From assembly GCA_019638615.1 (NCBI GenBank), contig JAHBTL010000033.1, positions 19,789 through 83,788 on the forward strand: DNA of 64,000 bases, read 5' to 3'. The first letter of the stretch is position 1, and every line of letters starts with the position of its first letter. The notes beneath the pieces are model-generated. The model saw only the letters and a list, made by a program, of their open reading frames with translations, was not told the DNA's origin and searched no databases. The translations under genes and the position numbers were made by a program. Shown in pieces: positions 1 through 64,000 of this stretch. The DNA comes from Chitinophagaceae bacterium (GTDB lineage Bacteria; Bacteroidota; Bacteroidia; Chitinophagales; Chitinophagaceae).

Positions 1-1842
1 TTGAGTAGTGAACTCCACAAAGCGTTTCATCATGTTGTAGTTGCTTTGCAGTATCCTTACATCCCCGTAAAAGCTGTACATCCAGTCGGGTATAACAGTG
101 GCAACGCTGGGCCACAAAATACCTTTGCTGTTGAAGGTCCAGTAAGGGGGCAATATTTCCTGCAGGCTGCCGTCATCCGCCTGGTGCGCCCTGTAATTAT
201 GCAGGAAGTGATCGTAAAAATTCGCCACGTTAAAAGCCCAGCCCTCACTTTCCGAAGTTTTAGAAGGATGCCCGCTCCAGGGCATTCTTTCATCGCGGTC
301 GGGCTCCATAGGTAAGCTTCGGTTCTGCATGCGTGTTCCCCATCGCGCATTCATATAAATGCGGTTCAGCAGTTCACTGGAAGAAGCAAATTCCCCGGTT
401 TTTTCAAAATCGGTATGTATCACCAGTCCCTCGAAATTATCTGTACCGGGTGTTCCGGGAAATCCTTCCACCTGTACCCAGCGGGTAGCATTTCCTTTAA
501 AGCGGGGATGCCATATTTCAGTACCTTCTCCTTTAAGCGTGTAGATGTCCGTATTTAAAGCGCTGCGGTCGTTCTGGTATTTTAAGGTACCGTCCGGTAA
601 TATATTAAAGCTCGAATGCATTTTTACCATGGTTCCCCTCTTTCCCCTCACCTTAAGACGAACAGATCCGTAAAATGCCTGCCCGAAATCCACCATCCAT
701 ATGCCCGGCTTGGGTTGCAGTAGCTGCCTGGGCTTTAAAACTTCGGTGATGCGTATGGGTTCTACCAGTTGGGCTTCCATTGTACCGCCCGGCGCAGGTA
801 ATATTTCCGCAGGCTTCCATTCGCGATCATTAAAGCCCGCATTGCTCCACCCCGGCATTTCCATCCGGGCATCATATTCTTCGCCGTCGTATTCGTTATT
901 GGCCCTTATGGGACCATTGGCCGAGACTTTCCATTGCCCGTCTGTTACAATGCTCTCTTTTGTACCATCACTGTATTGTATGTGCAGCTGCATCAATGCT
1001 CTTGGATAACCGTAATCATGCATGGGTACAGGCACTTTTTTCCGGGGCGCGAAAAAGCGCCCGTTGCCTAATACAATGCCTATTGCATTACCGCCATTCT
1101 TAAGCCGGGTGCTCACATCAAAACAGGAATACAATAATCTTTTGTCGTAGCCGGACAGTGCCGGGTTCATGAGCTGATCACTGACCAACCGACCATTCAT
1201 ATACATATCATAAAAACCAACGCCGCATATATATACATAAGCGCGTTGTATTTTTTTGCTGATGCTGAATTCCTTTCGTAACATTCTTGCAGCCAACCGC
1301 CGGTGTTCTGTTGCCGTATCTTTTATTTCATCATCTCCATTCAACCCGATCCATTTTGCTTTCCAGTCGTATTTATTTAGCAGTCCCATTGTCCACATAG
1401 CAGGCTCGCTCCAGCCTGAAGCTACCTCTTTACCGCTCTTCGAAGTTGTCCATACTTTCACTTTCCAGTAGCAACGCATTTCAGTCTGCAACGCTTTCGC
1501 GGGTTTTCCCTTTCCCGCTTTTCCGAATAATACATGCGTGGAGCTGGCAGACGGTACTTTTTTAGAATCCCATATATCACCTGTGTCTTTTTTTAATAAT
1601 TCAGGAGAAGATGCCACCAGGATATGATAAGCGGTTTGATGAACATCGGTTAAACCGCTGCTTTCCGGCACTTTGATGATCCATCCAAGAGCGGGATCAG
1701 GAATATCTATACCTAAAGGGTTATGGAGGTATTGACAACGCAATGCGGCAACGGCAGGGGCCTGGCTTTTTACCTGGGCCATACAAACGGCATTCAGTAA
1801 TACAAACAGCAACCAGCCTTTAAGTATTTTTTTCAGCTTCAT
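1..1842 (-). CDS. Alpha-L-rhamnosidase, GH78 (N-terminal 614 residues; cut by window edge)
   Basis: Translating the minus strand from the ATG at 1842 gives 614 codons without a stop, running off the left edge. A Sec signal peptide (MKLKKILKGWLLFVLLNAVC, then MAQ) is followed by the GH78 N-terminal beta domains: NPLGIDIPDPALGW near residue 42, CYWKVKVW near 130, and WTMGLL/WKAKWIG near 155-170. The start of the (alpha/alpha)6 catalytic barrel follows. The catalytic-acid motif is D515-R-D517-E518-R-M-P-W522-S-G-H525, where many GH78 enzymes have DERLGWTGD, so the last acidic residue is His here. The expected product is a secreted or periplasmic enzyme that hydrolyses terminal alpha-L-rhamnose from plant glycans such as pectin side chains. 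It lies downstream of the SusC/SusD pair on the same strand, with its own promoter and an intervening terminator. The general base expected in the C-terminal part is outside the window. Family assignment is confident; the substrate is inferred. Confidence 0.9.
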   Translation of the reverse strand, partial: MKLKKILKGWLLFVLLNAVCMAQVKSQAPAVAALRCQYLHNPLGIDIPDPALGWIIKVPESSGLTDVHQTAYHILVASSPELLKKDTGDIWDSKKVPSASSTHVLFGKAGKGKPAKALQTEMRCYWKVKVWTTSKSGKEVASGWSEPAMWTMGLLNKYDWKAKWIGLNGDDEIKDTATEHRRLAARMLRKEFSISKKIQRAYVYICGVGFYDMYMNGRLVSDQLMNPALSGYDKRLLYSCFDVSTRLKNGGNAIGIVLGNGRFFAPRKKVPVPMHDYGYPRALMQLHIQYSDGTKESIVTDGQWKVSANGPIRANNEYDGEEYDARMEMPGWSNAGFNDREWKPAEILPAPGGTMEAQLVEPIRITEVLKPRQLLQPKPGIWMVDFGQAFYGSVRLKVRGKRGTMVKMHSSFNILPDGTLKYQNDRSALNTDIYTLKGEGTEIWHPRFKGNATRWVQVEGFPGTPGTDNFEGLVIHTDFEKTGEFASSSELLNRIYMNARWGTRMQNRSLPMEPDRDERMPWSGHPSKTSESEGWAFNVANFYDHFLHNYRAHQADDGSLQEILPPYWTFNSKGILWPSVATVIPDWMYSFYGDVRILQSNYNMMKRFVEFTTQ

Positions 1843-1981
1843 CACAACTATTAAAAGAGTTTCAAATAAAAGTAAGCTCAACTGAGTGTATTTACTTTAT
1901 TGATCCATCGTACTTACACCGCAAGCGCAACCGGTTGTAGTTATTTGTCAACAGCATTTTCTGCCGTGTCATAGGTACAGC

Positions 1982-2053
1982 CCCTCAAGGGTAGCACCTA
2001 CGGTGCAAAGATAGCAGAGACTGGTTTTTACAAACGGTCTGCCTCTATGAGGC
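1982..2053. repeat. Three short palindromes around the rhamnosidase promoter
   Basis: CCCTCAAGGG (1982-1991), GCACCTACGGTGC (1994-2006) and GCCTCTATGAGGC (2041-2053) are each self-complementary around a 2-3 nt centre. They surround the promoter. They could be leader hairpins, operators, or units of a REP-like element. The rest of the 1843-2200 gap holds only the SusCD terminator. Confidence 0.55.
2006..2034 (-). promoter_or_regulatory. Promoter of the GH78 rhamnosidase
   Basis: On the minus strand TTTG (2034-2031) is followed after 17 nt by TATCTTTG (2013-2006), an exact match to the Bacteroidota -7 box TAnnTTTG. The spacing is slightly short of the usual 19-20. Transcription would start near 2000, giving a leader of about 155 nt that opens with hairpins (1994-2006 and 1982-1991). 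Confidence 0.6.
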
Positions 2054-2133
2054 AGTAATAGCCGATTTCTTACATCTCTCTTACATTGACGGTGGTGAGG
2101 CCTGCCCGGCTGCGTCATCCGGGCGGGTACTGT

Positions 2134-2175
2134 AAAAAAGAAGAACAGGAAATAATAATATTATTATCTCCTGTT
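2134..2175 (-). terminator. Rho-independent terminator of the SusC/SusD operon
   Basis: A 32-nt palindrome with a single mismatch (2144-2175, arms beginning AACAGGA) is followed on the minus strand by CTTCTTTTTT (2143-2134). It lies 25 nt past the SusD stop. A second GC-rich hairpin (about 2101-2127, CCTGCCCGG with CCGGGCGGG) follows immediately. Confidence 0.8.
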
Positions 2176-2200
2176 ACAATAATAGCCCCTGAAATTCTGA

Positions 2201-3751
2201 TTAATACCCGGGATTTTGCTCTAACTTACTATTAATCTGTAATTCCCTGAATGGAATTGGATATACCAGCCTTTTTTCGGTAATATCTGTAAAGGCCTGC
2301 GGTATCAACCAGGGGTATAAAGCTTTCATCTCCTGTCCGTATGCGTTCATCACCTGAAGCGCCATACCGGTACGTATCAAATCCGTCCACCTGTGATTTT
2401 CAAAGGCAAGTTCATGGCGCATTTCATCAGCAACATTCTCTTTTGTTGCTACACTTAAATCGGCCAAGCCTGCTCTTCTCCTTACACGATTTAAATAAGG
2501 CAATGCATCTCCCTCTTTGCCCTGCTCAACCAACGCTTCTGCCAGCAACAATAAAGCGCCTGAAAAACGATAAACCGGCCAATTGTCGTTCGTATTCCAT
2601 TCTTTTGTGTAAGGAGGATGCAGGTATTTTCTTATAAAATAATAGTAAACTTTACCCGGCGGCGGCACATATCCATTTGCATCTTTTACGGTTTCAGTGG
2701 TAAAGAAATCACCATCCATTACACCTTCGGCAACCGCTATAGAAGCATTGAGCCTTTCGTCGTCGGTTTCATAAGAATCAACAAGTTCCTGTGTTGGAAT
2801 ATTCCATCCGCCACTTCTTAATCCACCGGCAATGCTTACCCCATTTATACCAAGTATGGCAGCAGGGTTGGTCGTTTTAGGGATAAACCTCCACATAAAA
2901 TCACTTTGTTGCCCTGCATCCCCGGCCTGGTATTGTACTTCAAAAATCGATTCCTTATTGTTTTTATTCGTAGGGCTGAATACATCAGCATAATCATCCA
3001 ACAGATCGTAATTCATATTCACGATATCTTTCAGATGAATTTCTGCCTGGTCGTACTGCCTGGTTGGTTTAGACATATACGCGTATGCCAGTAGCATTTT
3101 AGCTGCCCCCTTACTGGCCCTGCCCGACTGAGGAAAAGAAGTTACTGTTGCCAGGTTATCAGCAGCAACCTGTGCATCGGCAATGATTTGATCATACACA
3201 GCGGCAGCAGAAGATCTTTCCAGGAAAGAAGCTTCTTCCGACACCACCTCTTCCACATGCAAAGGCACGCCGCCAAAATGGGTTACAAGGTCGAAATAAT
3301 AAAACGCACGGAGGAACATAGCCTCACCAATGATTCGCTTCTTGGCGTCTTCCGGCATTTCAACATTCTGGATTCTGCCTATAATTGCATTGGCCCGCGA
3401 AATACCGGTATAATTAGTACCCCACCTGTTACCGGGATTATTGGGCTGTACGCTTGTATTGGCATCGTCCATAAACTGAACAAGCACTTCTACGCTCATA
3501 TATGTACCCCTGTCTGCAGGGTAAATAATAAAAAATGTATTGTCAGACCGCATCTCATCCTGGTAAATCCCAATGGTGGCGATGGTACGTAAAGGTTGGT
3601 ATGCACCATACAGGGCCTGCTCGAAATCGTTTTGATTACGAAAAAACGTTGCAGAGCTCTGATAAGTTTCCGGAACCAGGTTAAGAAAATCCTTTTTGCA
3701 GGAAGTAATGCTGATTGCTCCTGCAATGAATATATATGCTAACTTTTTCAT
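2201..3751 (-). CDS. SusD/RagB family nutrient-binding outer-membrane lipoprotein
   Basis: This 516-residue lipoprotein has a signal peptide and lipobox ending ISITSC, with Cys18 followed by KK. The N-terminal SusD-like region contains FLNLVPET, FFRNQNDFEQALYGAYQPLR and MFLRAFYYFDLVTHFGGVPL, the helical hallmark of the family. The C-terminal RagB/SusD domain contains WPVYRFSGALLLLAEALVEQG, NRVRRRAGL and ELAFENHRWTDLIRTG. In Sus systems the protein sits on the cell surface as the lid of the SusC barrel and captures the glycan. It starts 23 nt after the SusC stop, so the two are co-transcribed. The bound glycan cannot be read from sequence. Neighbouring rhamnosidase and GH140-like genes suggest a rhamnose-containing plant polysaccharide. 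Confidence 0.95.
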   Translation of the reverse strand: MKKLAYIFIAGAISITSCKKDFLNLVPETYQSSATFFRNQNDFEQALYGAYQPLRTIATIGIYQDEMRSDNTFFIIYPADRGTYMSVEVLVQFMDDANTSVQPNNPGNRWGTNYTGISRANAIIGRIQNVEMPEDAKKRIIGEAMFLRAFYYFDLVTHFGGVPLHVEEVVSEEASFLERSSAAAVYDQIIADAQVAADNLATVTSFPQSGRASKGAAKMLLAYAYMSKPTRQYDQAEIHLKDIVNMNYDLLDDYADVFSPTNKNNKESIFEVQYQAGDAGQQSDFMWRFIPKTTNPAAILGINGVSIAGGLRSGGWNIPTQELVDSYETDDERLNASIAVAEGVMDGDFFTTETVKDANGYVPPPGKVYYYFIRKYLHPPYTKEWNTNDNWPVYRFSGALLLLAEALVEQGKEGDALPYLNRVRRRAGLADLSVATKENVADEMRHELAFENHRWTDLIRTGMALQVMNAYGQEMKALYPWLIPQAFTDITEKRLVYPIPFRELQINSKLEQNPGY

Positions 3752-3774
3752 AATGCTATTGTTGTAGAGATGGT

Positions 3775-6700
3775 TTAGAAATTCACATTCAATCCTACCG
3801 AATACACTTTGGCTATCGGAAATGCAGTAAAATCGCGTCCCTGGCTGATACCATTTAATCCATTAGAACTTGCTTCAGGATTCATACCCGGGTATTTGGT
3901 AAACATAAAAGCATTTTGAAGGCTCACGTAAATTCTTGCACCTTTCAGATAGTTGTTGCTTTTTACAGGTACGGTGTATCCAAGAGATATGTTTTTTACT
4001 GCAAGGAAAGTGGCATCAAAAACCTGTCTTGTAGTAAAATTCCTGAAATCTTCGGTCGTACCCGCACGTGTTCTGGGAATATTCCCTTTTCCCGGATTTT
4101 CCTCCGACCTCCATCTTTCCGCTACTTCTTTTCTAACATTAAACACACCATCCAGGTTTTCGGTAGATTGAAATGCCTCATCTGTTATATCTCCGCCCAC
4201 AGCACCAGCCATGGTAATGTTAAGATCGAAAGCCTTGTAGCTAAGCGTATTTATCATACCGTACACGAAATCCGGATTAGGATCACCAATAAAAGTTCTG
4301 TCATAAGCGTCAATTTTATTATCTGGTTTTCCCTCAGGTCCACTTATGTCTTTGAATCTTGCAGTACCCACCATGGATGTAACCCCATGCGGCTGCGTCT
4401 CATATTCCTGTTGTGTCATGTAAACACCATCGTTAATATAGCCATAAAATTGGCCCATTGGCCGGCCAACGGCAGTTCTGTTGGGATCCCAGTACAAACC
4501 CACCGCTCCGATCGGGGCATCGTTGGTTCCCAGCTTTTTTACAATATTCCGGTTAAATGAAATATTGAAAGAGGTACTCCATTTAAAATTCCTTCCTACT
4601 ATGTTTTTTGTTTCCAATGCAAACTCATGTCCCCAGAAATTAAACTGTCCTATATTAGACTGAATACTGGTATAACCTGATTGAATCGGTATATCCACCG
4701 CATACAACAGCCCGTCTGTTTTTTTCCAGTAATAATCATATGTGAAAAATATGCGGTCATTGAACAGACCCAGGTCTAACCCGATATCAAACTGGGTAGT
4801 GGTTTCCCAGGTAAGCCCGTTGTTTCCGATAGCTGTAAGCGCTTTTCCGGAAACAGCTCCATCCTGGAAAACATAGGTAGAGGCCTGTACAGGTGCAAGG
4901 AAATTATAGTTACCGATGTTTTCATTACCCAGCTTTCCATAACTCGCCCTGAGCTTTAACCAGGAAATGGGTTTAATATTTTGAACAAATCGTTCGTCGG
5001 AGGCTACCCAACCAACAGAAACCGACGGGAAATTACCGTATTTGGCATCAGGTCCAAACTTTGATGAACCATCGCGCCGGAATGCAACTGACAAGAGATA
5101 TTTGCCATCAAAATTATAATTAAGCCTTCCAATATAAGACAACAACGCAGACTGGCTGATACCGGCAGTACCTATACGGGTAGTGGCTGCGTTTACCCAT
5201 TGCACGTTATCGTCGGGGAAAAGTGAGCCGTCTATATTGCTGTTTTCATCAGTAAACTTCTGCGCTGAATAACCAAGGAATACATCAAAATTATGCTTAT
5301 CAGCCAGCGACTTTGTATAGGTAAGTGAATTTTCAAGCAACCAGGTACGATATGCCCGGGTACTGTAGCTTCCTATAGGTGGCAAAGGCGGACGGGAACC
5401 CAGGCCGCCGCGCGAGGTGGAAGGTTGAAAAGTACGTTGTGTCATATTTCCAAAATCACCGTTGGCAGATATTTTATATTTTAAACCCTCAATGATTTCG
5501 TACTGGGCGAAAATATTTCCCTGCAGGGTAGTGATCCGGTTAGGAGTAACCCTTTCTGTAACTACCCTGTAATAGTTCGGATTAGGGAACATTCCCGGAG
5601 AACTGAACAATACGGGATAAGTGCCATCGTCATTTTTATATTTTAAAGTGGGATCCATCAGGTAAGCGTTCTGGATGATATTGCGTCCATTGCCCAACCC
5701 CGGTGTGATGTTGGAGCTTCGGTGTGAAACAGCTATATTCATTCCGAAAGTAAGCTTGTCTGTAGCATTGTAAATATTATTGGCTCTTGCTGTAAACCGG
5801 TCTGCATACGAATTCAGCATCACCCCATCCTGCTTGTTATAGTTAAAATTTACTGTAGATTTAAGATCTTTTACACCTGAGGAAAGCGTAAGGTTATAAT
5901 TCTGCGTCAAAGCTTCCCGCAGCAGCACATCAAACCAGTTGGTCCCGTCATTGGGGCCATATTGCTCGGGGTTTTGATATTGCTCCGGCACCCCTCCTGT
6001 ATATCCTTCATACCTGGCCATATCTTCATAAAACTCCTTTTTGAACTGTGCAAATTCCGGGGGGTTCATAAGGTCTGGTTTACCTCGATCTCCTACTACT
6101 TCCAGCCCGATATTGGTACTGAACTCAATACTTTTTTTCCCATCCTTTGCTTGTTTTGTAGTAACCAGTATCACTCCGTTGGCAGCGCGGGAGCCATACA
6201 ATGATGATGCAGATGCATCCTTCAACAATGTTACCGATTCAATTTCATCTGGGCTGATGGCATTTAAACCGCTCATGGTAGGGAAACCGTCAACTACTAC
6301 TAAAGGACTGTTACCGGCATTGATAGAAGCTTGTCCGCGTACCCTGATAGATAAGCCTGCGCCTGGCTCGCCTGTATTTTGATTGATCTGTATACCGGCC
6401 ATTCGTCCCTGCAATTTCTGACCAATATTCATTGCCGGCATGTCAGCCAGTTTCTCTGCATTTACCGTGCTGATAGCACCTGTTACCTCTCTTTTCTTTT
6501 GTGTGCCATAGCTTACTACAATTACTTCATCAAGATCCTGCTTTCCTGGCTGTAATGCAATGTTAAACTTTAATTGATCACCAACCACAAAACGTTGTGG
6601 AGTATAACTTAAATAACTAAATACCAAAACAGCACCTTTTGATACATCAATTGTAAAATTACCTAAAGCATCTGTTTTGGTGCCCCGGCCTGTCCCCTCT

Positions 6701-6867
6701 GCTAATATTGACACTCCTGAAAGTGGCTTAGCGTCTGAAGAATCAATAACTGTTCCGGAAACTTTTACGGTAGTTTGTGAGTAAGAGGCAAAGTGGAAAA
6801 ATAGTACCACATACAAGATAGCCCCACATTTTATCCAAATATGGCAGCAGTCGCGCTTTTTTTTCAT
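3775..6867 (-). CDS. SusC/RagA family TonB-linked outer-membrane transporter
   Basis: The protein has 1030 residues with an N-terminal signal segment, then a carboxypeptidase-regulatory-like domain (VSGTVIDSSDAKPLSGVSI, about residues 35-110). The TonB box region is VIVVSYGTQKKREVTGAIS, followed by a plug domain with NAGNSPLVVVDGFP and LLKDASASSLYGSRAANGVI, and a 22-strand-type barrel ending in aromatic VGLNVNF. It imports oligosaccharides captured by the downstream SusD, powered by TonB-ExbBD. No STN domain is visible, so it is not an obvious anti-sigma-factor transducer. The start ATG at 6867 has no exact -7 box nearby; TAATTCTG about 50 nt upstream matches 7 of 8 positions. Confidence 0.96.
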   Translation of the reverse strand: MKKKRDCCHIWIKCGAILYVVLFFHFASYSQTTVKVSGTVIDSSDAKPLSGVSILAEGTGRGTKTDALGNFTIDVSKGAVLVFSYLSYTPQRFVVGDQLKFNIALQPGKQDLDEVIVVSYGTQKKREVTGAISTVNAEKLADMPAMNIGQKLQGRMAGIQINQNTGEPGAGLSIRVRGQASINAGNSPLVVVDGFPTMSGLNAISPDEIESVTLLKDASASSLYGSRAANGVILVTTKQAKDGKKSIEFSTNIGLEVVGDRGKPDLMNPPEFAQFKKEFYEDMARYEGYTGGVPEQYQNPEQYGPNDGTNWFDVLLREALTQNYNLTLSSGVKDLKSTVNFNYNKQDGVMLNSYADRFTARANNIYNATDKLTFGMNIAVSHRSSNITPGLGNGRNIIQNAYLMDPTLKYKNDDGTYPVLFSSPGMFPNPNYYRVVTERVTPNRITTLQGNIFAQYEIIEGLKYKISANGDFGNMTQRTFQPSTSRGGLGSRPPLPPIGSYSTRAYRTWLLENSLTYTKSLADKHNFDVFLGYSAQKFTDENSNIDGSLFPDDNVQWVNAATTRIGTAGISQSALLSYIGRLNYNFDGKYLLSVAFRRDGSSKFGPDAKYGNFPSVSVGWVASDERFVQNIKPISWLKLRASYGKLGNENIGNYNFLAPVQASTYVFQDGAVSGKALTAIGNNGLTWETTTQFDIGLDLGLFNDRIFFTYDYYWKKTDGLLYAVDIPIQSGYTSIQSNIGQFNFWGHEFALETKNIVGRNFKWSTSFNISFNRNIVKKLGTNDAPIGAVGLYWDPNRTAVGRPMGQFYGYINDGVYMTQQEYETQPHGVTSMVGTARFKDISGPEGKPDNKIDAYDRTFIGDPNPDFVYGMINTLSYKAFDLNITMAGAVGGDITDEAFQSTENLDGVFNVRKEVAERWRSEENPGKGNIPRTRAGTTEDFRNFTTRQVFDATFLAVKNISLGYTVPVKSNNYLKGARIYVSLQNAFMFTKYPGMNPEASSNGLNGISQGRDFTAFPIAKVYSVGLNVNF

Positions 6868-7169
6868 GATGACAATTTTGGTTTTAGTTTATTATTTCAT
6901 TCAGCTTTGAAAAAAATTGCAGAATTAATCATACACTCATGTGTGTAGATATATAAAATTACTCTACAGGTAGTGTCATTAAAATGGACATCCTGACAAT
7001 TCATTTATACTTTTTGACTAAACATATATTGGGTAGCATTGAGTCAAAAATAGCTTGCTGATCAACGGGTTTAAAAATCCGCTGCCGCTGTTCTTACAGG
7101 CATGGCTCCTGCATACACCCATATCACTGAATTGATTATCCCTAGCAGGCTGCTATTTGTTTTTTTCTT
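6868..7169. other. SusC leader region and relic of a cupin gene 3' end
   Basis: This 302-nt gap holds the upstream region of the SusC gene (an ACAC/GTGT inverted repeat near 6933-6945 is the only operator-like signal) and repeat copy 1 at 6981-7126. Nothing else is recognised. Confidence 0.6.
6981..7126. repeat. 146-bp direct repeat, copy 1 (contains cupin 3' relic)
   Basis: Aligns without gaps to 10211-10356 at an offset of 3230 nt, with 9 mismatches by eye. On the minus strand it still encodes the tail WVYAGAMPVRTAAADF plus stop, matching the cupin C-terminus WVYAGAMPVRTEVADF. No start or upstream coding sequence remains here. Confidence 0.9.
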
Positions 7170-9650
7170 TTATTTTTCTTCTACAACGGTGTTTATGAGC
7201 ATCAGCGCATTGGCTGAATATCCTTCATTTTCCGTAACGTTGCCATGTTCATCAATGGCTTCATGAGGGGCATAAAACCTGGATACATCAAGATTTAGCC
7301 TGTTACGCCTTGCCGCTTCAGCTCCCTCAACTCCAGCCCAAACAGCTGACTTATAGAAAAACACATCTGATGCCCATAGCCAGCCACCGCCATTGACATA
7401 ACGGCCGGCAGGAATTGAAAATCCTGTAAGCCAATTGGCTTCTTTCCCCAAAGCCGAACCGTCTATGTTGCAGAGCCATCCTTTGAATGCGATATTCCCA
7501 TAAGTACCACCTGCTGCAGTTTTCGGATAGTTATTATAGATGTTTGTGATCTGCGTATCATTGAATATTTTTTCACCGGATAAAGCATACCACATGAAAT
7601 GACCAAACAGTGCAAAAGAAGTTAACCAGTTCTTTCTGATGGGATGATAGATGTCCTCCCTGATTTTTATCTGAGAAGCATCAGTCCAGTAAGCGGCAGG
7701 ATATGTATTATCTATTGCCGTAAGCGCTTTTTCATGTACCCCCTTCCATTTGCTTCCCAGAAGAACCTTCAAACATTTGAGATTTAACTGTGCCCATGCC
7801 ATAGAGAAAGCGCCTGTGGATAATTCGGATCCTTTAATCTGTGGAGGCATGCCACACGGACTCCATATCAGGCCGGGATAATCCGGGTTTGCCATGGTAC
7901 ATTGTACATCATCGACATAGACTGTCCCGTTTCCTTTGGTCTCTATTGCTATCAGGACGTAACAGGTAGAGTCATTCAGCTTCCAGGTATAAGACTGTTG
8001 TGACCAACCATTCGTCTTATTTACATTGCTGCTCGTTGACGTTGCCACTGTTTTTCTTAAGCTATTCTGCTCGATAATATTAAACCGGAATCCGCCGGAG
8101 ACAAATTCATTTGGTATATTAACATAAGCTGTCGCCGTCAAAGTCTTTGATGGAGGCACAGCCATGGGCATCAATCGCCGTATGGCATAGCCATTCGAGG
8201 AGATCATCTTGCATTGGTAATTTCCGTGATGAGGTACATGTTCGTTATCTGTTCCTATGCGGGAAGTTGATCCACCTGAAGCTTCTTCAGCCCACCGGTA
8301 AATAGTATCCGACTGCATGGGGAAAAGAAAATCTTCCTCAAAATCGCCGTAGCCTATTACCTCAGAACCACCAAAAATATTTGAATAAAAATGGGCCAGT
8401 CGCGTTGGTGCATCAGGAATCATCTTTACATTGTTAATGGCATCTGCATAGGATTCAGCAGTTGCAAGGTATGTAGCCTGGGCTGTTGAATCGGGCCTGT
8501 ATCCTAAAAATGTTTGCGCATATAGTTCAAGGAAAGGAATATAGAGCGCACAGGAACTATTCATATTATTGTCCGGGCCGCCCAGTACATTGCTGAGGAG
8601 CGCAGTGCCAGTGGAGGGGCCAAGATGATGCAACATATCTAAAATGCCGCTCATTACTGAGCTATCATTCAAACCAATTGCAGAGAAGATGATATCGCCG
8701 GCGCTGATCATCCCGCTATAGCCCTTATTGCAAGGGGCTATAACCCTGACTTTGGAACCTTCAACCAGTATATGACGTTTGATATATTGCTGCTGGTGAG
8801 CAGTAGACCAAAGCATCTGTTCTATTGCATTGCTTGTGCGTGCCGAAGGAGTATAGGCAGTATAGTATGCACTGTAAAGCGCCGCGTTCAATGAGGACTG
8901 AGAAGAAGGCGTAAAAATATTTATGACATAAGAGAGAGACCGTGCAACACCGGCTTGCAGACGAATGGTATAATCAGAGGTTGAGCCATTTTTTAGCAAT
9001 CCGTAGGTGAGCTTAACTGAGTTGGAGTCTTTGACCAGGATTTTTGTGTTGTACCAATTCGTATTCTTTGTGTATCCCACCAGGTTGATAATACAGTAGT
9101 CATTGTCGAAGCCATTTCCGGCAATCAGCCCCACGGCGGCACCGCTGGCGTGATGTGCGGCGGCGGCCTGGAATGGTGAAAGATCGGAAATGGCGTTGAT
9201 GCCATTTTTATAAGATACTGCATTGGAAGTGCTTACGACGGAAGAACCCATGGAACCATCGCATAACCGGCGGTCAAGACGAAGCCACCGGTTGGTTGAA
9301 GAGGCTAAGGTGTGCGTGATTTTATATATACCACTGCCCTTGTTCTCAACTGTGGTTAAGAGCCTGAAGCCTGTTGCAAGTGTTTTTGTGGCAAATGTTG
9401 TGGTAGAACCACTCACAGAGTAGCTATCATAAACGATATTTTTAAACGAGACGCCCGTAGCATCATAGATATCAATATCACCGGCACCGGTATTATTATG
9501 CCGCCACAATACTCCGCTTCCCCAATCAATACCAGTATAGTAGTTTCCGGGAGACCCCAGTACCGCCAGGGAAGGAACGGAAGGCCGGGGGGTGGCATTT
9601 GCAATCGTTATCGCAAAAAAAACAACCAATAAAATGCAGGATTTCTTCAT
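7170..9650 (-). CDS. Secreted 826-residue protein, unassigned; carbohydrate-active enzyme-like
   Basis: I do not recognise the family. A signal peptide (MKKSCILLVVFFAITIANA) leads into a beta-rich N-terminal half of about 270 residues. A helical stretch with repeated aromatic segments (LWSTAHQQQYIKRHI, LELYAQTFLGYRP) follows. An insert of about 150 residues starts near GDFEEDF and ends VYVDDVQC, resembling a galactose-binding-like carbohydrate-binding module. The C-terminal helical part contains WLTSFALFGHFMWYALSG and the conserved-looking YAPHEAIDEHGNVTENEGYSANAL. This layout resembles (alpha/alpha)-barrel glycosidases or lyases split by a binding module. It lies between the SusC gene and the sugar-catabolism operon and is flanked by the 146-bp direct repeats, which suggests it was inserted into the locus. 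A degradative role on the imported glycan is inference only. Confidence 0.7.
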   Translation of the reverse strand: MKKSCILLVVFFAITIANATPRPSVPSLAVLGSPGNYYTGIDWGSGVLWRHNNTGAGDIDIYDATGVSFKNIVYDSYSVSGSTTTFATKTLATGFRLLTTVENKGSGIYKITHTLASSTNRWLRLDRRLCDGSMGSSVVSTSNAVSYKNGINAISDLSPFQAAAAHHASGAAVGLIAGNGFDNDYCIINLVGYTKNTNWYNTKILVKDSNSVKLTYGLLKNGSTSDYTIRLQAGVARSLSYVINIFTPSSQSSLNAALYSAYYTAYTPSARTSNAIEQMLWSTAHQQQYIKRHILVEGSKVRVIAPCNKGYSGMISAGDIIFSAIGLNDSSVMSGILDMLHHLGPSTGTALLSNVLGGPDNNMNSSCALYIPFLELYAQTFLGYRPDSTAQATYLATAESYADAINNVKMIPDAPTRLAHFYSNIFGGSEVIGYGDFEEDFLFPMQSDTIYRWAEEASGGSTSRIGTDNEHVPHHGNYQCKMISSNGYAIRRLMPMAVPPSKTLTATAYVNIPNEFVSGGFRFNIIEQNSLRKTVATSTSSNVNKTNGWSQQSYTWKLNDSTCYVLIAIETKGNGTVYVDDVQCTMANPDYPGLIWSPCGMPPQIKGSELSTGAFSMAWAQLNLKCLKVLLGSKWKGVHEKALTAIDNTYPAAYWTDASQIKIREDIYHPIRKNWLTSFALFGHFMWYALSGEKIFNDTQITNIYNNYPKTAAGGTYGNIAFKGWLCNIDGSALGKEANWLTGFSIPAGRYVNGGGWLWASDVFFYKSAVWAGVEGAEAARRNRLNLDVSRFYAPHEAIDEHGNVTENEGYSANALMLINTVVEEK

Positions 9651-9677
9651 CAGGAATATTTAATTGTCAGGATTCAA

Positions 9678-10039
9678 TGTCGTTTCCTTAGCGTTTCTGG
9701 CAGTTGCGGGTGAAAACACCCGCAACTGCGATCATAGGGGCTGACCAAAAAGGTCGTCATTGCGATCCCGACCGCCCCGATGTTCGGGGGGAGAAGCAAT
9801 CAGGAGGCATCTATCTTCGCGCCAGTCACTGCTTCCATATTTATAGCCTTTTGCCATAGATTCTTCTCCCGACCTTCGGTTGGGATCAGAATGACAAACA
9901 AAAGGAACAGGAATGAACTATAGAGATAGTGCCGACACCACAATCTTCCCTGTCATTTTCAAAGCGCTTTAGTTCCACTAATGGTTTACTCGCAATGACG
10001 GCCAGCGACCTTTTTGGTCAGCCCCTTAAGGAAACGACA
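9678..10039. repeat. MITE-like element with split terminal inverted repeats
   Basis: The left arm is TGTCGTTTCCTTA (9678-9690) plus a 21-nt block at 9736-9756 beginning AGGGGCTGACC. The right arm (10006-10039) is the exact reverse complement of both blocks joined directly. Between the left blocks sits a 45-nt insertion containing the hairpin at 9700-9729. The interior carries GTCATTGCGA-type units at 9756-9801, inverted at 9858-9895, and part of one near 9991-9999. It has no coding capacity. Confidence 0.7.
9700..9729. repeat. Perfect 13-bp hairpin with AAAA loop
   Basis: Arms GCAGTTGCGGGTG (9700-9712) and CACCCGCAACTGC (9717-9729) pair perfectly around AAAA. No T-tract follows on either strand, so a terminator role is uncertain. 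It interrupts the left arm of the surrounding inverted-repeat element. Confidence 0.75.
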
Positions 10040-10172
10040 CTGTATCAGGATTATCCATTTAAGTCGCAAACGCTTTTTAAATTCATGATTAAGATATGTA
10101 ATTCCGGAGAATTTTTGCCTTCTTTAGACGGCTTTTGCTTTATTTCAAATTCATTTTATAACGGACAGTAAA

Positions 10173-10199
10173 TCCTACTGTAATAAAGTTACAGTAGGA
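10173..10199. terminator. 11-bp perfect hairpin downstream of the cupin operon
   Basis: Arms TCCTACTGTAA and TTACAGTAGGA pair around TAAAG. It lies about 100 nt beyond the last gene of the minus-strand operon, so a terminator is plausible. No clear T-tract follows on the minus strand. Confidence 0.4.
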
Positions 10200-10210
10200 G
10201 CACATCAACT

Positions 10211-10356
10211 AAAATGTACATCCTGACAATTCATTTATACTTTTTGACTAAACATATATTGGGCAGCATTGAATCAAAAATAGCTTGCCGATCAACTGGT
10301 TTAAAAATCTGCTACCTCTGTTCTTACAGGCATGGCTCCCGCATACACCCATATCA
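10211..10356. repeat. 146-bp direct repeat, copy 2 (spans the cupin 3' end)
   Basis: Partner of 6981-7126. It covers the last 18 codons of the intact cupin gene and about 90 nt beyond its stop, which makes this copy the likely parental one. Confidence 0.9.
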
Positions 10357-11116
10357 TATACATTTCGTTTGGAAAGGGATTGATAAAATAGTGAGGCAGC
10401 CCGTGAGGCTGTAATGCTGTTGACAGATCAGAAAGCGTATACCGGTTTTGCTGCGTGATGCAAATGGCTTGTCCTGAAATGATGCAAATGGATTCATCAA
10501 ATGCATGCAAATGCGCCGGTAGTCTGCCGTTGGTATAAAAAATTCCCAGCCCGCCACTCATCCCAACGCCTGCAAGCATCGCTTCGTTGAAATAATCAAT
10601 AAATGCTGTATCGCTGCCGGCATTATAGCGATCGGCTTTGTTAAAGCGTGTAATATATTCTTTGCCGGATTTACCATTTACATCATCAGGTATGGATCTG
10701 TATTCATTAAATATTTCTTCGCTGATCTTTCTTTGCGGCGAAGATACCGGCATGGCAATGTGAAATAGCGCTTTCTCCGTTTCTGAATGATTGATCACTT
10801 TGTGCATTACATTTTCAGGAATGGTTATATTGTCGTATTGCTTCAGGTGGTACCTGCGGTTTTCAACTTCTATAATGGCATCACCATTCAGAAGCGTTAT
10901 TGACTCCGAATGAGGGTGGGTATGCGCCGGCAGCGAGCGCTTTGCTTCAAACGTAACGATTGCCGTAAATAAATGAACGGCTTTGTTGTGTGCGCCTACC
11001 TGGGCTTCGCAAATAATGCCGGGCGCCAGTTCTGTGATGGAGCCGGTTCCTATAGGGGTAATGATTTCCAGTCTCCCGTCTGCTGAGCCGGAAGACATTA
11101 CAGTATTTGTAGTCAT
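10301..11116 (-). CDS. Bicupin protein (two cupin barrels)
   Basis: The 271-residue protein contains two cupin domains. The first has PAHTHPHSESITLLNGDAIIEV with the His-x-His-x4-Glu metal motif, followed by PENVMHKVIN. The second has LPAHLHAFDESICIISGQAIC and PHGLPHYFINPF. Its length and duplication fit small metal-dependent cupins that act on sugars or keto-sugar acids, such as KdgF-like ring-opening enzymes, but the precise reaction cannot be read. The ATG lies one base past the stop of the upstream aldolase gene, which implies translational coupling and a role in the same catabolic pathway. No signal peptide is present, so it is cytoplasmic. A truncated relic of its 3' end exists at 6981-7126. 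Confidence 0.8.
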   Translation of the reverse strand: MTTNTVMSSGSADGRLEIITPIGTGSITELAPGIICEAQVGAHNKAVHLFTAIVTFEAKRSLPAHTHPHSESITLLNGDAIIEVENRRYHLKQYDNITIPENVMHKVINHSETEKALFHIAMPVSSPQRKISEEIFNEYRSIPDDVNGKSGKEYITRFNKADRYNAGSDTAFIDYFNEAMLAGVGMSGGLGIFYTNGRLPAHLHAFDESICIISGQAICITQQNRYTLSDLSTALQPHGLPHYFINPFPNEMYMIWVYAGAMPVRTEVADF

Positions 11117-11117
11117 A

Positions 11118-11876
11118 TTATGCTTCGAAAAAAGATTGAATGGTTTTTAGAAGAAGCCCTGCGTCGGCGCCTACAGACAACATGCGAAAGCCCTGCCGGC
11201 GCCTGTGCTGTACATCTTCTTTGGTTCTTGCCATTACGCCGCAGTTTTTCCCGGCGGCAATAATTTTATTTTTTATATTATTGATGGTTTCGGCTATACC
11301 TTTGCCTTCCCACTCTCCGGCATATCCTGCAGAAGCGGAGTAATCTGCAGGCCCGAAGAAAATGATCTCGGTATGATCTGCCGCAATAATTTCATCAATA
11401 TGTTCCCCACCTTTTACTGATTCAATCATAGGGATCATCATCAGGTTTTCGTTGGCATCTTTTACATGTTGCGCAAATGCGCTGCCCCATTTGGTAGCCC
11501 TTTCGGCGCCTATGCCGCGTATGCCTGCGGGTGGGTATCTCGCATAGGAGAGTGCCCTGTTCCAATCTGCCGCGCTTTCAATATGTGGAACCACTATACC
11601 ATCTGCTCCTATATCCAGCACCCGTTTAATGATTCCTTCATCTATATGCGAAATCCTCACCAGTACAACCGTATTACTGCGTACTGCGGCTCTTATATGC
11701 TCTGTAATATTATGCCAGTCCAAATGCCCGTGCTCAGCATCTACTATTATCCAGTCTAGCCCGCAATGCACGGCAATTTCTGTAATGGAGGGCGATTCAA
11801 GGGTTACCCACAGCCCGTATACTGTATGATGTTCAGCCAGCTTTTTCCGCATTAACTGCAAAGCCGTTGTTTTCAT
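11118..11876 (-). CDS. HpcH/HpaI family class II aldolase (RhmA-like)
   Basis: The protein is about 252 residues. The family core is visible: WVTLESPSITEIAVHCGLDWIIVDAEHGHLDW with the catalytic His-containing DAEHG loop, VLVRI, GADGIVVPHIESAADW, a conserved Arg-rich PPAGIRGIG, IPMIESVKGGEHIDEI with the metal-binding Glu, and FFGPADYSAS with the metal-binding Asp. Such enzymes cleave 2-keto-3-deoxy acids to pyruvate and an aldehyde. RhmA acts on 2-keto-3-deoxy-L-rhamnonate, giving L-lactaldehyde. An AldA-type lactaldehyde dehydrogenase in the same operon and a rhamnosidase nearby favour that substrate. The ATG at 11876 is chosen over the TTG at 11882, since it sits 2 nt past the preceding stop. 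Confidence 0.88.
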   Translation of the reverse strand: MKTTALQLMRKKLAEHHTVYGLWVTLESPSITEIAVHCGLDWIIVDAEHGHLDWHNITEHIRAAVRSNTVVLVRISHIDEGIIKRVLDIGADGIVVPHIESAADWNRALSYARYPPAGIRGIGAERATKWGSAFAQHVKDANENLMMIPMIESVKGGEHIDEIIAADHTEIIFFGPADYSASAGYAGEWEGKGIAETINNIKNKIIAAGKNCGVMARTKEDVQHRRRQGFRMLSVGADAGLLLKTIQSFFEA

Positions 11877-11878
11877 GG

Positions 11879-12733
11879 TCAATTGCTTTTATTAAGACTT
11901 TTCAAAATAATATCTCTCAGTAAAATTGTTTCACTCAGTGTATCTGCCTGGTTGCATTGCTCCCATTTGATCCATATATACTCCAGTCCTATCCATCCTG
12001 AGTAGTTTCCTGCTTTTAATTGCTGCACTATTTTCTCGTAATCAATGGTATTGTCGGCTACTGATGATTGTAGCTTGCCGGGCCGTGCACCACGGGCATG
12101 AAAATGATTGGCATACGGGAGCAGTATATCAGCTTCCTGCTGCGAATATCCGTTTCTTACAAAATGGGTATAATCGAGTGTAATCTGCAAACCGGGTACA
12201 GACTTCACCAATGTAACTACCTCTTTGGGATCGGTATACGGAGAACCCACATGCGCCTCTATTGAAAAAGAGAGACTGGTTTTATTTACCTGTTCTACAC
12301 GCCAGTGCAGTTCTTCATAACTTCTTTGTACAGAGTCTGTGAGTGGCTCAATGTCGGGAAATGCCATTCCCGGTAAACAGGTGATATGTTCAGCATTTGC
12401 ATATTGCGCATATTCAATCAGCTTTAAAAATTGCTCCCTTGCATACGCTCTTTTTTTCGCATCGGGATGATTGATGGCAAATTTGGCCAGGTCATTGTCA
12501 AGCTGGAGATAGATATCAGCAATTGCTAAGCCCCTGTCTGTCGCTTTTTGTTGTAAAAGCTTTGCTTTTTCTTCCAACCGGTCGAATTCTGTTCCAGCCT
12601 GTATGTGCGATCTCCCCGTAAACAATCCAATATCAACGCCTTCACAATCCAGCATGGCAATAAGATCTAATACCTTATCGTGCGGTAAAAGCGGGAAAGT
12701 AAAATCAGCACAGGAAATTTTTATTTTTTTCAT
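11879..12733 (-). CDS. Sugar phosphate isomerase/epimerase-like TIM-barrel protein
   Basis: The protein has 284 residues from the ATG at 12733, whose first base overlaps the TAA of the upstream SDR gene (TAATG). This coupling is why the ATG 21 nt further upstream was not chosen. The AP-endonuclease-2-type xylose-isomerase-like barrel shows GVDIGLF, HITCLPGM, FSIEAHVGSPYTDP (metal-ligand Glu and His), LQITLDYTHFVRNG (metal-ligand Asp and His), FHARGARPGKLQ, and WIGLEYIW with the final Glu. These residues fit a divalent-metal-dependent sugar or sugar-acid epimerase/isomerase. The substrate is unknown. The operon suggests a deoxysugar or an acid derived from it. Confidence 0.82.
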   Translation of the reverse strand: MKKIKISCADFTFPLLPHDKVLDLIAMLDCEGVDIGLFTGRSHIQAGTEFDRLEEKAKLLQQKATDRGLAIADIYLQLDNDLAKFAINHPDAKKRAYAREQFLKLIEYAQYANAEHITCLPGMAFPDIEPLTDSVQRSYEELHWRVEQVNKTSLSFSIEAHVGSPYTDPKEVVTLVKSVPGLQITLDYTHFVRNGYSQQEADILLPYANHFHARGARPGKLQSSVADNTIDYEKIVQQLKAGNYSGWIGLEYIWIKWEQCNQADTLSETILLRDIILKSLNKSN

Positions 12734-13512
12734 TATGAAAGTCCTCCATCCCATTCGGCAGTGGCAAGGTAACCGCCGTCAATTATTAAACTGGTTCCGG
12801 TAATGCCCGATGCATCATCGCTGCACAGGTAAGCAACACTGCTTGCAATTTCCCGGGGCTGCAAGATCCGTCCTACAGGTACCCGGTGCAGGCGCTCGGT
12901 GATTTCCACTTCGCTGCCCATATGTTCTCTTAGCATAGGCGTATCCGTTATACCGGGACAAACGGTGTTACACCTAATGCCTTTTGAAGCATAGTCTATC
13001 GCGATGGATTTGGTCAGCATCATTACCGCGCCTTTAGCCGCTATATAGCCGGGGGTTTTTGCCTGTCCCACAAAGCTGCTCACCGACCCGATATTGACAA
13101 TGCTGCTGGCGGTATTTTTTTTAAGGTAAGGATAAGCGTATTTAAAGCTGAGGAAGATGGCTTTGAGATTGATATTTAACTGTCTGTCCCATTCTTCCGT
13201 GCTGTATTCATGAAGGCTCTTCACCATATTGATGGCCCCGTTGTTCACTATAATATGCAGTCCTCCAAAAGCGGCTACAGTATCTGTAATGGATTTTTGT
13301 ATCAGTGCTTCTACATTCAGGTCACAAAAAAAAAATACTGCAGCGCCTCCTTTAGATTTTATACATTCTACCGTTTGTTTTCCTTCTTTCTCCTTAATGT
13401 CAATAACGGCTACATTAGCCCCTTCTTCAGCAAAGAACTCTGCAATACTGCGACCTATTCCCTGTGCAGCGCCACTTACCCAGGCAGTTTTATTAATAAA
13501 CCTTTTTTGCAT
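12733..13512 (-). CDS. Short-chain dehydrogenase/reductase (SDR), sugar dehydrogenase-like
   Basis: The protein has about 259 residues. It shows the classical SDR signature: SGAAQGIG (nucleotide-binding TGxxxGxG variant), VIDIKEKEG with an acidic residue suggesting NAD preference, NNGAINM, a catalytic Ser in IGSVSSF, YIAAKGAV (YxxxK), and CPGITDTPML. The C-terminus ASGITGTSLIIDGGYLA is typical. In this operon an NAD-dependent sugar 1-dehydrogenase (for example L-rhamnose or L-fucose dehydrogenase, the first step of a non-phosphorylative route) is the likely role. The start is ambiguous between 13530 and 13512. The latter is preferred because AAGAAG precedes it and it aligns with typical SDR length. 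The gene overlaps the next ATG by one base. Confidence 0.85.
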   Translation of the reverse strand: MQKRFINKTAWVSGAAQGIGRSIAEFFAEEGANVAVIDIKEKEGKQTVECIKSKGGAAVFFFCDLNVEALIQKSITDTVAAFGGLHIIVNNGAINMVKSLHEYSTEEWDRQLNINLKAIFLSFKYAYPYLKKNTASSIVNIGSVSSFVGQAKTPGYIAAKGAVMMLTKSIAIDYASKGIRCNTVCPGITDTPMLREHMGSEVEITERLHRVPVGRILQPREIASSVAYLCSDDASGITGTSLIIDGGYLATAEWDGGLS

Positions 13513-13601
13513 ATAATTCTTCTTTAGCATGTAGGGTTAAGGATAATAATATCAGGGCTTTTGTTTTAGCTGTTGTTATGGGTTTATTATAATTGTTATT
13601 T

Positions 13602-15335
13602 TCAGTTTTTCGTTAATACCAACACCCAATCCTGTGAGGCAGCAGGCGAAGTAACCATACATTTCCCGGAATTATCGGTAGTAAGTGTGAACTCCTTTTC
13701 TTTTGTAATAGTAACGGGATTAAACCAGAATCCTTTGTATTGCTGACCGGGTGCGGGAAGAGTAATAGTGATGCTTCCCGGGGAAGGGAGGTATGCCAGC
13801 GCGGACTGGCTGTTGGCTGTTACGGCCAGCACCGCTGTATCTTTGGATGACCACTGTGTGATCATTTCCGGCTGAGGTTCAAAGCTGCTCCAGCCGGGAA
13901 TGGATTCTATCAGTTTCCTTGCCGCGCCAATTTGTGTGGAGCCTGCCAGGTTCATAGCCTCGTTCCACGGCGTAATACCCCAGTTGTTACCTCCCGGTGA
14001 ATTTCCATAGGGTTTATTGATGCCGTTTAACTGCCAGATGCCATTGGCGCCATAAGTATGCCCGGCTAACCCGCTGTTTACGGTATGTGCCCAAAAGGCT
14101 CCACGCGGAGCTTCAGCAGGCAATGGTTTGGGAATGGCCAGGGCTTCATATCTTGATTCGCCGCTTATTACCGGCATTACAGGTTGTGTGCGCCAGCCAT
14201 CCAATGCCTGGGCAGCTTGTTTGGCAGGACCGCTGCCATGACCACTTTGATGCATATCGAAATCAAGAAGAGAAGGATCAGAGAGCGACTCCCTGGCTGT
14301 CCTGGACGGATGTGCGGTAATCGTTCTTTTGAAGGGATCAATTTCCTTTATATAGCGGATCACATTTGTCCACTCATTTTTTTGCCATTCTTTATCAGCC
14401 TCTTTTGTTTTCGACAAATAAAATGGCATGGTTGTTTCACCTGCAGCGCACCATACCACGGGCAGTGCCCCCCATCGTGCAACGAGATAACGCCAATGTT
14501 GCTTCATCTTGTCAACGCCCAGCCATGGTAAATGATAGCCCCAGGCGCCAACAATACAGGGGGTAATACCCTGGTCGGCCAGGTACATGATCTTTTTGTC
14601 TGCCGCGTCAAAATAAGAAGGCCTTATACCGGTATAATTCGCTTCCCAGGGAAAACCGGCTTCATTTTCTCCTCTTTCATCAAAAGCCGGCATATCGGGA
14701 TAAAGCCCGGCTACGATCTGAACTACATTAAATCCTTTTTTGATCCTGTCATCTGCAAGCATTTTTACATCCTCCGGCCACACCAGTCTTTTTGTTAATC
14801 CCATCCACCAGGTATCGCCCATCCAGAAAAAGGGAGTGCCATCGCCATAAGCAAAATGCCTTTTATCATCAGCTACCTTTACAGCGCCGTGTTGTAATAA
14901 CAGGTTATTGCCTTTATACTTTTTTATTTCAACCCTGCCTTTTATATTATTCAGACCCTTATCGGAGGCTTTGGAACAAACGGTTATAAAGCTATGAACG
15001 CCTTGTAACGGTGAGGCATACCTGACTTTCCAGGTATTGCCCCCTGCCCAAAAGGCCGGCACTTTCAGTTGTTTGCCTGAAGGATCCGTAAAAACGGCAT
15101 CGAGCTCAACTTCATTAAAGGGATCAGTATAGGCAGATGATGCAGTAAAAGATATTTCAACCATTTTATTGGTCTCGGTTTTCACCACAATGTCCTTGCA
15201 CTCGGCAATGGAAGGGGATACCAGCAGCAGCAGGCAGCAGGATACATAGGTCCCGAATCTTGTAAAGGCTAACCGGCGTACCCATGATGCCGGAATGAGG
15301 GATAATCTTGATGTCATAAAAATCGTTTTTGGCAT
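13602..15335 (-). CDS. DUF4038-type secreted glycoside hydrolase (GH140-like, putative apiosidase family)
   Basis: This 577-residue protein has an N-terminal hydrophobic signal (TYVSCCLLLLVSPSIAEC), with possible starts at 15335 or 15317. A DUF5060-like beta domain follows at about 50-150 (NEVELDAVFTDPSGK, VPAFWAGGNTWKVRY). A DUF4038 TIM barrel runs from about 165 to 470 (FFWMGDTWWMGL, KGFNVVQIVAGLYP, MYLADQGITPCIVGAWG, VVWCAAGET with a candidate catalytic acid, VISGESRYEAL with a candidate nucleophile, WAHTVNSGLAGHTYGANGIW). A C-terminal putative collagen-binding-like beta domain ends the protein (LPAPGQQYKGFWFNP). Characterised relatives include apiosidases acting on pectin. The gene lies inside the sugar-catabolism operon, 26 nt from the AldA gene, so periplasmic sugar release and cytoplasmic breakdown are co-expressed. 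Confidence 0.85.
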   Translation of the reverse strand: MPKTIFMTSRLSLIPASWVRRLAFTRFGTYVSCCLLLLVSPSIAECKDIVVKTETNKMVEISFTASSAYTDPFNEVELDAVFTDPSGKQLKVPAFWAGGNTWKVRYASPLQGVHSFITVCSKASDKGLNNIKGRVEIKKYKGNNLLLQHGAVKVADDKRHFAYGDGTPFFWMGDTWWMGLTKRLVWPEDVKMLADDRIKKGFNVVQIVAGLYPDMPAFDERGENEAGFPWEANYTGIRPSYFDAADKKIMYLADQGITPCIVGAWGYHLPWLGVDKMKQHWRYLVARWGALPVVWCAAGETTMPFYLSKTKEADKEWQKNEWTNVIRYIKEIDPFKRTITAHPSRTARESLSDPSLLDFDMHQSGHGSGPAKQAAQALDGWRTQPVMPVISGESRYEALAIPKPLPAEAPRGAFWAHTVNSGLAGHTYGANGIWQLNGINKPYGNSPGGNNWGITPWNEAMNLAGSTQIGAARKLIESIPGWSSFEPQPEMITQWSSKDTAVLAVTANSQSALAYLPSPGSITITLPAPGQQYKGFWFNPVTITKEKEFTLTTDNSGKCMVTSPAASQDWVLVLTKN

Positions 15336-15361
15336 TAATGCAAATCGTTCCTTAAAAATAG

Positions 15362-16828
15362 TTATGCGGTTTGTTGAATATACACCGTTTTAGTTTGTAA
15401 ATATTCTTCCAGTCCATGCTTTCCGTCTGCACCGCCTATGCCGGATTTTCTCCAGCCGGCATGAAATCCCTGGATCGCCTCAAAATTTTCCCGGTTGAAA
15501 TATACTTCACCAAATTTCAATTCTTTAGTTGCCCGCAACATTTTATTAATGTCTTTGGTATATACAGACGAAGTAAGCCCGTATTCGCTGTCGTTGGCGA
15601 ACCGCAGCGCTTCGTCAAAATCTTTCACTTTCATAACCGGCAGAACAGGGCCAAATACTTCTTTCTGCATAATTTCTGCATCCTGTTTTACATCGGCAAG
15701 GATAGTAGGTTCGTAAAAATAGCCTTTACCAAACGCAGTGGATTTTTTACCTCCCAGTATCAATTTAGCACCCGCTTCCTTCGCTCTTTCTACCATACCT
15801 GAAATCTTATCCAGTTGCTTCTGGTTGATCTGGGCGCTCATGTCAATATCACTATCAGCAGAGGCATTCCCTACTTTAACCGCTTTCATGGCGGTTGTCA
15901 GCTTTTCCAAAAATTCATCGTACACCGCTTCTTCTACATACACACGTTCCGCGCAATTACAAACCTGCCCGCTATAAATAACTCTTGACGCCACAATTGC
16001 TTTAACGGCAACATCCATATCAGCGTCCCGGCAAACAATAGCCGGCGCTTTTCCTCCTAACTCCAGGGAGACTTTGGTGATATTTTTAGCGGCTGCGGCC
16101 ATCACTTTATGTCCTGAATCAACGCTGCCGGTCAGGCTGATAATACCTACCTGCTTGTTGTTGGTCAATGCTTCGCCAATTTCATTTCCATACCCGCAAA
16201 CAACATTCAATACTCCCCCGGGCAGGTTCACTTTGCCCAATAGCCTGGTGAACTCCAGGCAGGTCAACGGCGCTTCTTCGCTTACTTTTACCACAATGGT
16301 ATTGCCTGTTAACAGGGATGGGGCTACTTTACGAGCCATTACAAAAAAGGGAAAGTTCCATGGACAAATACCCACAACCACCCCGATCGGTAATTTATGT
16401 AAAAATATTTGTTCGCCGGGCCGGTCGCTCTGTATGATCTCTCCTTCGTAGGCGCGGGCAAACCCGGCATAATAGTCGTAGTACTCCGCCGTTACGTCAA
16501 TTTCAACCTGTGCAAGCCCTTTTACTTTTGCCTGCTCCCTTGCCAGTGTTTCCGCGAGCATAATGCGGTTTTCCCTGATCACATTTGCCATTGCTTTCAG
16601 GTACTTTGCACGCTCAACAGAGGGCAATAAGCTCCAATTGTGCTGGGCAGCAGCAGCGGCATCTATGGCTATATCAGCTTCTTTTTGCCGGCCTCTGGGC
16701 ACCCGTGCTATTACTTCTTCAGTACAGGGATCGAGCACGTCAATATAGTCGCTGGCAGCATCCGAACCATGCAATGAACCATTGATATAATGCTGGTAGG
16801 TGGCCGGCGTTTTAGTATTTGAATTCAT
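15362..16828 (-). CDS. aldA: Lactaldehyde/glycolaldehyde dehydrogenase, AldA type
   Basis: The 488-residue protein resembles Escherichia coli AldA through long stretches: YEGEIIQSDRPGEQIFL, VVGICPWNFPFFVMARKVAP, AAKNITKVSLELGGKAPAIV with the general-base Glu, SGQVCNCAERVYVEE with the catalytic Cys, and FNRENFEAIQGFHAGWRKSG plus IGGADGKHGLEEYLQT at the C-terminus. It oxidises L-lactaldehyde (or glycolaldehyde) to lactate with NAD. In this operon it would consume the aldehyde released by the RhmA-type aldolase, which strongly supports a deoxysugar catabolic role. It lies 3 nt after the 2-hydroxyacid dehydrogenase stop. Confidence 0.93.
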   Translation of the reverse strand: MNSNTKTPATYQHYINGSLHGSDAASDYIDVLDPCTEEVIARVPRGRQKEADIAIDAAAAAQHNWSLLPSVERAKYLKAMANVIRENRIMLAETLAREQAKVKGLAQVEIDVTAEYYDYYAGFARAYEGEIIQSDRPGEQIFLHKLPIGVVVGICPWNFPFFVMARKVAPSLLTGNTIVVKVSEEAPLTCLEFTRLLGKVNLPGGVLNVVCGYGNEIGEALTNNKQVGIISLTGSVDSGHKVMAAAAKNITKVSLELGGKAPAIVCRDADMDVAVKAIVASRVIYSGQVCNCAERVYVEEAVYDEFLEKLTTAMKAVKVGNASADSDIDMSAQINQKQLDKISGMVERAKEAGAKLILGGKKSTAFGKGYFYEPTILADVKQDAEIMQKEVFGPVLPVMKVKDFDEALRFANDSEYGLTSSVYTKDINKMLRATKELKFGEVYFNRENFEAIQGFHAGWRKSGIGGADGKHGLEEYLQTKTVYIQQTA

Positions 16829-16831
16829 ACG

Positions 16832-17848
16832 CTATTGTTTTATTTTTTCAGCATACCAGTTGTCTGATATGGTTGTATTTAAAATATGATCCGGGATTTT
16901 TCCTTGCGCTACCTGGGCTACCTGGGTGCAGGCCATACGCCCGATTTCCCTGAATAGTTCGTGGGTCCATGCAATGCAGTGAGGCGCCAGCAATACATTA
17001 TCCATATTAAAAAACGGGTGATCCGGAACTGCCGGTTCATGCTCAAAAACATCGGTGGCATAGCCGGCGATTTTTTTGTTTAACAGCGCTTTTATCAAAG
17101 CTTCTTCATGTATAATACCACCTCTTGCCGTATTAATGATATAAGCCGAATCTTTTACAAGCGCCAGCTCTTTTTCAGCGACCAGGTTTTTTGTTTCAGG
17201 TGTTAAAGGGCAGTTTACAGATATAAAATCGGCATGCTGCAAAAGCGTGTGCAGGTCTGTTTTTTTTACTCCCAGCTCCTTTGCTTTTACATCGTCAATG
17301 TATGGGTCGTACACGAGTGGTGTATTCATTTTAAATACCTGCAGCATTTGCGTCAACTGGCTGCCAATGCCGCCGAATCCTATTACTCCTATTGTACGGT
17401 TGCGCAGCTCACTGCCGGTGTATTGATTTCTTTCCTGCCATTTTCCTTCCCTTACCAGTTTGTCTTTCATTACCAGTTTATGACTCAATGCAAGCATCCA
17501 TGTTATAGTTGCTTCTGCCACTGAATAATTAACCGCGCCTTTAGTAATGGTTACAATTATATTTGCTTTGCTGCATGCGTCTACATCAACCATGTCGTAT
17601 CCCACACCAAACCTGCAAATGGCTTTTAAACGCGTTACATCCTTAAAACTATCTGCCGTATAAGCAGGCGCCAGGGAAATAATGGTGTCATATTGCTCCA
17701 ATGTAGCGGCTTTCAGGGGAGACTCCCATTTTTCCAGGAACTCATATTCAAGCCCTTTCACAGCATCCAGGATATCCAATCCCATATCCCTGTATGTTAA
17801 TGTTCCCTCCGGCGTTAAAAAGTCTCTTGTCAATCCAACTTTAAACAT
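16832..17848 (-). CDS. D-isomer-specific 2-hydroxyacid dehydrogenase
   Basis: The 338-residue protein has a catalytic domain split around a Rossmann fold. Visible motifs are VGYDMVDVDAC, GVIGFGGIGSQL (GxGxxG NAD motif), VNCPLTPETKNLV, NTARGGIIHEEAL with the substrate-binding Arg, YATDVFEHEPA with the catalytic Glu, and APHCIAWTHE with the catalytic His. It interconverts a 2-keto acid and a 2-hydroxy acid with NAD(P)H. As the first gene of the minus-strand operon that includes aldolase and lactaldehyde dehydrogenase, it may reduce a keto acid intermediate or the pyruvate formed; the true substrate is not visible. Confidence 0.9.
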   Translation of the reverse strand: MFKVGLTRDFLTPEGTLTYRDMGLDILDAVKGLEYEFLEKWESPLKAATLEQYDTIISLAPAYTADSFKDVTRLKAICRFGVGYDMVDVDACSKANIIVTITKGAVNYSVAEATITWMLALSHKLVMKDKLVREGKWQERNQYTGSELRNRTIGVIGFGGIGSQLTQMLQVFKMNTPLVYDPYIDDVKAKELGVKKTDLHTLLQHADFISVNCPLTPETKNLVAEKELALVKDSAYIINTARGGIIHEEALIKALLNKKIAGYATDVFEHEPAVPDHPFFNMDNVLLAPHCIAWTHELFREIGRMACTQVAQVAQGKIPDHILNTTISDNWYAEKIKQ

Positions 17849-17912
17849 GCAGCATTCTATTTGTTTTAAGAGTCTTGTACAAATCAGCGCTGTACTTTTA
17901 TGTAATGATGAA

Positions 17913-17920
17913 CAAATTTA
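17913..17920 (-). promoter_or_regulatory. -7 box of the sugar-catabolism operon
   Basis: TAAATTTG on the minus strand is an exact TAnnTTTG match, about 60 nt upstream of the first operon ATG. No clear -33 TTTG is seen, which fits activator dependence. The divergent AraC gene starts 95 nt away, so this gap is the likely regulatory region for both. Confidence 0.5.
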
Positions 17921-18014
17921 TTCAGCAGGTACACTTAAAAAAATGGATAAAATATTTTCTTTTTGTACCTTTTGATATATTTTGAGCGCAATCTTAGTAA
18001 ATGCTTGATGCCAT

Positions 18015-18899
18015 ATGAACGATTACTGCAAATACATGAGCGGTACGCTCGTAGAAGAAAAATGGGGACTCTATGTAGATACAGCGGGCTTTTCCAAAGT
18101 ATATCCTCACCAGCATTATCCTAAAAATTACGAACATCCTTCTTCTCATACTTTTTCCTGGAATAAGGGACGTGTTTTGCGTGGACATCAGTTAATATAT
18201 GTATCAAGGGGAAGTGGTGTTTTTGAATCAGAATTTGCAGACCCGATCGAGATCACTGAAGGTACCTGTATGTTCCTGCATGCCGGTGTATGGCATCGTT
18301 ATAAACCCGATACCAATTCAGGCTGGGACGAATACTGGATCGGCTTTAACGGTAACTATGCAAATGAGTTGATGAGGAATGATTTTTTTAACGTGAAATA
18401 TCCTTTCATAAAAATTGGATTGTCTTCTGAATTGCTCAACCTTTTTCATAAGCTGATTGAAACAGTTCAAACAGCGCCTTCCGGCTATCAGCAAATAAGT
18501 GCAGGCATTACATTACAAATCTTGGGGTATCTATATTCTGCATCGTTGAGTAATGATACAGACAGGTCACCGATCGGAAGACTGATCGAGAAGGCCAAGT
18601 TCCTGTTGCAGGAATCTTTGGAAAAGCATATCGATCTTGAAAAAATGGCCCGCGAATTACCAATGGGTTATTCTTCTTTCAGAAAAGAATTTAAAAGATT
18701 AACAGGCGAACCGCCTAACCAGTTCGTACTGAACCTTCGGTTGAACAGGGCTAAATATTTACTTGAAAATTCTACGTTAAGCATTAATGAAATTGCCCAG
18801 CAAACAGGCTTTGAGTCGGTATTTTATTTTTCGAAATTGTTTAAAAAGCGCAACGGCAAATCGCCTAAATTTTACAGGAACGGAGATATGACCCATTAA
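18015..18899 (+). CDS. AraC family transcriptional regulator
   Basis: The 294-residue protein has an N-terminal cupin-like sensing domain (HQLIYVSRGSGVFESEF, EGTCMFLHAGVWHRYKP) and a C-terminal double helix-turn-helix (about 195-290: IDLEKMARELPMGYSSFRKEF, LRLNRAKYLLENSTLSINEI, GFESVFYFSKLFKKRNGKSP). This is the layout of sugar-responsive AraC activators. It is transcribed divergently from the minus-strand catabolic operon across a gap of 166 nt, so it is the obvious candidate regulator of that operon. The inducer would be the sugar or a breakdown product. A terminator-like structure follows its stop. Confidence 0.92.
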   Translation: MNDYCKYMSGTLVEEKWGLYVDTAGFSKVYPHQHYPKNYEHPSSHTFSWNKGRVLRGHQLIYVSRGSGVFESEFADPIEITEGTCMFLHAGVWHRYKPDTNSGWDEYWIGFNGNYANELMRNDFFNVKYPFIKIGLSSELLNLFHKLIETVQTAPSGYQQISAGITLQILGYLYSASLSNDTDRSPIGRLIEKAKFLLQESLEKHIDLEKMARELPMGYSSFRKEFKRLTGEPPNQFVLNLRLNRAKYLLENSTLSINEIAQQTGFESVFYFSKLFKKRNGKSPKFYRNGDMTH

Positions 18900-18901
18900 G
18901 G

Positions 18902-18964
18902 TTGCCAACCCTGATAGACACTTTCAACCTTTAAAAGAACTTATTAAAGGTTGGCAATCTTTTC
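18902..18964 (+). terminator. Terminator between convergent araC-type and kinase genes
   Basis: The outer stem TTGCCAACC (18902-18910) pairs with GGTTGGCAA (18949-18957) and is followed by TCTTTT. An alternative inner stem AACCTTTAA (18926-18934) pairs with TTAAAGGTT (18944-18952). It probably serves the plus-strand regulator and may be bidirectional. Confidence 0.65.
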
Positions 18965-18980
18965 AGGAAAGCATGGTGCT

Positions 18981-20630
18981 TTACACCTCAAACTGAACCT
19001 TTAATTCAAAACCTTTACCAGGCGAGGTAATCGTATCAACTTTCCCGTCGTATAGTTCTATCCTGTTCCGGATATTTCTTAAGCCAAGTCCAACGGGGCT
19101 TTCAGAAGTAAGATCGGCTCCTTTTCCATCGTCCACAATATTGAGCAATACTTTGTTGCCGGCTTTGGAAATGCTTACCATTACATTTTCTGCTTCTGAA
19201 TGTTTAATGATATTGTTGAGCTGCTCCTGAACAATGCGATAAAGCATAAGCTTGTGGCTGTCGGTAAGGCATTCTTCATTAAAATCTTTCATTTCAACCC
19301 TGATATTTATATCCTGTACCGGTGCAATGGTTTCAGCTAAGCTGCTCAGCGAATGTTCGAGTCCGAGCTCTGCCAGTAAAGGAGGTGCAAGATTTTTAGA
19401 AAGGTTCCTTAATTCCTCAATCACATTGTCTATATACTCATTGCTTTTTTTCAATAAGCCTTCCCGTATGTTATCATTGGTAATGGAATGTTCTATATAT
19501 AGCTTTACAACTCCCAGCAGTTGATTTACATTGTCATGTAATTCTTCGGCCAGCTTTTTCCGTTCATTTTCCTGTGTATCCAGAACGGTACGGGCCAACT
19601 GGCGGCGATAGGTAATTTCTTTTTCTTCCAACTGTTTTTGAAGTCCGCGCTGTTCTGTAACATCCTGCATGGAAACAATAACCCGGAACGCCCGCTGTTC
19701 ACTATCACGCATGATTGAGAAACAGTCTGAAATGATTTTTGTACTTCCATCTCCGCACAAAAACCTGTATTCACCGCTAGCGGTGGCAATATCCTGTTGA
19801 TAGAGCGCATCCTGTACTCTTTTCAACGCATCCGCTTTATCGTCGGGATGGATATTGGCATTCCACCATTCAAATCCCTTTTCAAGCTCCTTGTCGGAAT
19901 AGTGAAGCAGGTTTTTTAAATTAGCATTGTAATATAGTTGCCCTGTAAGTATATTCCAATCCCATAACCCCTCTCTGCTGGATGTACTGAGAATGGAATA
20001 GCGGGTAAGGTTTTCCTGTAACTCTTCGTCTTTTTCAATCCTGGTCGTTATATCTTCCAGCGACAGGATATAAGTTCGCTTCCCCGAGGGATGTTTCATT
20101 TCATTTACAGTAGCATTGCAAATTAGTTTTTGCTGTGTTTTGGTGGTTATGCCAATCAGGTTTTTCATTTTGTTCAGCTTCCCCTGTTTTAACAGCATAT
20201 CCCAATAGGAAAGTTCCACGTTGTCTTCCGGCTTGATAAGTAAACTGTAATGCTGCCCCGCAATTTCTTCGGGCGAATAACCGGTAATATTACAAAAAGA
20301 TGTATTGGCATGGAGAAACCTGCCGGTTTCATCAAAACGAGAAATACCAAGATGTGTTTCAGCCAGGATGGCTTCTAATTCCTGATTTTCAAAATGAAGT
20401 GCATTGTGCCTGTGTTGGAATATGGTACTGTTTTTTTGAACAACAAAATAGATGAATGCCGCTGTTAGCGCCATAAAGGATAACCCTTTAAAGCTTTGCT
20501 GGTAATAATACAGTTGTATATTTTTTTCGGAAGTTTTAAAGAAGAAATAGTCTGTTACCAGGATCCATATTGCAGAAACCAGTGCAAAAAGCAGAATGAC
20601 CCGTACGGGAGATATTGGTTGTTGTTTCAT
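18981..20630 (-). CDS. Membrane PAS-domain sensor histidine kinase (HisKA_3 type), orphan
   Basis: This 549-residue protein has two N-terminal membrane segments (about 10-32 and 44-65). A PAS domain covers about 85-200 (FDETGRFLHANTSFCNITGYSPEEI) and a second about 205-325 (REGLWDWNILTGQLYYNANL, with HPDDK). The HisKA_3 dimerisation segment shows RKKLAEELHDNVNQLLGVVK with the phospho-acceptor His. The HATPase domain has EQLNNIIKHSEA (N box), DDGKGADL and GLGLRNIRNRIELYDG. The HisKA_3 type normally pairs with NarL/LuxR-type response regulators, but none is adjacent. Signals bound by the PAS domains are unknown. Confidence 0.92.
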   Translation of the reverse strand: MKQQPISPVRVILLFALVSAIWILVTDYFFFKTSEKNIQLYYYQQSFKGLSFMALTAAFIYFVVQKNSTIFQHRHNALHFENQELEAILAETHLGISRFDETGRFLHANTSFCNITGYSPEEIAGQHYSLLIKPEDNVELSYWDMLLKQGKLNKMKNLIGITTKTQQKLICNATVNEMKHPSGKRTYILSLEDITTRIEKDEELQENLTRYSILSTSSREGLWDWNILTGQLYYNANLKNLLHYSDKELEKGFEWWNANIHPDDKADALKRVQDALYQQDIATASGEYRFLCGDGSTKIISDCFSIMRDSEQRAFRVIVSMQDVTEQRGLQKQLEEKEITYRRQLARTVLDTQENERKKLAEELHDNVNQLLGVVKLYIEHSITNDNIREGLLKKSNEYIDNVIEELRNLSKNLAPPLLAELGLEHSLSSLAETIAPVQDINIRVEMKDFNEECLTDSHKLMLYRIVQEQLNNIIKHSEAENVMVSISKAGNKVLLNIVDDGKGADLTSESPVGLGLRNIRNRIELYDGKVDTITSPGKGFELKVQFEV

Positions 20631-20733
20631 ATTATATAGTTGCTGTATAGTCCTGGTCCGTTTTTCTTATCAAGATAGTAACATTTTTTAAATATAAGAT
20701 ATCAATGAAAATGACTAGATTACCAAACGTAAA

Positions 20734-21687
20734 ATGAATAATCATATTATTGAAATGAACGATGCCGGCGGGAAAAAACCTGTAATGGAAGCGCCTGCGG
20801 AAAGCAGGAACGCTTTCCTGAAAACGATCGTTAGTCTGGCGCTCTATGCCGGAGTGTATTATTTTCTTTTCGGGCAAAACCTGCAATGGATATTAATATT
20901 AGTAGCAGTAATGCTGTTTCATGAAGCCGGCCATTTTGTTGCCATGAAGCTGTTTGGTTACAAAGATGTACGGATGTTTTTTGTTCCGTTTCTTGGCGCT
21001 TTTGTGTCAGGATCTCCCGGTACTATATCACAAAGGCAACGAACAGCAACATTACTGGCAGGGCCGGTGCCCGGCGTACTGGCTGGTATTGTCTTTTTAA
21101 TATTGTATTACGGTACAGGCAATGACCTGTATTACCGGTTAAGCTTGATGCTGGTGTTGCTGAATGTATTCAACCTGTTGCCGGTTAGTCCGCTCGATGG
21201 GGGACAATTGCTCGAAAATCTTTTCTTTTACTCCGGCAGGATCATACAAGGGGCTTTTATAATACTTTCAGCGTTACTGCTTTTTTACCTTGCGGTTGTT
21301 ATGCGCAATCCTTTTATCCTGCTGGTTGTTTGGCTGCTTATATGGCGGTTAAGAAATATGAATGTTGTCAACAAAGTGCGTAGTACGCTTGAAAGGGATA
21401 ATATTTCTTATCACAAAACCTATGAAGCGCTCAGCGATACGGATTATTTTGAGATCAGGAAAAGAATGATCCCGCACGTAAAAAAACTCAGGGCATATGA
21501 CCCCAATGATATTTCTGACGATGATGCCAATGTGATTGAGTGGATGAATAAAATACTTACAGGCAATGTAAAAAAAGACATGGGCACCAATGAAAAAGTA
21601 GCTGTAATCATTTTATGGTTGTTGACACTGTGCGTTCCTTTTTTTCTTTTCCTGGACAAAAGACTGACAATACATTCTTTGTTTTAA
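20734..21687 (+). CDS. Site-2 protease family (M50) membrane metalloprotease
   Basis: This 317-residue membrane protein has LFHEAGHFVAMKLFG with the HExxH zinc motif in a membrane helix, and NLLPVSPLDGGQLLENLFF, the second conserved motif carrying the third ligand Asp. Further hydrophobic helices lie at about 105-130, 160-215 and 288-308. S2P-type proteases cut membrane-embedded substrates such as anti-sigma factors. The substrate is not evident from context. The C-terminal cytoplasmic part (about 218-285) is a charged region without a recognised domain. The start at 20734 is the second ATG-like option in the region and gives a short polar N-terminus. Confidence 0.85.
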   Translation: MNNHIIEMNDAGGKKPVMEAPAESRNAFLKTIVSLALYAGVYYFLFGQNLQWILILVAVMLFHEAGHFVAMKLFGYKDVRMFFVPFLGAFVSGSPGTISQRQRTATLLAGPVPGVLAGIVFLILYYGTGNDLYYRLSLMLVLLNVFNLLPVSPLDGGQLLENLFFYSGRIIQGAFIILSALLLFYLAVVMRNPFILLVVWLLIWRLRNMNVVNKVRSTLERDNISYHKTYEALSDTDYFEIRKRMIPHVKKLRAYDPNDISDDDANVIEWMNKILTGNVKKDMGTNEKVAVIILWLLTLCVPFFLFLDKRLTIHSLF

Positions 21688-22312
21688 GTTGACGGCCATG
21701 GTGTCTCACCAAACAGGAAATTTGCATAGCTCAAAAATTATATATGCTCCTGCATACAGAAAACGCCAGCTACAAAAACAAAATACTCCTGCTTCGTCAC
21801 TGCGATACCGCCCGTGTGCTACCTTAATTAAATAGATTTTACGGCGGGAGAAGCAGTCCCAACGTAAATCAATCGTTGAGATTGCTTCTCCTCCCATCAT
21901 TCGTAATACTTTTGAGTTTGTTCAGCGGCTCCTAATGACGGAATTTTTTTTCACTGTGATTCGCTGCGACGAAGAAGTAGTCCTCGCAGTAGGAAAATGC
22001 AGCCCCACGAGGATGGCTTCTCCCGCATAATGTGTTTATTCTGAATCAATGTAAAATTGGCGGCGGGCTCGCCAGGACGGGTAAGAGGTTGGTGGCTCCG
22101 TAGCCTTCAAGATCATTCAGGGTTACAAATAATCCATTCTTTCTCCCTATCCCATGTTTTGCAGTTGCGCCTGCTTTGCTAATTTGAACTTTATTGCGGT
22201 ATTTGCTTATTGCTGATTTTGCTGCAATGAAAATAGTTTCACCGAAAGTAAATGCGACCGTTTTAATGTAACTCTCTAAAGGAAAAATCTATAATTTGCG
22301 CCAAACATCATT
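21688..22312. other. 625-nt intergenic region with dispersed repeats
   Basis: No gene is supported. It contains GTCATTGCGA/GGGAGAAGCAATC-type imperfect palindromes at about 21796-21865 and 21879-21903, a CTGCGA...TCGCAG hairpin near 21963-21988, a GATGGCTTCTCCCGC word at 22013-22027, and an approximately 67-nt repeat at 22183-22249 whose inverted copy lies at about 62900-62970. Confidence 0.6.
22183..22249 (+). repeat. Dispersed intergenic repeat, copy A
   Basis: Matches the reverse complement of about 62900-62970 over 67 nt with a handful of mismatches. The shared core includes GAACTTTATTGCGGTATTTG. It lies just upstream of pepT. No coding potential is evident. Confidence 0.7.
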
Positions 22313-23566
22313 ATGCAGCATTCCTATTCATTTACAGTTGCGGAAAGGTTTATAAGATACGTCCAGGTAGATACACAGTCTGACCCCCAGTCTGATACAA
22401 CACCCTCTACCGCAAAGCAGAAAGATTTGTCGCTGCTGTTGGTAAAGGAGCTTCATGAAATGGGGGTAACAGATGCCGAACTCGATGAGTACGGGTATGT
22501 ATATGCTACAATACCCTCCAACACTTCTAAAAAAGTACCTGTTATTTGTTTTTGCTCGCACGTTGATACCGCTCCCGATTGCAGCGGCACAGGGGTAAAG
22601 CCTGTAGTGCATAGAAATTATAACGGGAAAGATATTATCCTGCCGGATGATACTGCGCAGGTTATTTCTACCGCCGATCATCCGTATTTATTGAAAAAGA
22701 CAGGTGACGATATCATTACCGCTTCCGGCACTACATTGCTGGGGGCAGATGATAAGGCTGGTGTGGCTGTTATAATGGATATGGCAAATTATTTTATGCG
22801 GCACCCTGAGCTGAAACATGGTGATATTAAGGTATTGTTTACTCCGGATGAGGAGATTGGCAGGGGAGTGGATAAGGTAGACCTGCAAAAACTGGGCGCT
22901 GATTACGGATATACCCTGGACGCCGGGGAACTGGGTGCTTTTGAGGATGAAACTTTTTCTGCCGATGGGGTTACTATTACTTTTTCCGGTGTGAGCGCTC
23001 ACCCGGGTTATGCAAAAAATAAGCTGGTAAACGCAATAAAAATAGCTGCCGTTTTTTTGGAAGCGCTTCCCGCCAATGCATTATCGCCCGAAACAACAGA
23101 AGGGAGAGAAGGGTTTGTACATCCTGTGCATATGAATGGCATTGCTGAAAAAGTGACTGTACAATTTATTATCCGCGATTTCAATACGCGCAAGCTGGGT
23201 GAATATGAAGCGTTGCTGGAACAAACGCTGAATGTTACATTAAAAAAATTTCCCGGCGCTTCTGCCACTTTTGAAGTAAAAGAACAATACAGGAATATGA
23301 AGGAAATACTTGACCGGCATCCGCAGGTGAGTGAGTATGCGCTGCTGGCGATAGAGCGGGCAGGTATTGAGCCCATACGCAGCAGTGCGCGTGGAGGAAC
23401 CGATGGATCGAGATTGTCTTTTATGGGTTTACCCTGTCCCAATATTTTTACAGGTGAAATGGCTTTTCACGGTAAGCATGAATATGTGAGTGTGCAGGAT
23501 ATGCAAAAAAGCGTTGAAACGATTGTGAACCTGGCGCAGATATGGGAGGAGGAGGGAGACAGTTGA
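22313..23566 (+). CDS. pepT: Peptidase T (tripeptide aminopeptidase)
   Basis: The 417-residue M20B metallopeptidase is close to the usual 408-410 residues. Metal and catalytic motifs are in order: CFCSHVDTAPDCSG (His ligand and catalytic Asp), LLGADDKAGVAV (bridging Asp), FTPDEEIGRG (catalytic Glu and ligand Glu), YTLDAGELG (ligand Asp), SAHPGYAKNKLVNAI (dimerisation lid), RGGTDGSRLSFMGLPCPNIFTG, and HGKHEYVS with the final His ligand. It removes N-terminal residues from tripeptides in the cytoplasm. It stands alone, with its own upstream region. Confidence 0.96.
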   Translation: MQHSYSFTVAERFIRYVQVDTQSDPQSDTTPSTAKQKDLSLLLVKELHEMGVTDAELDEYGYVYATIPSNTSKKVPVICFCSHVDTAPDCSGTGVKPVVHRNYNGKDIILPDDTAQVISTADHPYLLKKTGDDIITASGTTLLGADDKAGVAVIMDMANYFMRHPELKHGDIKVLFTPDEEIGRGVDKVDLQKLGADYGYTLDAGELGAFEDETFSADGVTITFSGVSAHPGYAKNKLVNAIKIAAVFLEALPANALSPETTEGREGFVHPVHMNGIAEKVTVQFIIRDFNTRKLGEYEALLEQTLNVTLKKFPGASATFEVKEQYRNMKEILDRHPQVSEYALLAIERAGIEPIRSSARGGTDGSRLSFMGLPCPNIFTGEMAFHGKHEYVSVQDMQKSVETIVNLAQIWEEEGDS

Positions 23567-23722
23567 CAATGGATAGTTGACAGTTACTGGTTGCAAGTCA
23601 CAAGTTACAGGCTGCAGCTATTTGAGATTTGAAATTTGAGATTTGAAATTCGAGATTCATTACTCATAGCTGATTGCTGACGGCTGAAAGCTGATAGCTG
23701 ACTGCTCATTTCAAATCAGCAA
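23567..23722. repeat. Composite short-word intergenic repeat, locus 1
   Basis: Between the convergent pepT and gcvP genes lies a patchwork of near-repeated words: GATAGTTGACAGTT, CAAGTCACAAGTTACAGG, GAGATTTGAAATTTGAG and GCTGATAGCTGAC. The same vocabulary recurs at 30637-30800, 32317-32466, 37872-38450 and 50321-50571. Confidence 0.75.
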
Positions 23723-26638
23723 TCATCTTTCCACTTCCATATAGCTTTCTACCGGTTCACAGGTGCATACCAGGTTTCTGTCGCCATATGTATTATTGAC
23801 TCTTGAAACAGATGGCCAGAATTTATTAACCATCGTATACGGAAGCGGGAATGCCGCATCCTGGCGTGTATAGGAATGATTCCATTCGTCCGCGCACACC
23901 ACCTGCATGGTATGGGGCGCATTTTTAAGCGGATTGTCTGTTTTACTGCTTCTTCCTTCTTCTATTGCTTTAATTTCTTCGTGAATGCTGATCATGGCAT
24001 TGCAAAACCGGTCCAGTTCTGCAATATCTTCACTTTCGGTAGGTTCAATCATAATAGTACCCGGAACAGGAAAGCTTAAAGTAGGAGCATGAAAGCCATA
24101 ATCCATCAGGCGTTTGGCAACATCTTCTGCTTCTATCCCCACTGTGGCTTTAAAAGGACGCAGGTCTATGATGAACTCGTGCGCACAGGTTCCGTTAGTT
24201 CCCAGGTATAATATATCGTAATGATTTTTCAGCCGTGCACGCATATAATTGGCATTCAGGATAGCGTATTCCGTAGCGGCTTTCACACCTTCTGCGCCCA
24301 GCAGCCTGATGTATCCATAGCTGATCAATAATATGGAAGCAGAGCCATAGGGGGCCGCACTTACTGCTCCCTGGGGTGCCGATGCGATGTTGTTATCATT
24401 TATGCTGGCATGATCGTGTGCAACTATCACATGGCCGGGCAGGTAAGGGGCAAGATGTTTTTTTGCACAGATGGGCCCCATACCGGGTCCCCCGCCTCCG
24501 TGAGGTATGGCAAAGGTTTTGTGAAGGTTCAAATGACAAATATCCGCGCCAATGGTTCCAGGCGATGTAAGCCCGCTTTGGGCATTCATATTGGCGCCAT
24601 CCATGTATACCTGTCCGCCATTTTCATGAATAATTTGGCATATGTCTTTGATACTTTCTTCAAATACGCCGTGTGTGGAAGGATAGGTAACCATGAGCGC
24701 CGCCAGGGAATCTTTGTATTGTTCGGCTTTTGCTTTCAGGTCGGTCACATCAATATGCCCTTCTTCATCACTTTTAACCACTACTACTTTCAACCCCGCC
24801 AGCACTGCCGATGCCGGGTTGGTTCCATGTGCGGAAATCGGGATCAGCACGATGTTGCGATTGCCGTTGCCCTGTGCTTTGTGATACCGGCTGATGGTAA
24901 GTAATCCCGCGTATTCGCCCTGCGCGCCACTGTTGGGTTGCAGGCTGCAGGCGTTAAATCCTGTGATGGCGCACAGGTATTCACTTAACTGATCAACAAT
25001 ATACCGGTATCCTTTTGTTTGAGCGGCAGGCGCAAACGGGTGAATATGCGCGAATTCAGGCCAGCTTACCGGCATCATTTCGGTCGCGGCGTTCAGCTTC
25101 ATGGTACAGCTTCCCAGCGATATCATGGAGGTGACCAGCGACAGATCCTTATTTTCAAGGAAGCGTATATAACGCATCATTTCGCTTTCGCTGTGATGCG
25201 TATTGAAAACGCTGTGGGTCAAATAGGCCGATTGTCTGGAGGCAAAGGCGGGTATATTGTCAGCCACTTCGTCTTCATTAAAGGCTACAGATACGCCGGT
25301 TTGACCGGAGGTTTCGGCAAAGATGTACAGTATATTCAACACATCTTCCCGCGAGGTCGTTTCATCCAGACTGATACCCACATGGTTATCGTCAAAATAG
25401 AAAAAGTTGACCTCTCTTGCTTCGGCTGTTTCTTTTAGCCTGGCAATATCTTCTACCCTTATTTTTAATGTATCAAAGTAAAAATCATTTGTATTAATAT
25501 ACCCCAGCTCTTCAAGCGCATCACTCAGCGTTTTAGCCAGCAACGTAATTCTTTGCGCTATTTCCTTTAATTTTTTGGGGCCATGATATACAGCGTACAT
25601 GGCAGCCATATTGGCAAGTAAAGCCTGGGCAGTACATATATTAGAGGTTGCTTTTTCACGCTTGATGTGCTGCTCGCGTGTTTGCAGGGCCATTCTTAAA
25701 GCACGGTTTCCGTGCACATCAATGCTTACGCCGATGATGCGTCCCGGAATGCTCCTTTTAAATTCGTCTTTGGTAGCGAAGAAAGCCGCGTGAGGGCCGC
25801 CAAAGCCCATGGGCACGCCAAAACGCTGGGCAGAGCCTACGACTACATCAGCTCCCAATTCTCCAGGCGGCGTAAGTAAAGTAAGCGCCAGCAGGTCGGT
25901 TGCCATCACGACGTATCCATTTTGGCGATGTACCAGTTCAATAAAGTTCCTGTAATCTTCTATGCTGCCATTGCTGTTGGGGTATTGCACAAGCGCTCCG
26001 AAATACCGGGAATCTATTTTTATTTCGGAATATTTTCCAAAAACCAGCTCAACGCCTATGGGCTCAGCGCGGGTAATAAGTACATCAATCGTTTGTGGAA
26101 ACACAGACTCGTCTACAAAAAATTTGGGGCTGGCAGGTTGGTCTGTTTTATTTACATGATGAAATAGCATGGACATGGCTTCCGCTGCAGCAGTTCCTTC
26201 GTCGAGTAAAGACGCATTGGTAAGAGGCAAACCGGTGAGGTCTGCTATCAGTGTCTGAAAGTTCAATAAGCTTTCAAGGCGCCCCTGCGAAATTTCGGCC
26301 TGGTAGGGAGTATACTGCGTATACCAACCCGGATTTTCAAAAATATTCCGCAGGATCACCGAGGGCGTGACAGTTCCATAATATCCCTGCCCTATATAGC
26401 TTTTAAAAACTTTATTCTTTTTGGCTACTTCCTTTAGCTTATGGAGATATTCATATTCATTTTGGGGTGGGGGAAGCTGCAGGGGGCTGTTAAGTCTGAT
26501 GGAGGAGGGGATGGTTTTATCTATGAGCTCATCCAGCGACGATACTCCTATTGTTTTTAACATCTGTTTCGACTCGTCTTCATTCGGCCCGATATGCCTT
26601 GATCTGAATTCGTTTGCCTGCCATTCAAATATGTTCAT
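23723..26638 (-). CDS. gcvP: Glycine dehydrogenase (decarboxylating), P-protein of the glycine cleavage system
   Basis: The protein has about 971 residues from the ATG at 26638. That start is preferred over 26683 because the -7 box at 26673-26680 would lie inside the longer frame, and because [18 protein letters not shown] is the family N-terminus. The single-chain P-protein (N- and C-terminal halves fused) shows [39 protein letters not shown] in pieces, and [20 protein letters not shown] with the PLP-binding Lys near residue 705. It decarboxylates glycine and passes aminomethyl to the H-protein. The gcvT and gcvH partners are not in the window. Confidence 0.97.
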
Positions 26639-26672
26639 ATATTTTGAGGAATTACCTGTAAAAAAAGATGCG

Positions 26673-26680
26673 CAAAGGTA
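26673..26680 (-). promoter_or_regulatory. -7 box of gcvP
   Basis: TACCTTTG on the minus strand, an exact TAnnTTTG match followed by GCG, 35 nt upstream of the chosen ATG. It rules out the longer start. Confidence 0.6.
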
Positions 26681-26772
26681 CAACGAAAGGATGAGATGAA
26701 GGAGTGGTTGTGGATAGTGTGGCTAAACCTGTGAATAATAACAGCTAAGCCTGCCCGGCTTTTTACGGGTTT

Positions 26773-27705
26773 TTAGCTATGTGCAGCGATGGTCTCCCCG
26801 CTCTTATTTTCCGTTTCACCTGCCTCTTCCAGCCGCATTTCCCTGCTGGTGAGCCGGCTGCCGTCGTGGCTCCAACCGGGAGGGCCAAAAACATAATTCA
26901 ATTTTTCCTTCCAGCCTATATCTTTCCTGCTGACGTCTTCTGCTATGGCTTTCCACTCGTGAAAAACCAGGTTAACGGGAGTATCGTGCTTCAGCGGCCT
27001 GGTCAGGCCGTATTTTAAAGGTTGATATTGTTCTTCCGGCAATTCTTCCTGGAAGGTGCCAAATATCTTATCCCAGATAATCAGGAACATGCCCATGTTC
27101 TTATCCAGGTATTTAGGATTAGATGCATGATGTACCCTGTGATGTGAAGGCGTGACCAGCACATGTTCGAGCCAGCCCATTTTTCCGATAAGTTCGGTAT
27201 GTGCAAATATGCCCCATATTTGGGTGGCAGAATATATGAAAACAATATCAAGCGGCTGAAAGCCAAGCAACGCAAGTGGTATAAAATATACAAACCGGTA
27301 CAGGGGCTGAAATACGGAAGACCTGAATCCCACGGTAAAATTCATATGCTCCGAAGAGTGATGTGTCACATGTACTGCCCAGAAAAAGCGTATCTCGTGG
27401 TCGAACCGGTGCAGCCAGTAATAGAGAAAATCTTCAAGCAGCACCAAAAAGATCCAGTAGCCGACAACATGAGTGACGCTGAGTAGCCGGTGGTCGTAAA
27501 AATATCCCAGTACCATAATGTACACTCCACGGAACATAAGGTCAATACCGCTGTTAAGCAGCATAAGATATAAATTACGGCTGGTATCCTTCCAACTGTA
27601 TAATTTCCTGTGCTGGTAATTGCTCAACAATACTTCTCCCAAAATAATTGCAACATACAATGGGGTACTGAATAAGATAAGCAACTGTTCTCTTAAAGAT
27701 TCCAT
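26773..27705 (-). CDS. Sterol desaturase/fatty acid hydroxylase superfamily membrane protein
   Basis: The protein has about 310 residues from the ATG at 27705. The three His clusters of the diiron superfamily are present: YWLHRFDHEIRF (HxxxH), HVTHHSSEHMNF (HxxHH...H), and SHHRVHHASNPKY (HxxHH). They are embedded among hydrophobic helices (TPLYVAIILGEVLL, VVGYWIFLVLLEDFLYY, FVYFIPLALLGF). Members hydroxylate or desaturate lipids using O2. The C-terminal 60 residues are soluble and charged. The longer frame to 27831 would include the promoter and is rejected. The gene is divergent from the YkgJ-type gene. Confidence 0.88.
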   Translation of the reverse strand: MESLREQLLILFSTPLYVAIILGEVLLSNYQHRKLYSWKDTSRNLYLMLLNSGIDLMFRGVYIMVLGYFYDHRLLSVTHVVGYWIFLVLLEDFLYYWLHRFDHEIRFFWAVHVTHHSSEHMNFTVGFRSSVFQPLYRFVYFIPLALLGFQPLDIVFIYSATQIWGIFAHTELIGKMGWLEHVLVTPSHHRVHHASNPKYLDKNMGMFLIIWDKIFGTFQEELPEEQYQPLKYGLTRPLKHDTPVNLVFHEWKAIAEDVSRKDIGWKEKLNYVFGPPGWSHDGSRLTSREMRLEEAGETENKSGETIAAHS

Positions 27706-27713
27706 AACCGGCG

Positions 27714-27721
27714 CAAAGATA
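27714..27721 (-). promoter_or_regulatory. -7 box of the sterol-desaturase-type gene; near-leaderless
   Basis: TATCTTTG (minus strand, followed by GCGCC) lies 9 nt from the ATG, so the transcript would begin within a few bases of the start codon. Confidence 0.55.
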
Positions 27722-27806
27722 AACATGGAGCAATGAATGTATGTATCTTGCAGGCCTGTTTGTAATATATTAACAACATTACTGGGTAGTTTCAAGAATT
27801 TGAAAG

Positions 27807-28325
27807 ATGCAGGAGCAGGAAAACAATACATCCGCGTTCATTTCCGGTCAATGGAAAGATAAGAACTGGCAGAAGAAAGCTGCTGCGCAGCAGAAAGCTT
27901 ATGCCAGGCTTCTTCAAAAGCCCGATAAAAAGAAAATATTAAAAAAGTTGCCGGCCCTGCATGAGGAAGCGTTTTCACAAATAGATTGTCTTCGGTGCGC
28001 TGCCTGTTGTAAAAACTATTCTCCCCGGTTTAAAACGCCCGATATCAAACGCATCAGCAAGCATCTCAGGCTCCGCGAAAGCGTATTTATTGATACCTAT
28101 CTTGAGCTGGATAATGAAGGCGACTATGTTGTAAAAAAATCGCCCTGCCCTTTTCTGGGCGCAGACAACCGGTGCAGCATATACGAAGTTCGCCCGTCCG
28201 ATTGTGAACGGTTCCCCTACACAGATGAAGATGTACTGATCAATCGCCCCCGGATCACATTAAAGAACTCGGGTTTTTGCCCGGCTGTTTTTTTTGTAAT
28301 GGAAAGGCTTTTAGAGGCGAAATAA
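27807..28325 (+). CDS. YkgJ-type cysteine cluster protein
   Basis: The 172-residue soluble protein has the zinc/iron-chelating Cys pattern: IDCLRCAACCKNY near residue 55, CPFLGADNRCSIYEVRPSDCERFPY near 111-136, and a further Cys in GFCPAVF. This matches the YkgJ/UPF0153 cluster. The N-terminal 45 residues are Lys/Gln-rich and may be a flexible extension. The biochemical role of the family is not established. The gene precedes a cation antiporter gene by 67 nt, but a functional link is not evident. Confidence 0.85.
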   Translation: MQEQENNTSAFISGQWKDKNWQKKAAAQQKAYARLLQKPDKKKILKKLPALHEEAFSQIDCLRCAACCKNYSPRFKTPDIKRISKHLRLRESVFIDTYLELDNEGDYVVKKSPCPFLGADNRCSIYEVRPSDCERFPYTDEDVLINRPRITLKNSGFCPAVFFVMERLLEAK

Positions 28326-28392
28326 TTAAATTTGTAAGACTCAGTCTGGATAAGCATTTTAGCAATACTGGCATATTTGAAAAGTTTAGCAT

Positions 28393-30636
28393 ATGGGACA
28401 TTTACCAAAATTAATCGCTGATCTTGCGCTCATATTGGGTGCAGGGGCTATTACCACTTTATTGTTCCGTAGGTTAAAACAGCCGCTGGTATTAGGTTAT
28501 ATCATCGCCGGCTTTCTCGTAGGCCCCCATGTATCGGTAATTCCTACGGTAATTGACGAGCAGAATGTTAAAATACTGGCTGAGATCGGCGTTATTTTTT
28601 TGTTGTTCAGCCTGGGTCTTGAATTCAGCTTTAAAAAACTGCTGAGAGTAGGGGGGGCGGCTTCCATTACCGCCATTGTTGAAATTGGCGCCATACTTAT
28701 ACTGGGCTATTTGGTAGGGCGGTGGATGGGTTGGTCGGATATGGATAGCATGTTTTTAGGAGGGTTACTGGCAAGCTCTTCTACCACCATTATTATCCGT
28801 GCATTTGATGAACTGGGTGTAAAGCGCCAGCAATTTGCAGGCATTGTATTTGGTGTGTTGATAGTGGAAGATATAGTGGTGATCCTCCTGATGGTATTGT
28901 TGTCGACCGTGGCGGTAACCAACCAGTTTGACGGGGCTACCCTGATCTCTTCCAGCCTGAAACTGCTTTTCTTTTTAACGGTTTGGTTCATAACGGGGAT
29001 TTTTTTGTTGCCTACCTTTTTACGAAGAGCAAAAAAACTGCTCGACGAAGAAACATTGCTGATCCTTTCGATAGGGCTTTGCCTGGGTATGGTGGTACTG
29101 GCCACGCAAATCGGCTTTTCGGCCGAATTAGGAGCTTTTGTTATGGGGTCCATTCTTGCAGAAACGACTTCTGCCGAAAAAATAGAGCATCTGCTTAAAC
29201 CGGTAAAAGATCTTTTTGGAGCCGTATTTTTTGTTTCTGTAGGAATGCTGATCGATCCCGCATCGATGGTGGAGCATAAATGGGCCATTTTATGGGTTAC
29301 GCTGCTTACTATTTTCGGTAAAATGGGCAGCACGACGATCGGGGCATTGTTATCGGGCCAACCGCTGAAGCAATCGCTGCAGGTAGGCATGAGCATGGCG
29401 CAGATTGGTGAGTTTGCTTTTATCGTTGCTACCCTGGGCATTACGCTGGGAGTTACCAGCGACTTTCTTTTTCCCGTAGCGGTGGGCGCTTCTGCTATTA
29501 CCACTTTTACAACACCGTATTTCATAAAGATGTCCGAGCCTTTTTACAATTTTCTCAGCAAAATATTACCGGCTAAGTTTATAAATTCACTTAACAGGTA
29601 TTCTTCGGGCGCACAAAATATACAGGCAGAAAGTGAGTGGAAAATTGTTTTAAAGACGTATGCAATGATTGTTCTCACCAATGCCATTATTATAGTGGCG
29701 ATGGTAATGCTTTCTTTTACATTCCTGCTGCCTTTTTTGCGGGAGAAGACGGACAATGAAGTGTTGAGTAAGATCATTGTGCTGATCGTAACTTTTGCAG
29801 CGTGCGCTCCTTTTTTCTGGGCATTGATGGCCCGCAAACCCAACAATTCTGCCTATAAAACACTTTGGCTGGATGCAAAGTATAATAAAGGTCCATTGGT
29901 TGTACTTGAAATACTGAGAGTATTGATAGCTGTGCTGGTAGTGGGTTTTATGGTAGACCGTTTGTATTCGGGGCTGATCGCTTTTGTGGTGGTGACGCCG
30001 GTGGCGATTATTGTACTGGTGGTTTTTTCCAAAAAAATACAGGATTTTTACAACCGCATCCACAGCCGCTTTCTGGACAACCTGCACGAGCGGGAAAGAG
30101 AAGCCGAAAATGTGAATGGCGATCCCAATGCGGCGCTCTCGCCCTGGGACGCGCACCTGGCGGATTTTGAAGTGTACCAGAATGCGCCATTCATTGGCGT
30201 TCCTTTACAGGATCTTTCGTGGCGTGAAAAATACGGTATCAATATCGCGTTTATTAAAAGAGGAGAGAAGATCATTTACGCGCCCAGCGCAAAAGAAAAG
30301 CTGTACCCGATGGACGAACTGGGTATTATTGGCACCGACCAGCAACTGAAACAGTTCAAGCCGGTAATGGATGCCATCGAAGAGCCACCCGGAACACAGG
30401 CGGAAGACACGGATAACATTGCCTTGCAGAAAATAGTGGTGGATGAGCATACCTTGTTAAAAGGAATGACGATCAGGCAGTCGGGCATCCGGGAAAAAAC
30501 AAGCGGACTGGTTGTAGGAATAGAAAGAGACGGAAAACGCATCTTGAATCCCGATTCGCATACCGTGCTGGAGTGGAATGATGTGATATGGATAGTAGGA
30601 GACAGGAGAAAGATACAGGAGCTTGTGAAGGATTAA
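28393..30636 (+). CDS. CPA2-type monovalent cation:proton antiporter with TrkA-C domain
   Basis: This 747-residue membrane protein has an N-terminal Na/H exchanger domain (about 1-385) with VLGYIIAGFLVGPHV, IGVIFLLFSLGLEFS, GGLLASSSTTIIIRAF and MSMAQIGEFAFIVATLGI, typical of KefB/KefC/GerN-like CPA2 proteins. A second group of membrane helices (about 420-560) follows, then a cytoplasmic tail with a TrkA-C-like domain (about 665-745: LLKGMTIRQSGIREKTSGLVV, WNDVIWIVGDRRKIQELV). I see no TrkA-N Rossmann domain, so it differs from glutathione-gated KefC. It likely exchanges K+ or Na+ for H+. Confidence 0.93.
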   Translation: MGHLPKLIADLALILGAGAITTLLFRRLKQPLVLGYIIAGFLVGPHVSVIPTVIDEQNVKILAEIGVIFLLFSLGLEFSFKKLLRVGGAASITAIVEIGAILILGYLVGRWMGWSDMDSMFLGGLLASSSTTIIIRAFDELGVKRQQFAGIVFGVLIVEDIVVILLMVLLSTVAVTNQFDGATLISSSLKLLFFLTVWFITGIFLLPTFLRRAKKLLDEETLLILSIGLCLGMVVLATQIGFSAELGAFVMGSILAETTSAEKIEHLLKPVKDLFGAVFFVSVGMLIDPASMVEHKWAILWVTLLTIFGKMGSTTIGALLSGQPLKQSLQVGMSMAQIGEFAFIVATLGITLGVTSDFLFPVAVGASAITTFTTPYFIKMSEPFYNFLSKILPAKFINSLNRYSSGAQNIQAESEWKIVLKTYAMIVLTNAIIIVAMVMLSFTFLLPFLREKTDNEVLSKIIVLIVTFAACAPFFWALMARKPNNSAYKTLWLDAKYNKGPLVVLEILRVLIAVLVVGFMVDRLYSGLIAFVVVTPVAIIVLVVFSKKIQDFYNRIHSRFLDNLHEREREAENVNGDPNAALSPWDAHLADFEVYQNAPFIGVPLQDLSWREKYGINIAFIKRGEKIIYAPSAKEKLYPMDELGIIGTDQQLKQFKPVMDAIEEPPGTQAEDTDNIALQKIVVDEHTLLKGMTIRQSGIREKTSGLVVGIERDGKRILNPDSHTVLEWNDVIWIVGDRRKIQELVKD

Positions 30637-30834
30637 AGATAATTGCTGATTGCTGATGTAAGCTATGAGCCGTCAGCTATGGGCTATCAGCTTTCAGCCG
30701 TCAGCTTCGTACAATTGATGATTGACGGTTGACAATTGATGACACTGCAACCTGTAACTTGCAACCTGTAACCTGTAACAAAGGTATAAGGTATACAGTG
30801 TTATATCTTTACCGGCAGCTCAAAGAAGAATACA
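30637..30834. repeat. Composite short-word intergenic repeat, locus 2
   Basis: Contains the 32-nt string 30675-30706, identical to 37905-37936. It also holds ACAATTGATG/TTGACAATTG words, three CCTGTAAC units, and AACAAAGGTATAAGGTATA, which recurs as AACAAAGGTGTAAGGTATA at about 38342-38360. It lies between two plus-strand genes. No promoter with an exact TAnnTTTG is visible. Confidence 0.8.
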
Positions 30835-32316
30835 ATGAAATTTGTAAAACATCTTATTCATCTTGTTATTTGTCTCCTGGTTTCGCCGATGATATATGCG
30901 CAGCAAAAGCCCAATATTATTTACATTCTTGCTGATGATCTTGGGTATGGAGATGTAAACTGTTTGAATGCGGATTCGAAAATTCGTACGCAGCATATAG
31001 ACAGGATGGCGGCGGAAGGGATGATGTTCACGGATGCGCATAGCAATTCCGCGGTATGTACGCCCACGCGCTATGGCATACTCACTGGCAGGTACGCATG
31101 GCGGACAAGATTGCAAAACGGTGTGTTGTGGGGATATGATACCATGCTGATAAACAATAGCAGGACCACTTTGGCTTCCTTATTAAAACGCAACGGGTAT
31201 CGTACCGGCTGTATCGGCAAATGGCATCTGGGGCTTGACTGGCAAAAGGATGCCCGGGGTGTATTTGATTTTTTCCAACCTGTAGCCAATGGACCTTTGC
31301 AGGTTGGATTTGATTATTTCTATGGTATACCTGCCTCACTGGATATGCAACCCTATTTTTATATAGAAAACAACAGGGTTACAGCAACTGTTGCCGACAG
31401 CACATCGGGAAATACAGGCAAAGGATTCTGGCGGGCAGGGCCTGCCGGAAATGATTTCAGGCAGGAAGAAGTGCTGGAAAGGATCACGGATAAGGCGGTA
31501 GACTATATTGCAAGAGAAGCCCGGTCTGGTAAACCGTTTTTCCTGTATTTCGCGCTTACTTCGCCGCACACACCTATACTGCCCTCGGCGCCTTACCAGG
31601 GAAAGTCAGGCACAAACGCGTATGGAGATTTTGTATTGATGACGGATGCGATGGTAGGTAAGATACTGGACGCGGTGAAGGCGGCAGGCATTGAGCAAAA
31701 TACGCTCCTTGTTTTTACCAGCGATAATGGCTGTTCTCCCTCGGCAGACTTTAAAGAACTGGCTGCTGCCGGTCACAATCCAAGCTATATTTACAAGGGG
31801 GCAAAAGCCGATATATTTGAAGGCGGACATCGCATACCCTTTATCGTCAGATGGCCCGGAAAAGTAAAAGGGGGGTCGCATACTTCTGCAACCATTTGCC
31901 TCACAGATTTTATGGCAACCCTTGCGGATATGCTTCAGCAGCCTTTAAGAGATGATGAAGGTGAAGACAGCTTCAGCCTGTTGCCTTTGTTGCTGCAAAA
32001 GAATGGTTATAAAAGAATGAGTATCATTCATCATTCCATTGACGGAAATTTTTCTGTCAGGAAAAACAACTGGAAACTGGTTTTTGCACACGGCTCCGGT
32101 GGCTGGAGCGCGCCCACCGAAAAAGAAGCAAAAGCGCAAGGTTTACCCGGCTTGCAGTTGTATAATTTAAAAACGGATATCAAAGAAAGGAACAACGTGG
32201 CCGCGGATCATGTTCCTGTTGTAAAAGAATTATCGGCAATGGCCAATGCCATCATTGAAAATGGCAGGTCAACCGAAGGAATCAAACAACGGAATGATGT
32301 TGAAGTAAGGCAATAG
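30835..32316 (+). CDS. Arylsulfatase (S1 family), secreted
   Basis: The 493-residue protein has a signal peptide ending MIYAQ, with no lipobox Cys. The sulfatase core is present: NIIYILADDLGYGDVNC (metal-binding Asp pair), SNSAVCTPTRYGILTGRY with Cys75 of the C-x-P-x-R signature that becomes formylglycine, IGKWHLGLDW, TSPHTPILPS, VFTSDNGCSP (metal ligands), and FEGGHRIPFIVRWPGKVKGG. It hydrolyses sulfate esters in the periplasm. The gene stands alone, about 9 kb from the SusCD-sulfatase operon that encodes a formylglycine-generating enzyme, which may mature it. The substrate is unknown. Confidence 0.95.
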   Translation: MKFVKHLIHLVICLLVSPMIYAQQKPNIIYILADDLGYGDVNCLNADSKIRTQHIDRMAAEGMMFTDAHSNSAVCTPTRYGILTGRYAWRTRLQNGVLWGYDTMLINNSRTTLASLLKRNGYRTGCIGKWHLGLDWQKDARGVFDFFQPVANGPLQVGFDYFYGIPASLDMQPYFYIENNRVTATVADSTSGNTGKGFWRAGPAGNDFRQEEVLERITDKAVDYIAREARSGKPFFLYFALTSPHTPILPSAPYQGKSGTNAYGDFVLMTDAMVGKILDAVKAAGIEQNTLLVFTSDNGCSPSADFKELAAAGHNPSYIYKGAKADIFEGGHRIPFIVRWPGKVKGGSHTSATICLTDFMATLADMLQQPLRDDEGEDSFSLLPLLLQKNGYKRMSIIHHSIDGNFSVRKNNWKLVFAHGSGGWSAPTEKEAKAQGLPGLQLYNLKTDIKERNNVAADHVPVVKELSAMANAIIENGRSTEGIKQRNDVEVRQ

Positions 32317-32466
32317 TTTACGGCTATCGGCATTCAGCGATCAGCTATGGGCTGTGAGCTTTCGGCAATGGATGTCAATTTAGCCCGAACTTGTACCTCA
32401 TCTCAAATATCGAATCTCAAATTTCAAATTCAAATAACCTGACGGCTCACGGCTGATAGCTGACAG
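32317..32466. repeat. Composite short-word intergenic repeat, locus 3
   Basis: Lies between convergent sulfatase and MFS genes. It shows CAGCTATGGGCTGTGAGCTT (a variant of the 32-nt word), AATCTCAAATTTCAAATTC, and GCTGATAGCTGACAGCT (32452-32468), the last shared exactly with 50552-50568 and touching the MFS stop codon. Confidence 0.75.
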
Positions 32467-33720
32467 CTAATATTCCAGCTTCCTCAATTCAGGCGCTTTA
32501 AACCAGGTGGTTACGGCAACAATGAATGTCATGCATCCGCCAAAAACTACTGAGGGTACAACGTTCATCAATTTGGCGGTTAAGCCGCTTTCAAATTGTC
32601 CCAGCTCATTGCTGGAATTTACAAACATCGAGTTTACGCTCATTACCCTTCCTTTCATTGCATCAGGCGTGCGCAACTGCATAATAGTGCCGCGGATGAC
32701 CACGCTGATGCCATCAAGAATGCCACTCAGCATTAAGGCAACGAATGAAAGCAAAAACCACCTGGACAAAGCGAATATTATAATGCAAATGCCAAACCCG
32801 CTAACGGCAATGATCAACCGTCGGCCTTGTTGTTTGCGCATAGGGAAAAACGTGAGCAGCAATACACTGCAGATAGCGCCCATGTCGGAAGCCCCGTTCA
32901 ATATCCCGAATCCTTCGGGCCCAACTTTCAGAATATCGCTTGCATACACAGGCACCATGGCTACGGCGCCTCCAAAGAAAACAGCAAACATATCCAGCGA
33001 AATGGCGCCCAGCAGGTCTTTGGTTTTGAATACGAAATTCAATCCTTCCTTCACACTTTCCCAGGTTTTCTTTTCTGTGTTGCCTGCTACAGGGGGCCTG
33101 GAATGAAGCCTGCCAAGCGCTATCAAACCCAAAAAGATCCCGCAGCAAATAACCACCAGGGTGCCGGTATTACCCAGCATGGCTATGCAAAATCCACCCA
33201 TTGCATGTCCCGACACGGAAGCGGTCAGCCAGGCTCCCTGGTTCCAGGTAGTTGCGTTCTGCAATGCTTTGCGCGGCACAATCAGCGCCAGGAGCACATT
33301 AAAGGTAGGGCCGGCAAAAGCCCTGATGATGCCGGTACAAAAGATAACCGAATAGATAGCGCCGGCTATCCAGTGGTTGCTAAGATGGGCTTGCGTATAT
33401 TTTGTAGAAAGAAGGGTGAGGATAACAGCTGCACACAAATAGAGCGATATGCCGGTAAGCAGCAGCTTTCGTTTTTCGCTGATATCGATTACATGTCCTG
33501 CATACAGGGCCAGCGTAAGCGCGGGAATGACTTCTGATAACCCGATGAGGCCAATAGCGAATGGAGCGTTGGTTAGTTTATAGATCCACCAGCCCACCAG
33601 TGTGCTCATCATGCGCAGCGAAAAAATGAATAAAAACCTCCCGGCTACCAGGTTCCGGAATTCCGGTATCCTGATGGCTTCAAAAGGACTGTCCGGCCTG
33701 GGAAATGTTTGTGGTTCCAT
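32467..33720 (-). CDS. Major facilitator superfamily transporter
   Basis: The 417-residue protein has about 12 hydrophobic segments. The signatures are FLFIFSLRMMSTLVGWWIYKLT near the N-terminus, ALYAGHVIDISEKRKLLLTG (the loop 2-3 MFS motif, G-x-x-x-D-x-x-x-R/K), a central hydrophilic loop (RPPVAGNTEKKTWESVKEGL), and a C-terminal half with DISVVIRGTIMQLRTP-like DHA3 features. It resembles the multidrug or siderophore export subgroup (DHA3). It starts 10 nt past the deoxynucleoside kinase stop and is probably co-transcribed with it; the substrate is unknown. Confidence 0.88.
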   Translation of the reverse strand: MEPQTFPRPDSPFEAIRIPEFRNLVAGRFLFIFSLRMMSTLVGWWIYKLTNAPFAIGLIGLSEVIPALTLALYAGHVIDISEKRKLLLTGISLYLCAAVILTLLSTKYTQAHLSNHWIAGAIYSVIFCTGIIRAFAGPTFNVLLALIVPRKALQNATTWNQGAWLTASVSGHAMGGFCIAMLGNTGTLVVICCGIFLGLIALGRLHSRPPVAGNTEKKTWESVKEGLNFVFKTKDLLGAISLDMFAVFFGGAVAMVPVYASDILKVGPEGFGILNGASDMGAICSVLLLTFFPMRKQQGRRLIIAVSGFGICIIIFALSRWFLLSFVALMLSGILDGISVVIRGTIMQLRTPDAMKGRVMSVNSMFVNSSNELGQFESGLTAKLMNVVPSVVFGGCMTFIVAVTTWFKAPELRKLEY

Positions 33721-33730
33721 CGCAACTTCT

Positions 33731-34366
33731 TTAACCGGGCAATGCTATAAAATGTTGTCCCGATTCGTAATCTTTTTCAAGCGCCTCGATAATTGTTTTA
33801 AGGTGCGCGTCATTACCCAAAAAATCAGCATTGGTTGCATCAACATACAGTGTTTTTACATTGTGTTGCTTTATATAGCTGGTATAGGTTTGCTGTATGT
33901 TGAAGAGGTATTCATCGGGGATTGCCTGCTCATACACCCGGCCGCGCTTGCGGATATTCGCCTGCAGGCTGCTCACCGGTTTGTGCAGATAAATAAGTAT
34001 ATCCGGCTGAATGAGCTGCTGGTGAATAATATCGAACAGGCGTTGGTACAATAAAAACTCTTCTTCGGGCAGGTTTACCCTGGCAAACAACAAACATTTT
34101 GTAAAAAGATAATCTGAAATGGTGATGCTTTGAAAGAGATCTTTGGTATGTACCAGGTCTTTAAGCTGCTTGTATCTTTCCGCCATAAAAAATAACTCCA
34201 GCGGAAAGGCGTTCTGCTTTGGGTTTTCATAGAATTTGGGTAAAAAAGGGTTATCGGCAAACTGCTCCAGTATAATGCGCGCATTGTAGTGTTTTGACAA
34301 AAGATGAGCGAGCGTTGTTTTGCCGGCACCAATATTGCCTTCAATGGTAATGAAATGATAATTCAT
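33731..34366 (-). CDS. Deoxynucleoside kinase
   Basis: The 211-residue protein has a P-loop IEGNIGAGKTTLAHLL at residues 7-22, EQFADNPFLPKFYENP, LFFMAERYKQL, the LID-type segment QPDILIYLHKPVSSLQANIRKRGR with Arg-rich catalytic residues, and YLFNIQQTYTSYI. It phosphorylates deoxynucleosides (dA/dG/dC type) for salvage. It is the first gene of a two-gene minus-strand unit with the MFS gene. Confidence 0.92.
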   Translation of the reverse strand: MNYHFITIEGNIGAGKTTLAHLLSKHYNARIILEQFADNPFLPKFYENPKQNAFPLELFFMAERYKQLKDLVHTKDLFQSITISDYLFTKCLLFARVNLPEEEFLLYQRLFDIIHQQLIQPDILIYLHKPVSSLQANIRKRGRVYEQAIPDEYLFNIQQTYTSYIKQHNVKTLYVDATNADFLGNDAHLKTIIEALEKDYESGQHFIALPG

Positions 34367-34376
34367 AAAACAGGGT

Positions 34377-34404
34377 CAAACTTAAACAACCCTTTTAAAA
34401 CAAA
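34377..34404 (-). promoter_or_regulatory. Promoter of the deoxynucleoside kinase gene
   Basis: On the minus strand TTTG (34404-34401) is followed by 16 nt and then TAAGTTTG (34384-34377), which ends 10 nt before the ATG. The leader would be only a few nucleotides long. Confidence 0.55.
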
Positions 34405-34420
34405 TAAAAAGGGTTATGCA

Positions 34421-34906
34421 CTAATTGTCCAGCTTTTTAACTTCCAGGGAGTCAGGGCATTCATTTAACAACACCTGTATGCTTTTTTTTAGTACCGGAT
34501 GCACGTAACCGGCAGCGATCTCATTAAGGGGTTCAAGGGCAAATCTTCTTTGCGGTAAGGCCGGGTGAGGAATGGTTAAGTCCGGCTCATTGACAACCGC
34601 ATTATTATAGAATAAAATATCTATATCAATGATCCGGGGGCCATATCTCTCTTTGCGGAGACGCCCCATTTTATTTTCGATAGAAAGTACCGCCTGTAAT
34701 AATTGTTCTGCTGAAAGGGAAGTTGCTATCAGTAATGCCTGGTTTAAAAAGGACTCCTGATCCGTTTTTCCCCAGGCGGCAGTTTCGTATAGATGAGAAA
34801 CAGCTACCAGTTGCCCACACGCTTTTTCAATATGTTTGACCGCATTTTCCAGGTTTTTATAGCGGTTCCCGGTATTGCCGCCTATCAGCAAATATGCTTT
34901 ATTCAT
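34421..34906 (-). CDS. folK: 2-amino-4-hydroxy-6-hydroxymethyldihydropteridine diphosphokinase
   Basis: At 161 residues this is the usual length. HPPK motifs are seen: AYLLIGGNTGNRYKNLENAV, HLYETAAWGKTDQESFLNQAL, LLQAVLSIENKMGRLRKERYGPRIIDIDILFY (in segments) with the catalytic DID, and LTIPHPALPQRRFALEPLNEI. It transfers pyrophosphate from ATP to the pterin in folate synthesis. It is divergent from sppA; GATATTTG at 34937-34930 (minus strand) is a 7-of-8 match to the -7 box. Confidence 0.96.
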   Translation of the reverse strand: MNKAYLLIGGNTGNRYKNLENAVKHIEKACGQLVAVSHLYETAAWGKTDQESFLNQALLIATSLSAEQLLQAVLSIENKMGRLRKERYGPRIIDIDILFYNNAVVNEPDLTIPHPALPQRRFALEPLNEIAAGYVHPVLKKSIQVLLNECPDSLEVKKLDN

Positions 34907-34939
34907 GGATAGTACGTAATTTCCCGGCGCAAATATCTC

Positions 34940-34947
34940 TATTTTTG
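34940..34947 (+). promoter_or_regulatory. -7 box of sppA
   Basis: TATTTTTG, an exact TAnnTTTG match, 18 nt before the GTG at 34966. It overlaps the divergent folK promoter and rules out the longer frame beginning at 34894. Confidence 0.55.
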
Positions 34948-34965
34948 TACATTAAATTTTTATAC

Positions 34966-36723
34966 GTGAGGAGTTTCCTTAAGTTTTTCTTTGCAGCCTT
35001 ACTGGCATTGTTCATTTTTACTGCACTTGGTTTTTTAATACTGGTTGGAGTAGCAGGAATGTTTGCCGGTTCAGAAAAAACACCTGTCGCATCCAAATCA
35101 GTACTGTATATCGATCTTTCAACGGGCTTTAGTGACCGGAAGTCTGACAATACTTTTGCACAGCTCACCGGCGATAACGATGCGGCAAGCCTTCCTTTAT
35201 ACGATGTGGTACGATTGATTGAACACGCTGCATCCGATTCGGCAATACGGGGCATATACATTAAAAGCAATGACAATGCCAATGGCTTTGCTGCAAGCGA
35301 AGAGCTGCGAAATGCGTTGCTCGGGTTTAAAAAAAGCAACAAGTTCATCATCGCCTATGGCGATGTGATATCGCAAAAGGCGTATTATGTTGCGAATGTT
35401 GCCGATAAAATTTATTGTAATCCCAAAGGTTCATTAGACTGGAAGGGGTTCGCTTCGCAACTCTTTTTTATAAAAAATACATTGAAAGAGCTGCAGGTAG
35501 AGCCCCAGATATTTTATGCGGGCAAGTTTAAAAGCGCTACGGAGCCTCTGCGTGAAGAAAAAATGACGGATGCCAACAGGTTACAAACCAGCGTATGGTT
35601 GGGCGATTTGTATACCAACTTTTTATTGAGTGCAGCCGAAACCAGGAAGCTGGACACCGCTCAACTGCATACTTATGCGAATAGTTTGGCTGTACAAACT
35701 GCTTCGGATGCTGTTAAATACAACCTGATTGACGGTACCAGGTACGACGATGAAGTGAAGGAAGAACTCCGGTCAAGGCTTGGTATAGGAAAGGACGATA
35801 AGATCAATTTTGTGCAGTTGGGAAGTTATGCCGATGCCGTATCGCTCAGCAAATACAATAAGGATAAAATTGCAATAGTGTATGCAGAAGGTGATATTGT
35901 GTACGGAAAAGGAGAGCAGGGGCAGGTAGGATCGGATGAATTCAGAACCTTGTTCGCAAAATTACGTACCGATAAAAGTATAAAAGGAGTTGTGCTTCGT
36001 ATCAATTCTCCCGGTGGCAGCGCGTTAGCGAGCGAAATAATATGGAGAGAAGGGGAACTGATTAAAAAGAGTGGAAAACCCCTGGTGGTTTCGATGGGTG
36101 ATGTGGCTGCCAGCGGCGGTTATTATATTGCGGCGCCTGCTGATAGTATTTTTGCCCAGCCCAATACCATTACCGGGTCCATCGGCGTATTTGGCATTAT
36201 TCCCAACCTGCAAAGCTTTTTTAAAAATAAGCTGGGTATCACTTTCGATGAAGTAAAAACAGCCGATAACGCCAGCTTCGGCTCTGTTGCCCGTCCGCTT
36301 ACCGATATGGAAAAAATAATCGTTCAGCGTGAGATTGATACCATTTACCACGATTTTAAAACCCGTGTTTCAGATGGCAGAAGAAAGGACATGGAATATG
36401 TTGACAGTATTGCGCAGGGAAGGGTTTGGACAGGCGAGCGTGCTTTGGAAATAGGCCTGGTTGACCAGTTGGGAGGGTTGAACGATGCCATTGCCTGTGC
36501 CGCCAGGATAGCAAAAATTACCGACTACAGTTTGAGGGAATACCCGCAGCCTAAAACCCTGCTTGATATGCTGAAGAGCAGTTATGGAAAGAATGTTAAA
36601 ACCAAAGCTATTAAAGAAGAACTCGGCAATGAAGGTTTTATGTTGTTTGAGCAGATAAAACGCGCAAAATCAATGGTAGGAACAGTACAGGCAAGATTGC
36701 CTTACGATATCATAGTAGAATAA
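34966..36723 (+). CDS. sppA: Signal peptide peptidase SppA, 67K type
   Basis: The protein has about 585 residues from the GTG at 34966, encoding (M)RSFLKFFFAALLALFIF, a single N-terminal membrane anchor. Two tandem S49/ClpP-fold halves follow. The first carries GIYIKSNDNANG and the catalytic-Lys region VISQKAYYVANVADKIYCNP. The second has VVLRINSPGGSALASEIIWRE, and VVSMGDVAASGGYYIAAPAD with the nucleophile Ser, then TGSIGVFGIIPNLQ. It degrades cleaved signal peptides in the inner membrane. The longer open frame from 34894 overlaps folK and its promoter and is not used. Confidence 0.95.
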   Translation: MRSFLKFFFAALLALFIFTALGFLILVGVAGMFAGSEKTPVASKSVLYIDLSTGFSDRKSDNTFAQLTGDNDAASLPLYDVVRLIEHAASDSAIRGIYIKSNDNANGFAASEELRNALLGFKKSNKFIIAYGDVISQKAYYVANVADKIYCNPKGSLDWKGFASQLFFIKNTLKELQVEPQIFYAGKFKSATEPLREEKMTDANRLQTSVWLGDLYTNFLLSAAETRKLDTAQLHTYANSLAVQTASDAVKYNLIDGTRYDDEVKEELRSRLGIGKDDKINFVQLGSYADAVSLSKYNKDKIAIVYAEGDIVYGKGEQGQVGSDEFRTLFAKLRTDKSIKGVVLRINSPGGSALASEIIWREGELIKKSGKPLVVSMGDVAASGGYYIAAPADSIFAQPNTITGSIGVFGIIPNLQSFFKNKLGITFDEVKTADNASFGSVARPLTDMEKIIVQREIDTIYHDFKTRVSDGRRKDMEYVDSIAQGRVWTGERALEIGLVDQLGGLNDAIACAARIAKITDYSLREYPQPKTLLDMLKSSYGKNVKTKAIKEELGNEGFMLFEQIKRAKSMVGTVQARLPYDIIVE

Positions 36724-36734
36724 CCGTATTCCTC

Positions 36735-36742
36735 TACCTTTG
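36735..36742 (+). promoter_or_regulatory. -7 box of the ABC-2 permease gene
   Basis: TACCTTTG followed by CTGC, an exact match, 20 nt before the ATG at 36762. No clear -33 element is present. Confidence 0.5.
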
Positions 36743-36761
36743 CTGCGGAAAAAAATATTGC

Positions 36762-37871
36762 ATGTCTAGATCCTATAGCCAGCTTAAAGCAATGCTTGCC
36801 ATTACAAAAGCAGGCCTTATATCAATATTCCGGAGCCCTTCTGCTGTTGCATTCAGTTTTGCATTTCCATTGATCTTTATACTGGTGTTTGGTTTTCTCG
36901 GGGGCAGCGGGCGTGTTTCGCTCAGGGCTGCATTTGCGCCGGATACAGATACCTCCACCTTCCTCTACAAAGCAATCAATCATATACCCGGTATTACTAT
37001 CGTGGAAAAGCCCGAACGGGAAATAAGTGAGGACCTGGTAAAAGGAAGACTTACTGCCGTTATTTCTATTCAAAAAAATGCAAATACTGCATCGCCGGAA
37101 TATTTCATCAGGCTTAAAAGCTCCGAAGCCGTAAATCCTCAGAACATTGATGTACTGCGGTCGATCCTCAATTCGATCGTGGGCAACATGGATAAAAGGA
37201 AATTTCCTGATGCGCCTACAATTGCCCAAATCAGTGATCATGTTGAAAAAGTGCCGGGCCGCACGTATCGAACCATTGATTTTATATTGCCGGGGCAGCT
37301 TGGTTTTTCCCTGCTAAGCGCGGGCGTGTTTGGGGTGGCGTTCCTGTTCTTTAATTTAAGACAGCAACTGGTATTAAAACGTTTTTTTGCAACGCCCATC
37401 AGCCGCACGGGGATTGTACTGGGCGAAGGAATGAGCCGCGTTATATTCCAGTTGATCACCGCCATCGTAATATTGCTGGTTGGCTATTTCTTTTTCCATT
37501 TTACACTGGTCAACGGCTGGCTTACTTTTTTTGAGCTGCTGGTATTAAGCTTTATCGGCCTGATTGTATTCATGGCATTTGGCTTTGTGGTAAGCGGTAT
37601 TGCCAAAAATGAAAGCACCATTCCGCCATTGGCAAATATTGTAACGCTGCCGCAGTTTCTGCTGGCCGGCACTTTTTTCCCGATCGATAATTTTCCCAAC
37701 TGGTTACAACCCCTCTGCAAAATATTACCGCTTACGCATTTAAACGATGCCATGCGGAATGTTGCATTTGAAGGCGCTCATTTACCGGATTGCGGAAAAC
37801 AAATGGGCATACTCGTGCTATGGGCTATAGCGGGCTATGCGCTGGCGGTAAAAGTGTTCAGATGGGAATAG
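36762..37871 (+). CDS. ABC-2 type transporter permease
   Basis: The 369-residue protein has the ABC-2 membrane layout. One helix near the N-terminus (AVAFSFAFPLIFILVFGFLGG) precedes a large extracytoplasmic loop of about 150 residues. A cluster of five helices follows (FSLLSAGVFGVAFLFFNL, VIFQLITAIVILLVGYFF, LLVLSFIGLIVFMAFGFVVSG, and the FLLAGTFFPIDNFPNWLQP signature region with LPLTHLNDAMR). It resembles YhhJ/DrrB-like exporters. No ATPase gene is adjacent, so its partner is encoded elsewhere. Confidence 0.88.
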   Translation: MSRSYSQLKAMLAITKAGLISIFRSPSAVAFSFAFPLIFILVFGFLGGSGRVSLRAAFAPDTDTSTFLYKAINHIPGITIVEKPEREISEDLVKGRLTAVISIQKNANTASPEYFIRLKSSEAVNPQNIDVLRSILNSIVGNMDKRKFPDAPTIAQISDHVEKVPGRTYRTIDFILPGQLGFSLLSAGVFGVAFLFFNLRQQLVLKRFFATPISRTGIVLGEGMSRVIFQLITAIVILLVGYFFFHFTLVNGWLTFFELLVLSFIGLIVFMAFGFVVSGIAKNESTIPPLANIVTLPQFLLAGTFFPIDNFPNWLQPLCKILPLTHLNDAMRNVAFEGAHLPDCGKQMGILVLWAIAGYALAVKVFRWE

Positions 37872-38454
37872 AAGGGGATTTTGGATTTCTGATTGGTTGA
37901 TTTAAGCTATGGGCTATCAGCTTTCAGCCGTCAGCTATCAGTAGTTTAGAGTTTTTGGTTTATAGTGTGGGAAACCACCACCTGCAACTCGCAACCTTGA
38001 ACCACGGAGCCACAAAGACACGGAGTTACATAAGGAAGATTTGGGGTTTGTTGTTTATAGTTTGTGTGTAACCATAGCCGTCAACTTAAGCCCGGAGGGC
38101 TTGAACCGTGCCTGCGGCAGGCAGGTTTGAATAGCCGCGAGTGAAACTCACGGTAAAAAATGTCGAGGTTTTGTTGAACCCTGCAAGGGTTCAATATCAA
38201 AACTGTTTTATTTGTCCACCGGATGCACCGATGGCTAGTCAAATTAAATCCCGTTCGGGGTAATTTATTGCTCATGTTTTTAAGTTGACGGCTATGGTAT
38301 GTAACCAACCTTGCAACCTGAAACTTGTAACCTGTAACCCGAAACAAAGGTGTAAGGTATAAGGTGTAGGGCATAAGCTAACCGATAAACCATAACCTAC
38401 AAACTATAAACAACAAACCCGAAACCTGCAACTTGTAACCTGCAACCTGATATT
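37872..38454. repeat. 583-nt repeat-rich intergenic region (composite words, locus 4)
   Basis: Contains the 32-nt string 37905-37936 shared with locus 2. GTTTGTTGTTTATAGTTTG (38046-38064) has its inverted counterpart near 38407-38425 as AAACTATAAACAACAAAC. A run of CCTGTAAC/AACTTGTAACCTG words fills about 38305-38345 and 38425-38450. A palindrome cluster (38088-38262) sits in the middle. No gene is supported. Confidence 0.8.
38088..38262. repeat. REP-like cluster of six short palindromes
   Basis: AAGCCCGGAGGGCTT (38088-38102), TGCCTGCGGCAGGCA (38109-38123), CCGCGAGTGAAACTCACGG (38135-38153, one mismatch), GAACCCTGCAAGGGTTC (38176-38192), a CCACCGG/CCGATGG stem (about 38216-38234) and CCCGTTCGGG (about 38252-38261) follow one another at short spacing. 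The pattern resembles REP/BIME-type elements mobilised by RAYT transposases in Bacteroidota; no such transposase is in the window. Confidence 0.65.
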
Positions 38455-39000
38455 ATGCTTCGTTTTATTAAACAGATACTGATAGCCTTTTTTGTATTCG
38501 GGCTTATTATTTTTCTTATTTCGTTGTTGCTGCCATCCCGTGTGCAGGTCTCAAAATCGGTATTGGTCAATGCGCCTAAAGACAGTATTATTACTACTTT
38601 GTTGCGTATAGAGGACTGGAAAAAATGGAGCCCTTTTTTACAGGATAGCGCTATTCAATACAATATTGTATCTGGATCAAAGGTCAACTGGCAGGCCGCG
38701 GATGGTACTGTTCATTCAATAGAGTTGGATCAATACAACAGCGATAGCATCCTGGCTGTTATACGCGCCGGCGATAAAATCGTATTCAATAGCGGCTTTA
38801 CCGTAAAGACATCTGTTGATAATGATCATATAACGAAAGTGGAATGGTGGATGATGGAAGAATTAAAATGGTATCCCTGGGAAAAATTTTACGGACTTTT
38901 TTCCGAAAGCTTCAAAGAAACTTATATCGAAAACAGTCTTGAAATGTTCCGGCGTTACGCGGAATCGCATTTTGCAATTGCTGCCGGTACTCCTGAGTAA
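38455..39000 (+). CDS. SRPBCC (START/Bet v1-like) domain protein with N-terminal membrane anchor
   Basis: The 181-residue protein has an N-terminal helix (QILIAFFVFGLIIFLISLLL) followed by an SRPBCC-like fold: VSKSVLVNAPKDSIITTLLRIEDWKKWSPFL at the typical position for polyketide-cyclase-like proteins, and KVEWWMMEELKWYPWEKF. The C-terminal helix is ESFKETYIENSLEMFRRYAES. These proteins bind hydrophobic ligands, but the ligand is unknown. The gene stands alone between a repeat region and the sulfatase operon leader. Confidence 0.78.
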   Translation: MLRFIKQILIAFFVFGLIIFLISLLLPSRVQVSKSVLVNAPKDSIITTLLRIEDWKKWSPFLQDSAIQYNIVSGSKVNWQAADGTVHSIELDQYNSDSILAVIRAGDKIVFNSGFTVKTSVDNDHITKVEWWMMEELKWYPWEKFYGLFSESFKETYIENSLEMFRRYAESHFAIAAGTPE

Positions 39001-39099
39001 TTTTTTCCGGCAGTTATAAAATAGCCCCACGATCGTTCTGTACAGTATATGTGAAGCCGGCTTCATAACAAATAATTGTTCAAAAAAATATAAGTCTAC

Positions 39100-39129
39100 T
39101 TGTTTGGTAGACTAAATACCCTATATTTG
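39100..39129 (+). promoter_or_regulatory. Promoter of the SusCD-sulfatase operon
   Basis: TTG (39100-39102) is separated by 19 nt from TATATTTG (39122-39129), an exact Bacteroidota -7 box, followed by C. Transcription would start near 39136, about 410 nt before the SusC start codon at 39550, giving an unusually long leader. Confidence 0.7.
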
Positions 39130-39209
39130 CTTTCAATTAACATGCTGCGCAATAGTATGTGCAGTAGCTTGTTTTTGATTGTTGCCTTGTAAGCTTTTAA
39201 ATTAGAACT

Positions 39210-39296
39210 ATGCTGTTTAATTCAACAACAAAACGCTCTCTTCATTTCAACGCTGTTGTCAGCACACAGTATTGCTGTTGCTGCTGTATCTGTTAA
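39210..39296 (+). CDS. Poly-cysteine leader peptide (candidate cysteine attenuator)
   Basis: A 28-codon frame runs from ATG 39210 to TAA 39294-39296. The N-terminal part is basic and polar (MLFNSTTKRSLHFNAVVST) and the end is QYCCCCCIC: six Cys in the last seven codons, using both TGC and TGT. It lies about 75 nt after the predicted transcription start and 254 nt before SusC. Poly-Cys leader ORFs act as cysteine-responsive attenuators in mycobacteria (established there, not in this phylum). Here the downstream operon liberates sulfate from organosulfates, a sensible target for cysteine sensing. A small secreted or metal-binding peptide is the main alternative. Confidence 0.65.
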   Translation: MLFNSTTKRSLHFNAVVSTQYCCCCCIC

Positions 39297-39434
39297 GTTG
39301 CTAATGCTTATTACACTTCTCATTCCTTATCCTGGGCGGGTACAATTTTTATACTAGCATTTCAATTAAATATTTATGAAACAAATCTTTGTTTGTTGCC
39401 GGGATGGTCCGTGTGGCAATCATTTAAATAAATA

Positions 39435-39460
39435 GCCGGCATCGTTGCAGCGATACCGGC
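39435..39460 (+). promoter_or_regulatory. Stem-loop in the sulfatase-operon leader
   Basis: GCCGGCATCG (39435-39444) pairs with CGATACCGGC (39451-39460) with one C-A mismatch around loop TTGCAG, followed by CGTATAAAAAGG. It is the strongest hairpin between the poly-Cys frame and the SusC start and may be the regulated element. It lacks a U-tract on the plus strand. Confidence 0.6.
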
Positions 39461-39549
39461 CGTATAAAAAGGCTGACGTGAATCATGGCAGAAGAGCAAT
39501 GACGCTTTTCCTGCCGCCTTATTATTGGATCGAATATAAACAAATATGT

Positions 39550-42500
39550 ATGAAATTTAAGTGGCTTATATGGCTGAACTTGTTTTTTTTATTTGCAATA
39601 ACACTTACCGCCCAGGTTAATGAAGTGCGGGAGGTAGAAGGAGTAGTAAAATCAGAAAAAGGTGAACCGCTGGAAGGAGTAAGTATTGGCGTGAAAGGTG
39701 CTGAAAATGGAACATTTACCAACAGCGGGGGATATTTTAAAATAGCATTACCAGCTACCAGCAATAGCATCGTTTTTTCTTTTACAGGATTTGCCAAACA
39801 GGAAGTAAAAGTGGTCGCCGGCAAAACAATGTCCGTTATCCTGAAGCAGGATATAGGTCAACTGGACGAAATAGTAGTAACTGCTGTTGGTATCAAGAAT
39901 ACAAAGAAATCTATCAATTATTCCATTCAACATCTTAAAACAGCAGAAATAACTGCTACCAAAGAACCAAATATAGTTTCTGCTTTGAGCGGAAAGGTAG
40001 CCGGGGTACAGATTAATAATAGCAGCGGGCAACCGGGCGGATCTGCAACCATACGCATACGGGGCAGTGCATCAGCACTGGGCGATAATTCGCCTTTGTT
40101 CATATTAGATGGCATGCCTATCGACAATTCCAATACCGGACTGGCCATTCAAAATGCCAACCAGATTGTAAACCAGTCTAACCGGACAGTAGACATCAAC
40201 CCCAATGATATAGAAAGTATTTCTGTGCTCAAGGGACCCGCTGCTGCTGCATTATATGGAATACGCGCATCGAATGGTGCTGTTATCATTACAAGTAAAA
40301 AGGGATCTTATGGAAAAGACAGGCAGAAACTGAAAGTATCACTGTACAGCAGCCTTACATTTGAAACCATTGCAAGAAGATTGCAGCCTGCGCAAACAAC
40401 ATTCGGACAGGGCGTAAATGGAAAATATACAACGCCTGGTCAAAATGGATCAGAAGACAGTTGGGGCCCTTTGCTTGATACGCTTACATACAGCACTGTG
40501 GCCAGTAAATGGGACAAAAATGGCACTATAGTCGGAAAGAACGATCCCACCTCTAACGGCATTCCTGTAAACAGGTACGACAACATTGGTAGTTTTTTTG
40601 AACTAGGTTATACCAATGACAATGCTGTAAGTATAACCGGTAATAGTGAAAAGCTCGGCTATTACTTTTCGTTTGGCAGACTTTATCAGAAAGGCATTGT
40701 ACCCACTACTGATTTCTTTCGCAACACAGTGCGGTTCGGAACAACCTTTCGTGCTACCGACAAGCTTGATTTTAATGTATCCGTTAATTATTTTAATTCG
40801 GGCTCTCACAACAGGATGTTACCGGGGGGTGCGCCTGCCGGCACCTTGCGTAGCTTAATCAATACGCCTGCTAATTTCGATATTACCAACGGGCTTTCAA
40901 ATCCTGCCGGAAATCCGCTTTCATACACTTTTGAAGATGGTACACAACGGGCTTACGCAGGTGGCACACGTGGGTTCGACAGTCCATTCTGGTCGCTGAA
41001 CAACAATCCTCATCCGGACAATATCAATCGTGTTGTGCTGGTAGAAGAAACCAATTATAAAATTCTTGACTGGTTAACGGCAACGTTCAGGTTGGGAACC
41101 GATGTATCTTTTGAAAAAAGAATGTCCTTATTCAATAAAGGATCTGTTGCTTTTCCTGCAGGTATATTGGTAAACTATAATTTCTTTAACAAAGATATCA
41201 ATACAGATGTCTATCTCACAGCGAATAAAAAGTTGTCAGACGATTTTAACCTGAAAGTGATCGCAGGGCATAATTACTTCGATCATCATCTTAACGCCAC
41301 CTTAAACCAGGGTAATAATTTGAACCTGCCTGGTTTTGAGAACATCAGCAACGCCTCTACTTTCAACATTCAGCAAAATATTACTAAAAGAAGGCTTGTG
41401 GCAGGTTATGCCAGTGCTGAACTGGATTATAAAAAATGGCTGATACTGAATGTTACAGGCAGAAATGAGTGGACCTCTACCCTTGCCAGGGGTAAGAATT
41501 CCTTCTTTTATCCTTCTGTGAGCCTTGGATGGATTGTAAATGAGTCTCTTAACTGGTACGCTCCGTGGCTCGACTACCTGAAGCTAAGGACTTCGTTTGC
41601 ACGGGTAGGCAATGATGCATCTCCTTATTCCCTGGCTACTTATTATTCTTCTGCAACGCTCAGCGGATCTGTTCAGGGACAAACGCTCAATTTTCCTTTT
41701 AACGGGTTGGCAGGTTACAGCATCAACAGCAGCCTTGGCAATATTAATTTAAAGCCGGAACAAATCACATCGTACGAAGGCGGATTGGAAACCTGGCTGT
41801 TCAAAAACAGGCTGGGTGTGGATGTTTCAGCATATAAAAATGAAAGCCGCGACCAGATACTGCCTGTAAGTATTCCCACATCAACCGGCTTCAACAGTTT
41901 CATCACCAATGCGGGACTGATCACCAACCAGGGAGTAGAAGCGATTGTGACTGGCGTATTGGTAAACAAATCTTCCTTTAGGTGGACGGCTATACTCAAC
42001 TTTGCACATAATCAGAGCAAAGTACATTCCTTAACTGAAGGCAGCGGTATCATTTCGCTGATGAGCACCAATGGAGGAACACAGGTGATAATGGCAGGAC
42101 AGCCCTTTAGTGTAATCTATGGCAGAGCGTTAACTACCAACGAAGCAGGAAAGGTTTTGATTGATGACAGGCAAACCATTAATGGCGCTCCCAATGCCAG
42201 TTATGGATTACCTCTGGCAGAGGCTGCTCCAAGCGTTATAGGAGATCCCAATCCATTGTGGAATGCGGGGTTGAGAAACACGATAAGCTATAAAAATTTC
42301 AGTCTTTCCTTCCTGTTCGATAACCGTTATAAGTTTGATATCTACAACAGCACGTTGGCGCAAATGGTAAGCAACGGTGTGGCAAAAGTTACGGAAAACA
42401 GGTACGACCAGGTAGTATTTGACGGAGTTGGGTTAACCAGCGGAAAAATAAACGATATACAGGTAGTCCCTGGAGAAGCATGGTACAGAAGCACGATCAA

Positions 42501-42774
42501 CTATGGATCCGTTTATATGGAAAAAGACCTGTGGTGGATACGCTTGCGTGATATTAACCTGAGCTACACCCTGCCGGAAAGCCTGCTTGATAAAATCCGT
42601 TTGTCGGAACTCGAACTGACCCTGACAGGAAGAAATCTTTTTCTGTTTACAAATTATTCCGGAAGCGATCCGGATGTAAACCTGCGTGGAGGTTTTACCA
42701 ATGGCTTTGGTTCAGACTTTTTTAATTACCCTACTACCAAAAGCTACGGTATAACGTTGCGTGCCTCATTTTAA
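39550..42774 (+). CDS. SusC/RagA TonB-linked transporter of the sulfatase operon
   Basis: The protein has about 1074 residues from the ATG at 39550, which begins a clean signal peptide (MKFKWLIWLNLFFLFAITLTAQ). The frame could extend to a TTG at 39445, but that codon lies in the leader hairpin. The carboxypeptidase-regulatory domain (VEGVVKSEKGEPLEGVSIGV) is followed by the TonB-box/plug (LDEIVVTAVGIKNTKKSINY, DNSPLFILDGMPIDN, ISVLKGPAAAALYGIRASNG) and the barrel ending YGITLRASF. It imports the substrate captured by the following SusD. Given the two sulfatases and a formylglycine-generating enzyme downstream, the cargo is probably a sulfated organic molecule. Confidence 0.95.
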   Translation: MKFKWLIWLNLFFLFAITLTAQVNEVREVEGVVKSEKGEPLEGVSIGVKGAENGTFTNSGGYFKIALPATSNSIVFSFTGFAKQEVKVVAGKTMSVILKQDIGQLDEIVVTAVGIKNTKKSINYSIQHLKTAEITATKEPNIVSALSGKVAGVQINNSSGQPGGSATIRIRGSASALGDNSPLFILDGMPIDNSNTGLAIQNANQIVNQSNRTVDINPNDIESISVLKGPAAAALYGIRASNGAVIITSKKGSYGKDRQKLKVSLYSSLTFETIARRLQPAQTTFGQGVNGKYTTPGQNGSEDSWGPLLDTLTYSTVASKWDKNGTIVGKNDPTSNGIPVNRYDNIGSFFELGYTNDNAVSITGNSEKLGYYFSFGRLYQKGIVPTTDFFRNTVRFGTTFRATDKLDFNVSVNYFNSGSHNRMLPGGAPAGTLRSLINTPANFDITNGLSNPAGNPLSYTFEDGTQRAYAGGTRGFDSPFWSLNNNPHPDNINRVVLVEETNYKILDWLTATFRLGTDVSFEKRMSLFNKGSVAFPAGILVNYNFFNKDINTDVYLTANKKLSDDFNLKVIAGHNYFDHHLNATLNQGNNLNLPGFENISNASTFNIQQNITKRRLVAGYASAELDYKKWLILNVTGRNEWTSTLARGKNSFFYPSVSLGWIVNESLNWYAPWLDYLKLRTSFARVGNDASPYSLATYYSSATLSGSVQGQTLNFPFNGLAGYSINSSLGNINLKPEQITSYEGGLETWLFKNRLGVDVSAYKNESRDQILPVSIPTSTGFNSFITNAGLITNQGVEAIVTGVLVNKSSFRWTAILNFAHNQSKVHSLTEGSGIISLMSTNGGTQVIMAGQPFSVIYGRALTTNEAGKVLIDDRQTINGAPNASYGLPLAEAAPSVIGDPNPLWNAGLRNTISYKNFSLSFLFDNRYKFDIYNSTLAQMVSNGVAKVTENRYDQVVFDGVGLTSGKINDIQVVPGEAWYRSTINYGSVYMEKDLWWIRLRDINLSYTLPESLLDKIRLSELELTLTGRNLFLFTNYSGSDPDVNLRGGFTNGFGSDFFNYPTTKSYGITLRASF

Positions 42775-42793
42775 AAAAGACAAAGTAAATAGT

Positions 42794-44263
42794 ATGATGA
42801 CAAAGTATATAAAATGGCTGACGATAGTAACAGTAATGCCTGTTTTGTTTTCGTGCAGCAAAATGCTGGAAAATACCAATATCAATAAAAACAATCCCTC
42901 AGATATTCCTTTAACAGGATTACTGCCTGCCGCGGAAGTAGCATTAACTTATAATATTGCCGCGGATTTTTCAATGCGATCGTCCATTTTTGTACAGCAT
43001 ATTGGTGGTATTGGCGGATTTGCAGTAAACGACGACAAATATGATTTTGCCACCAGCAATTTTGATGGCGCCTGGGCAAACGCGTACGGCAAATCGTTGA
43101 ACAATCTTTTGCAGATCATAAAAAAGGCGGAAGCTGCAGGCGCTCCCCGTTATGCAGGTATAGCTAAGGTGCTTACTGCATTGTCGTTGGGCACTTTAAC
43201 CGATGCATATGGGGATATACCATACACAGAAGCGTTGAACCCCGAAATTCTTGCTCCCTCGTACGAAAGCCAGGAAGCGATTTATAATAAAATACAATCG
43301 TTGCTGGAAAGTGCAGTGAGCGACTTACAGCAAACAACAGGGCTGGCACCAGGCAACGATGATGTAATATTTAAAGGAAATATTGCAAGATGGATCGCCT
43401 CGGCATGGACGCTGAGGGCGAGATACGCGCTTCACCTGAGTGCACGAAATTCTCAACAGGCCGCGCAGCAGGTGCTGGGCTTTTTGTACGATGGTAATAC
43501 CTATCGCGGGATCCAGCATAACGATGGTGATATTGCTATTACCTTCGGAACGTCCAATAACCAGGCTTCACCCTGGTTTACGCAGGATGCCGGACGCCCT
43601 GGCTGGTACGGTATGGGCGGATACCTGGTGGATCTGCTGAATGGTGACCCGCCGGCTGTTCCTGTTGATCCACGCAGGGCGGCATTTGCTGCCCCAAGGC
43701 CTGCCCCCGCACCGCCCGATACATATGTTGGATCGCGTCCGGGCATACCCACAGCCGCATCAAATATTGTGGGTGTAAATACTTATTACGGAAGAAATAA
43801 TTCCCCGGTGTCTCTTCTCAGTTTTCCGGAGGCAAAGCTGATTGAAGCAGAAGCAAGGCTGTTACTGGATGAAAATGATCCGCTTATTCAGGCTTCGCTG
43901 GAAACAGCAGTAAAAAGCTCATTTGAAAAAGTTACTTCAGTTGCTGACCCGTTCGCCAGCCAGCAAAACCAGGATGAATATATTGCCAAAAGGGTACAAT
44001 TGAATGGCAGTGCAGCCGAAAAACTCAAAACCATCATTACTCAAAAATATGTTGCGCTTTACCTGAACCCTGAAGTCTGGGTAGATTATCGTCGTACAGG
44101 ATATCCTGAGTTATCACCGGCAACCGGTGGCGCCACCACTATTAATCCTAATGGAGAAATTCCCAGGAGATTTTCATATCCTAACAGCGAAGTAAACCTG
44201 AACCCACAGCTCCCTGTAAAGAGCTCGGATCTGCAGCAACCCAGGTTATGGTGGGATCAATGA
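42794..44263 (+). CDS. SusD-like (SusD_2 group) outer-membrane lipoprotein
   Basis: The protein has about 489 residues from the ATG at 42794 (another ATG follows directly). The GTG at 42761, which overlaps the SusC end, is less likely. The lipobox is VLFSC followed by SKM. The SusD_2 type is recognised by NKNNPSDIPLTGLLPAAEVAL, YAGIAKVLTALSLGTLTDAYGDIPYTEAL, LPGNDDVIFKGNIARWIASAWTLRARYALHL in segments, and the C-terminal LNPEVWVDYRRTGYPEL. It binds the ligand on the cell surface with its SusC partner, 19 nt upstream. Sulfate-ester ligands are inferred from the downstream genes. Confidence 0.93.
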   Translation: MMTKYIKWLTIVTVMPVLFSCSKMLENTNINKNNPSDIPLTGLLPAAEVALTYNIAADFSMRSSIFVQHIGGIGGFAVNDDKYDFATSNFDGAWANAYGKSLNNLLQIIKKAEAAGAPRYAGIAKVLTALSLGTLTDAYGDIPYTEALNPEILAPSYESQEAIYNKIQSLLESAVSDLQQTTGLAPGNDDVIFKGNIARWIASAWTLRARYALHLSARNSQQAAQQVLGFLYDGNTYRGIQHNDGDIAITFGTSNNQASPWFTQDAGRPGWYGMGGYLVDLLNGDPPAVPVDPRRAAFAAPRPAPAPPDTYVGSRPGIPTAASNIVGVNTYYGRNNSPVSLLSFPEAKLIEAEARLLLDENDPLIQASLETAVKSSFEKVTSVADPFASQQNQDEYIAKRVQLNGSAAEKLKTIITQKYVALYLNPEVWVDYRRTGYPELSPATGGATTINPNGEIPRRFSYPNSEVNLNPQLPVKSSDLQQPRLWWDQ

Positions 44264-44306
44264 TTTGTATACTTATTCTGATAAAAAACAATAAAGCAAT
44301 AATAAA

Positions 44307-46667
44307 ATGATGATCAAGTTTCATGGATATAGAAAACAAATCGTTTCAGCGGCAGCAGTTTTTATTATGGCAGCCTGTCAGCAGTCAACAACAATACCCG
44401 ATACAAACATTTCCGAAGATGGATTTCAGGGAAAAATCGGCAAAACGGTAGAGGAATCGCAGGAATGGTGGCCGGAAAAGAAAAAAGCAACAGACGGAGC
44501 GCCGAATGTATTGGTATTTTTATTGGACGATGCGGGCTACGGAACGTCGAGCGCGTTTGGCGGTTTAATGGAAACACCGGTACTGGACAGTCTCGCCAAT
44601 AATGGTCTCCGGTATACGAATTTTCATACTACGGGCGTATGTTCGCCCACAAGGGCGGCCCTGTTAACCGGGCGAAACCATCATTCCGTACATATGGGGC
44701 ATCTCAATTACAACGCATTGGGGTATCCCGGCTACGATGGTTACCTGCCTGAAGACAAAGCAACCATTGCCGAAATTTTGAAGGAAAACCACTATAACAC
44801 CTATGCTGTAGGCAAGTATCATGTTACGCCCGTTAGTGAAATTACCTCAGTTGGTCCTTTTGACAGGTGGCCGTTGGGAAAAGGATTTGACCATTTTTTT
44901 GGCTGGCACCTGGGACATACCGATCAGTATCATCCCAACTTATATGAAGATAACCAGGTAACAAGCGTGGAGCCTAACAAGCAGCATGTTACAACGCTGC
45001 TGGCAGACAAAGCGATCAAATACATTGCCAACCAGCGCTCGATTGCCCCCGAAAATCCATTCTTCCTTTACTTTTCTGTTGGTGCCATTCACTCACCACA
45101 CCAGGTAGATAAAAAGTGGAGTGATTTGTATAAGGGAAAATTTGATAAAGGCTGGGACTGGTATCGCGAAGAAGTGTTTGAAAGGCAGAAAAAGCTGGGC
45201 ATCGTTGCACAGAATGCAGAACTGCCTGACCGGGATCCTTCAGTGCCTGCCTGGGAAAGTCTTTCTCCTGAAGCCCGTAAATTGTATGCCCGCTATATGG
45301 AAATATATGCTGGCTTTATGACGCATACCGATCATGAGTTTGGCCGCATTATAAAATACCTGGAAGAAGTGGGAGTGGCAGACAATACAGTTGTAATTGC
45401 CATCATTGGTGACAATGGCTCCAGCCACAGCACTGCCCATGGTAACATTAATGGATATATCAGCCAACTGGAGGCTGATAAACAAGTACCGGAAGGGCTT
45501 AAGATATATGAAAAAATGGGAACCGAGCATTCGTTTATGGATGCGCCATCCGGCTGGACGCAGGCTACCAATACCCCCTTCCGTTTATGGAAAACAGATG
45601 CCAATGCCGAAGGAGGTACACGCAATCCTTTAATTGTATACTACCCGAAAGCGATAAAAGAAAAAGGCGGCATACGCAAGCAATACAGTCATGTAATAGA
45701 TATCGCGCCCACTATTATTGATATTACCGGCTCGAACATTCCTGCCGTTATAAAAGGACATGCTCAAAAATCAATAGAAGGCACCAGCTTGTTTTATTCT
45801 TTAAATGATGCCAAAGCAGCAGACAGGCATACAATTCAGTATTATGAGCTGAGGGGTAAAAGAGCAATATACAAAGATGGCTGGAAAGCCTCCGTATACC
45901 ATGAAAGCGGTACCAGTTTCGCTGACGATGTGTGGGAATTGTATAACCTGAATGAAGATTTTAATGAACGGATAGATATAGCCAAACAAAATCCCGGTAA
46001 GTTGAAAGAGCTGCAGGATATCTTCGATGGAGAAGCAAAGAAGTATAATGTTTATCCGCTGATTGATGCCAGGCAGGGTAGGGGAGCCGGAGGAAGAGAA
46101 CGCAGCGCTTTTGGAACTGCCGATAAAATTATATTGTACCCGGGGGTAGACCAGTTCTTAACATTGAGCGGCCCACAGTTCAAATCTGAATCGTTTAGCA
46201 TAACAGCCAGTGTTGACATTGCATCGGTTAATGAGCAGGGGGTATTATTCGCAACAGGCAGTGAATTTGAGGGACTGAGCCTGTTCGCTAAAGATGGAAG
46301 ATTTCAGGTGGCGCATAATACCGGTTCTGTAGTCCGGCACCTTGAGTCGGATAAGCTGTTAACTGTGGGTAAACATGAACTAAAGTTTGAGCTGAACTAT
46401 ACCGGCAAAAAGCAGGATCTGATCTTAGCTACCCATATCAAAGCACAAAAACAGGAAGATATTGATGCAGGAACTGAAAGTATTTATATTGATAATGTAA
46501 AAGTAGGAGAGCGTACGATCAAAGCTTCCGAAGCAAGGTATGTCGGCTTTTATAAGGATGCCATTGATGTAGGAGAGGATCTGAATTCACCGGTAAGCAA
46601 CCGTTATCAATCACCTTTCAGGTATACAGGGAAACTGAGTAAAATAGTTATTGAATACGGGAAGTAA
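44307..46667 (+). CDS. Arylsulfatase lipoprotein (AtsA-like, S1 family)
   Basis: The 786-residue protein is a lipoprotein (lipobox IMAAC, Cys24). Its sulfatase core is NVLVFLLDDAGYGTSSAFGG (metal Asp pair), FHTTGVCSPTRAALLTGRNHH with formylglycine Cys112 of C-x-P-x-R, AVGKYHVTPVSE, FFLYFSVGAIHSPHQ and AIIGDNGSSHS. The length of 786 and the features near WDPN-free NHHSVHMG resemble the long arylsulfatases typified by Pseudomonas AtsA, which is induced in sulfate starvation. A C-terminal beta-sandwich-like domain of about 200 residues follows (DKIILYPGVDQFLTLSGPQF to SKIVIEYGK). It probably desulfates imported organosulfates in the periplasm. Confidence 0.93.
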   Translation: MMIKFHGYRKQIVSAAAVFIMAACQQSTTIPDTNISEDGFQGKIGKTVEESQEWWPEKKKATDGAPNVLVFLLDDAGYGTSSAFGGLMETPVLDSLANNGLRYTNFHTTGVCSPTRAALLTGRNHHSVHMGHLNYNALGYPGYDGYLPEDKATIAEILKENHYNTYAVGKYHVTPVSEITSVGPFDRWPLGKGFDHFFGWHLGHTDQYHPNLYEDNQVTSVEPNKQHVTTLLADKAIKYIANQRSIAPENPFFLYFSVGAIHSPHQVDKKWSDLYKGKFDKGWDWYREEVFERQKKLGIVAQNAELPDRDPSVPAWESLSPEARKLYARYMEIYAGFMTHTDHEFGRIIKYLEEVGVADNTVVIAIIGDNGSSHSTAHGNINGYISQLEADKQVPEGLKIYEKMGTEHSFMDAPSGWTQATNTPFRLWKTDANAEGGTRNPLIVYYPKAIKEKGGIRKQYSHVIDIAPTIIDITGSNIPAVIKGHAQKSIEGTSLFYSLNDAKAADRHTIQYYELRGKRAIYKDGWKASVYHESGTSFADDVWELYNLNEDFNERIDIAKQNPGKLKELQDIFDGEAKKYNVYPLIDARQGRGAGGRERSAFGTADKIILYPGVDQFLTLSGPQFKSESFSITASVDIASVNEQGVLFATGSEFEGLSLFAKDGRFQVAHNTGSVVRHLESDKLLTVGKHELKFELNYTGKKQDLILATHIKAQKQEDIDAGTESIYIDNVKVGERTIKASEARYVGFYKDAIDVGEDLNSPVSNRYQSPFRYTGKLSKIVIEYGK

Positions 46668-46761
46668 AAGACAGGGCTGGCAAAAAGGGTGATCATTGTG
46701 GACTCCTACATGTTTCTTACCTTGCGCAATACCTGACCTTTCAAAAATAATGCTTATTATC

Positions 46762-48303
46762 ATGAACAGACTATTATCCGGGTTAATTGGGACATGCTTG
46801 CTGTTAACATTCAATACGGTGAATGTAGCCGCACAAAGCACCGCCAGGCGTCCCAATATTGTTTTTATTTTTTCGGATGATCATGCCTACCAGACGATCA
46901 GCGCATACGGAAGCAAGCTGGCTGTAACGCCCGGTATCGACAGGATCGCGAAAGAAGGAGCATTGTTTAAAAATACTTTTATTACCAATTCCATCTGTGG
47001 TCCCAGCCGGGCTTGTTTGCTCACGGGAAAGTACAGCCACATGAATGGTTATAAATTAAATGAACGAAAGTTTGATGACAGTCAGCAGGTATTTCCCGAA
47101 TTGCTGCAGCAGGCCGGCTATCAAACCGCCTGGGTAGGTAAATTACATTTGGGTTCTGTTCCCAAAGGGTTGGATTACTGGAATATTTTACCCGGCCAGG
47201 GACATTATTACAATCCTGATTTTATTAAAACCGGTTACGATACAAGCCGTGTTACAGGCTATGTAACGGATCTCATCACCGATTTTTCCATCGACTGGAT
47301 CAACAAAAGAGATACTTCCAGACCTTTCTTTTTGGTGATCGGGCAAAAAGCAACGCACCGCGAATGGCTGCCCGCGCTCGAAGACCTGGGTGCCTACGAT
47401 GATGTTGACTTCCCGCTCCCTGCTACATTTTACGATGATTATAAAGGAAGATTGGCTGCTCAAAAACAGGATATGACCATTGATAAGACCATGACGCTGG
47501 CGATGGATTTAAAAGTGCATGCTGATTATGAAAAGGCGAGAGATTACAGCAGGATGAACCCGGAGCAGAAAAAAATATTTTATGATTATTATGAAAACAA
47601 GATCAGCAAAGAATTTGACGAAAAAAAAATGACAGGAGATGCGTTGGTACGGTGGAAATACCAGCGTTACCTGAAAGATTATCTTTCTACCGCAAAGTCG
47701 CTGGACAGGAACATTGGCCGCGTGCTGGATTATCTTGATAAAAACGGGTTGGCTGAAAATACCATTGTGGTATACGCTTCAGACCAGGGATTCTATATGG
47801 GAGAACATGGCTGGTTCGACAAACGTTTCATGTACGAAGAGTCACTGAAAACAGCATTTGTAATGCGTTATCCGGGAGTGGTCAAGCCGGGCACTGTTAT
47901 CAACCAGTTTGCTTTGGGTATAGACTGGGCGCCCACCCTCCTCGATGTAGCAGGAGTAAAGATCCCCGATGCCATACAGGGCAGATCATTATTGCCTTTA
48001 TTAAAAGCCGGGAGTAAAAATATTGCCTGGAGAAAGAACATGTATTATCATTATTATGAATTTCCCCAGCCTCATCATGTATATCCTCATTTTGGTATCC
48101 GTACCGAAAAGTATAAGCTGATACGGTTTTATGGCGGCGCTGATTCGTGGGAACTGTTTGATTTAGCGAAAGATCCCGGTGAGCTTAATAATATATATGG
48201 CGACAAAAAGAATGAGAAAATAGTAGCTGCTTTGAAGGCCGATCTGCGCAAATTGATCGTGGAATATAAAGATGAAGAAGCTTTGAAATTATTGGAGAAT
48301 TAG
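46762..48303 (+). CDS. Sulfatase (S1 family), secreted; second of the operon
   Basis: The protein has about 513 residues from the ATG at 46762 (MNRLLSGLIGTCLLLTF, signal peptide ending VAAQ). The ATG at 46750 is an alternative. Core motifs are NIVFIFSDDHAYQTISAYG, TNSICGPSRACLLTGKYSH with Cys79 in C-x-P-S-R, TAWVGKLHLGSVP, FFLVIGQKATHREW, VVYASDQGFYMGEHGWFDKRFMYEES and IQGRSLLPLL. This resembles the heparan/GlcNAc-sulfatase-like branch of S1. It lies 95 nt after the first sulfatase and 10 nt before the formylglycine-generating enzyme gene. Having two sulfatases of different branches suggests stepwise desulfation or breadth of substrates. Confidence 0.94.
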   Translation: MNRLLSGLIGTCLLLTFNTVNVAAQSTARRPNIVFIFSDDHAYQTISAYGSKLAVTPGIDRIAKEGALFKNTFITNSICGPSRACLLTGKYSHMNGYKLNERKFDDSQQVFPELLQQAGYQTAWVGKLHLGSVPKGLDYWNILPGQGHYYNPDFIKTGYDTSRVTGYVTDLITDFSIDWINKRDTSRPFFLVIGQKATHREWLPALEDLGAYDDVDFPLPATFYDDYKGRLAAQKQDMTIDKTMTLAMDLKVHADYEKARDYSRMNPEQKKIFYDYYENKISKEFDEKKMTGDALVRWKYQRYLKDYLSTAKSLDRNIGRVLDYLDKNGLAENTIVVYASDQGFYMGEHGWFDKRFMYEESLKTAFVMRYPGVVKPGTVINQFALGIDWAPTLLDVAGVKIPDAIQGRSLLPLLKAGSKNIAWRKNMYYHYYEFPQPHHVYPHFGIRTEKYKLIRFYGGADSWELFDLAKDPGELNNIYGDKKNEKIVAALKADLRKLIVEYKDEEALKLLEN

Positions 48304-48313
48304 TGCATTTGTT

Positions 48314-49423
48314 ATGAAGGGAAGAAATAGGTTTATATATGGAGTAATAATATCCGTTGTTGCAATGATCGGGGCATCAGGTTGTAATCAGCAACCTAAA
48401 GAAATATCCGCAACGGTTAAAGCCGATAGCCTTGCCGGTAAAGCTACCTGTTGTGTGGCACCACTCTCCAGGCTGGCAGTGTTTACGCAGGCAGATTCAT
48501 CTGCAAATTCCGGGAAAGACACCGTTAAGATGTTGTGGATACCCGGCGGCACTTTCCAAATGGGAAGCGAGGATTTTCCCGATGCCAAACCGGTGCATCA
48601 GGTTACGGTTTCCGGCTTTTGGATGGATGAGCATGAAGTAACCAACGGCCAGTTTGCGGCTTTTGTAAAAGCTACCGGGTATAAAACGGTTGCTGAGCGC
48701 CCACTGAATCCTGCGGATTTTCCCGGTGTACCCCCTGATAAGCTGGTGCCCGGCTCTGCGGTATTCACGCCTCCCGCACATAAGGTGACGCTTGATAACC
48801 CTTTACAGTGGTGGCAATATGTACATCATGCCAGTTGGGATCATCCCGAAGGACCTTCCGGCTCGGTTGAAAAAAGAAGCAATGAGCCCGTGGTTCACGT
48901 TAGTTATGAAGACGCGGCCGCTTATGCAAAATGGGCAGGCAAGCGGCTGCCCACCGAAGCGGAATGGGAGTTTGCAGCAAGAGGAGGAAAGCAGTATGCC
49001 CGGTATTATTGGGGCGAAGCATTAAAACCGGGAGGCAAATGGCCGGCGAATATTTTCCAGGGCAGTTTCCCCGAAGGCAACACGAAAGAGGATGGGTATA
49101 CCGGCACAGCTCCTGTTAAAATTTTTCCGCCCAATAATTATGGTTTGTATGATATGGACGGCAATGTATGGGAGTGGTGCGAAGATTATTACCGTCCCGA
49201 TTATTATAAAAACAGTCCGTCACAAAATCCCACAGGCCCGGTTGACAGCTATGACCCCGATGAACCGGGCGCGGTAAAGCGTGTGCAAAGAGGAGGCTCT
49301 TTTTTATGCAGCGACCAGTATTGCATTCGTTACAGGGCAGGCAGCCGGGGCAAGGGGGAAGTAAGCAGCGGCAGCAATAACCTGGGGTTCAGGTGCGTGA
49401 AAAGTACCGGCGATAAGCGGTAA
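48314..49423 (+). CDS. Formylglycine-generating enzyme (sulfatase-maturing, SUMF1 family), lipoprotein
   Basis: The 369-residue protein has a signal peptide and lipobox GASGC, so it is exported. The FGE-sulfatase domain occupies about 75-368: WIPGGTFQMGSEDFPDAKPV, FWMDEHEVTNGQFAAFV, VSYEDAAAYAKWAGKRLPTEAEWEFAARGG in parts, FPPNNYGLYDMDGNVWEWCED, VQRGGSFLCSDQYCIRYR. Cys332 and Cys337 in GGSFLC-x4-C match the active-site pair of copper-dependent FGE (Cys336/Cys341 in the human enzyme). It oxidises the sulfatase Cys to formylglycine using O2. Its position directly after two sulfatases makes its clients obvious. Its export implies maturation outside the cytoplasm. Confidence 0.93.
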   Translation: MKGRNRFIYGVIISVVAMIGASGCNQQPKEISATVKADSLAGKATCCVAPLSRLAVFTQADSSANSGKDTVKMLWIPGGTFQMGSEDFPDAKPVHQVTVSGFWMDEHEVTNGQFAAFVKATGYKTVAERPLNPADFPGVPPDKLVPGSAVFTPPAHKVTLDNPLQWWQYVHHASWDHPEGPSGSVEKRSNEPVVHVSYEDAAAYAKWAGKRLPTEAEWEFAARGGKQYARYYWGEALKPGGKWPANIFQGSFPEGNTKEDGYTGTAPVKIFPPNNYGLYDMDGNVWEWCEDYYRPDYYKNSPSQNPTGPVDSYDPDEPGAVKRVQRGGSFLCSDQYCIRYRAGSRGKGEVSSGSNNLGFRCVKSTGDKR

Positions 49424-49469
49424 GCTGCAAATAAAGCAGTAGCGGCTTAAAACGGATCTGCCGTCATCA

Positions 49470-50276
49470 TTATGCCCGGTTCTCGTTTGTTTGCGAAGCC
49501 ACCATCACTTTAGGATCCTGGTCTTCTGCGTGGATGATTGCAACAGCAGGCTTCAATTGTATCAGCTTTACAAAATGCAGCCCGCGCATTATAAAAAATG
49601 TAAGGTCAAACTCAAACCATCGCATGGCGAAGTTGGCCTTGTCTTTAGCATAATGATGATTGTTTTGAAACAGCTCTCCCATTAATAATATACCCCAGGG
49701 AGATGAATTTTTTGAATGATCGCCATTATTGTAATTGCTGTACCCGTATTTATGGCCGCACCAGTTTACAATGGCTCCCTGCACCGGGCCCATAAAAAAA
49801 TGAATGGGCAGTAGCAGGAACCACCATGCATTGGGCGCGAAAATGATATATACCATCGTGTACAGTAAGGCGAACGCCAGGCGTGTAACCATGTGGTGCC
49901 CAAACCTGTCAAGCTTCTTCCATACAGGAAGGTACGCTGCGGTAAATTGCGGATCAGGAATATTTTTGCCGGTATTAAAGCTGCTGTATATTTTGGCCGT
50001 ATGCCACATCATTTGCCAGATGTCTTTAAAAAAATGAGGGGAATGAGGATCCTTTTCACTGTCGCTGTAGGTATGATGCATCCTGTGCATTACGGCGTAT
50101 GCCCGTGGCACCAGGAACGACGAGCCCTGTAAGAGCCAGGTTAAAAAATAAATTACTTTTTCACCTCTTTTGCTGGTGGTATACATTTGATGGGAGGCAA
50201 ACCTGTGAAGGAAAAAAGAATGAAAAAAGAGCGATAAAAACCAATGCGATAGGAAAAAGCCTAAGATTATGTACAT
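49470..50276 (-). CDS. Acyl-CoA/acyl-lipid fatty acid desaturase
   Basis: The 268-residue membrane protein has three His boxes: FFLHRFASHQMY (HxxxxH), VMHRMHHTYSDSEKDPHSPHFF (HxxHH), and FQNNHHYAKDKANF (HxxHH-type, here NNHH). Hydrophobic segments are at about 1-20, 40-60, 130-165. It belongs to the delta-9-type desaturase family and introduces a double bond into fatty acyl chains using O2 and an electron donor. It stands alone on the minus strand with its own promoter. Confidence 0.9.
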   Translation of the reverse strand: MYIILGFFLSHWFLSLFFHSFFLHRFASHQMYTTSKRGEKVIYFLTWLLQGSSFLVPRAYAVMHRMHHTYSDSEKDPHSPHFFKDIWQMMWHTAKIYSSFNTGKNIPDPQFTAAYLPVWKKLDRFGHHMVTRLAFALLYTMVYIIFAPNAWWFLLLPIHFFMGPVQGAIVNWCGHKYGYSNYNNGDHSKNSSPWGILLMGELFQNNHHYAKDKANFAMRWFEFDLTFFIMRGLHFVKLIQLKPAVAIIHAEDQDPKVMVASQTNENRA

Positions 50277-50300
50277 GCTGATTTATTCTGATAAAAAGCG

Positions 50301-50308
50301 CAAAGATA
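50301..50308 (-). promoter_or_regulatory. -7 box of the desaturase gene
   Basis: TATCTTTG followed by CGC on the minus strand, an exact match, 25 nt before the ATG at 50276. A TTG lies 22 nt further upstream. Confidence 0.6.
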
Positions 50309-50320
50309 CCGCACAATCTT

Positions 50321-50571
50321 TGTATATCGTCAATTAATATCAGTTACAAGTTTCAGGTTACAGGTTTGAAGTTTATAGTTTTGGGTTTGAAGTTTCGTGT
50401 TTTCGAACCATAACCCCCAAACTTTATAATTTTTAGTTTTGGGTTTGAAGTTGCACAAGACACTATAAACAACAAACAATAAACCCTGAACAATAAACGC
50501 CAAACATCTCAAATTTCAAATCTATTATTCCTCTGCAACTCACCGCTGATAGCTGATAGCTGACAGCTTCT
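50321..50571. repeat. Composite short-word intergenic repeat, locus 5
   Basis: Words include TTTGAAGTTTATAGTTTTGG repeated in variants, ACTATAAACAACAAAC (shared with locus 4), ATCTCAAATTTCAAATC (shared with loci 1 and 3), and GCTGATAGCTGACAGCT at 50552-50568 (shared exactly with locus 3), ending at the aldolase stop codon. Confidence 0.75.
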
Positions 50572-51639
50572 CTACGCATTCCTGTTGATGCAATTCAGAT
50601 CGTCAAAAGCAACTTCCAGTCTTTTGATGAAAGATTCTTCGCCCTTGCGTAACCAAACCCTCGGGTCATAATATTTTTTATTGGGTTTATCTTCTCCTTC
50701 CGGATTGCCCAGTTGCCCCTGCAGGTAACCTTCATTCTTTTTATAATATCCCAGCACACCTTCCCAGAAAGCCCATTGCAGGTCTGTATCAATGTTCATT
50801 TTGATCGCACCATAGCCTATAGCTTCACGAATTTGATGTTGAGGTGATCCGCTGCCTCCATGAAATACAAAGTATACCGGTTTGGCGGCTGTTTTTAATT
50901 CTTTTTCAATATACAATTGGCTGTTGTTCAATATTTCAGGACGAAGCTCCACATTGCCCGGCTTGTAAACGCCATGCACGTTGCCAAATGCTGCCGCTAT
51001 GGTAAATAATTTGCCAACTTTGCTCAATTCTGTATATGCATATGCTACGTGCTGGGGTTGTGTGTATAATTTATCATTTTCAACATCACTGTTGTCTACT
51101 CCATCTTCTTCACCGCCGGTAACGCCCAGCTCAATTTCAATACCCATACCCAAAGGCTGCATACGTTTAAAAAAGGCTACGGAAGTTTGGATATTCTCTT
51201 CAATAGGCTCTTCACTCAAATCAAGCATGTGAGAGCTGAAAAGCGGTTGGCCTTTTTCTTTGAAATATTGCTCACCTGCGTCAATCAGGCCACTTATCCA
51301 GGGCAGCCATTTTTTGGCGGCATGGTCGGTATGCAAAACAACCGGTACGCCATAGTATTTAGCTACATTATGTATATGCAATGCGCCCGAAACGCCGCCC
51401 GAAATGTTAGCCTGCAGATTTTCATTGGGCATTCCTTTACCGGCAATGAACTGTGCGCCGCCGTTTGAAAATTGAATGATGACAGGCGAATTTACTTTTG
51501 CTGCAGTCTCCAGGGTAGCGTTGATCGTATCTGTACCTATCGTATTTACAGCAGGTAATGCAAATTTGTTTTCTTTAGCGTCTTTGTACAATGCTTCCAG
51601 CTCTTCGCCGAACAGTACGCCTGCTTTATATTTTTTCAT
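50572..51639 (-). CDS. fbaA: Fructose-bisphosphate aldolase, class II
   Basis: At 355 residues this is a class IIA aldolase. Zinc and catalytic motifs are VVLHTDHAAKKWLPW (first His ligand, catalytic Asp), SSHMLDLSEEPIEENI (Glu/Asp), GMGIEIELGVTGGEEDGVDN, AAFGNVHGVYKPGNVEL (His ligand), YFVFHGGSGSP (His ligand), and KMNIDTDLQWAFW. It cleaves fructose 1,6-bisphosphate reversibly in glycolysis/gluconeogenesis. Its upstream region carries TATCTTCG at 51704-51697 (minus strand), a 7-of-8 match to the -7 box. Confidence 0.97.
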   Translation of the reverse strand: MKKYKAGVLFGEELEALYKDAKENKFALPAVNTIGTDTINATLETAAKVNSPVIIQFSNGGAQFIAGKGMPNENLQANISGGVSGALHIHNVAKYYGVPVVLHTDHAAKKWLPWISGLIDAGEQYFKEKGQPLFSSHMLDLSEEPIEENIQTSVAFFKRMQPLGMGIEIELGVTGGEEDGVDNSDVENDKLYTQPQHVAYAYTELSKVGKLFTIAAAFGNVHGVYKPGNVELRPEILNNSQLYIEKELKTAAKPVYFVFHGGSGSPQHQIREAIGYGAIKMNIDTDLQWAFWEGVLGYYKKNEGYLQGQLGNPEGEDKPNKKYYDPRVWLRKGEESFIKRLEVAFDDLNCINRNA

Positions 51640-51856
51640 GTTGTGATGTAGTTAGTGTAAGAATGTTACGTGTTAAATGATCCTTTTTGAGCGCTGCGAA
51701 GATACTACACTTCACTCTTTTATAAAATTTCTTCTGAATTCAGTTTCAATGCCTGTTTTTTTACCTGGTCGTGCTTATAAACTCATATGCCAACCAAACA
51801 ACATATAATTATCGTATCCTTATGAGCGTTAACTTCGTGTATACGTGAAAAATATT

Positions 51857-51871
51857 TTGACTTTCAGTCAA
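51857..51871. promoter_or_regulatory. Inverted repeat upstream of the third SusC gene
   Basis: TTGACT-TTC-AGTCAA is a perfect 6-bp inverted repeat with a 3-nt centre, 48 nt before the SusC ATG and next to ATATTTTG and CATTTTGC, imperfect -7-like strings. It is a candidate operator. Nothing else stands out in the 51640-51919 gap. Confidence 0.45.
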
Positions 51872-51919
51872 CATTTTGCACATAATCATTGTCCTGTAAA
51901 ATACATAAACTAAACTGAT

Positions 51920-54900
51920 ATGCTTTTTAGCAGAAAGGACCGTACAGTTTCGAATGATTTTTTTTGTACGATAAAGCAGATATCCTTTTTACTTGCCGCT
52001 TTTTTATTATCTGTCTTATTTACAAGCGCTCGTACAGGTGGTCATTGGTCAACTTATCATGATCATCTCCAGGATTCGGTAAGGGTAAGAGGAAAAGTGA
52101 CCGATGCGGATGATAAAACACCCCTGCCGGGTGTGTCTGTAGAAAATTTGCGCAGCAACCAGGGCGTTATGACAAATAGTGAAGGAGAATTTACCCTTTA
52201 CGCGCAGGCAGGCGACCGTATTCAATTTACCTACATCGGAAAGGCGCCCAAAACGATCCTATTCAGAGGCGAAACTTTTTTACCTGTTGAATTGCAGAAA
52301 AGCGATGGCGCTTTGGCTGAAGTAGTGGTTACCGGCTTTCAGAACCTTGATAAAAAGAAGTTTTCCGGCGCTGCGGCTTCTTTGAAGGCCGCGGATGTTA
52401 AGATAGATGGCATTGCAGATGTGAGCCGCATGCTCGAAGGCAGAGCCGCCGGTGTATCAGTACAAAATGTATCAGGTACTTTTGGCGCTGCGCCTAAAAT
52501 ACGCATAAGAGGCGCTACTTCCATCAACGGAGATAACAAACCGTTGTGGGTGGTGGACGGAGTAGTGCTGGAAGATATTGTTAACATTTCGAATGACCAG
52601 TTGTCCAGCGGAGATCCCACTACTTTGCTGGGCTCATCGGTTGCCGGTATCAATGTGAACGATATAGAAAGCTTTGATATATTAAAAGACGCCGCGGCTA
52701 CTGCGTTATACGGAGCCAGGGCAATGAACGGAGTAGTGGTGGTTACTACCAAAAAAGGCCGTGCCGGCCGTCAGGTGATCAATTATACCGGTAATTACAG
52801 TACCCAGTTCAAGCCTCAGTATGCTGATTATAATATCATGAACTCCGTAGAGCAGATGTCGGTATTATCCGAGCTGGATCGCAAAGGATGGCTTACTACC
52901 AGTATATTATTGGGTGGCGACTATGGTATTTACGGCAAGTATTTCGACCTGGTGAATACAGTGCTGCCTGATGGAAGCTTTGCATTGCCCAATACAGTAG
53001 AAGCTAAAAGAGACTATTTGTTGCGATATGCCAAAGCCAATACCGATTGGTTTGATCTTTTGTTCCGCCAGTCGTTTTTGCAGGAGCACTCGTTGAGCAT
53101 ATCTTCGGGCACAGACCGGCTGCAATCGTTTTTCTCTACCAGCTTTTATAACGATAACGGCTGGACGCTGGCGGATAACGTAAAACGCTACACCCTCAAC
53201 TTCCGGAATAATTATACGCTTTCCGACAGATTTACCGTAGGTTTCCTTACGACAGGCTCCTACCGCCAGCAGGAGGCGCCGGGCACCGTTAACCGGAGCG
53301 CAAACCAGGTAGAAGGCGGATTTGAGAGGGATTTTGATATCAATCCCTTTAGCTACGCGTTAAATTCAAACAGGGCATTAACGGCATTTGACGAAAACGG
53401 GGAACGCGAATATTTTACCAGGAATTTCGCTCCCTTCAATATTCTCACCGAACTGGAAAATAATAAACTTAAAATCAATGTAATTGACCTGAAGCTGCAG
53501 GGAGAGGCCGGGTATAAATTCACTAAAAATCTTAAATATGAATTTATCGGCGCTATCCGTTATGTGCGTTCTACCCGCGAGCAGGAAGTAACTGAAAACG
53601 CTAATATGGCGAATGCTTATCGTGCAGCCGATAATGCCGAAATGCGCAGGAGCAACAGGTTCCTTTACCAGGATCCTGAAAACCTGGGCGCCGAAAAAAT
53701 AGTAGTGCTGCCTTATGGGGGCTTTTACAACAGAACGGAAGACCAGTTGCTCAACTTTGATGTAAGGAACAGTGTAAGCTATACCAATACGATTGCCGAA
53801 AAACATGAGATCGGCATCCTGGCAGGGCAGCAGATCAAGTACGCCGACAGGCAGAATGCTTCCAGTACAGGGTATGGTTACCAGTATGAGAATGGCGGCG
53901 TGGCCACTCCCGATTTTCATATCCTCAAGCAGATGATCGAAAGAAATTTTCCTTACTATGGAATGAGTAAGGACTTTGACAGGTTCGCCGCCTTTTACCT
54001 GAATGCTCAATATACGTATGACAACAAGTATAATTTTTATGGCACCGTTCGTTACGACGGATCCAACAGGTTGGGAGCATCGCGCACGGCACGCTGGCTG
54101 CCTACCTGGAGCTTTGGCGGCGCCTGGAATATAGACAGGGAAGATTTTATGCGGGATATTACTGTTGTTGATTTTTTAAAGCTGAGGGCAAGCTACGGAT
54201 TAACAGCCAGTATGGGGCCGGCCACCAATTCCAATATTGTGCTGCGCAATATGAATATCCATCGCCCGTATTTATCGGATGTGGAAACCATCATATACAT
54301 AGCCAACCTGGCCAATAATGAGCTCACCTGGGAAAAGAACTATACTACCAACGTGGGGTTAGACGCTTCTTTGTTTGGCAACAAGCTTACGGCAAGCATA
54401 GACTGGTACCAGCGTAAAAGCTTTGACCTGATAGCATTGATAAGGACTTCAGGTATTGGCGGGGAATCCCTGAAAGCAGCCAATTACGCGGACATGGCTT
54501 CTCATGGCGTGGAAGTATTGGTGGGCGCCACTCCCGTAAATACCAAAAACTGGAGCTGGAAGACCAATGTAACCTTTGGATACAACACGACCAGGATCAC
54601 CCATTCGGAATACCTGCCGCGCATTTTTGACCTGGTAAAAGCGGAAGGCGGTAACCTGAAAGGCTATCCTGTGAACAGCCTGTTTTCTATCCGGTATGCA
54701 GGTCTCAACCCGTCTACAGGAGTGCCTGAGTTCATCAATGAAAAAGGGGAACGGTCTTCCGGTGTGTATTTGCAATCAGACAGCAGCAGTAATTTAAAGT
54801 TTGAAGGCTCCGTGGATCCAAAATTTACCGGCGGATGGAACAATACTTTTACATACCGGTCTTTTTCGCTCAACGTTTTTGTAACCTACCAGGCCGGTAA

Positions 54901-55342
54901 TAAAATACGTTTATACCCGGCATTCAGGAACAGCTATACCGAACTGGACGCTACCCCCAAAGAGTTCTACGACCGGTGGGTGCTTCCCGGCGACCAGGAT
55001 GTTACCAATATCCCCTCTATCATGGACTATTACCAGAACAACCTGAGCGTAAATGACAATTCAGCCTATCCCTATAATAATTACAATTACTCAACCGAAA
55101 GAGTAGCCAAAGGCGATTTTGTGCGATTGAAATCAGTATCTCTTACCTACCAGTTTCCGCCATCGTTTATTATGAAAAGCGGTTTCATAAAAACAACTGC
55201 TTTAACACTGGCCGCAATTAACCCCTGGCTGCTCTATTCCGACAAAAAATTACAGGGGCAGGATCCCGAGTTCTTTAATGCCGGTGGAGTGGCAATGCCG
55301 GTACAAAAACAAATTACACTTTCATTAAAAGCAGGCTTTTAA
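51920..55342 (+). CDS. SusC/RagA TonB-linked transporter (third Sus locus)
   Basis: This 1140-residue protein has a signal segment (ISFLLAAFLLSVLFTSART), then the carboxypeptidase-regulatory domain (VRGKVTDADDKTPLPGVSVEN), the TonB-box/plug (LAEVVVTGFQNLDKKKFSGAA, NGDNKPLWVVDGVVLED, FDILKDAAATALYGARAMNG), and the barrel ending QITLSLKAGF. It imports ligand captured by the next gene product. Downstream partners (a zinc metallohydrolase lipoprotein, DUF4302, a collagen-like lipoprotein) define a Sus-like locus without any glycosidase, so peptide or protein-derived substrates are possible. Confidence 0.95.
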   Translation: MLFSRKDRTVSNDFFCTIKQISFLLAAFLLSVLFTSARTGGHWSTYHDHLQDSVRVRGKVTDADDKTPLPGVSVENLRSNQGVMTNSEGEFTLYAQAGDRIQFTYIGKAPKTILFRGETFLPVELQKSDGALAEVVVTGFQNLDKKKFSGAAASLKAADVKIDGIADVSRMLEGRAAGVSVQNVSGTFGAAPKIRIRGATSINGDNKPLWVVDGVVLEDIVNISNDQLSSGDPTTLLGSSVAGINVNDIESFDILKDAAATALYGARAMNGVVVVTTKKGRAGRQVINYTGNYSTQFKPQYADYNIMNSVEQMSVLSELDRKGWLTTSILLGGDYGIYGKYFDLVNTVLPDGSFALPNTVEAKRDYLLRYAKANTDWFDLLFRQSFLQEHSLSISSGTDRLQSFFSTSFYNDNGWTLADNVKRYTLNFRNNYTLSDRFTVGFLTTGSYRQQEAPGTVNRSANQVEGGFERDFDINPFSYALNSNRALTAFDENGEREYFTRNFAPFNILTELENNKLKINVIDLKLQGEAGYKFTKNLKYEFIGAIRYVRSTREQEVTENANMANAYRAADNAEMRRSNRFLYQDPENLGAEKIVVLPYGGFYNRTEDQLLNFDVRNSVSYTNTIAEKHEIGILAGQQIKYADRQNASSTGYGYQYENGGVATPDFHILKQMIERNFPYYGMSKDFDRFAAFYLNAQYTYDNKYNFYGTVRYDGSNRLGASRTARWLPTWSFGGAWNIDREDFMRDITVVDFLKLRASYGLTASMGPATNSNIVLRNMNIHRPYLSDVETIIYIANLANNELTWEKNYTTNVGLDASLFGNKLTASIDWYQRKSFDLIALIRTSGIGGESLKAANYADMASHGVEVLVGATPVNTKNWSWKTNVTFGYNTTRITHSEYLPRIFDLVKAEGGNLKGYPVNSLFSIRYAGLNPSTGVPEFINEKGERSSGVYLQSDSSSNLKFEGSVDPKFTGGWNNTFTYRSFSLNVFVTYQAGNKIRLYPAFRNSYTELDATPKEFYDRWVLPGDQDVTNIPSIMDYYQNNLSVNDNSAYPYNNYNYSTERVAKGDFVRLKSVSLTYQFPPSFIMKSGFIKTTALTLAAINPWLLYSDKKLQGQDPEFFNAGGVAMPVQKQITLSLKAGF

Positions 55343-55354
55343 TCAGCAATAAGT

Positions 55355-56842
55355 ATGAAAAAACTATTTATTTTACCAGTAGTGAGTGTTTGCATAGCGC
55401 TTTCGGGCTGTAAGAAATACCTGGAAAAAGAGCCTGACAACAGGGCTAAGCTTACAAGTCCCGCCAAAGTATCGCAATTGCTGGCAAGCGCATATCCCCT
55501 GGCCAGCTACCTGGCTTTTTCAGAAACGATGTCAGATAACGTATCCGATAAAGGGAGTGGAGAAATAGTTGAAACTTTCCGCAATCCTTATTATTTCGAA
55601 AATGTTCAAACGCCCCGCCAGGATTCGCCTGATTATTTCTGGAATGCGTGCTATGAAGCCATTGCCGCGGCCAACCAGGCGCTGGAAGCCTGTAATACTG
55701 CGGATGATCCTGAACAATACCGGGCACAAAAGGGAGAGGCGCTGGTAGCGCGGGCCTATGCCCATTTTATGCTCGCTGTTTTTTATGCAAAGCCATATAA
55801 CGAATCCACTGCGGCTGCCAGCGCCGGCATACCCTATGTTACGGAGCCGGAGACGGTGGTGATAAAAAAATATGAGCGTAAAACCGTTGCGTATGTATAT
55901 GAAATGGTAGAGAAAGACCTGCTGGAGGGATTGTCTTTACTGGACGGTGCCGCGTATACGGCTCCCCGTTACCATTTTAACGGTACGGCGGCCAACGCTT
56001 TTGCCACCAGGTTTTATTTGTACAAAAAAGACTACGCAAAAACCGTTCAGTATGCCACTGCGGCTGTGCCCGACCTGTTGCCCAATCTCCGTGCATGGAA
56101 TACTACCTATCAAACCTACGGCATCAATAATCTCCCGGCAGAATATCAAAAAACTTCTGAATCGGCCAATCTTTTGCTGGTTACATGTCCTTCTACGTAC
56201 ACCTATGGTTTACTTAATGCCCGTTCGCGATATGGTGTTACCCAGTCCAAGATCAATGAAATACTGAATACTTCTATTGAGGTTACCGGTGGCTCCTGGT
56301 CTTTTATACGGGGAACCGTGGGCGCACAGGATAATGTAGCGATCCCTAAATTTAATTACCTGGATTTTGTGGAAGATTATCCCGGTGCTGACTATGGTCT
56401 GCCATATGGCACTGTTTGCCTGTTCAGTGCCGAGGAAGTATTGTTCAATAAAGCCGAAGCCAATGTGTACCTGGGCAACACTGCCGCTGCCATTGCGGAT
56501 TTGAATACCTATATGAGCACCCGCATTACAGGCGCCACGCCGGGTAATTTAGCAGCCAACAGGCGTATTACCGAAACAAGGGTAAGACAACATTATGGCA
56601 ATGCATATGCCATAAAGGAGGCTTTGATATTATATATACTTGAATTGAAGCGTGCTGAATTCCTGCATGAAGGCATGCGCTGGATGGATATGCTGCGGTA
56701 TGATATGCCGGTTACCCACGAGTTTGTTGGACCTGGTAACGCGCCGGTCGGTTCCATTACTATAGAACCGGATGATAAGCTCAGGCAATTGAAATTACCC
56801 GATGGTGTTAAGCTTTCGGGAATAGAAGATCTTAACAGGTAA
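55355..56842 (+). CDS. SusD/RagB family lipoprotein (third Sus locus)
   Basis: The 495-residue protein has lipobox IALSGC and Cys19 followed by KK. SusD features are YLEKEPDNRAKLTSPAKVSQLLASAYPLA in parts, CYEAIAAANQALEACN, ALVARAYAHFMLAVFYAKPYNES, and the C-terminal LFSAEEVLFNKAEANVYLGNTAAAIADLN and RAEFLHEGMRWMDMLRYDMPV. It begins 13 nt after SusC and ends 2 nt before the metallohydrolase gene, so the whole group is one operon. Confidence 0.94.
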   Translation: MKKLFILPVVSVCIALSGCKKYLEKEPDNRAKLTSPAKVSQLLASAYPLASYLAFSETMSDNVSDKGSGEIVETFRNPYYFENVQTPRQDSPDYFWNACYEAIAAANQALEACNTADDPEQYRAQKGEALVARAYAHFMLAVFYAKPYNESTAAASAGIPYVTEPETVVIKKYERKTVAYVYEMVEKDLLEGLSLLDGAAYTAPRYHFNGTAANAFATRFYLYKKDYAKTVQYATAAVPDLLPNLRAWNTTYQTYGINNLPAEYQKTSESANLLLVTCPSTYTYGLLNARSRYGVTQSKINEILNTSIEVTGGSWSFIRGTVGAQDNVAIPKFNYLDFVEDYPGADYGLPYGTVCLFSAEEVLFNKAEANVYLGNTAAAIADLNTYMSTRITGATPGNLAANRRITETRVRQHYGNAYAIKEALILYILELKRAEFLHEGMRWMDMLRYDMPVTHEFVGPGNAPVGSITIEPDDKLRQLKLPDGVKLSGIEDLNR

Positions 56843-56844
56843 TA

Positions 56845-57780
56845 ATGAATATAATTATGAAAAGATATAGCTCGTTTATTTCTTTATTTGTTTTTGCAGG
56901 CGTTTTATTGGCATCGTGCAAAAAAGAAAAGATCAACCCGGAAGATGCGGAAAACATTCATGACCTGGGTGGCGATACCTGGGTACGGGGCCCGATAGAT
57001 GACTGGATCAGGGATTCGCTTACCAGCATTTACAATATTGACGTAAAGTACAAATGGAACCAGTTTGAAGACCTGGCTGATATAACCGCCATACTGGTAC
57101 CGCCGAAGGAAGAACCGATCATCCCGTTGCTGAGCAGTCTTAAGAAAGCATGGATCGATACGTATTCCGCGGAAGGGGGAGAGGAGTTCTTTAAAAAGAT
57201 CGTGCCCAAAAACATGTACATGGTGGGTAGCCCTGCGTTTAATCCGAACGGATCTGTTAAACAGGGGGTTGCAGAAGGCGGCAGGAAAATTATTGTACTG
57301 GATATAAACCGGGTTACGGTAAAAGGCATGCCTGGTTATACTGCCGGCGATTCTGTATTCTTTAAAAGAATGCTGTGGACCATCCAGCACGAGTTCGCGC
57401 ACATCCTGCATATGAATATCATGTATCCTCAGGATTTTAAAAACATAAATCCAAGCCTGATCACTTCCAACTGGACAGATTATTCAAATGCGGAAGCTGT
57501 TAGAGATGGTTTTGTAAGCAACTATGCCATGAATGTATCTGACGATGATTTTGTAGAGACCATTACTTATATGCTGATTGAAGGAAAAGCGGGTTTTGAG
57601 CAATTGATCGCTTCCATCCCCGAAGGGGTTACAGACAGGGGCACCACCCGCGACCAGGCGGTTCTGAGATTAAGAACCAAAGAATCGATCATAGTGAATT
57701 ATTACAAGCAGGTATGGAATATTGATTTTTATAAACTGCAGACCAGGGTACGTGCAGCCGTTACAGCTTTGATAAATTAG
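56845..57780 (+). CDS. Substrate-import-associated zinc metallohydrolase lipoprotein
   Basis: The 311-residue protein has lipobox LLASC (KK follows). The ATG at 56857 is an alternative start that shortens the leader by four residues. The zinc motif is TIQHEFAHILHMNIMYP (HExxH), with a likely third ligand in DDDFVETITYMLIEG. This matches the HExxH lipoprotein family that accompanies TonB/SusC-SusD pairs in Bacteroidota. It is surface or periplasmic and probably cuts the imported ligand, perhaps a peptide bond. Family assignment comes from motif plus context; the substrate is unknown. Confidence 0.85.
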   Translation: MNIIMKRYSSFISLFVFAGVLLASCKKEKINPEDAENIHDLGGDTWVRGPIDDWIRDSLTSIYNIDVKYKWNQFEDLADITAILVPPKEEPIIPLLSSLKKAWIDTYSAEGGEEFFKKIVPKNMYMVGSPAFNPNGSVKQGVAEGGRKIIVLDINRVTVKGMPGYTAGDSVFFKRMLWTIQHEFAHILHMNIMYPQDFKNINPSLITSNWTDYSNAEAVRDGFVSNYAMNVSDDDFVETITYMLIEGKAGFEQLIASIPEGVTDRGTTRDQAVLRLRTKESIIVNYYKQVWNIDFYKLQTRVRAAVTALIN

Positions 57781-57790
57781 AATTTATTGT

Positions 57791-59107
57791 ATGAGAAAGT
57801 TTTGGATACATACACCACGGAACATTATGGGGGCTATTTTGATGGTATCCCTTGCAATTACATCCTGTAAAAAGGAGGATGATCATTTATTTGATCAATC
57901 CGCTGACGAACGCATCAGCCAAAAGCTGGAGGAATACCAGCAGGTACTTACCGGCGCTCCCGATGGCTGGAAAGCTGTTTACACACCAGCGGCAGGCGGA
58001 ACCTATAATTTTTATTTCCGGTTTAACGCGGAAAACAGGGTGTTCATGTATTCCGATTTTGATACCGCTACAGCCAACAACGAAAAAGAAAGCAGCTATC
58101 GTTTAAAGGCATTGCAACAGCCCTCTCTCATTTTTGATACTTATTCGTATATACATCTTTTGTCAGACCCCAGGGGCAGTGTAAACGGGGGGCAAAACGG
58201 GCAGGGCTTACAGGCAGATTTTGAATTTGCTATTAATTCGGTTGCGGGAGACAGTATGGTGCTGACCGGGAGGCTGAATGGCACCAAACTTACCTTGTAT
58301 AAAGCTTCCTCCCGGGATTATGCAGCCTGGCAAAATGGAGACTGGGGTGATGCTTTGTCTTTCTTGAATGTTTCGAAGATCCTTGAATATTTCAAAAGGC
58401 TTGTAGTGGGGGGAACACAGTATGAAGTGGATGTTGATCCTGTATCAAAAACTATTATATTCCGCTGGTTATCCGGATCTAACCTTCAACAGGTTACGAC
58501 CGGTTTTTCGTTTGATGCGGGAATGCTGGTGCTCGATGAGCCCGTTGTAAATGGCGCACAAACGATTACGGGATTTTCGGATATATCATGGGATCCGAAT
58601 ACAATGACAATACATCTGAAGGTCAATAATACTCCGGGTACAATAGCTGGTAATCCCGGTCCGCTGAAAACTGATACGGATGCTCCCGAACGATGGTGGC
58701 AGGAATCGGCAATAGCAGGGTACTGGCAATCACTCCGGGGATTTCATGTAAACGGAGAAGATGATGCATACGGATTTCTTCAAATGCCAGGCGCTCCCGA
58801 CATGGTATTTATAAGCCAATACGGTAACAGTGGCGGAATAGTGTATGATTTACTCGGCTTTTTTGGAGAAACAGTAGGTTTTGGCGCAGGCTATAGTCCA
58901 CCAACGTTTACCGCAGATGGCAGGGTTATTTTTTCCATACTGGGTGTTCTGGGAACGGTACCTGATGGAGCGGACCCTGCATTTTCAAATACCGCGCTTA
59001 CTTTGGCCGATGAAAACGGGTTTTACCTGGTTCAAAAGTCAGAGAAAATTTATGATATGGTAAGTGCGGCGGATTCTAAAATATGGATAACCTGGGGCAG
59101 ACCATAA
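57791..59107 (+). CDS. DUF4302 lipoprotein
   Basis: The 438-residue protein has lipobox AITSC (KKED follows). The start of the mature region, DQSADERISQKLEEYQQVLTGAPDGWKAVYTP, is characteristic of DUF4302 proteins, which recur beside SusC/SusD and the HExxH lipoprotein. No enzymatic motif is visible. Repeated aromatic-rich beta segments suggest a surface binding protein. It starts 10 nt after the metallohydrolase gene. The function is not known. Confidence 0.8.
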   Translation: MRKFWIHTPRNIMGAILMVSLAITSCKKEDDHLFDQSADERISQKLEEYQQVLTGAPDGWKAVYTPAAGGTYNFYFRFNAENRVFMYSDFDTATANNEKESSYRLKALQQPSLIFDTYSYIHLLSDPRGSVNGGQNGQGLQADFEFAINSVAGDSMVLTGRLNGTKLTLYKASSRDYAAWQNGDWGDALSFLNVSKILEYFKRLVVGGTQYEVDVDPVSKTIIFRWLSGSNLQQVTTGFSFDAGMLVLDEPVVNGAQTITGFSDISWDPNTMTIHLKVNNTPGTIAGNPGPLKTDTDAPERWWQESAIAGYWQSLRGFHVNGEDDAYGFLQMPGAPDMVFISQYGNSGGIVYDLLGFFGETVGFGAGYSPPTFTADGRVIFSILGVLGTVPDGADPAFSNTALTLADENGFYLVQKSEKIYDMVSAADSKIWITWGRP

Positions 59108-59191
59108 TGTATTTGCAAAAATCATTTCAGATAGCGCGGTTGTTTCCTATTAATGCTTATTTTTAGAATTATAAACCCAAATAATCACTGT

Positions 59192-59740
59192 ATGAAAAAA
59201 TGGACGCTGCAATCAGTAGCCGCTTTATTGCTGGCTATAGTAATATTTTTTTCTTCCTGCTCTAAAGAAGGACCTGCCGGGCCTGCAGGCGAAACCGGGG
59301 CAAAAGGCGATAAAGGAGACAAGGGCGATAAAGGCGATGCGGGAGATGCCGGTACGGCCAATGTGATTTATTCGGAATGGCTGGATGTTACGTTTGATTC
59401 AACATTTAATACTTCGAATGAGTTTACTGGTTGCCGGGCAGTCATTACTGCCGGTAAATTAACTGCAGACATTCTGGATATGGGAGAGATGAAAGTGTAT
59501 GTAAATGTAAATGACCCGGACGACCCTGTTGTTTTTCCTCTTCCTTACAATGATGGAGCATTGTTTATTGATGTGTTTTTTGCTACCGGGGAGATCTATT
59601 TGTTCTCTAATGCAAATTTAACCGGAGTTCCGTTCAGGTACATCCTCGTTCCCGGTGGCACCGCGGCCCGTAAAGCAGGTCCGGCTGTTGACTGGAATGA
59701 CTACAACGCGGTTAAAAAATACCTGAACCTGAAAGACTAA
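59192..59740 (+). CDS. Collagen-like repeat lipoprotein
   Basis: The protein has 182 residues from the ATG at 59192 (MKKWTLQSVAALLLAIVIFF, lipobox FSSC). Right after the lipid anchor come nine Gly-X-Y triplets rich in KGDKGD, a collagen-like stalk. A globular C-terminal part of about 125 residues follows with no recognised domain (GTANVIYSEWLDVTF to KYLNLKD). The stalk would present the globular part away from the membrane. It is the last gene before a strong terminator, so it belongs to the third Sus operon. Confidence 0.85.
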   Translation: MKKWTLQSVAALLLAIVIFFSSCSKEGPAGPAGETGAKGDKGDKGDKGDAGDAGTANVIYSEWLDVTFDSTFNTSNEFTGCRAVITAGKLTADILDMGEMKVYVNVNDPDDPVVFPLPYNDGALFIDVFFATGEIYLFSNANLTGVPFRYILVPGGTAARKAGPAVDWNDYNAVKKYLNLKD

Positions 59741-59761
59741 AATAACAGGAACTTTCCAACG

Positions 59762-59806
59762 GCCTGTAAGAACATGACGTATAGTGTTATGTTTTTACAG
59801 GCTTTT
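59762..59806 (+). terminator. Terminator of the third Sus operon
   Basis: GCCTGTAAGAACATGAC (59762-59778) pairs with GTTATGTTTTTACAGGC (59786-59802) over 17 bp with two G-U pairs, loop GTATAGT, then TTTTGCGTT. It lies 22 nt after the collagen-like lipoprotein stop. Confidence 0.88.
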
Positions 59807-59884
59807 GCGTTAAAAACCGCTTGAATACACAATTTTTGTAATGAGTTTTACGATATTTGCACCATAAACCCTACTTAATCAGCT

Positions 59885-60535
59885 ATGAAAGCTTTCCTGA
59901 ATTTTGCTGCAGTTTGTTTTTTTTCAGTAATTGTATGTTCCTGCCAGAAAGAGCTCTCGCTTGATAGCAGTTTACCGGGAGGGAACAATAATAACAACAA
60001 TAACAACCAATTGCTGGGAAGCTGGAAGTTTGTAAATCTTTCGGCAAGTACTGAATCAGTGGCTGAGGCAGTTTTTTTTGGCGAAAAAGTTTCTACTGTT
60101 ACAAAATACAATACTGTAACGGAGAACAATAAGGGTTCTATTACATTTGACGGAAGCAACGCCAAGGTAAGCAATCTCAGCTATGAGATTGATACAGAAT
60201 TAACTGTAACGGATTATTTAAATGGAGTAAAAGGGGATGAATTCAAAGTGCCTTTTAAATTTGCGGTTCCGCCAGTCAGTTCCTCCAGCAAATATCAAAT
60301 AATAGGATCCGATTCTTTATACCTTCCTGAAGGATCTTTTTTTTCTATGCCCGATGGAAGCGGACAAACGCAGGGCTTTACAGAACCCAGCGGTGCAAAA
60401 TTCTCTGTCAACGGCAATACGCTGCTCCTGACCACATCTGTAGCAAGAGATACTTCAATTTATGACGAAGACCTCGACGTGTTGTATAAGGTAACACAAA
60501 AAGCCGGCGGGATCATGAAATTTGAAAGACAATAG
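59885..60535 (+). CDS. Hypothetical lipoprotein with Asn-rich linker
   Basis: The 216-residue protein has lipobox IVCSC (QKE follows) and an eight-Asn tract near residue 34 (AAT/AAC codons, a possible slippage site). A lipocalin-like opening LLGSWKFVNLSASTES follows, then a beta-rich body. The family is not assigned; a lipocalin/META-like beta-barrel that binds small ligands is possible. It has its own upstream region (GATATTTG, 7 of 8 to the -7 box, about 24 nt before the ATG) and lies beyond the terminator, so it is transcribed separately. Confidence 0.75.
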   Translation: MKAFLNFAAVCFFSVIVCSCQKELSLDSSLPGGNNNNNNNNQLLGSWKFVNLSASTESVAEAVFFGEKVSTVTKYNTVTENNKGSITFDGSNAKVSNLSYEIDTELTVTDYLNGVKGDEFKVPFKFAVPPVSSSSKYQIIGSDSLYLPEGSFFSMPDGSGQTQGFTEPSGAKFSVNGNTLLLTTSVARDTSIYDEDLDVLYKVTQKAGGIMKFERQ

Positions 60536-60561
60536 ACTGAATGATCTGGTATTGGATAGAT

Positions 60562-61686
60562 CTACAGCAACCGGACCAGTGCAGCTATATTTTTTTTGTT
60601 ATTTACAAGTTCCTGTAATACCCATTCCCGTTCTTTACTATGCGAGGCTGAAAAATTTTCTTTTAAACACTTTTCGGTGGCATTTATAAAGTCAGCCGTA
60701 GTGTTGACAACAATGCAAATATTGTCTAATCCCGTGCCTGCTACCATAGCCGGGTTTGTAATACAAAACCTGCCGCAAAACAAAGCGTGCAGCAACTTCA
60801 GTTTAATCCCGCTGTCTGTAAAGGAAGGCAGCAGGTGAATATGGGCTTCAGTGATCAGGTTTTCCATGGCTTCCATAGACGGATTGGCGACCAGTTGAAT
60901 ATTCTTATGCGCCTGTACTGTCTTTACCAAAGCAGGCGACGGGTTTTTTCCGGCAATCACAAACAGGGTGTCTGCCAGCCGGGGAAAAATTTCTTTGATC
61001 AGCCACATGGCAGCCTTTTCATTTTCTGCTACTGACAGGTTTCCATGGTAAAGACAATAATTACCTTTTCCTTCTTTTGAGGTTATTTCATTCCATGAAA
61101 CAAATACAGGCAATACCTGCACGTTGTGAAGTTGTCCGGTTGCTTGCCAGTAAGCGGCATCTTTGGCAGATACAGCCAGCCCCGCACTTGCTTTTTTAAT
61201 GACAGCAGGCTCATACTTTTTCAATAGCCGGCTTTCCAGCAGGTAGTACCACTTATGGAAGAGCGAGGTGGAAGTTTTGCCAAGCTGCCGGTAATAATCC
61301 CATTCTACATTGTGCAATCTCAGCAGGACTTTCCTGTTTTTCAGAACACCGGTATGCAATAACCAGGAACAGTGTATTCCTTCCAGCAGCACGGGATGAT
61401 TGTCTTGCAGCAATGTTTTTGCCAGATCGTTGCTGATTCTTGAGCTTACGATATAGGGAATGCGCCACTTTATGGCGGTGATCCCTTTCTTACGTTTGTA
61501 ATACCGCACTGTTTTACAGTATTGAAGTAAGGCATCCTGCTGTCCTATACCATGATCAAAGCAGTGGAGATGGATGACCACGCCCTTTTCATGGAGATAT
61601 TTCAGTTTCCAGAAAAGATCTACTACGCCTCCGTAATCGGGCGGGTACGGCACTTGTAAGCAAACGATATGTAACTGTTGATCCAA
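60562..61686 (-). CDS. Glycosyltransferase, GT4-like
   Basis: The protein has about 374 residues if it starts at the TTG at 61686, 2 nt past the upstream stop, giving (M)DQQLHIVCLQVPYPPDYGGVVDLF, a typical GT-B N-terminus. A longer frame to 61770 would overlap the upstream gene by 82 nt. The C-terminal nucleotide-sugar half has CLYHGNLSVAENEKAAMWLI, LFVIAGKNPSP, and HIHLLPSFTDSGIKLKLLHALFCGRFCITNP with the E/D-x7-type donor region altered (SGIKLK). It likely adds a sugar in surface-polysaccharide synthesis with its partner gene. Confidence 0.82.
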   Translation of the reverse strand: MDQQLHIVCLQVPYPPDYGGVVDLFWKLKYLHEKGVVIHLHCFDHGIGQQDALLQYCKTVRYYKRKKGITAIKWRIPYIVSSRISNDLAKTLLQDNHPVLLEGIHCSWLLHTGVLKNRKVLLRLHNVEWDYYRQLGKTSTSLFHKWYYLLESRLLKKYEPAVIKKASAGLAVSAKDAAYWQATGQLHNVQVLPVFVSWNEITSKEGKGNYCLYHGNLSVAENEKAAMWLIKEIFPRLADTLFVIAGKNPSPALVKTVQAHKNIQLVANPSMEAMENLITEAHIHLLPSFTDSGIKLKLLHALFCGRFCITNPAMVAGTGLDNICIVVNTTADFINATEKCLKENFSASHSKEREWVLQELVNNKKNIAALVRLL

Positions 61687-61688
61687 TC

Positions 61689-62777
61689 TTATTTGAATAT
61701 TTTTTGATAAAATGCAAGCAGCTTTTTTTCTTCTTCCTGCCAGTTGTACACTTTTCCCGCCTGCAGGCAATTGCCGGCAAGTCTTTGATACAGGTACTCA
61801 TCTTCCAGCAGTTTGTTGCAGGCCCCCGCAATATTTTGTTCATCGGTAGCTGCTATCAGCACAGCTACTTCATATTCCTTATTGATGCTTTCATATTCGG
61901 GATATCGCATGGTAACCTGCGGAATACCGGCTTGTATATAGTCGAAAAACTTATTGGCAAGCGAATAATATTGATTCAACCCTGTGTTTTCAACCAGATT
62001 AATGCCTATATAGGCCGTTGCCGTAATGGCCTTCAGTTCCTGTGGCGGAACAGCGGCATGGAGCTTTACTTTGCGCTCCAGGTGGTGGCGGGCGATCAAC
62101 GCCTTTGTTTCCTGCTCAAAATTCCCTTTGCCGTATATATGCAGCTCAGCATTTATCAGCTTCATAGCCGGGATCAGGCTTTCAAGACCACGGGCATGGT
62201 TAACCGCACCCTGGTAGAGAATAGTCTTCGTTTGGGGGGCGGGAAAAGAAGTGTGGTCGTTCAGGGGTACATTTCGTATTACTTCGAACCTGCTCCCATA
62301 TCTCCTGTTAAATTCATCTGCAATGCTTTGCGATACGGTATAACCATACCGGAACCGGGGTACAGCAAACCGTTCAACGGCAAGCCAGCATTTTTTAATA
62401 TAAGGGCGGCTCACCACCTCTTTCATTTCTGTAAAGAGCTCATGCGCGTCGTATACCCGCTCAATGCCTTTTAATGTCGAGATCAGATAACAGGGGATAA
62501 TGGTATCGAGATCTGCCGCGCAAACCGCGTCCATCTTTTTACATAACAAAAAGAAAAAAAGCTTCAGGTTCCATTCCATATACGACAGCCACCCGGTCGT
62601 GAACCGGCAGTAAAGCCGCGTTTGCATGAAGGGTTGTTCCGGCAGGGGGGGAGCGCCCCTGTACCGGCGCCCAACCAGCACCACCCTATAGTTATGCTTT
62701 GCCAGCGAACCGCATATCCGTATCATCCGCTGGTCGTATACCAGTTCGCTGATGGCTGTAAAATAAATAGTTTTCAA
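61689..62777 (-). CDS. Glycosyltransferase family 4-like protein
   Basis: The 362-residue GT-B protein has the N-terminal acceptor half (MKTIYFTAISELVYDQRMIRICGSLAKH, VVLVGRRYRGAPPLP, VCAADLDTIIPCYLIS, VYDAHELFTEMKEVV) and the donor half (ILYQGAVNHARGLESLIPAMKLI, LHIYGKGNFEQET, VKLHAAVPPQELKAI, GINLVENTGLNQYYSLANKFFDYIQAGIP). It is first of a two-gene unit with the next glycosyltransferase. The sugar and acceptor are not readable; capsule, LPS or exopolysaccharide are options. Confidence 0.88.
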   Translation of the reverse strand: MKTIYFTAISELVYDQRMIRICGSLAKHNYRVVLVGRRYRGAPPLPEQPFMQTRLYCRFTTGWLSYMEWNLKLFFFLLCKKMDAVCAADLDTIIPCYLISTLKGIERVYDAHELFTEMKEVVSRPYIKKCWLAVERFAVPRFRYGYTVSQSIADEFNRRYGSRFEVIRNVPLNDHTSFPAPQTKTILYQGAVNHARGLESLIPAMKLINAELHIYGKGNFEQETKALIARHHLERKVKLHAAVPPQELKAITATAYIGINLVENTGLNQYYSLANKFFDYIQAGIPQVTMRYPEYESINKEYEVAVLIAATDEQNIAGACNKLLEDEYLYQRLAGNCLQAGKVYNWQEEEKKLLAFYQKIFK

Positions 62778-63236
62778 AAAGAAGTCCTTGTTCTGTGAAT
62801 TTCCGGGAAATTAATGATTCTGCCGGTAACCTGGCACATTTACTGCGGGGATGGCTTCTCCCGCCAATTATATTTGTTTTGAGCCGAAGCAAAGACCTTC
62901 GGTGAGAACTATTTTCATTTCGGAAAAATCAGAGATAAGCAAATACCGCAATAAAGTTCAGACTTTCGTATAGAAGCTTATGCCAATCAATCGACGGCCT
63001 CCGTCGTCATTTCGATCCCGCCCACAAGTTGTATTGGATTAAAGACATGTGGCGGCGGGTGAGAAATCTGTTGGGTAGTAGTGCAAAAGATGAACATAAG
63101 TACAAAAGCCCGGCAGATTTACCTTCGGTGAGTATAGTTCTTCCTCGCGTAAGAACGATTTAACTACAATCTCCGTATTGCTCGGTCGAAAGGACGATAC
63201 AGAAATCGTTTTTTTCAAAAAGCGAAATTCCTGAAT
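62778..63236. other. 459-nt intergenic region with dispersed repeats
   Basis: No gene is supported. It contains GATGGCTTCTCCCGCC (62860-62875), the inverted copy of the 22183-22249 repeat at about 62900-62970, and a GTCATTTCGATCCCGCCC unit at 63013-63030 facing GGCGGCGGGTGAGAAATC (63051-63069), a variant of the GTCATTGCGA family. Confidence 0.6.
62900..62970 (-). repeat. Dispersed intergenic repeat, copy B (inverted)
   Basis: The reverse complement matches 22183-22249 with several mismatches. The core AACTTTATTGCGGTATTTGC is identical in both. It lies downstream of the interrupted hpt gene. Confidence 0.7.
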
Positions 63237-63773
63237 CTATTCAACCAACTGGTAAATTTCTTTAATATTTCTTCCCAAACCATCATAATCAAGTCCGTAG
63301 CCCACTACACACTTATCCGGTATGGAAAAACCTCAGTAATCAACGGTTACAGGAAATTCGGTGGCTGGAGGCTTATGCAGCAAGGCGCAGATTTTCAGAG
63401 AGGCGGGATGCTGGTTGCGCAACTGAGGTAAAAAAGTATGCATGGTTTTGCCGGTATCTATAATATCTTCCAGTATTATAATATCACGGTCAATCAAATC
63501 AATATCCAGTCCAATAGATGTTATTACCTGTCCTGATGATTTTGTGCCTTTATAAGAAGCAAGCTTTATAAAACAAATTTCTGCAGGAATATTCAATGCT
63601 TTGAACATATCCGAGGCAAACATAAAAGAGCCATTCAGTATCGCGATGAACAATGGCGTTTTTCCTGCATAGTCTTTTTCGATAGCCAGCGCCAGTTCTT
63701 TTATTTTTTCCGTTATCTCTTCTGCAGAAATATAGGGTTTAAATGTTTTATCATGTACTTGTATCAAAGCCAT
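63237..63773 (-). pseudogene. hpt: Hypoxanthine phosphoribosyltransferase with in-frame TGA at codon 147
   Basis: Translation from the ATG at 63773 gives a normal HPRT: ILNGSFMFASDMFKAL, FIKLASYKGTKSSGQV, and the PRPP loop IIILEDIIDTGKTM. It halts at TGA (63335-63333) after PVTVDY. The same frame then continues GFSIPDKCVVGYGLDYDG and on to a TAG at 63237, giving 178 codons in total, the normal family length. E. coli Hpt reads VEYIGFSIPDEFVVGYGIDY here, so exactly one sense codon has become TGA and no frameshift is present. It could be a nonsense mutation, a sequencing error, or readthrough. The truncated product would lose the conserved nucleobase-binding C-terminal strand. The gene follows the LysM gene by 3 nt. 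Confidence 0.85.
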
Positions 63774-63776
63774 GCG

Positions 63777-64000
63777 CTAATTTTTATAAATAAGCAACTC
63801 CTGCCCAATTTTAAGATCATTGGTTTGTAAACTATTCCAGGTTTTAAGCTGATCTATTGCAACCGCGTATTTTTTTGCTATACTGTATAATGTTTCCTTA
63901 TTTGTTACAATATGCTTTGTGGTGTTAACCATAGTTGTCAATTGCGCGTCAGCAGCATTAAACGCTGATTGCAATAAAACTTTTTCGCCATTTTCGAAAG
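63777..64000 (-). CDS. LysM-domain protein, C-terminal part (cut by window edge)
   Basis: The open frame continues past the right edge. The visible 74 residues end in a LysM repeat: HIVTNKETLYSIAKKYAVAIDQLKTWNSLQTNDLKIGQELLIY. LysM binds peptidoglycan or chitin-type GlcNAc chains. The TTG at 63974 is not taken as the start because the upstream codons stay open (GEKVLLQSAFN). It is followed 3 nt later by hpt, so they are probably co-transcribed. Confidence 0.85.
   Translation of the reverse strand, partial: FENGEKVLLQSAFNAADAQLTTMVNTTKHIVTNKETLYSIAKKYAVAIDQLKTWNSLQTNDLKIGQELLIYKN

Follow-up and report, generated by a model that had tools for sequence, protein, structure and literature searches.

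Sus systems are usually taken to be glycan importers, and polysaccharide utilization loci (PULs) with sulfatases combine SusC, SusD and sulfatases. Regulators of the CymR type, which belong to the Rrf2 family, govern cysteine regulons in Firmicutes, and in tnaC a ribosome held at the end of the leader blocks Rho. Cysteine leader peptides are already known outside Bacteroidota; Canestrari et al. reportedly described mycobacterial polycysteine leaderless short ORFs in 2020. The title of that work, which names polycysteine leaderless short ORFs, is cited in excerpts of PMC9094748 and PMC13236596. As excerpted in PMC8632094, Rhodobacterales carry before cysS the uORFC-8-2 motif, whose uORF contains tandem Cys codons and is proposed to sense charged tRNA-Cys, and an excerpt of PMC7366714 presents the DonS family as cis-antisense RNAs at susC in Bacteroides. 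Here, we report the analysis of a Sus operon in a 64,000-nt stretch of Chitinophagaceae DNA (the window). We find that its sequence is best read as that of a sulfur-starvation operon, which is probably under dual control by a repressor operator (putatively for an Rrf2-family protein) and a cysteine-sensing leader.

Architecture of the locus

The original prediction described a promoter, a long leader, a 28-codon ORF ending in Cys codons and genes for SusC, SusD, two sulfatases and a formylglycine-generating enzyme (FGE) on one strand, and both the sequence and the Pfam assignments agree with it (Table 1). The promoter fits the −33/−7 form of Bacteroidota, whose consensus we take as the basis for this call; the predicted −7 box ends at 39129 and the leader ORF starts at 39210. 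SusC probably starts at the ATG at 39550. The SusC and SusD genes are adjacent, as in Sus loci and PULs, and among the five operon genes Pfam identified no carbohydrate-degrading enzyme, the remaining three encoding only sulfatases and FGE. Homologues of sulfatase A (48–52%) occur in the operons of all seven relatives. No close homologue of sulfatase B was found in the seven relative stretches (best roughly 30%), and one at 59% lies elsewhere in the window's own genome; nor was an FGE homologue found in the seven relatives (14–16 kb per relative).

Table 1 Features of the operon and its leader, in window coordinates
Feature	Position	Strand	Basis or detail
Candidate operator, AGTCTAC-N7-GTAGACT(AA)	39093–39115	+	Perfect 7+7 inverted repeat; overlaps −33 region
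Predicted promoter	39100–39129	+	TTG 39100–39102, 19 nt, TATATTTG 39122–39129
Terminator-like hairpin and T tract, ahead of leader ORF	39143–39166	+	Terminator scan
Leader ORF	39210–39296	+	ATG, 28 codons, MLFNSTTKRSLHFNAVVSTQYCCCCCIC, TAA
Cys codons TGC TGT TGC TGC TGT, ATC, TGT	39273–39293	+	Codon listing; TAA stop directly after
Pyrimidine-rich, G-poor stretch behind ORF stop	39297–39376	+	C 0.19, G 0.12
GC-rich hairpin then T-rich tract, terminator-like	39434–39461	−	Terminator scan; folds on both strands
SusC/RagA TonB-linked receptor	39550–42774	+	Pfam PF07715, PF00593; NCBIfam TIGR04056 over cut-off
SusD-like_2 lipoprotein	42797–44263	+	Pfam PF12771
Sulfatase A, CSPTR motif	44307–46667	+	Pfam PF00884
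Sulfatase B	46753–48303	+	Pfam PF00884, SGSH_C
FGE	48314–49423	+	Pfam PF03781

Conservation of the cysteine leader

The leader ORF ends CCCCCIC, with Cys at six of its last seven codons. Like leader-peptide attenuators, it is a short ORF rich in codons for the amino acid presumed to be sensed, both in the window and across the orthologs (8/8). The 28-codon peptide matched nothing in NCBIfam, and the window matched nothing in Rfam at the gathering threshold. In 400 shuffled versions of the window leader, a loose rule for a Cys ORF was satisfied 63 times and a strict rule, which requires an ATG start and CCC within the last 14 residues, 8 times. Because the shuffles make the Cys ORF of the window by itself only moderately unlikely by chance, the evidential weight lies with the orthologs, all of which have the ORF. 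A scan of the window's own genome (7.18 Mb) for four TGY codons and a nearby stop gave 48 matches, some overlapping, against 9 for the reversed pattern; the window ORF was the only one judged, by eye rather than by a formal test, to be the leader, starting with ATG, of an operon close by. As a finder of poly-Cys leaders in this genome, TGY runs alone proved uninformative without the operator.

Eight orthologous operons, including that of the window, were found (8 of 394 family genomes), and in front of each stands a short ORF that starts with ATG and closes with a cluster of Cys codons. Under the loose rule, the Cys ORF is present in 8/8 orthologous leaders versus 1/24 non-orthologous SusC leaders; under the strict rule as scripted, it is present in 7/8 (L047 was reported with an earlier GTG) versus 0/24 control leaders. 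The codon before the stop encodes Cys in all eight, with TGC and TGT both in use. Outside the Cys cluster the peptides have diverged, differing in their N termini and stop codons, and the clusters themselves are interrupted by other codons and vary in length. Relatives without the ORF, or with freely changed Cys codons, had been named beforehand as evidence against cysteine control; instead, the terminal cluster is kept in every ortholog while the remaining peptide has diverged. A related-locus search of genome contigs returned four distant loci, none orthologous, and a class-wide scan of 395 genomes recovered SusC orthologs in the window's own genome alone.

A candidate palindromic operator and its proposed regulon

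A second control layer, missed by the earlier reading, is suggested by the palindrome over the promoter, a candidate site for an Rrf2-family repressor. It differs from AGTCYAYNNWTTTKGTRGACTWA by one mismatch and is the sole site in the window at up to three mismatches. Its right arm, GTRGACT, is present in 8/8 orthologs; among the other seven, five have a degenerate left arm (two to four mismatches). Sites matching the pattern are present in 128 of 394 family genomes, with four reversed-pattern sites among the matches listed, and 112 of the 116 sites examined lie outside ATG-started frames of at least 100 amino acids.

A Cys-ended short ORF follows 31 of these 116 sites (shuffle mean 2.7, maximum 7), two of which (L182 and L211) overlap a long gene and eight of which have an ORF starting with TTG; by the rule used, the other 85 sites have none. 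There are 28 TGY runs after forward sites: read as Cys, 27 fall within a short ORF, and the readings in the two other frames pass for 1 and 15. Near the ends of short ORFs that follow forward sites, LLL (frame +2 of TGY) is found at 21 and CCC at 24 of 116 sites.

As in Rrf2 sulfur regulons, the palindrome is common to sulfur genes: neighbours of the sites include MetY-like, CysM-like and Rrf2 genes, the MetY-like genes lying at most 45 nt behind the operator and having no leader. For many of the 76 gene clusters that lie at operator sites, no sulfur role is known. Elsewhere in the window's genome, a site with an ORF ending HIIYCCCRQATY (contig C34) precedes a gene run for CysM, serine acetyltransferase, a type 2A encapsulin and its cysteine desulfurase cargo. 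An Rrf2-like gene stands at five site-directions (L194, L202, L208, L209 and L210), one sequence being confirmed by Pfam; neither of the two Rrf2 genes in the window's genome has an operator nearby. A PAPS reductase (L196) was rejected as a regulon target because the operator site lies inside the gene. Across the class, the operator was found in 9 of 247 genomes, including two from the window's family; of 17 sites outside the family, one (L238) has a Cys ORF, and the eight sites of a single genome (G535) look like a repeat.

Hairpins and the region behind the leader ORF

A scan of the 300 nt before susC revealed no sense-strand intrinsic terminator between the ORF and susC in any of the eight leaders, and we therefore do not file the window as a classical attenuator. 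Thus, of the cysteine-responsive attenuator originally proposed, the conserved Cys leader ORF stands, and the scan did not find the sense-strand terminator that a stall-and-terminator attenuator would use. The region contains three terminator-like sites (shuffle mean 1.0), and the only sense-strand hairpin of this kind in the window leader lies upstream of the ORF. The hairpin near susC has a minus-strand, terminator-like counterpart in 6/8 orthologous leaders versus 0/24 control SusC leaders. Because its T-rich tract is on the minus strand, we set it aside as a sense-strand attenuator; it is a candidate for the place where an antisense RNA oriented like DonS would have its 3′ end. Pair counts from its alignment are weak, with double changes in 3/7 pairs and a one-base misalignment in some rows.

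Behind the ORF stop, C exceeds G in 8/8 orthologs; in a fixed window before SusC the excess is 0.088 versus 0.033 in controls, a small difference that points weakly to a possible Rho loading region. Terminators do not favour the sense strand (6) over the antisense strand (7) when all 34 Cys-ORF leaders of the regulon are taken together. In L208 and L209 a terminator follows the Cys ORF, and folding indicates an alternative stem in L208–L210.

Sulfur content of the operon proteins

The mature part of the window SusD contains two Met and no Cys in 460 amino acids. Mature SusD proteins of the orthologs (roughly 470 residues) have zero to two Met and no Cys, and six of the eight lack both residues altogether. 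Their Met+Cys content is 0.08% versus 2.09% (8 versus 25 proteins, Mann–Whitney p 1.4e-5); for SusC it is 0.59 versus 1.00% (p 0.002). Sulfatase A has six Met and one Cys after residue 28, and sulfatase B and FGE are not sulfur-poor. The proposal that this Sus system serves sulfur and not carbon nutrition is supported by a SusD nearly without Met and Cys, together with an operator common to cysteine and sulfur genes.

Proposed mechanism and alternatives

We suggest that a CymR-like repressor of the Rrf2 family would occupy the palindrome over the promoter when sulfur is plentiful. Once the 28-codon leader is translated, scarce Cys-tRNA would stall the ribosome in the terminal Cys codons and transcription would proceed into susC, a sequence of events read from the conserved anatomy. 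As no sense-strand intrinsic terminator turned up in the stretch from the ORF to susC, the most likely readout, at a guess, is that the pyrimidine-rich RNA just behind the stop is shielded by a ribosome held at the end of the ORF, so that Rho is blocked, by analogy with tnaC. In ComA operons elsewhere in the same regulon, a terminator with an alternative stem comes after the leader. Cleavage of the imported sulfate esters by the sulfatases would supply cysteine synthesis.

The operator alone might provide sulfur control, with the translated Cys ORF having another role (that of a small thiol or metal-binding peptide, for instance) or being no more than a minor modulator. The 85 sites without a Cys ORF, the leaderless MetY-like genes and the missing terminator between the window ORF and susC are all consistent with this account. 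However, the ORF recurs in every ortholog and at 31 of 116 sites, apart from the Cys cluster its peptide lacks the conservation of a functional one, and the anatomy of L208–L210 fits attenuation; we consider it unlikely.

Dual control faces two still less probable competitors. That (TGY)n matters as DNA or RNA, as a hairpin or repeat, with the Cys reading incidental, draws on the near-equal frequency of LLL and on the 15/28 runs that pass the same start-and-stop rule in frame +2. We give it very little credence: 27/28 runs read as Cys within a short ORF, and the clusters mix TGC with TGT, change in length and are interrupted by other codons. Equally improbable is a carbon-type PUL controlled by its substrate and a DonS-like antisense RNA, with the Cys run irrelevant, in spite of the minus-strand hairpin in 6/8 leaders and none of 24 controls and of the DonS-type RNAs known at Bacteroides susC genes from the excerpt of PMC7366714; it is opposed by five operon genes without a glycoside hydrolase or lyase (Pfam), by a sulfur-type operator and by the sulfur-poor SusD.

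Dual control of this operon could be part of something broader. In a family-wide Bacteroidota regulon, sulfur would be sensed twice, as a metabolite by the Rrf2 repressor and as charged tRNA-Cys by Cys-run leaders, to drive nearly sulfur-free Sus transporters for sulfur acquisition rather than sugar import; in the SusC branch, Rho or an antisense RNA, rather than an intrinsic terminator, would be what the Cys leader gates. We rate the chances of this wider model as even.

Comparison with known systems

Literature searches of limited depth found no described cysteine leader-peptide control in Bacteroidota, to which the present reading, if true, would extend it. If some Sus systems are cysteine-controlled machines for sulfur acquisition, many sulfatase-rich Bacteroidota loci need reinterpretation, and the combined signature of operator and Cys leader offers a simple genome-level test for sulfur-type Sus loci. 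The SusD set is a clean model of sulfur-sparing protein evolution.

Like the mycobacterial polycysteine ORFs, as far as the excerpts describe them, the window has consecutive Cys codons in a short ORF before an operon and a proposed readout of cysteine supply. Those ORFs are leaderless, according to the title, whereas in the window roughly 75 nt separate the inferred start site from the ATG; the window system also belongs to Bacteroidota and has a palindromic operator and a Sus operon attached. The uORFC-8-2 motif shares the tandem Cys codons in a uORF; however, in its excerpted description it has an intrinsic terminator at its end and cysS as its target, and no terminator was found between the window ORF and susC. 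With CymR regulons, the window's regulon shares an Rrf2-family regulator tied to cysteine and sulfur genes, in another phylum and with a Cys leader added, and binding of that regulator to the operator is putative. DonS RNAs, as excerpted, resemble the window in the terminator-like hairpin antisense to the susC leader, but the window hairpin belongs to a sulfur-type operon, and an antisense transcript ending at it is putative. Sulfatase PULs likewise have SusC, SusD and sulfatases; in contrast to them, the window operon combines the absence of any carbohydrate-degrading enzyme (Pfam) with a sulfur-type operator and a sulfur-poor SusD.

Leader ORF and its orthologous operons

The original prediction placed a promoter and a poly-Cys leader ORF ahead of an operon of SusC, SusD, two sulfatases (here A and B) and FGE, an arrangement confirmed by the sequence and by Pfam, which assigned the five genes to SusC, SusD-like_2, sulfatase (twice) and FGE. 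The window SusC exceeds the TIGR04056 cut-off (NCBIfam), and the FGE sequence contains the two cysteines typical of active FGEs. The leader peptide matched no NCBIfam family, and Rfam at the gathering threshold gave zero matches across the whole window.

Features of the window around the leader and promoter
Feature	Position	Strand	Description
Candidate operator (palindrome)	39093–39113		AGTCTAC-TTGTTTG-GTAGACT; overlaps the promoter
Promoter, upstream element	39100–39102	+	TTG; read from sequence; 19-nt spacer follows
Promoter, downstream element	39122–39129	+	TATATTTG; read from sequence
Terminator-like hairpin	39143–39166	sense	upstream of the leader ORF
Leader ORF	39210–39296	+	ATG start; peptide MLFNSTTKRSLHFNAVVSTQYCCCCCIC; TAA stop
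SusC start, most likely	39550	+	ATG
Second SusC-type gene	51920–55342		without operator-like site upstream

Scans of 195 and then 394 family genomes identified orthologous SusC in 8 genomes, namely the window's own and seven at 46–47%; runner-up matches in the 195-genome scan reached at most 39%. The operon is patchy, because the ortholog is absent from the eight other same-genus genomes among those listed in the 394-genome scan and, in a class scan of 395 genomes, was found in the window's own genome only. In all seven relatives, SusC is followed by orthologs of SusD (44–47%) and sulfatase A (48–52%), with an additional sulfatase in between in two. The sequence taken from around these seven operons yielded no FGE homologue; all seven carry in its place a membrane protein, mutually alike by eye and assigned to PF04116 in the one sequence tested with Pfam. 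Besides these sulfatase operons (loci L083–L086 and L114–L116), membrane proteins of the PF04116 type, identified by eye, adjoin operators at L172, L174, L184 and L205.

A short, ATG-started ORF with a Cys cluster at its end is present in 8/8 orthologous leaders (for example, MFTAREDIHYCCCSIHCCCC, MHLGKKHTHSCCSSTCCC, MYIAKFTIHVCCCISFCC, MKKLIQPVGQRCFAKGCCCLCCC and MARHTLYTCCCQHCCC), its stop lying 178–286 nt upstream of SusC. The original prediction had proposed searching relatives for terminal Cys runs, and these are indeed kept: the last codon before the stop encodes Cys in every ortholog, and Cys codons over the eight ORFs comprise 33 TGT and 15 TGC. At least three Cys, including CC, within the last 14 residues (loose rule) were found in 8/8 orthologs versus 1/24 control leaders of non-orthologous SusC genes (25 loci, one excluded for a short flank); an ATG start plus CCC (strict rule, scripted) was found in 7/8 versus 0/24. 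The exception, ortholog L047, has the same Cys cluster, the script reporting an earlier GTG start. Among 400 shuffles per leader, 0–8 passed the strict rule and 8–63 the loose rule, the window leader giving the highest values of both (8/400 and 63/400).

Sulfur sparing in the encoded proteins

Mature SusD of the eight orthologs contains no Cys and 0–2 Met per 460–474 residues, with neither in six. Its mean Met+Cys content is 0.08%, versus 2.09% in 25 control genes adjoining the control SusCs, assigned by position and clipped by the flank (disjoint ranges, p = 1.4e-5), and that of SusC is 0.59% versus 1.00% (overlapping ranges, p = 0.002), p values that exaggerate independence because the orthologs share ancestry. 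Sulfatase A has a single Cys in each of the seven relatives, that of the CSPTR/CSPSR motif, and 0–6 Met in about 745 residues; among 758 residues of the window enzyme, one is Cys and six are Met. Sulfatase B and FGE show no sulfur depletion. Comparison gives good support for sulfur control of this Sus operon.

A shared candidate operator and its putative regulon

The operator pattern AGTCYAYNNWTTTKGTRGACTWA, with at most one mismatch, occurs in 128/394 family genomes; the reversed pattern, as a control, gave 4 matches among those listed. Its right arm is kept in 8/8 orthologous leaders, with best-match mismatches of 1 (window), 0, 0, 2, 2, 3, 3 and 4. The whole window holds one operator-like site only, allowing up to three mismatches, and the genome holds three: that of the window, C34:37047 and C9:3431 (contig:position). 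Downstream of C34:37047 lies an ORF ending HIIYCCCRQATY (GTG start assigned by eye), followed on the same strand by PhyH, SDR and DUF6134 genes and one for a TonB-type receptor (the receptor named by eye), and then by CysM, the serine O-acetyltransferase EpsC, a type 2A encapsulin shell and a cysteine desulfurase cargo, all four above NCBIfam cut-offs; these genes may constitute a single operon. Type 2A encapsulins have published ties to sulfur metabolism (PMC8049743). The same region (C34:22000–48000; L111, L112) is a second sulfur locus, holding a SusC–SusD pair with three sulfatases, beyond which the operator, Cys leader, PhyH, CysM, acetyltransferase, encapsulin and desulfurase lie; past residue 28, Met+Cys make up 0.20% of this SusC and 0.22% of this SusD (assigned by position). 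Close to C9:3431, a site without a Cys ORF by the survey rule, is a thioredoxin-fold lipoprotein gene.

We surveyed 110 loci (30 from the pattern-search listing and 80 fetched) with 116 sites, a subset of all sites, of which 112 fall outside ATG-started frames of at least 100 aa. A Cys-ended short ORF lies no more than 330 nt away in the forward direction at 31/116 sites (30 shuffles: mean 2.7, maximum 7) and in the reverse at 9/116 (mean 3.2, maximum 6). The 31 forward ORFs start with ATG (20), GTG (3) or TTG (8); 24 contain CCC and two overlap a long gene (L182, L211). CCC is the top homotripeptide near short-ORF ends (24/116 forward sites), followed by LLL (21/116 forward, 13 reverse), a rank owed at least in part to Leu being read in frame +2 of TGY. 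For 27 of the 28 TGY runs after forward sites, a short ORF covers the run in the frame that reads Cys; the other two frames give 1 and 15. It is likely that the leader ORF senses cysteine.

Single linkage grouped the site-adjoining genes into 76 clusters, named by eye except for a few whose typed fragments were assigned with Pfam. The biggest comprises 43 site-directions of TonB/SusC type, and at 20 of them a Cys ORF is present; a PhyH cluster has one at 5/5 site-directions (four genes). Others are MetY-like, CysM-like, type 2A encapsulin-like and peroxiredoxin-like genes and one sulfatase, together with numerous singletons without a known sulfur role. On simple averages, genes after the operator contain 0.84% Met+Cys with a Cys ORF (n = 26) and 1.82% without (n = 44). 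Rrf2-family regulators stand at 5 site-directions, and we infer that the putative repressor belongs to this family. A PAPS reductase gene (L196) was rejected as a target, its operator match lying inside the start of the gene and probably being a coding coincidence. At seven loci (L117, L120, L131, L193, L195, L200 and L217), a second operator-like palindrome, seen by eye, follows the Cys ORF and precedes the receptor gene, leaving the leader bracketed by two palindromes. Outside the family, L238 has an operator, then an ORF ending MMYCCMPEIEHCGD and after it a MetN-like ABC ATPase (Pfam ABC_tran).

Readout of the leader and comparison with known systems

Scanning 300 nt upstream of susC found no sense-strand terminator in any of the eight orthologous leaders; 3/24 control leaders have such hairpins. 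Minus-strand terminator-like hairpins occur in 6/8 orthologous leaders versus 0/24 controls, which suggests a candidate antisense RNA in the DonS orientation at the susC leader. Terminator-like sites are sense in 6 and antisense in 7 of the 34 Cys-ORF leaders in the regulon. Loci L208–L210, from three genomes of a single genus, have an Rrf2 gene on one side of the operator and, divergent from it, a leader ORF with two Cys clusters on the other; downstream of the leader are thioesterase-like and ComA (phosphosulfolactate synthase) genes, one of each Pfam-tested. In L208 and L209, the leader ORF is followed after 23–25 nt by a 14-bp terminator stem and its T tract, L210 has a similar fold, and in truncated folds all three form an alternative stem sharing part of the terminator 5′ arm. 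Attenuator anatomy therefore occurs in the regulon and, by the scan, not in the window leader, whose proposed readout is inferred.

Among the matches listed from open-licence papers on Cys leaders and on sulfur control in Bacteroidota, none described a poly-Cys leader in this phylum or a Sus locus under Cys-leader control. For Flavobacterium psychrophilum, PMC9723704 gives strong clues to leader-peptide attenuation of amino-acid operons. In B. thetaiotaomicron, sORFs recalling leader peptides lie within 5′ UTRs, according to PMC7366714, and the minus-strand hairpins of the susC leaders match the orientation of the DonS RNAs treated there.
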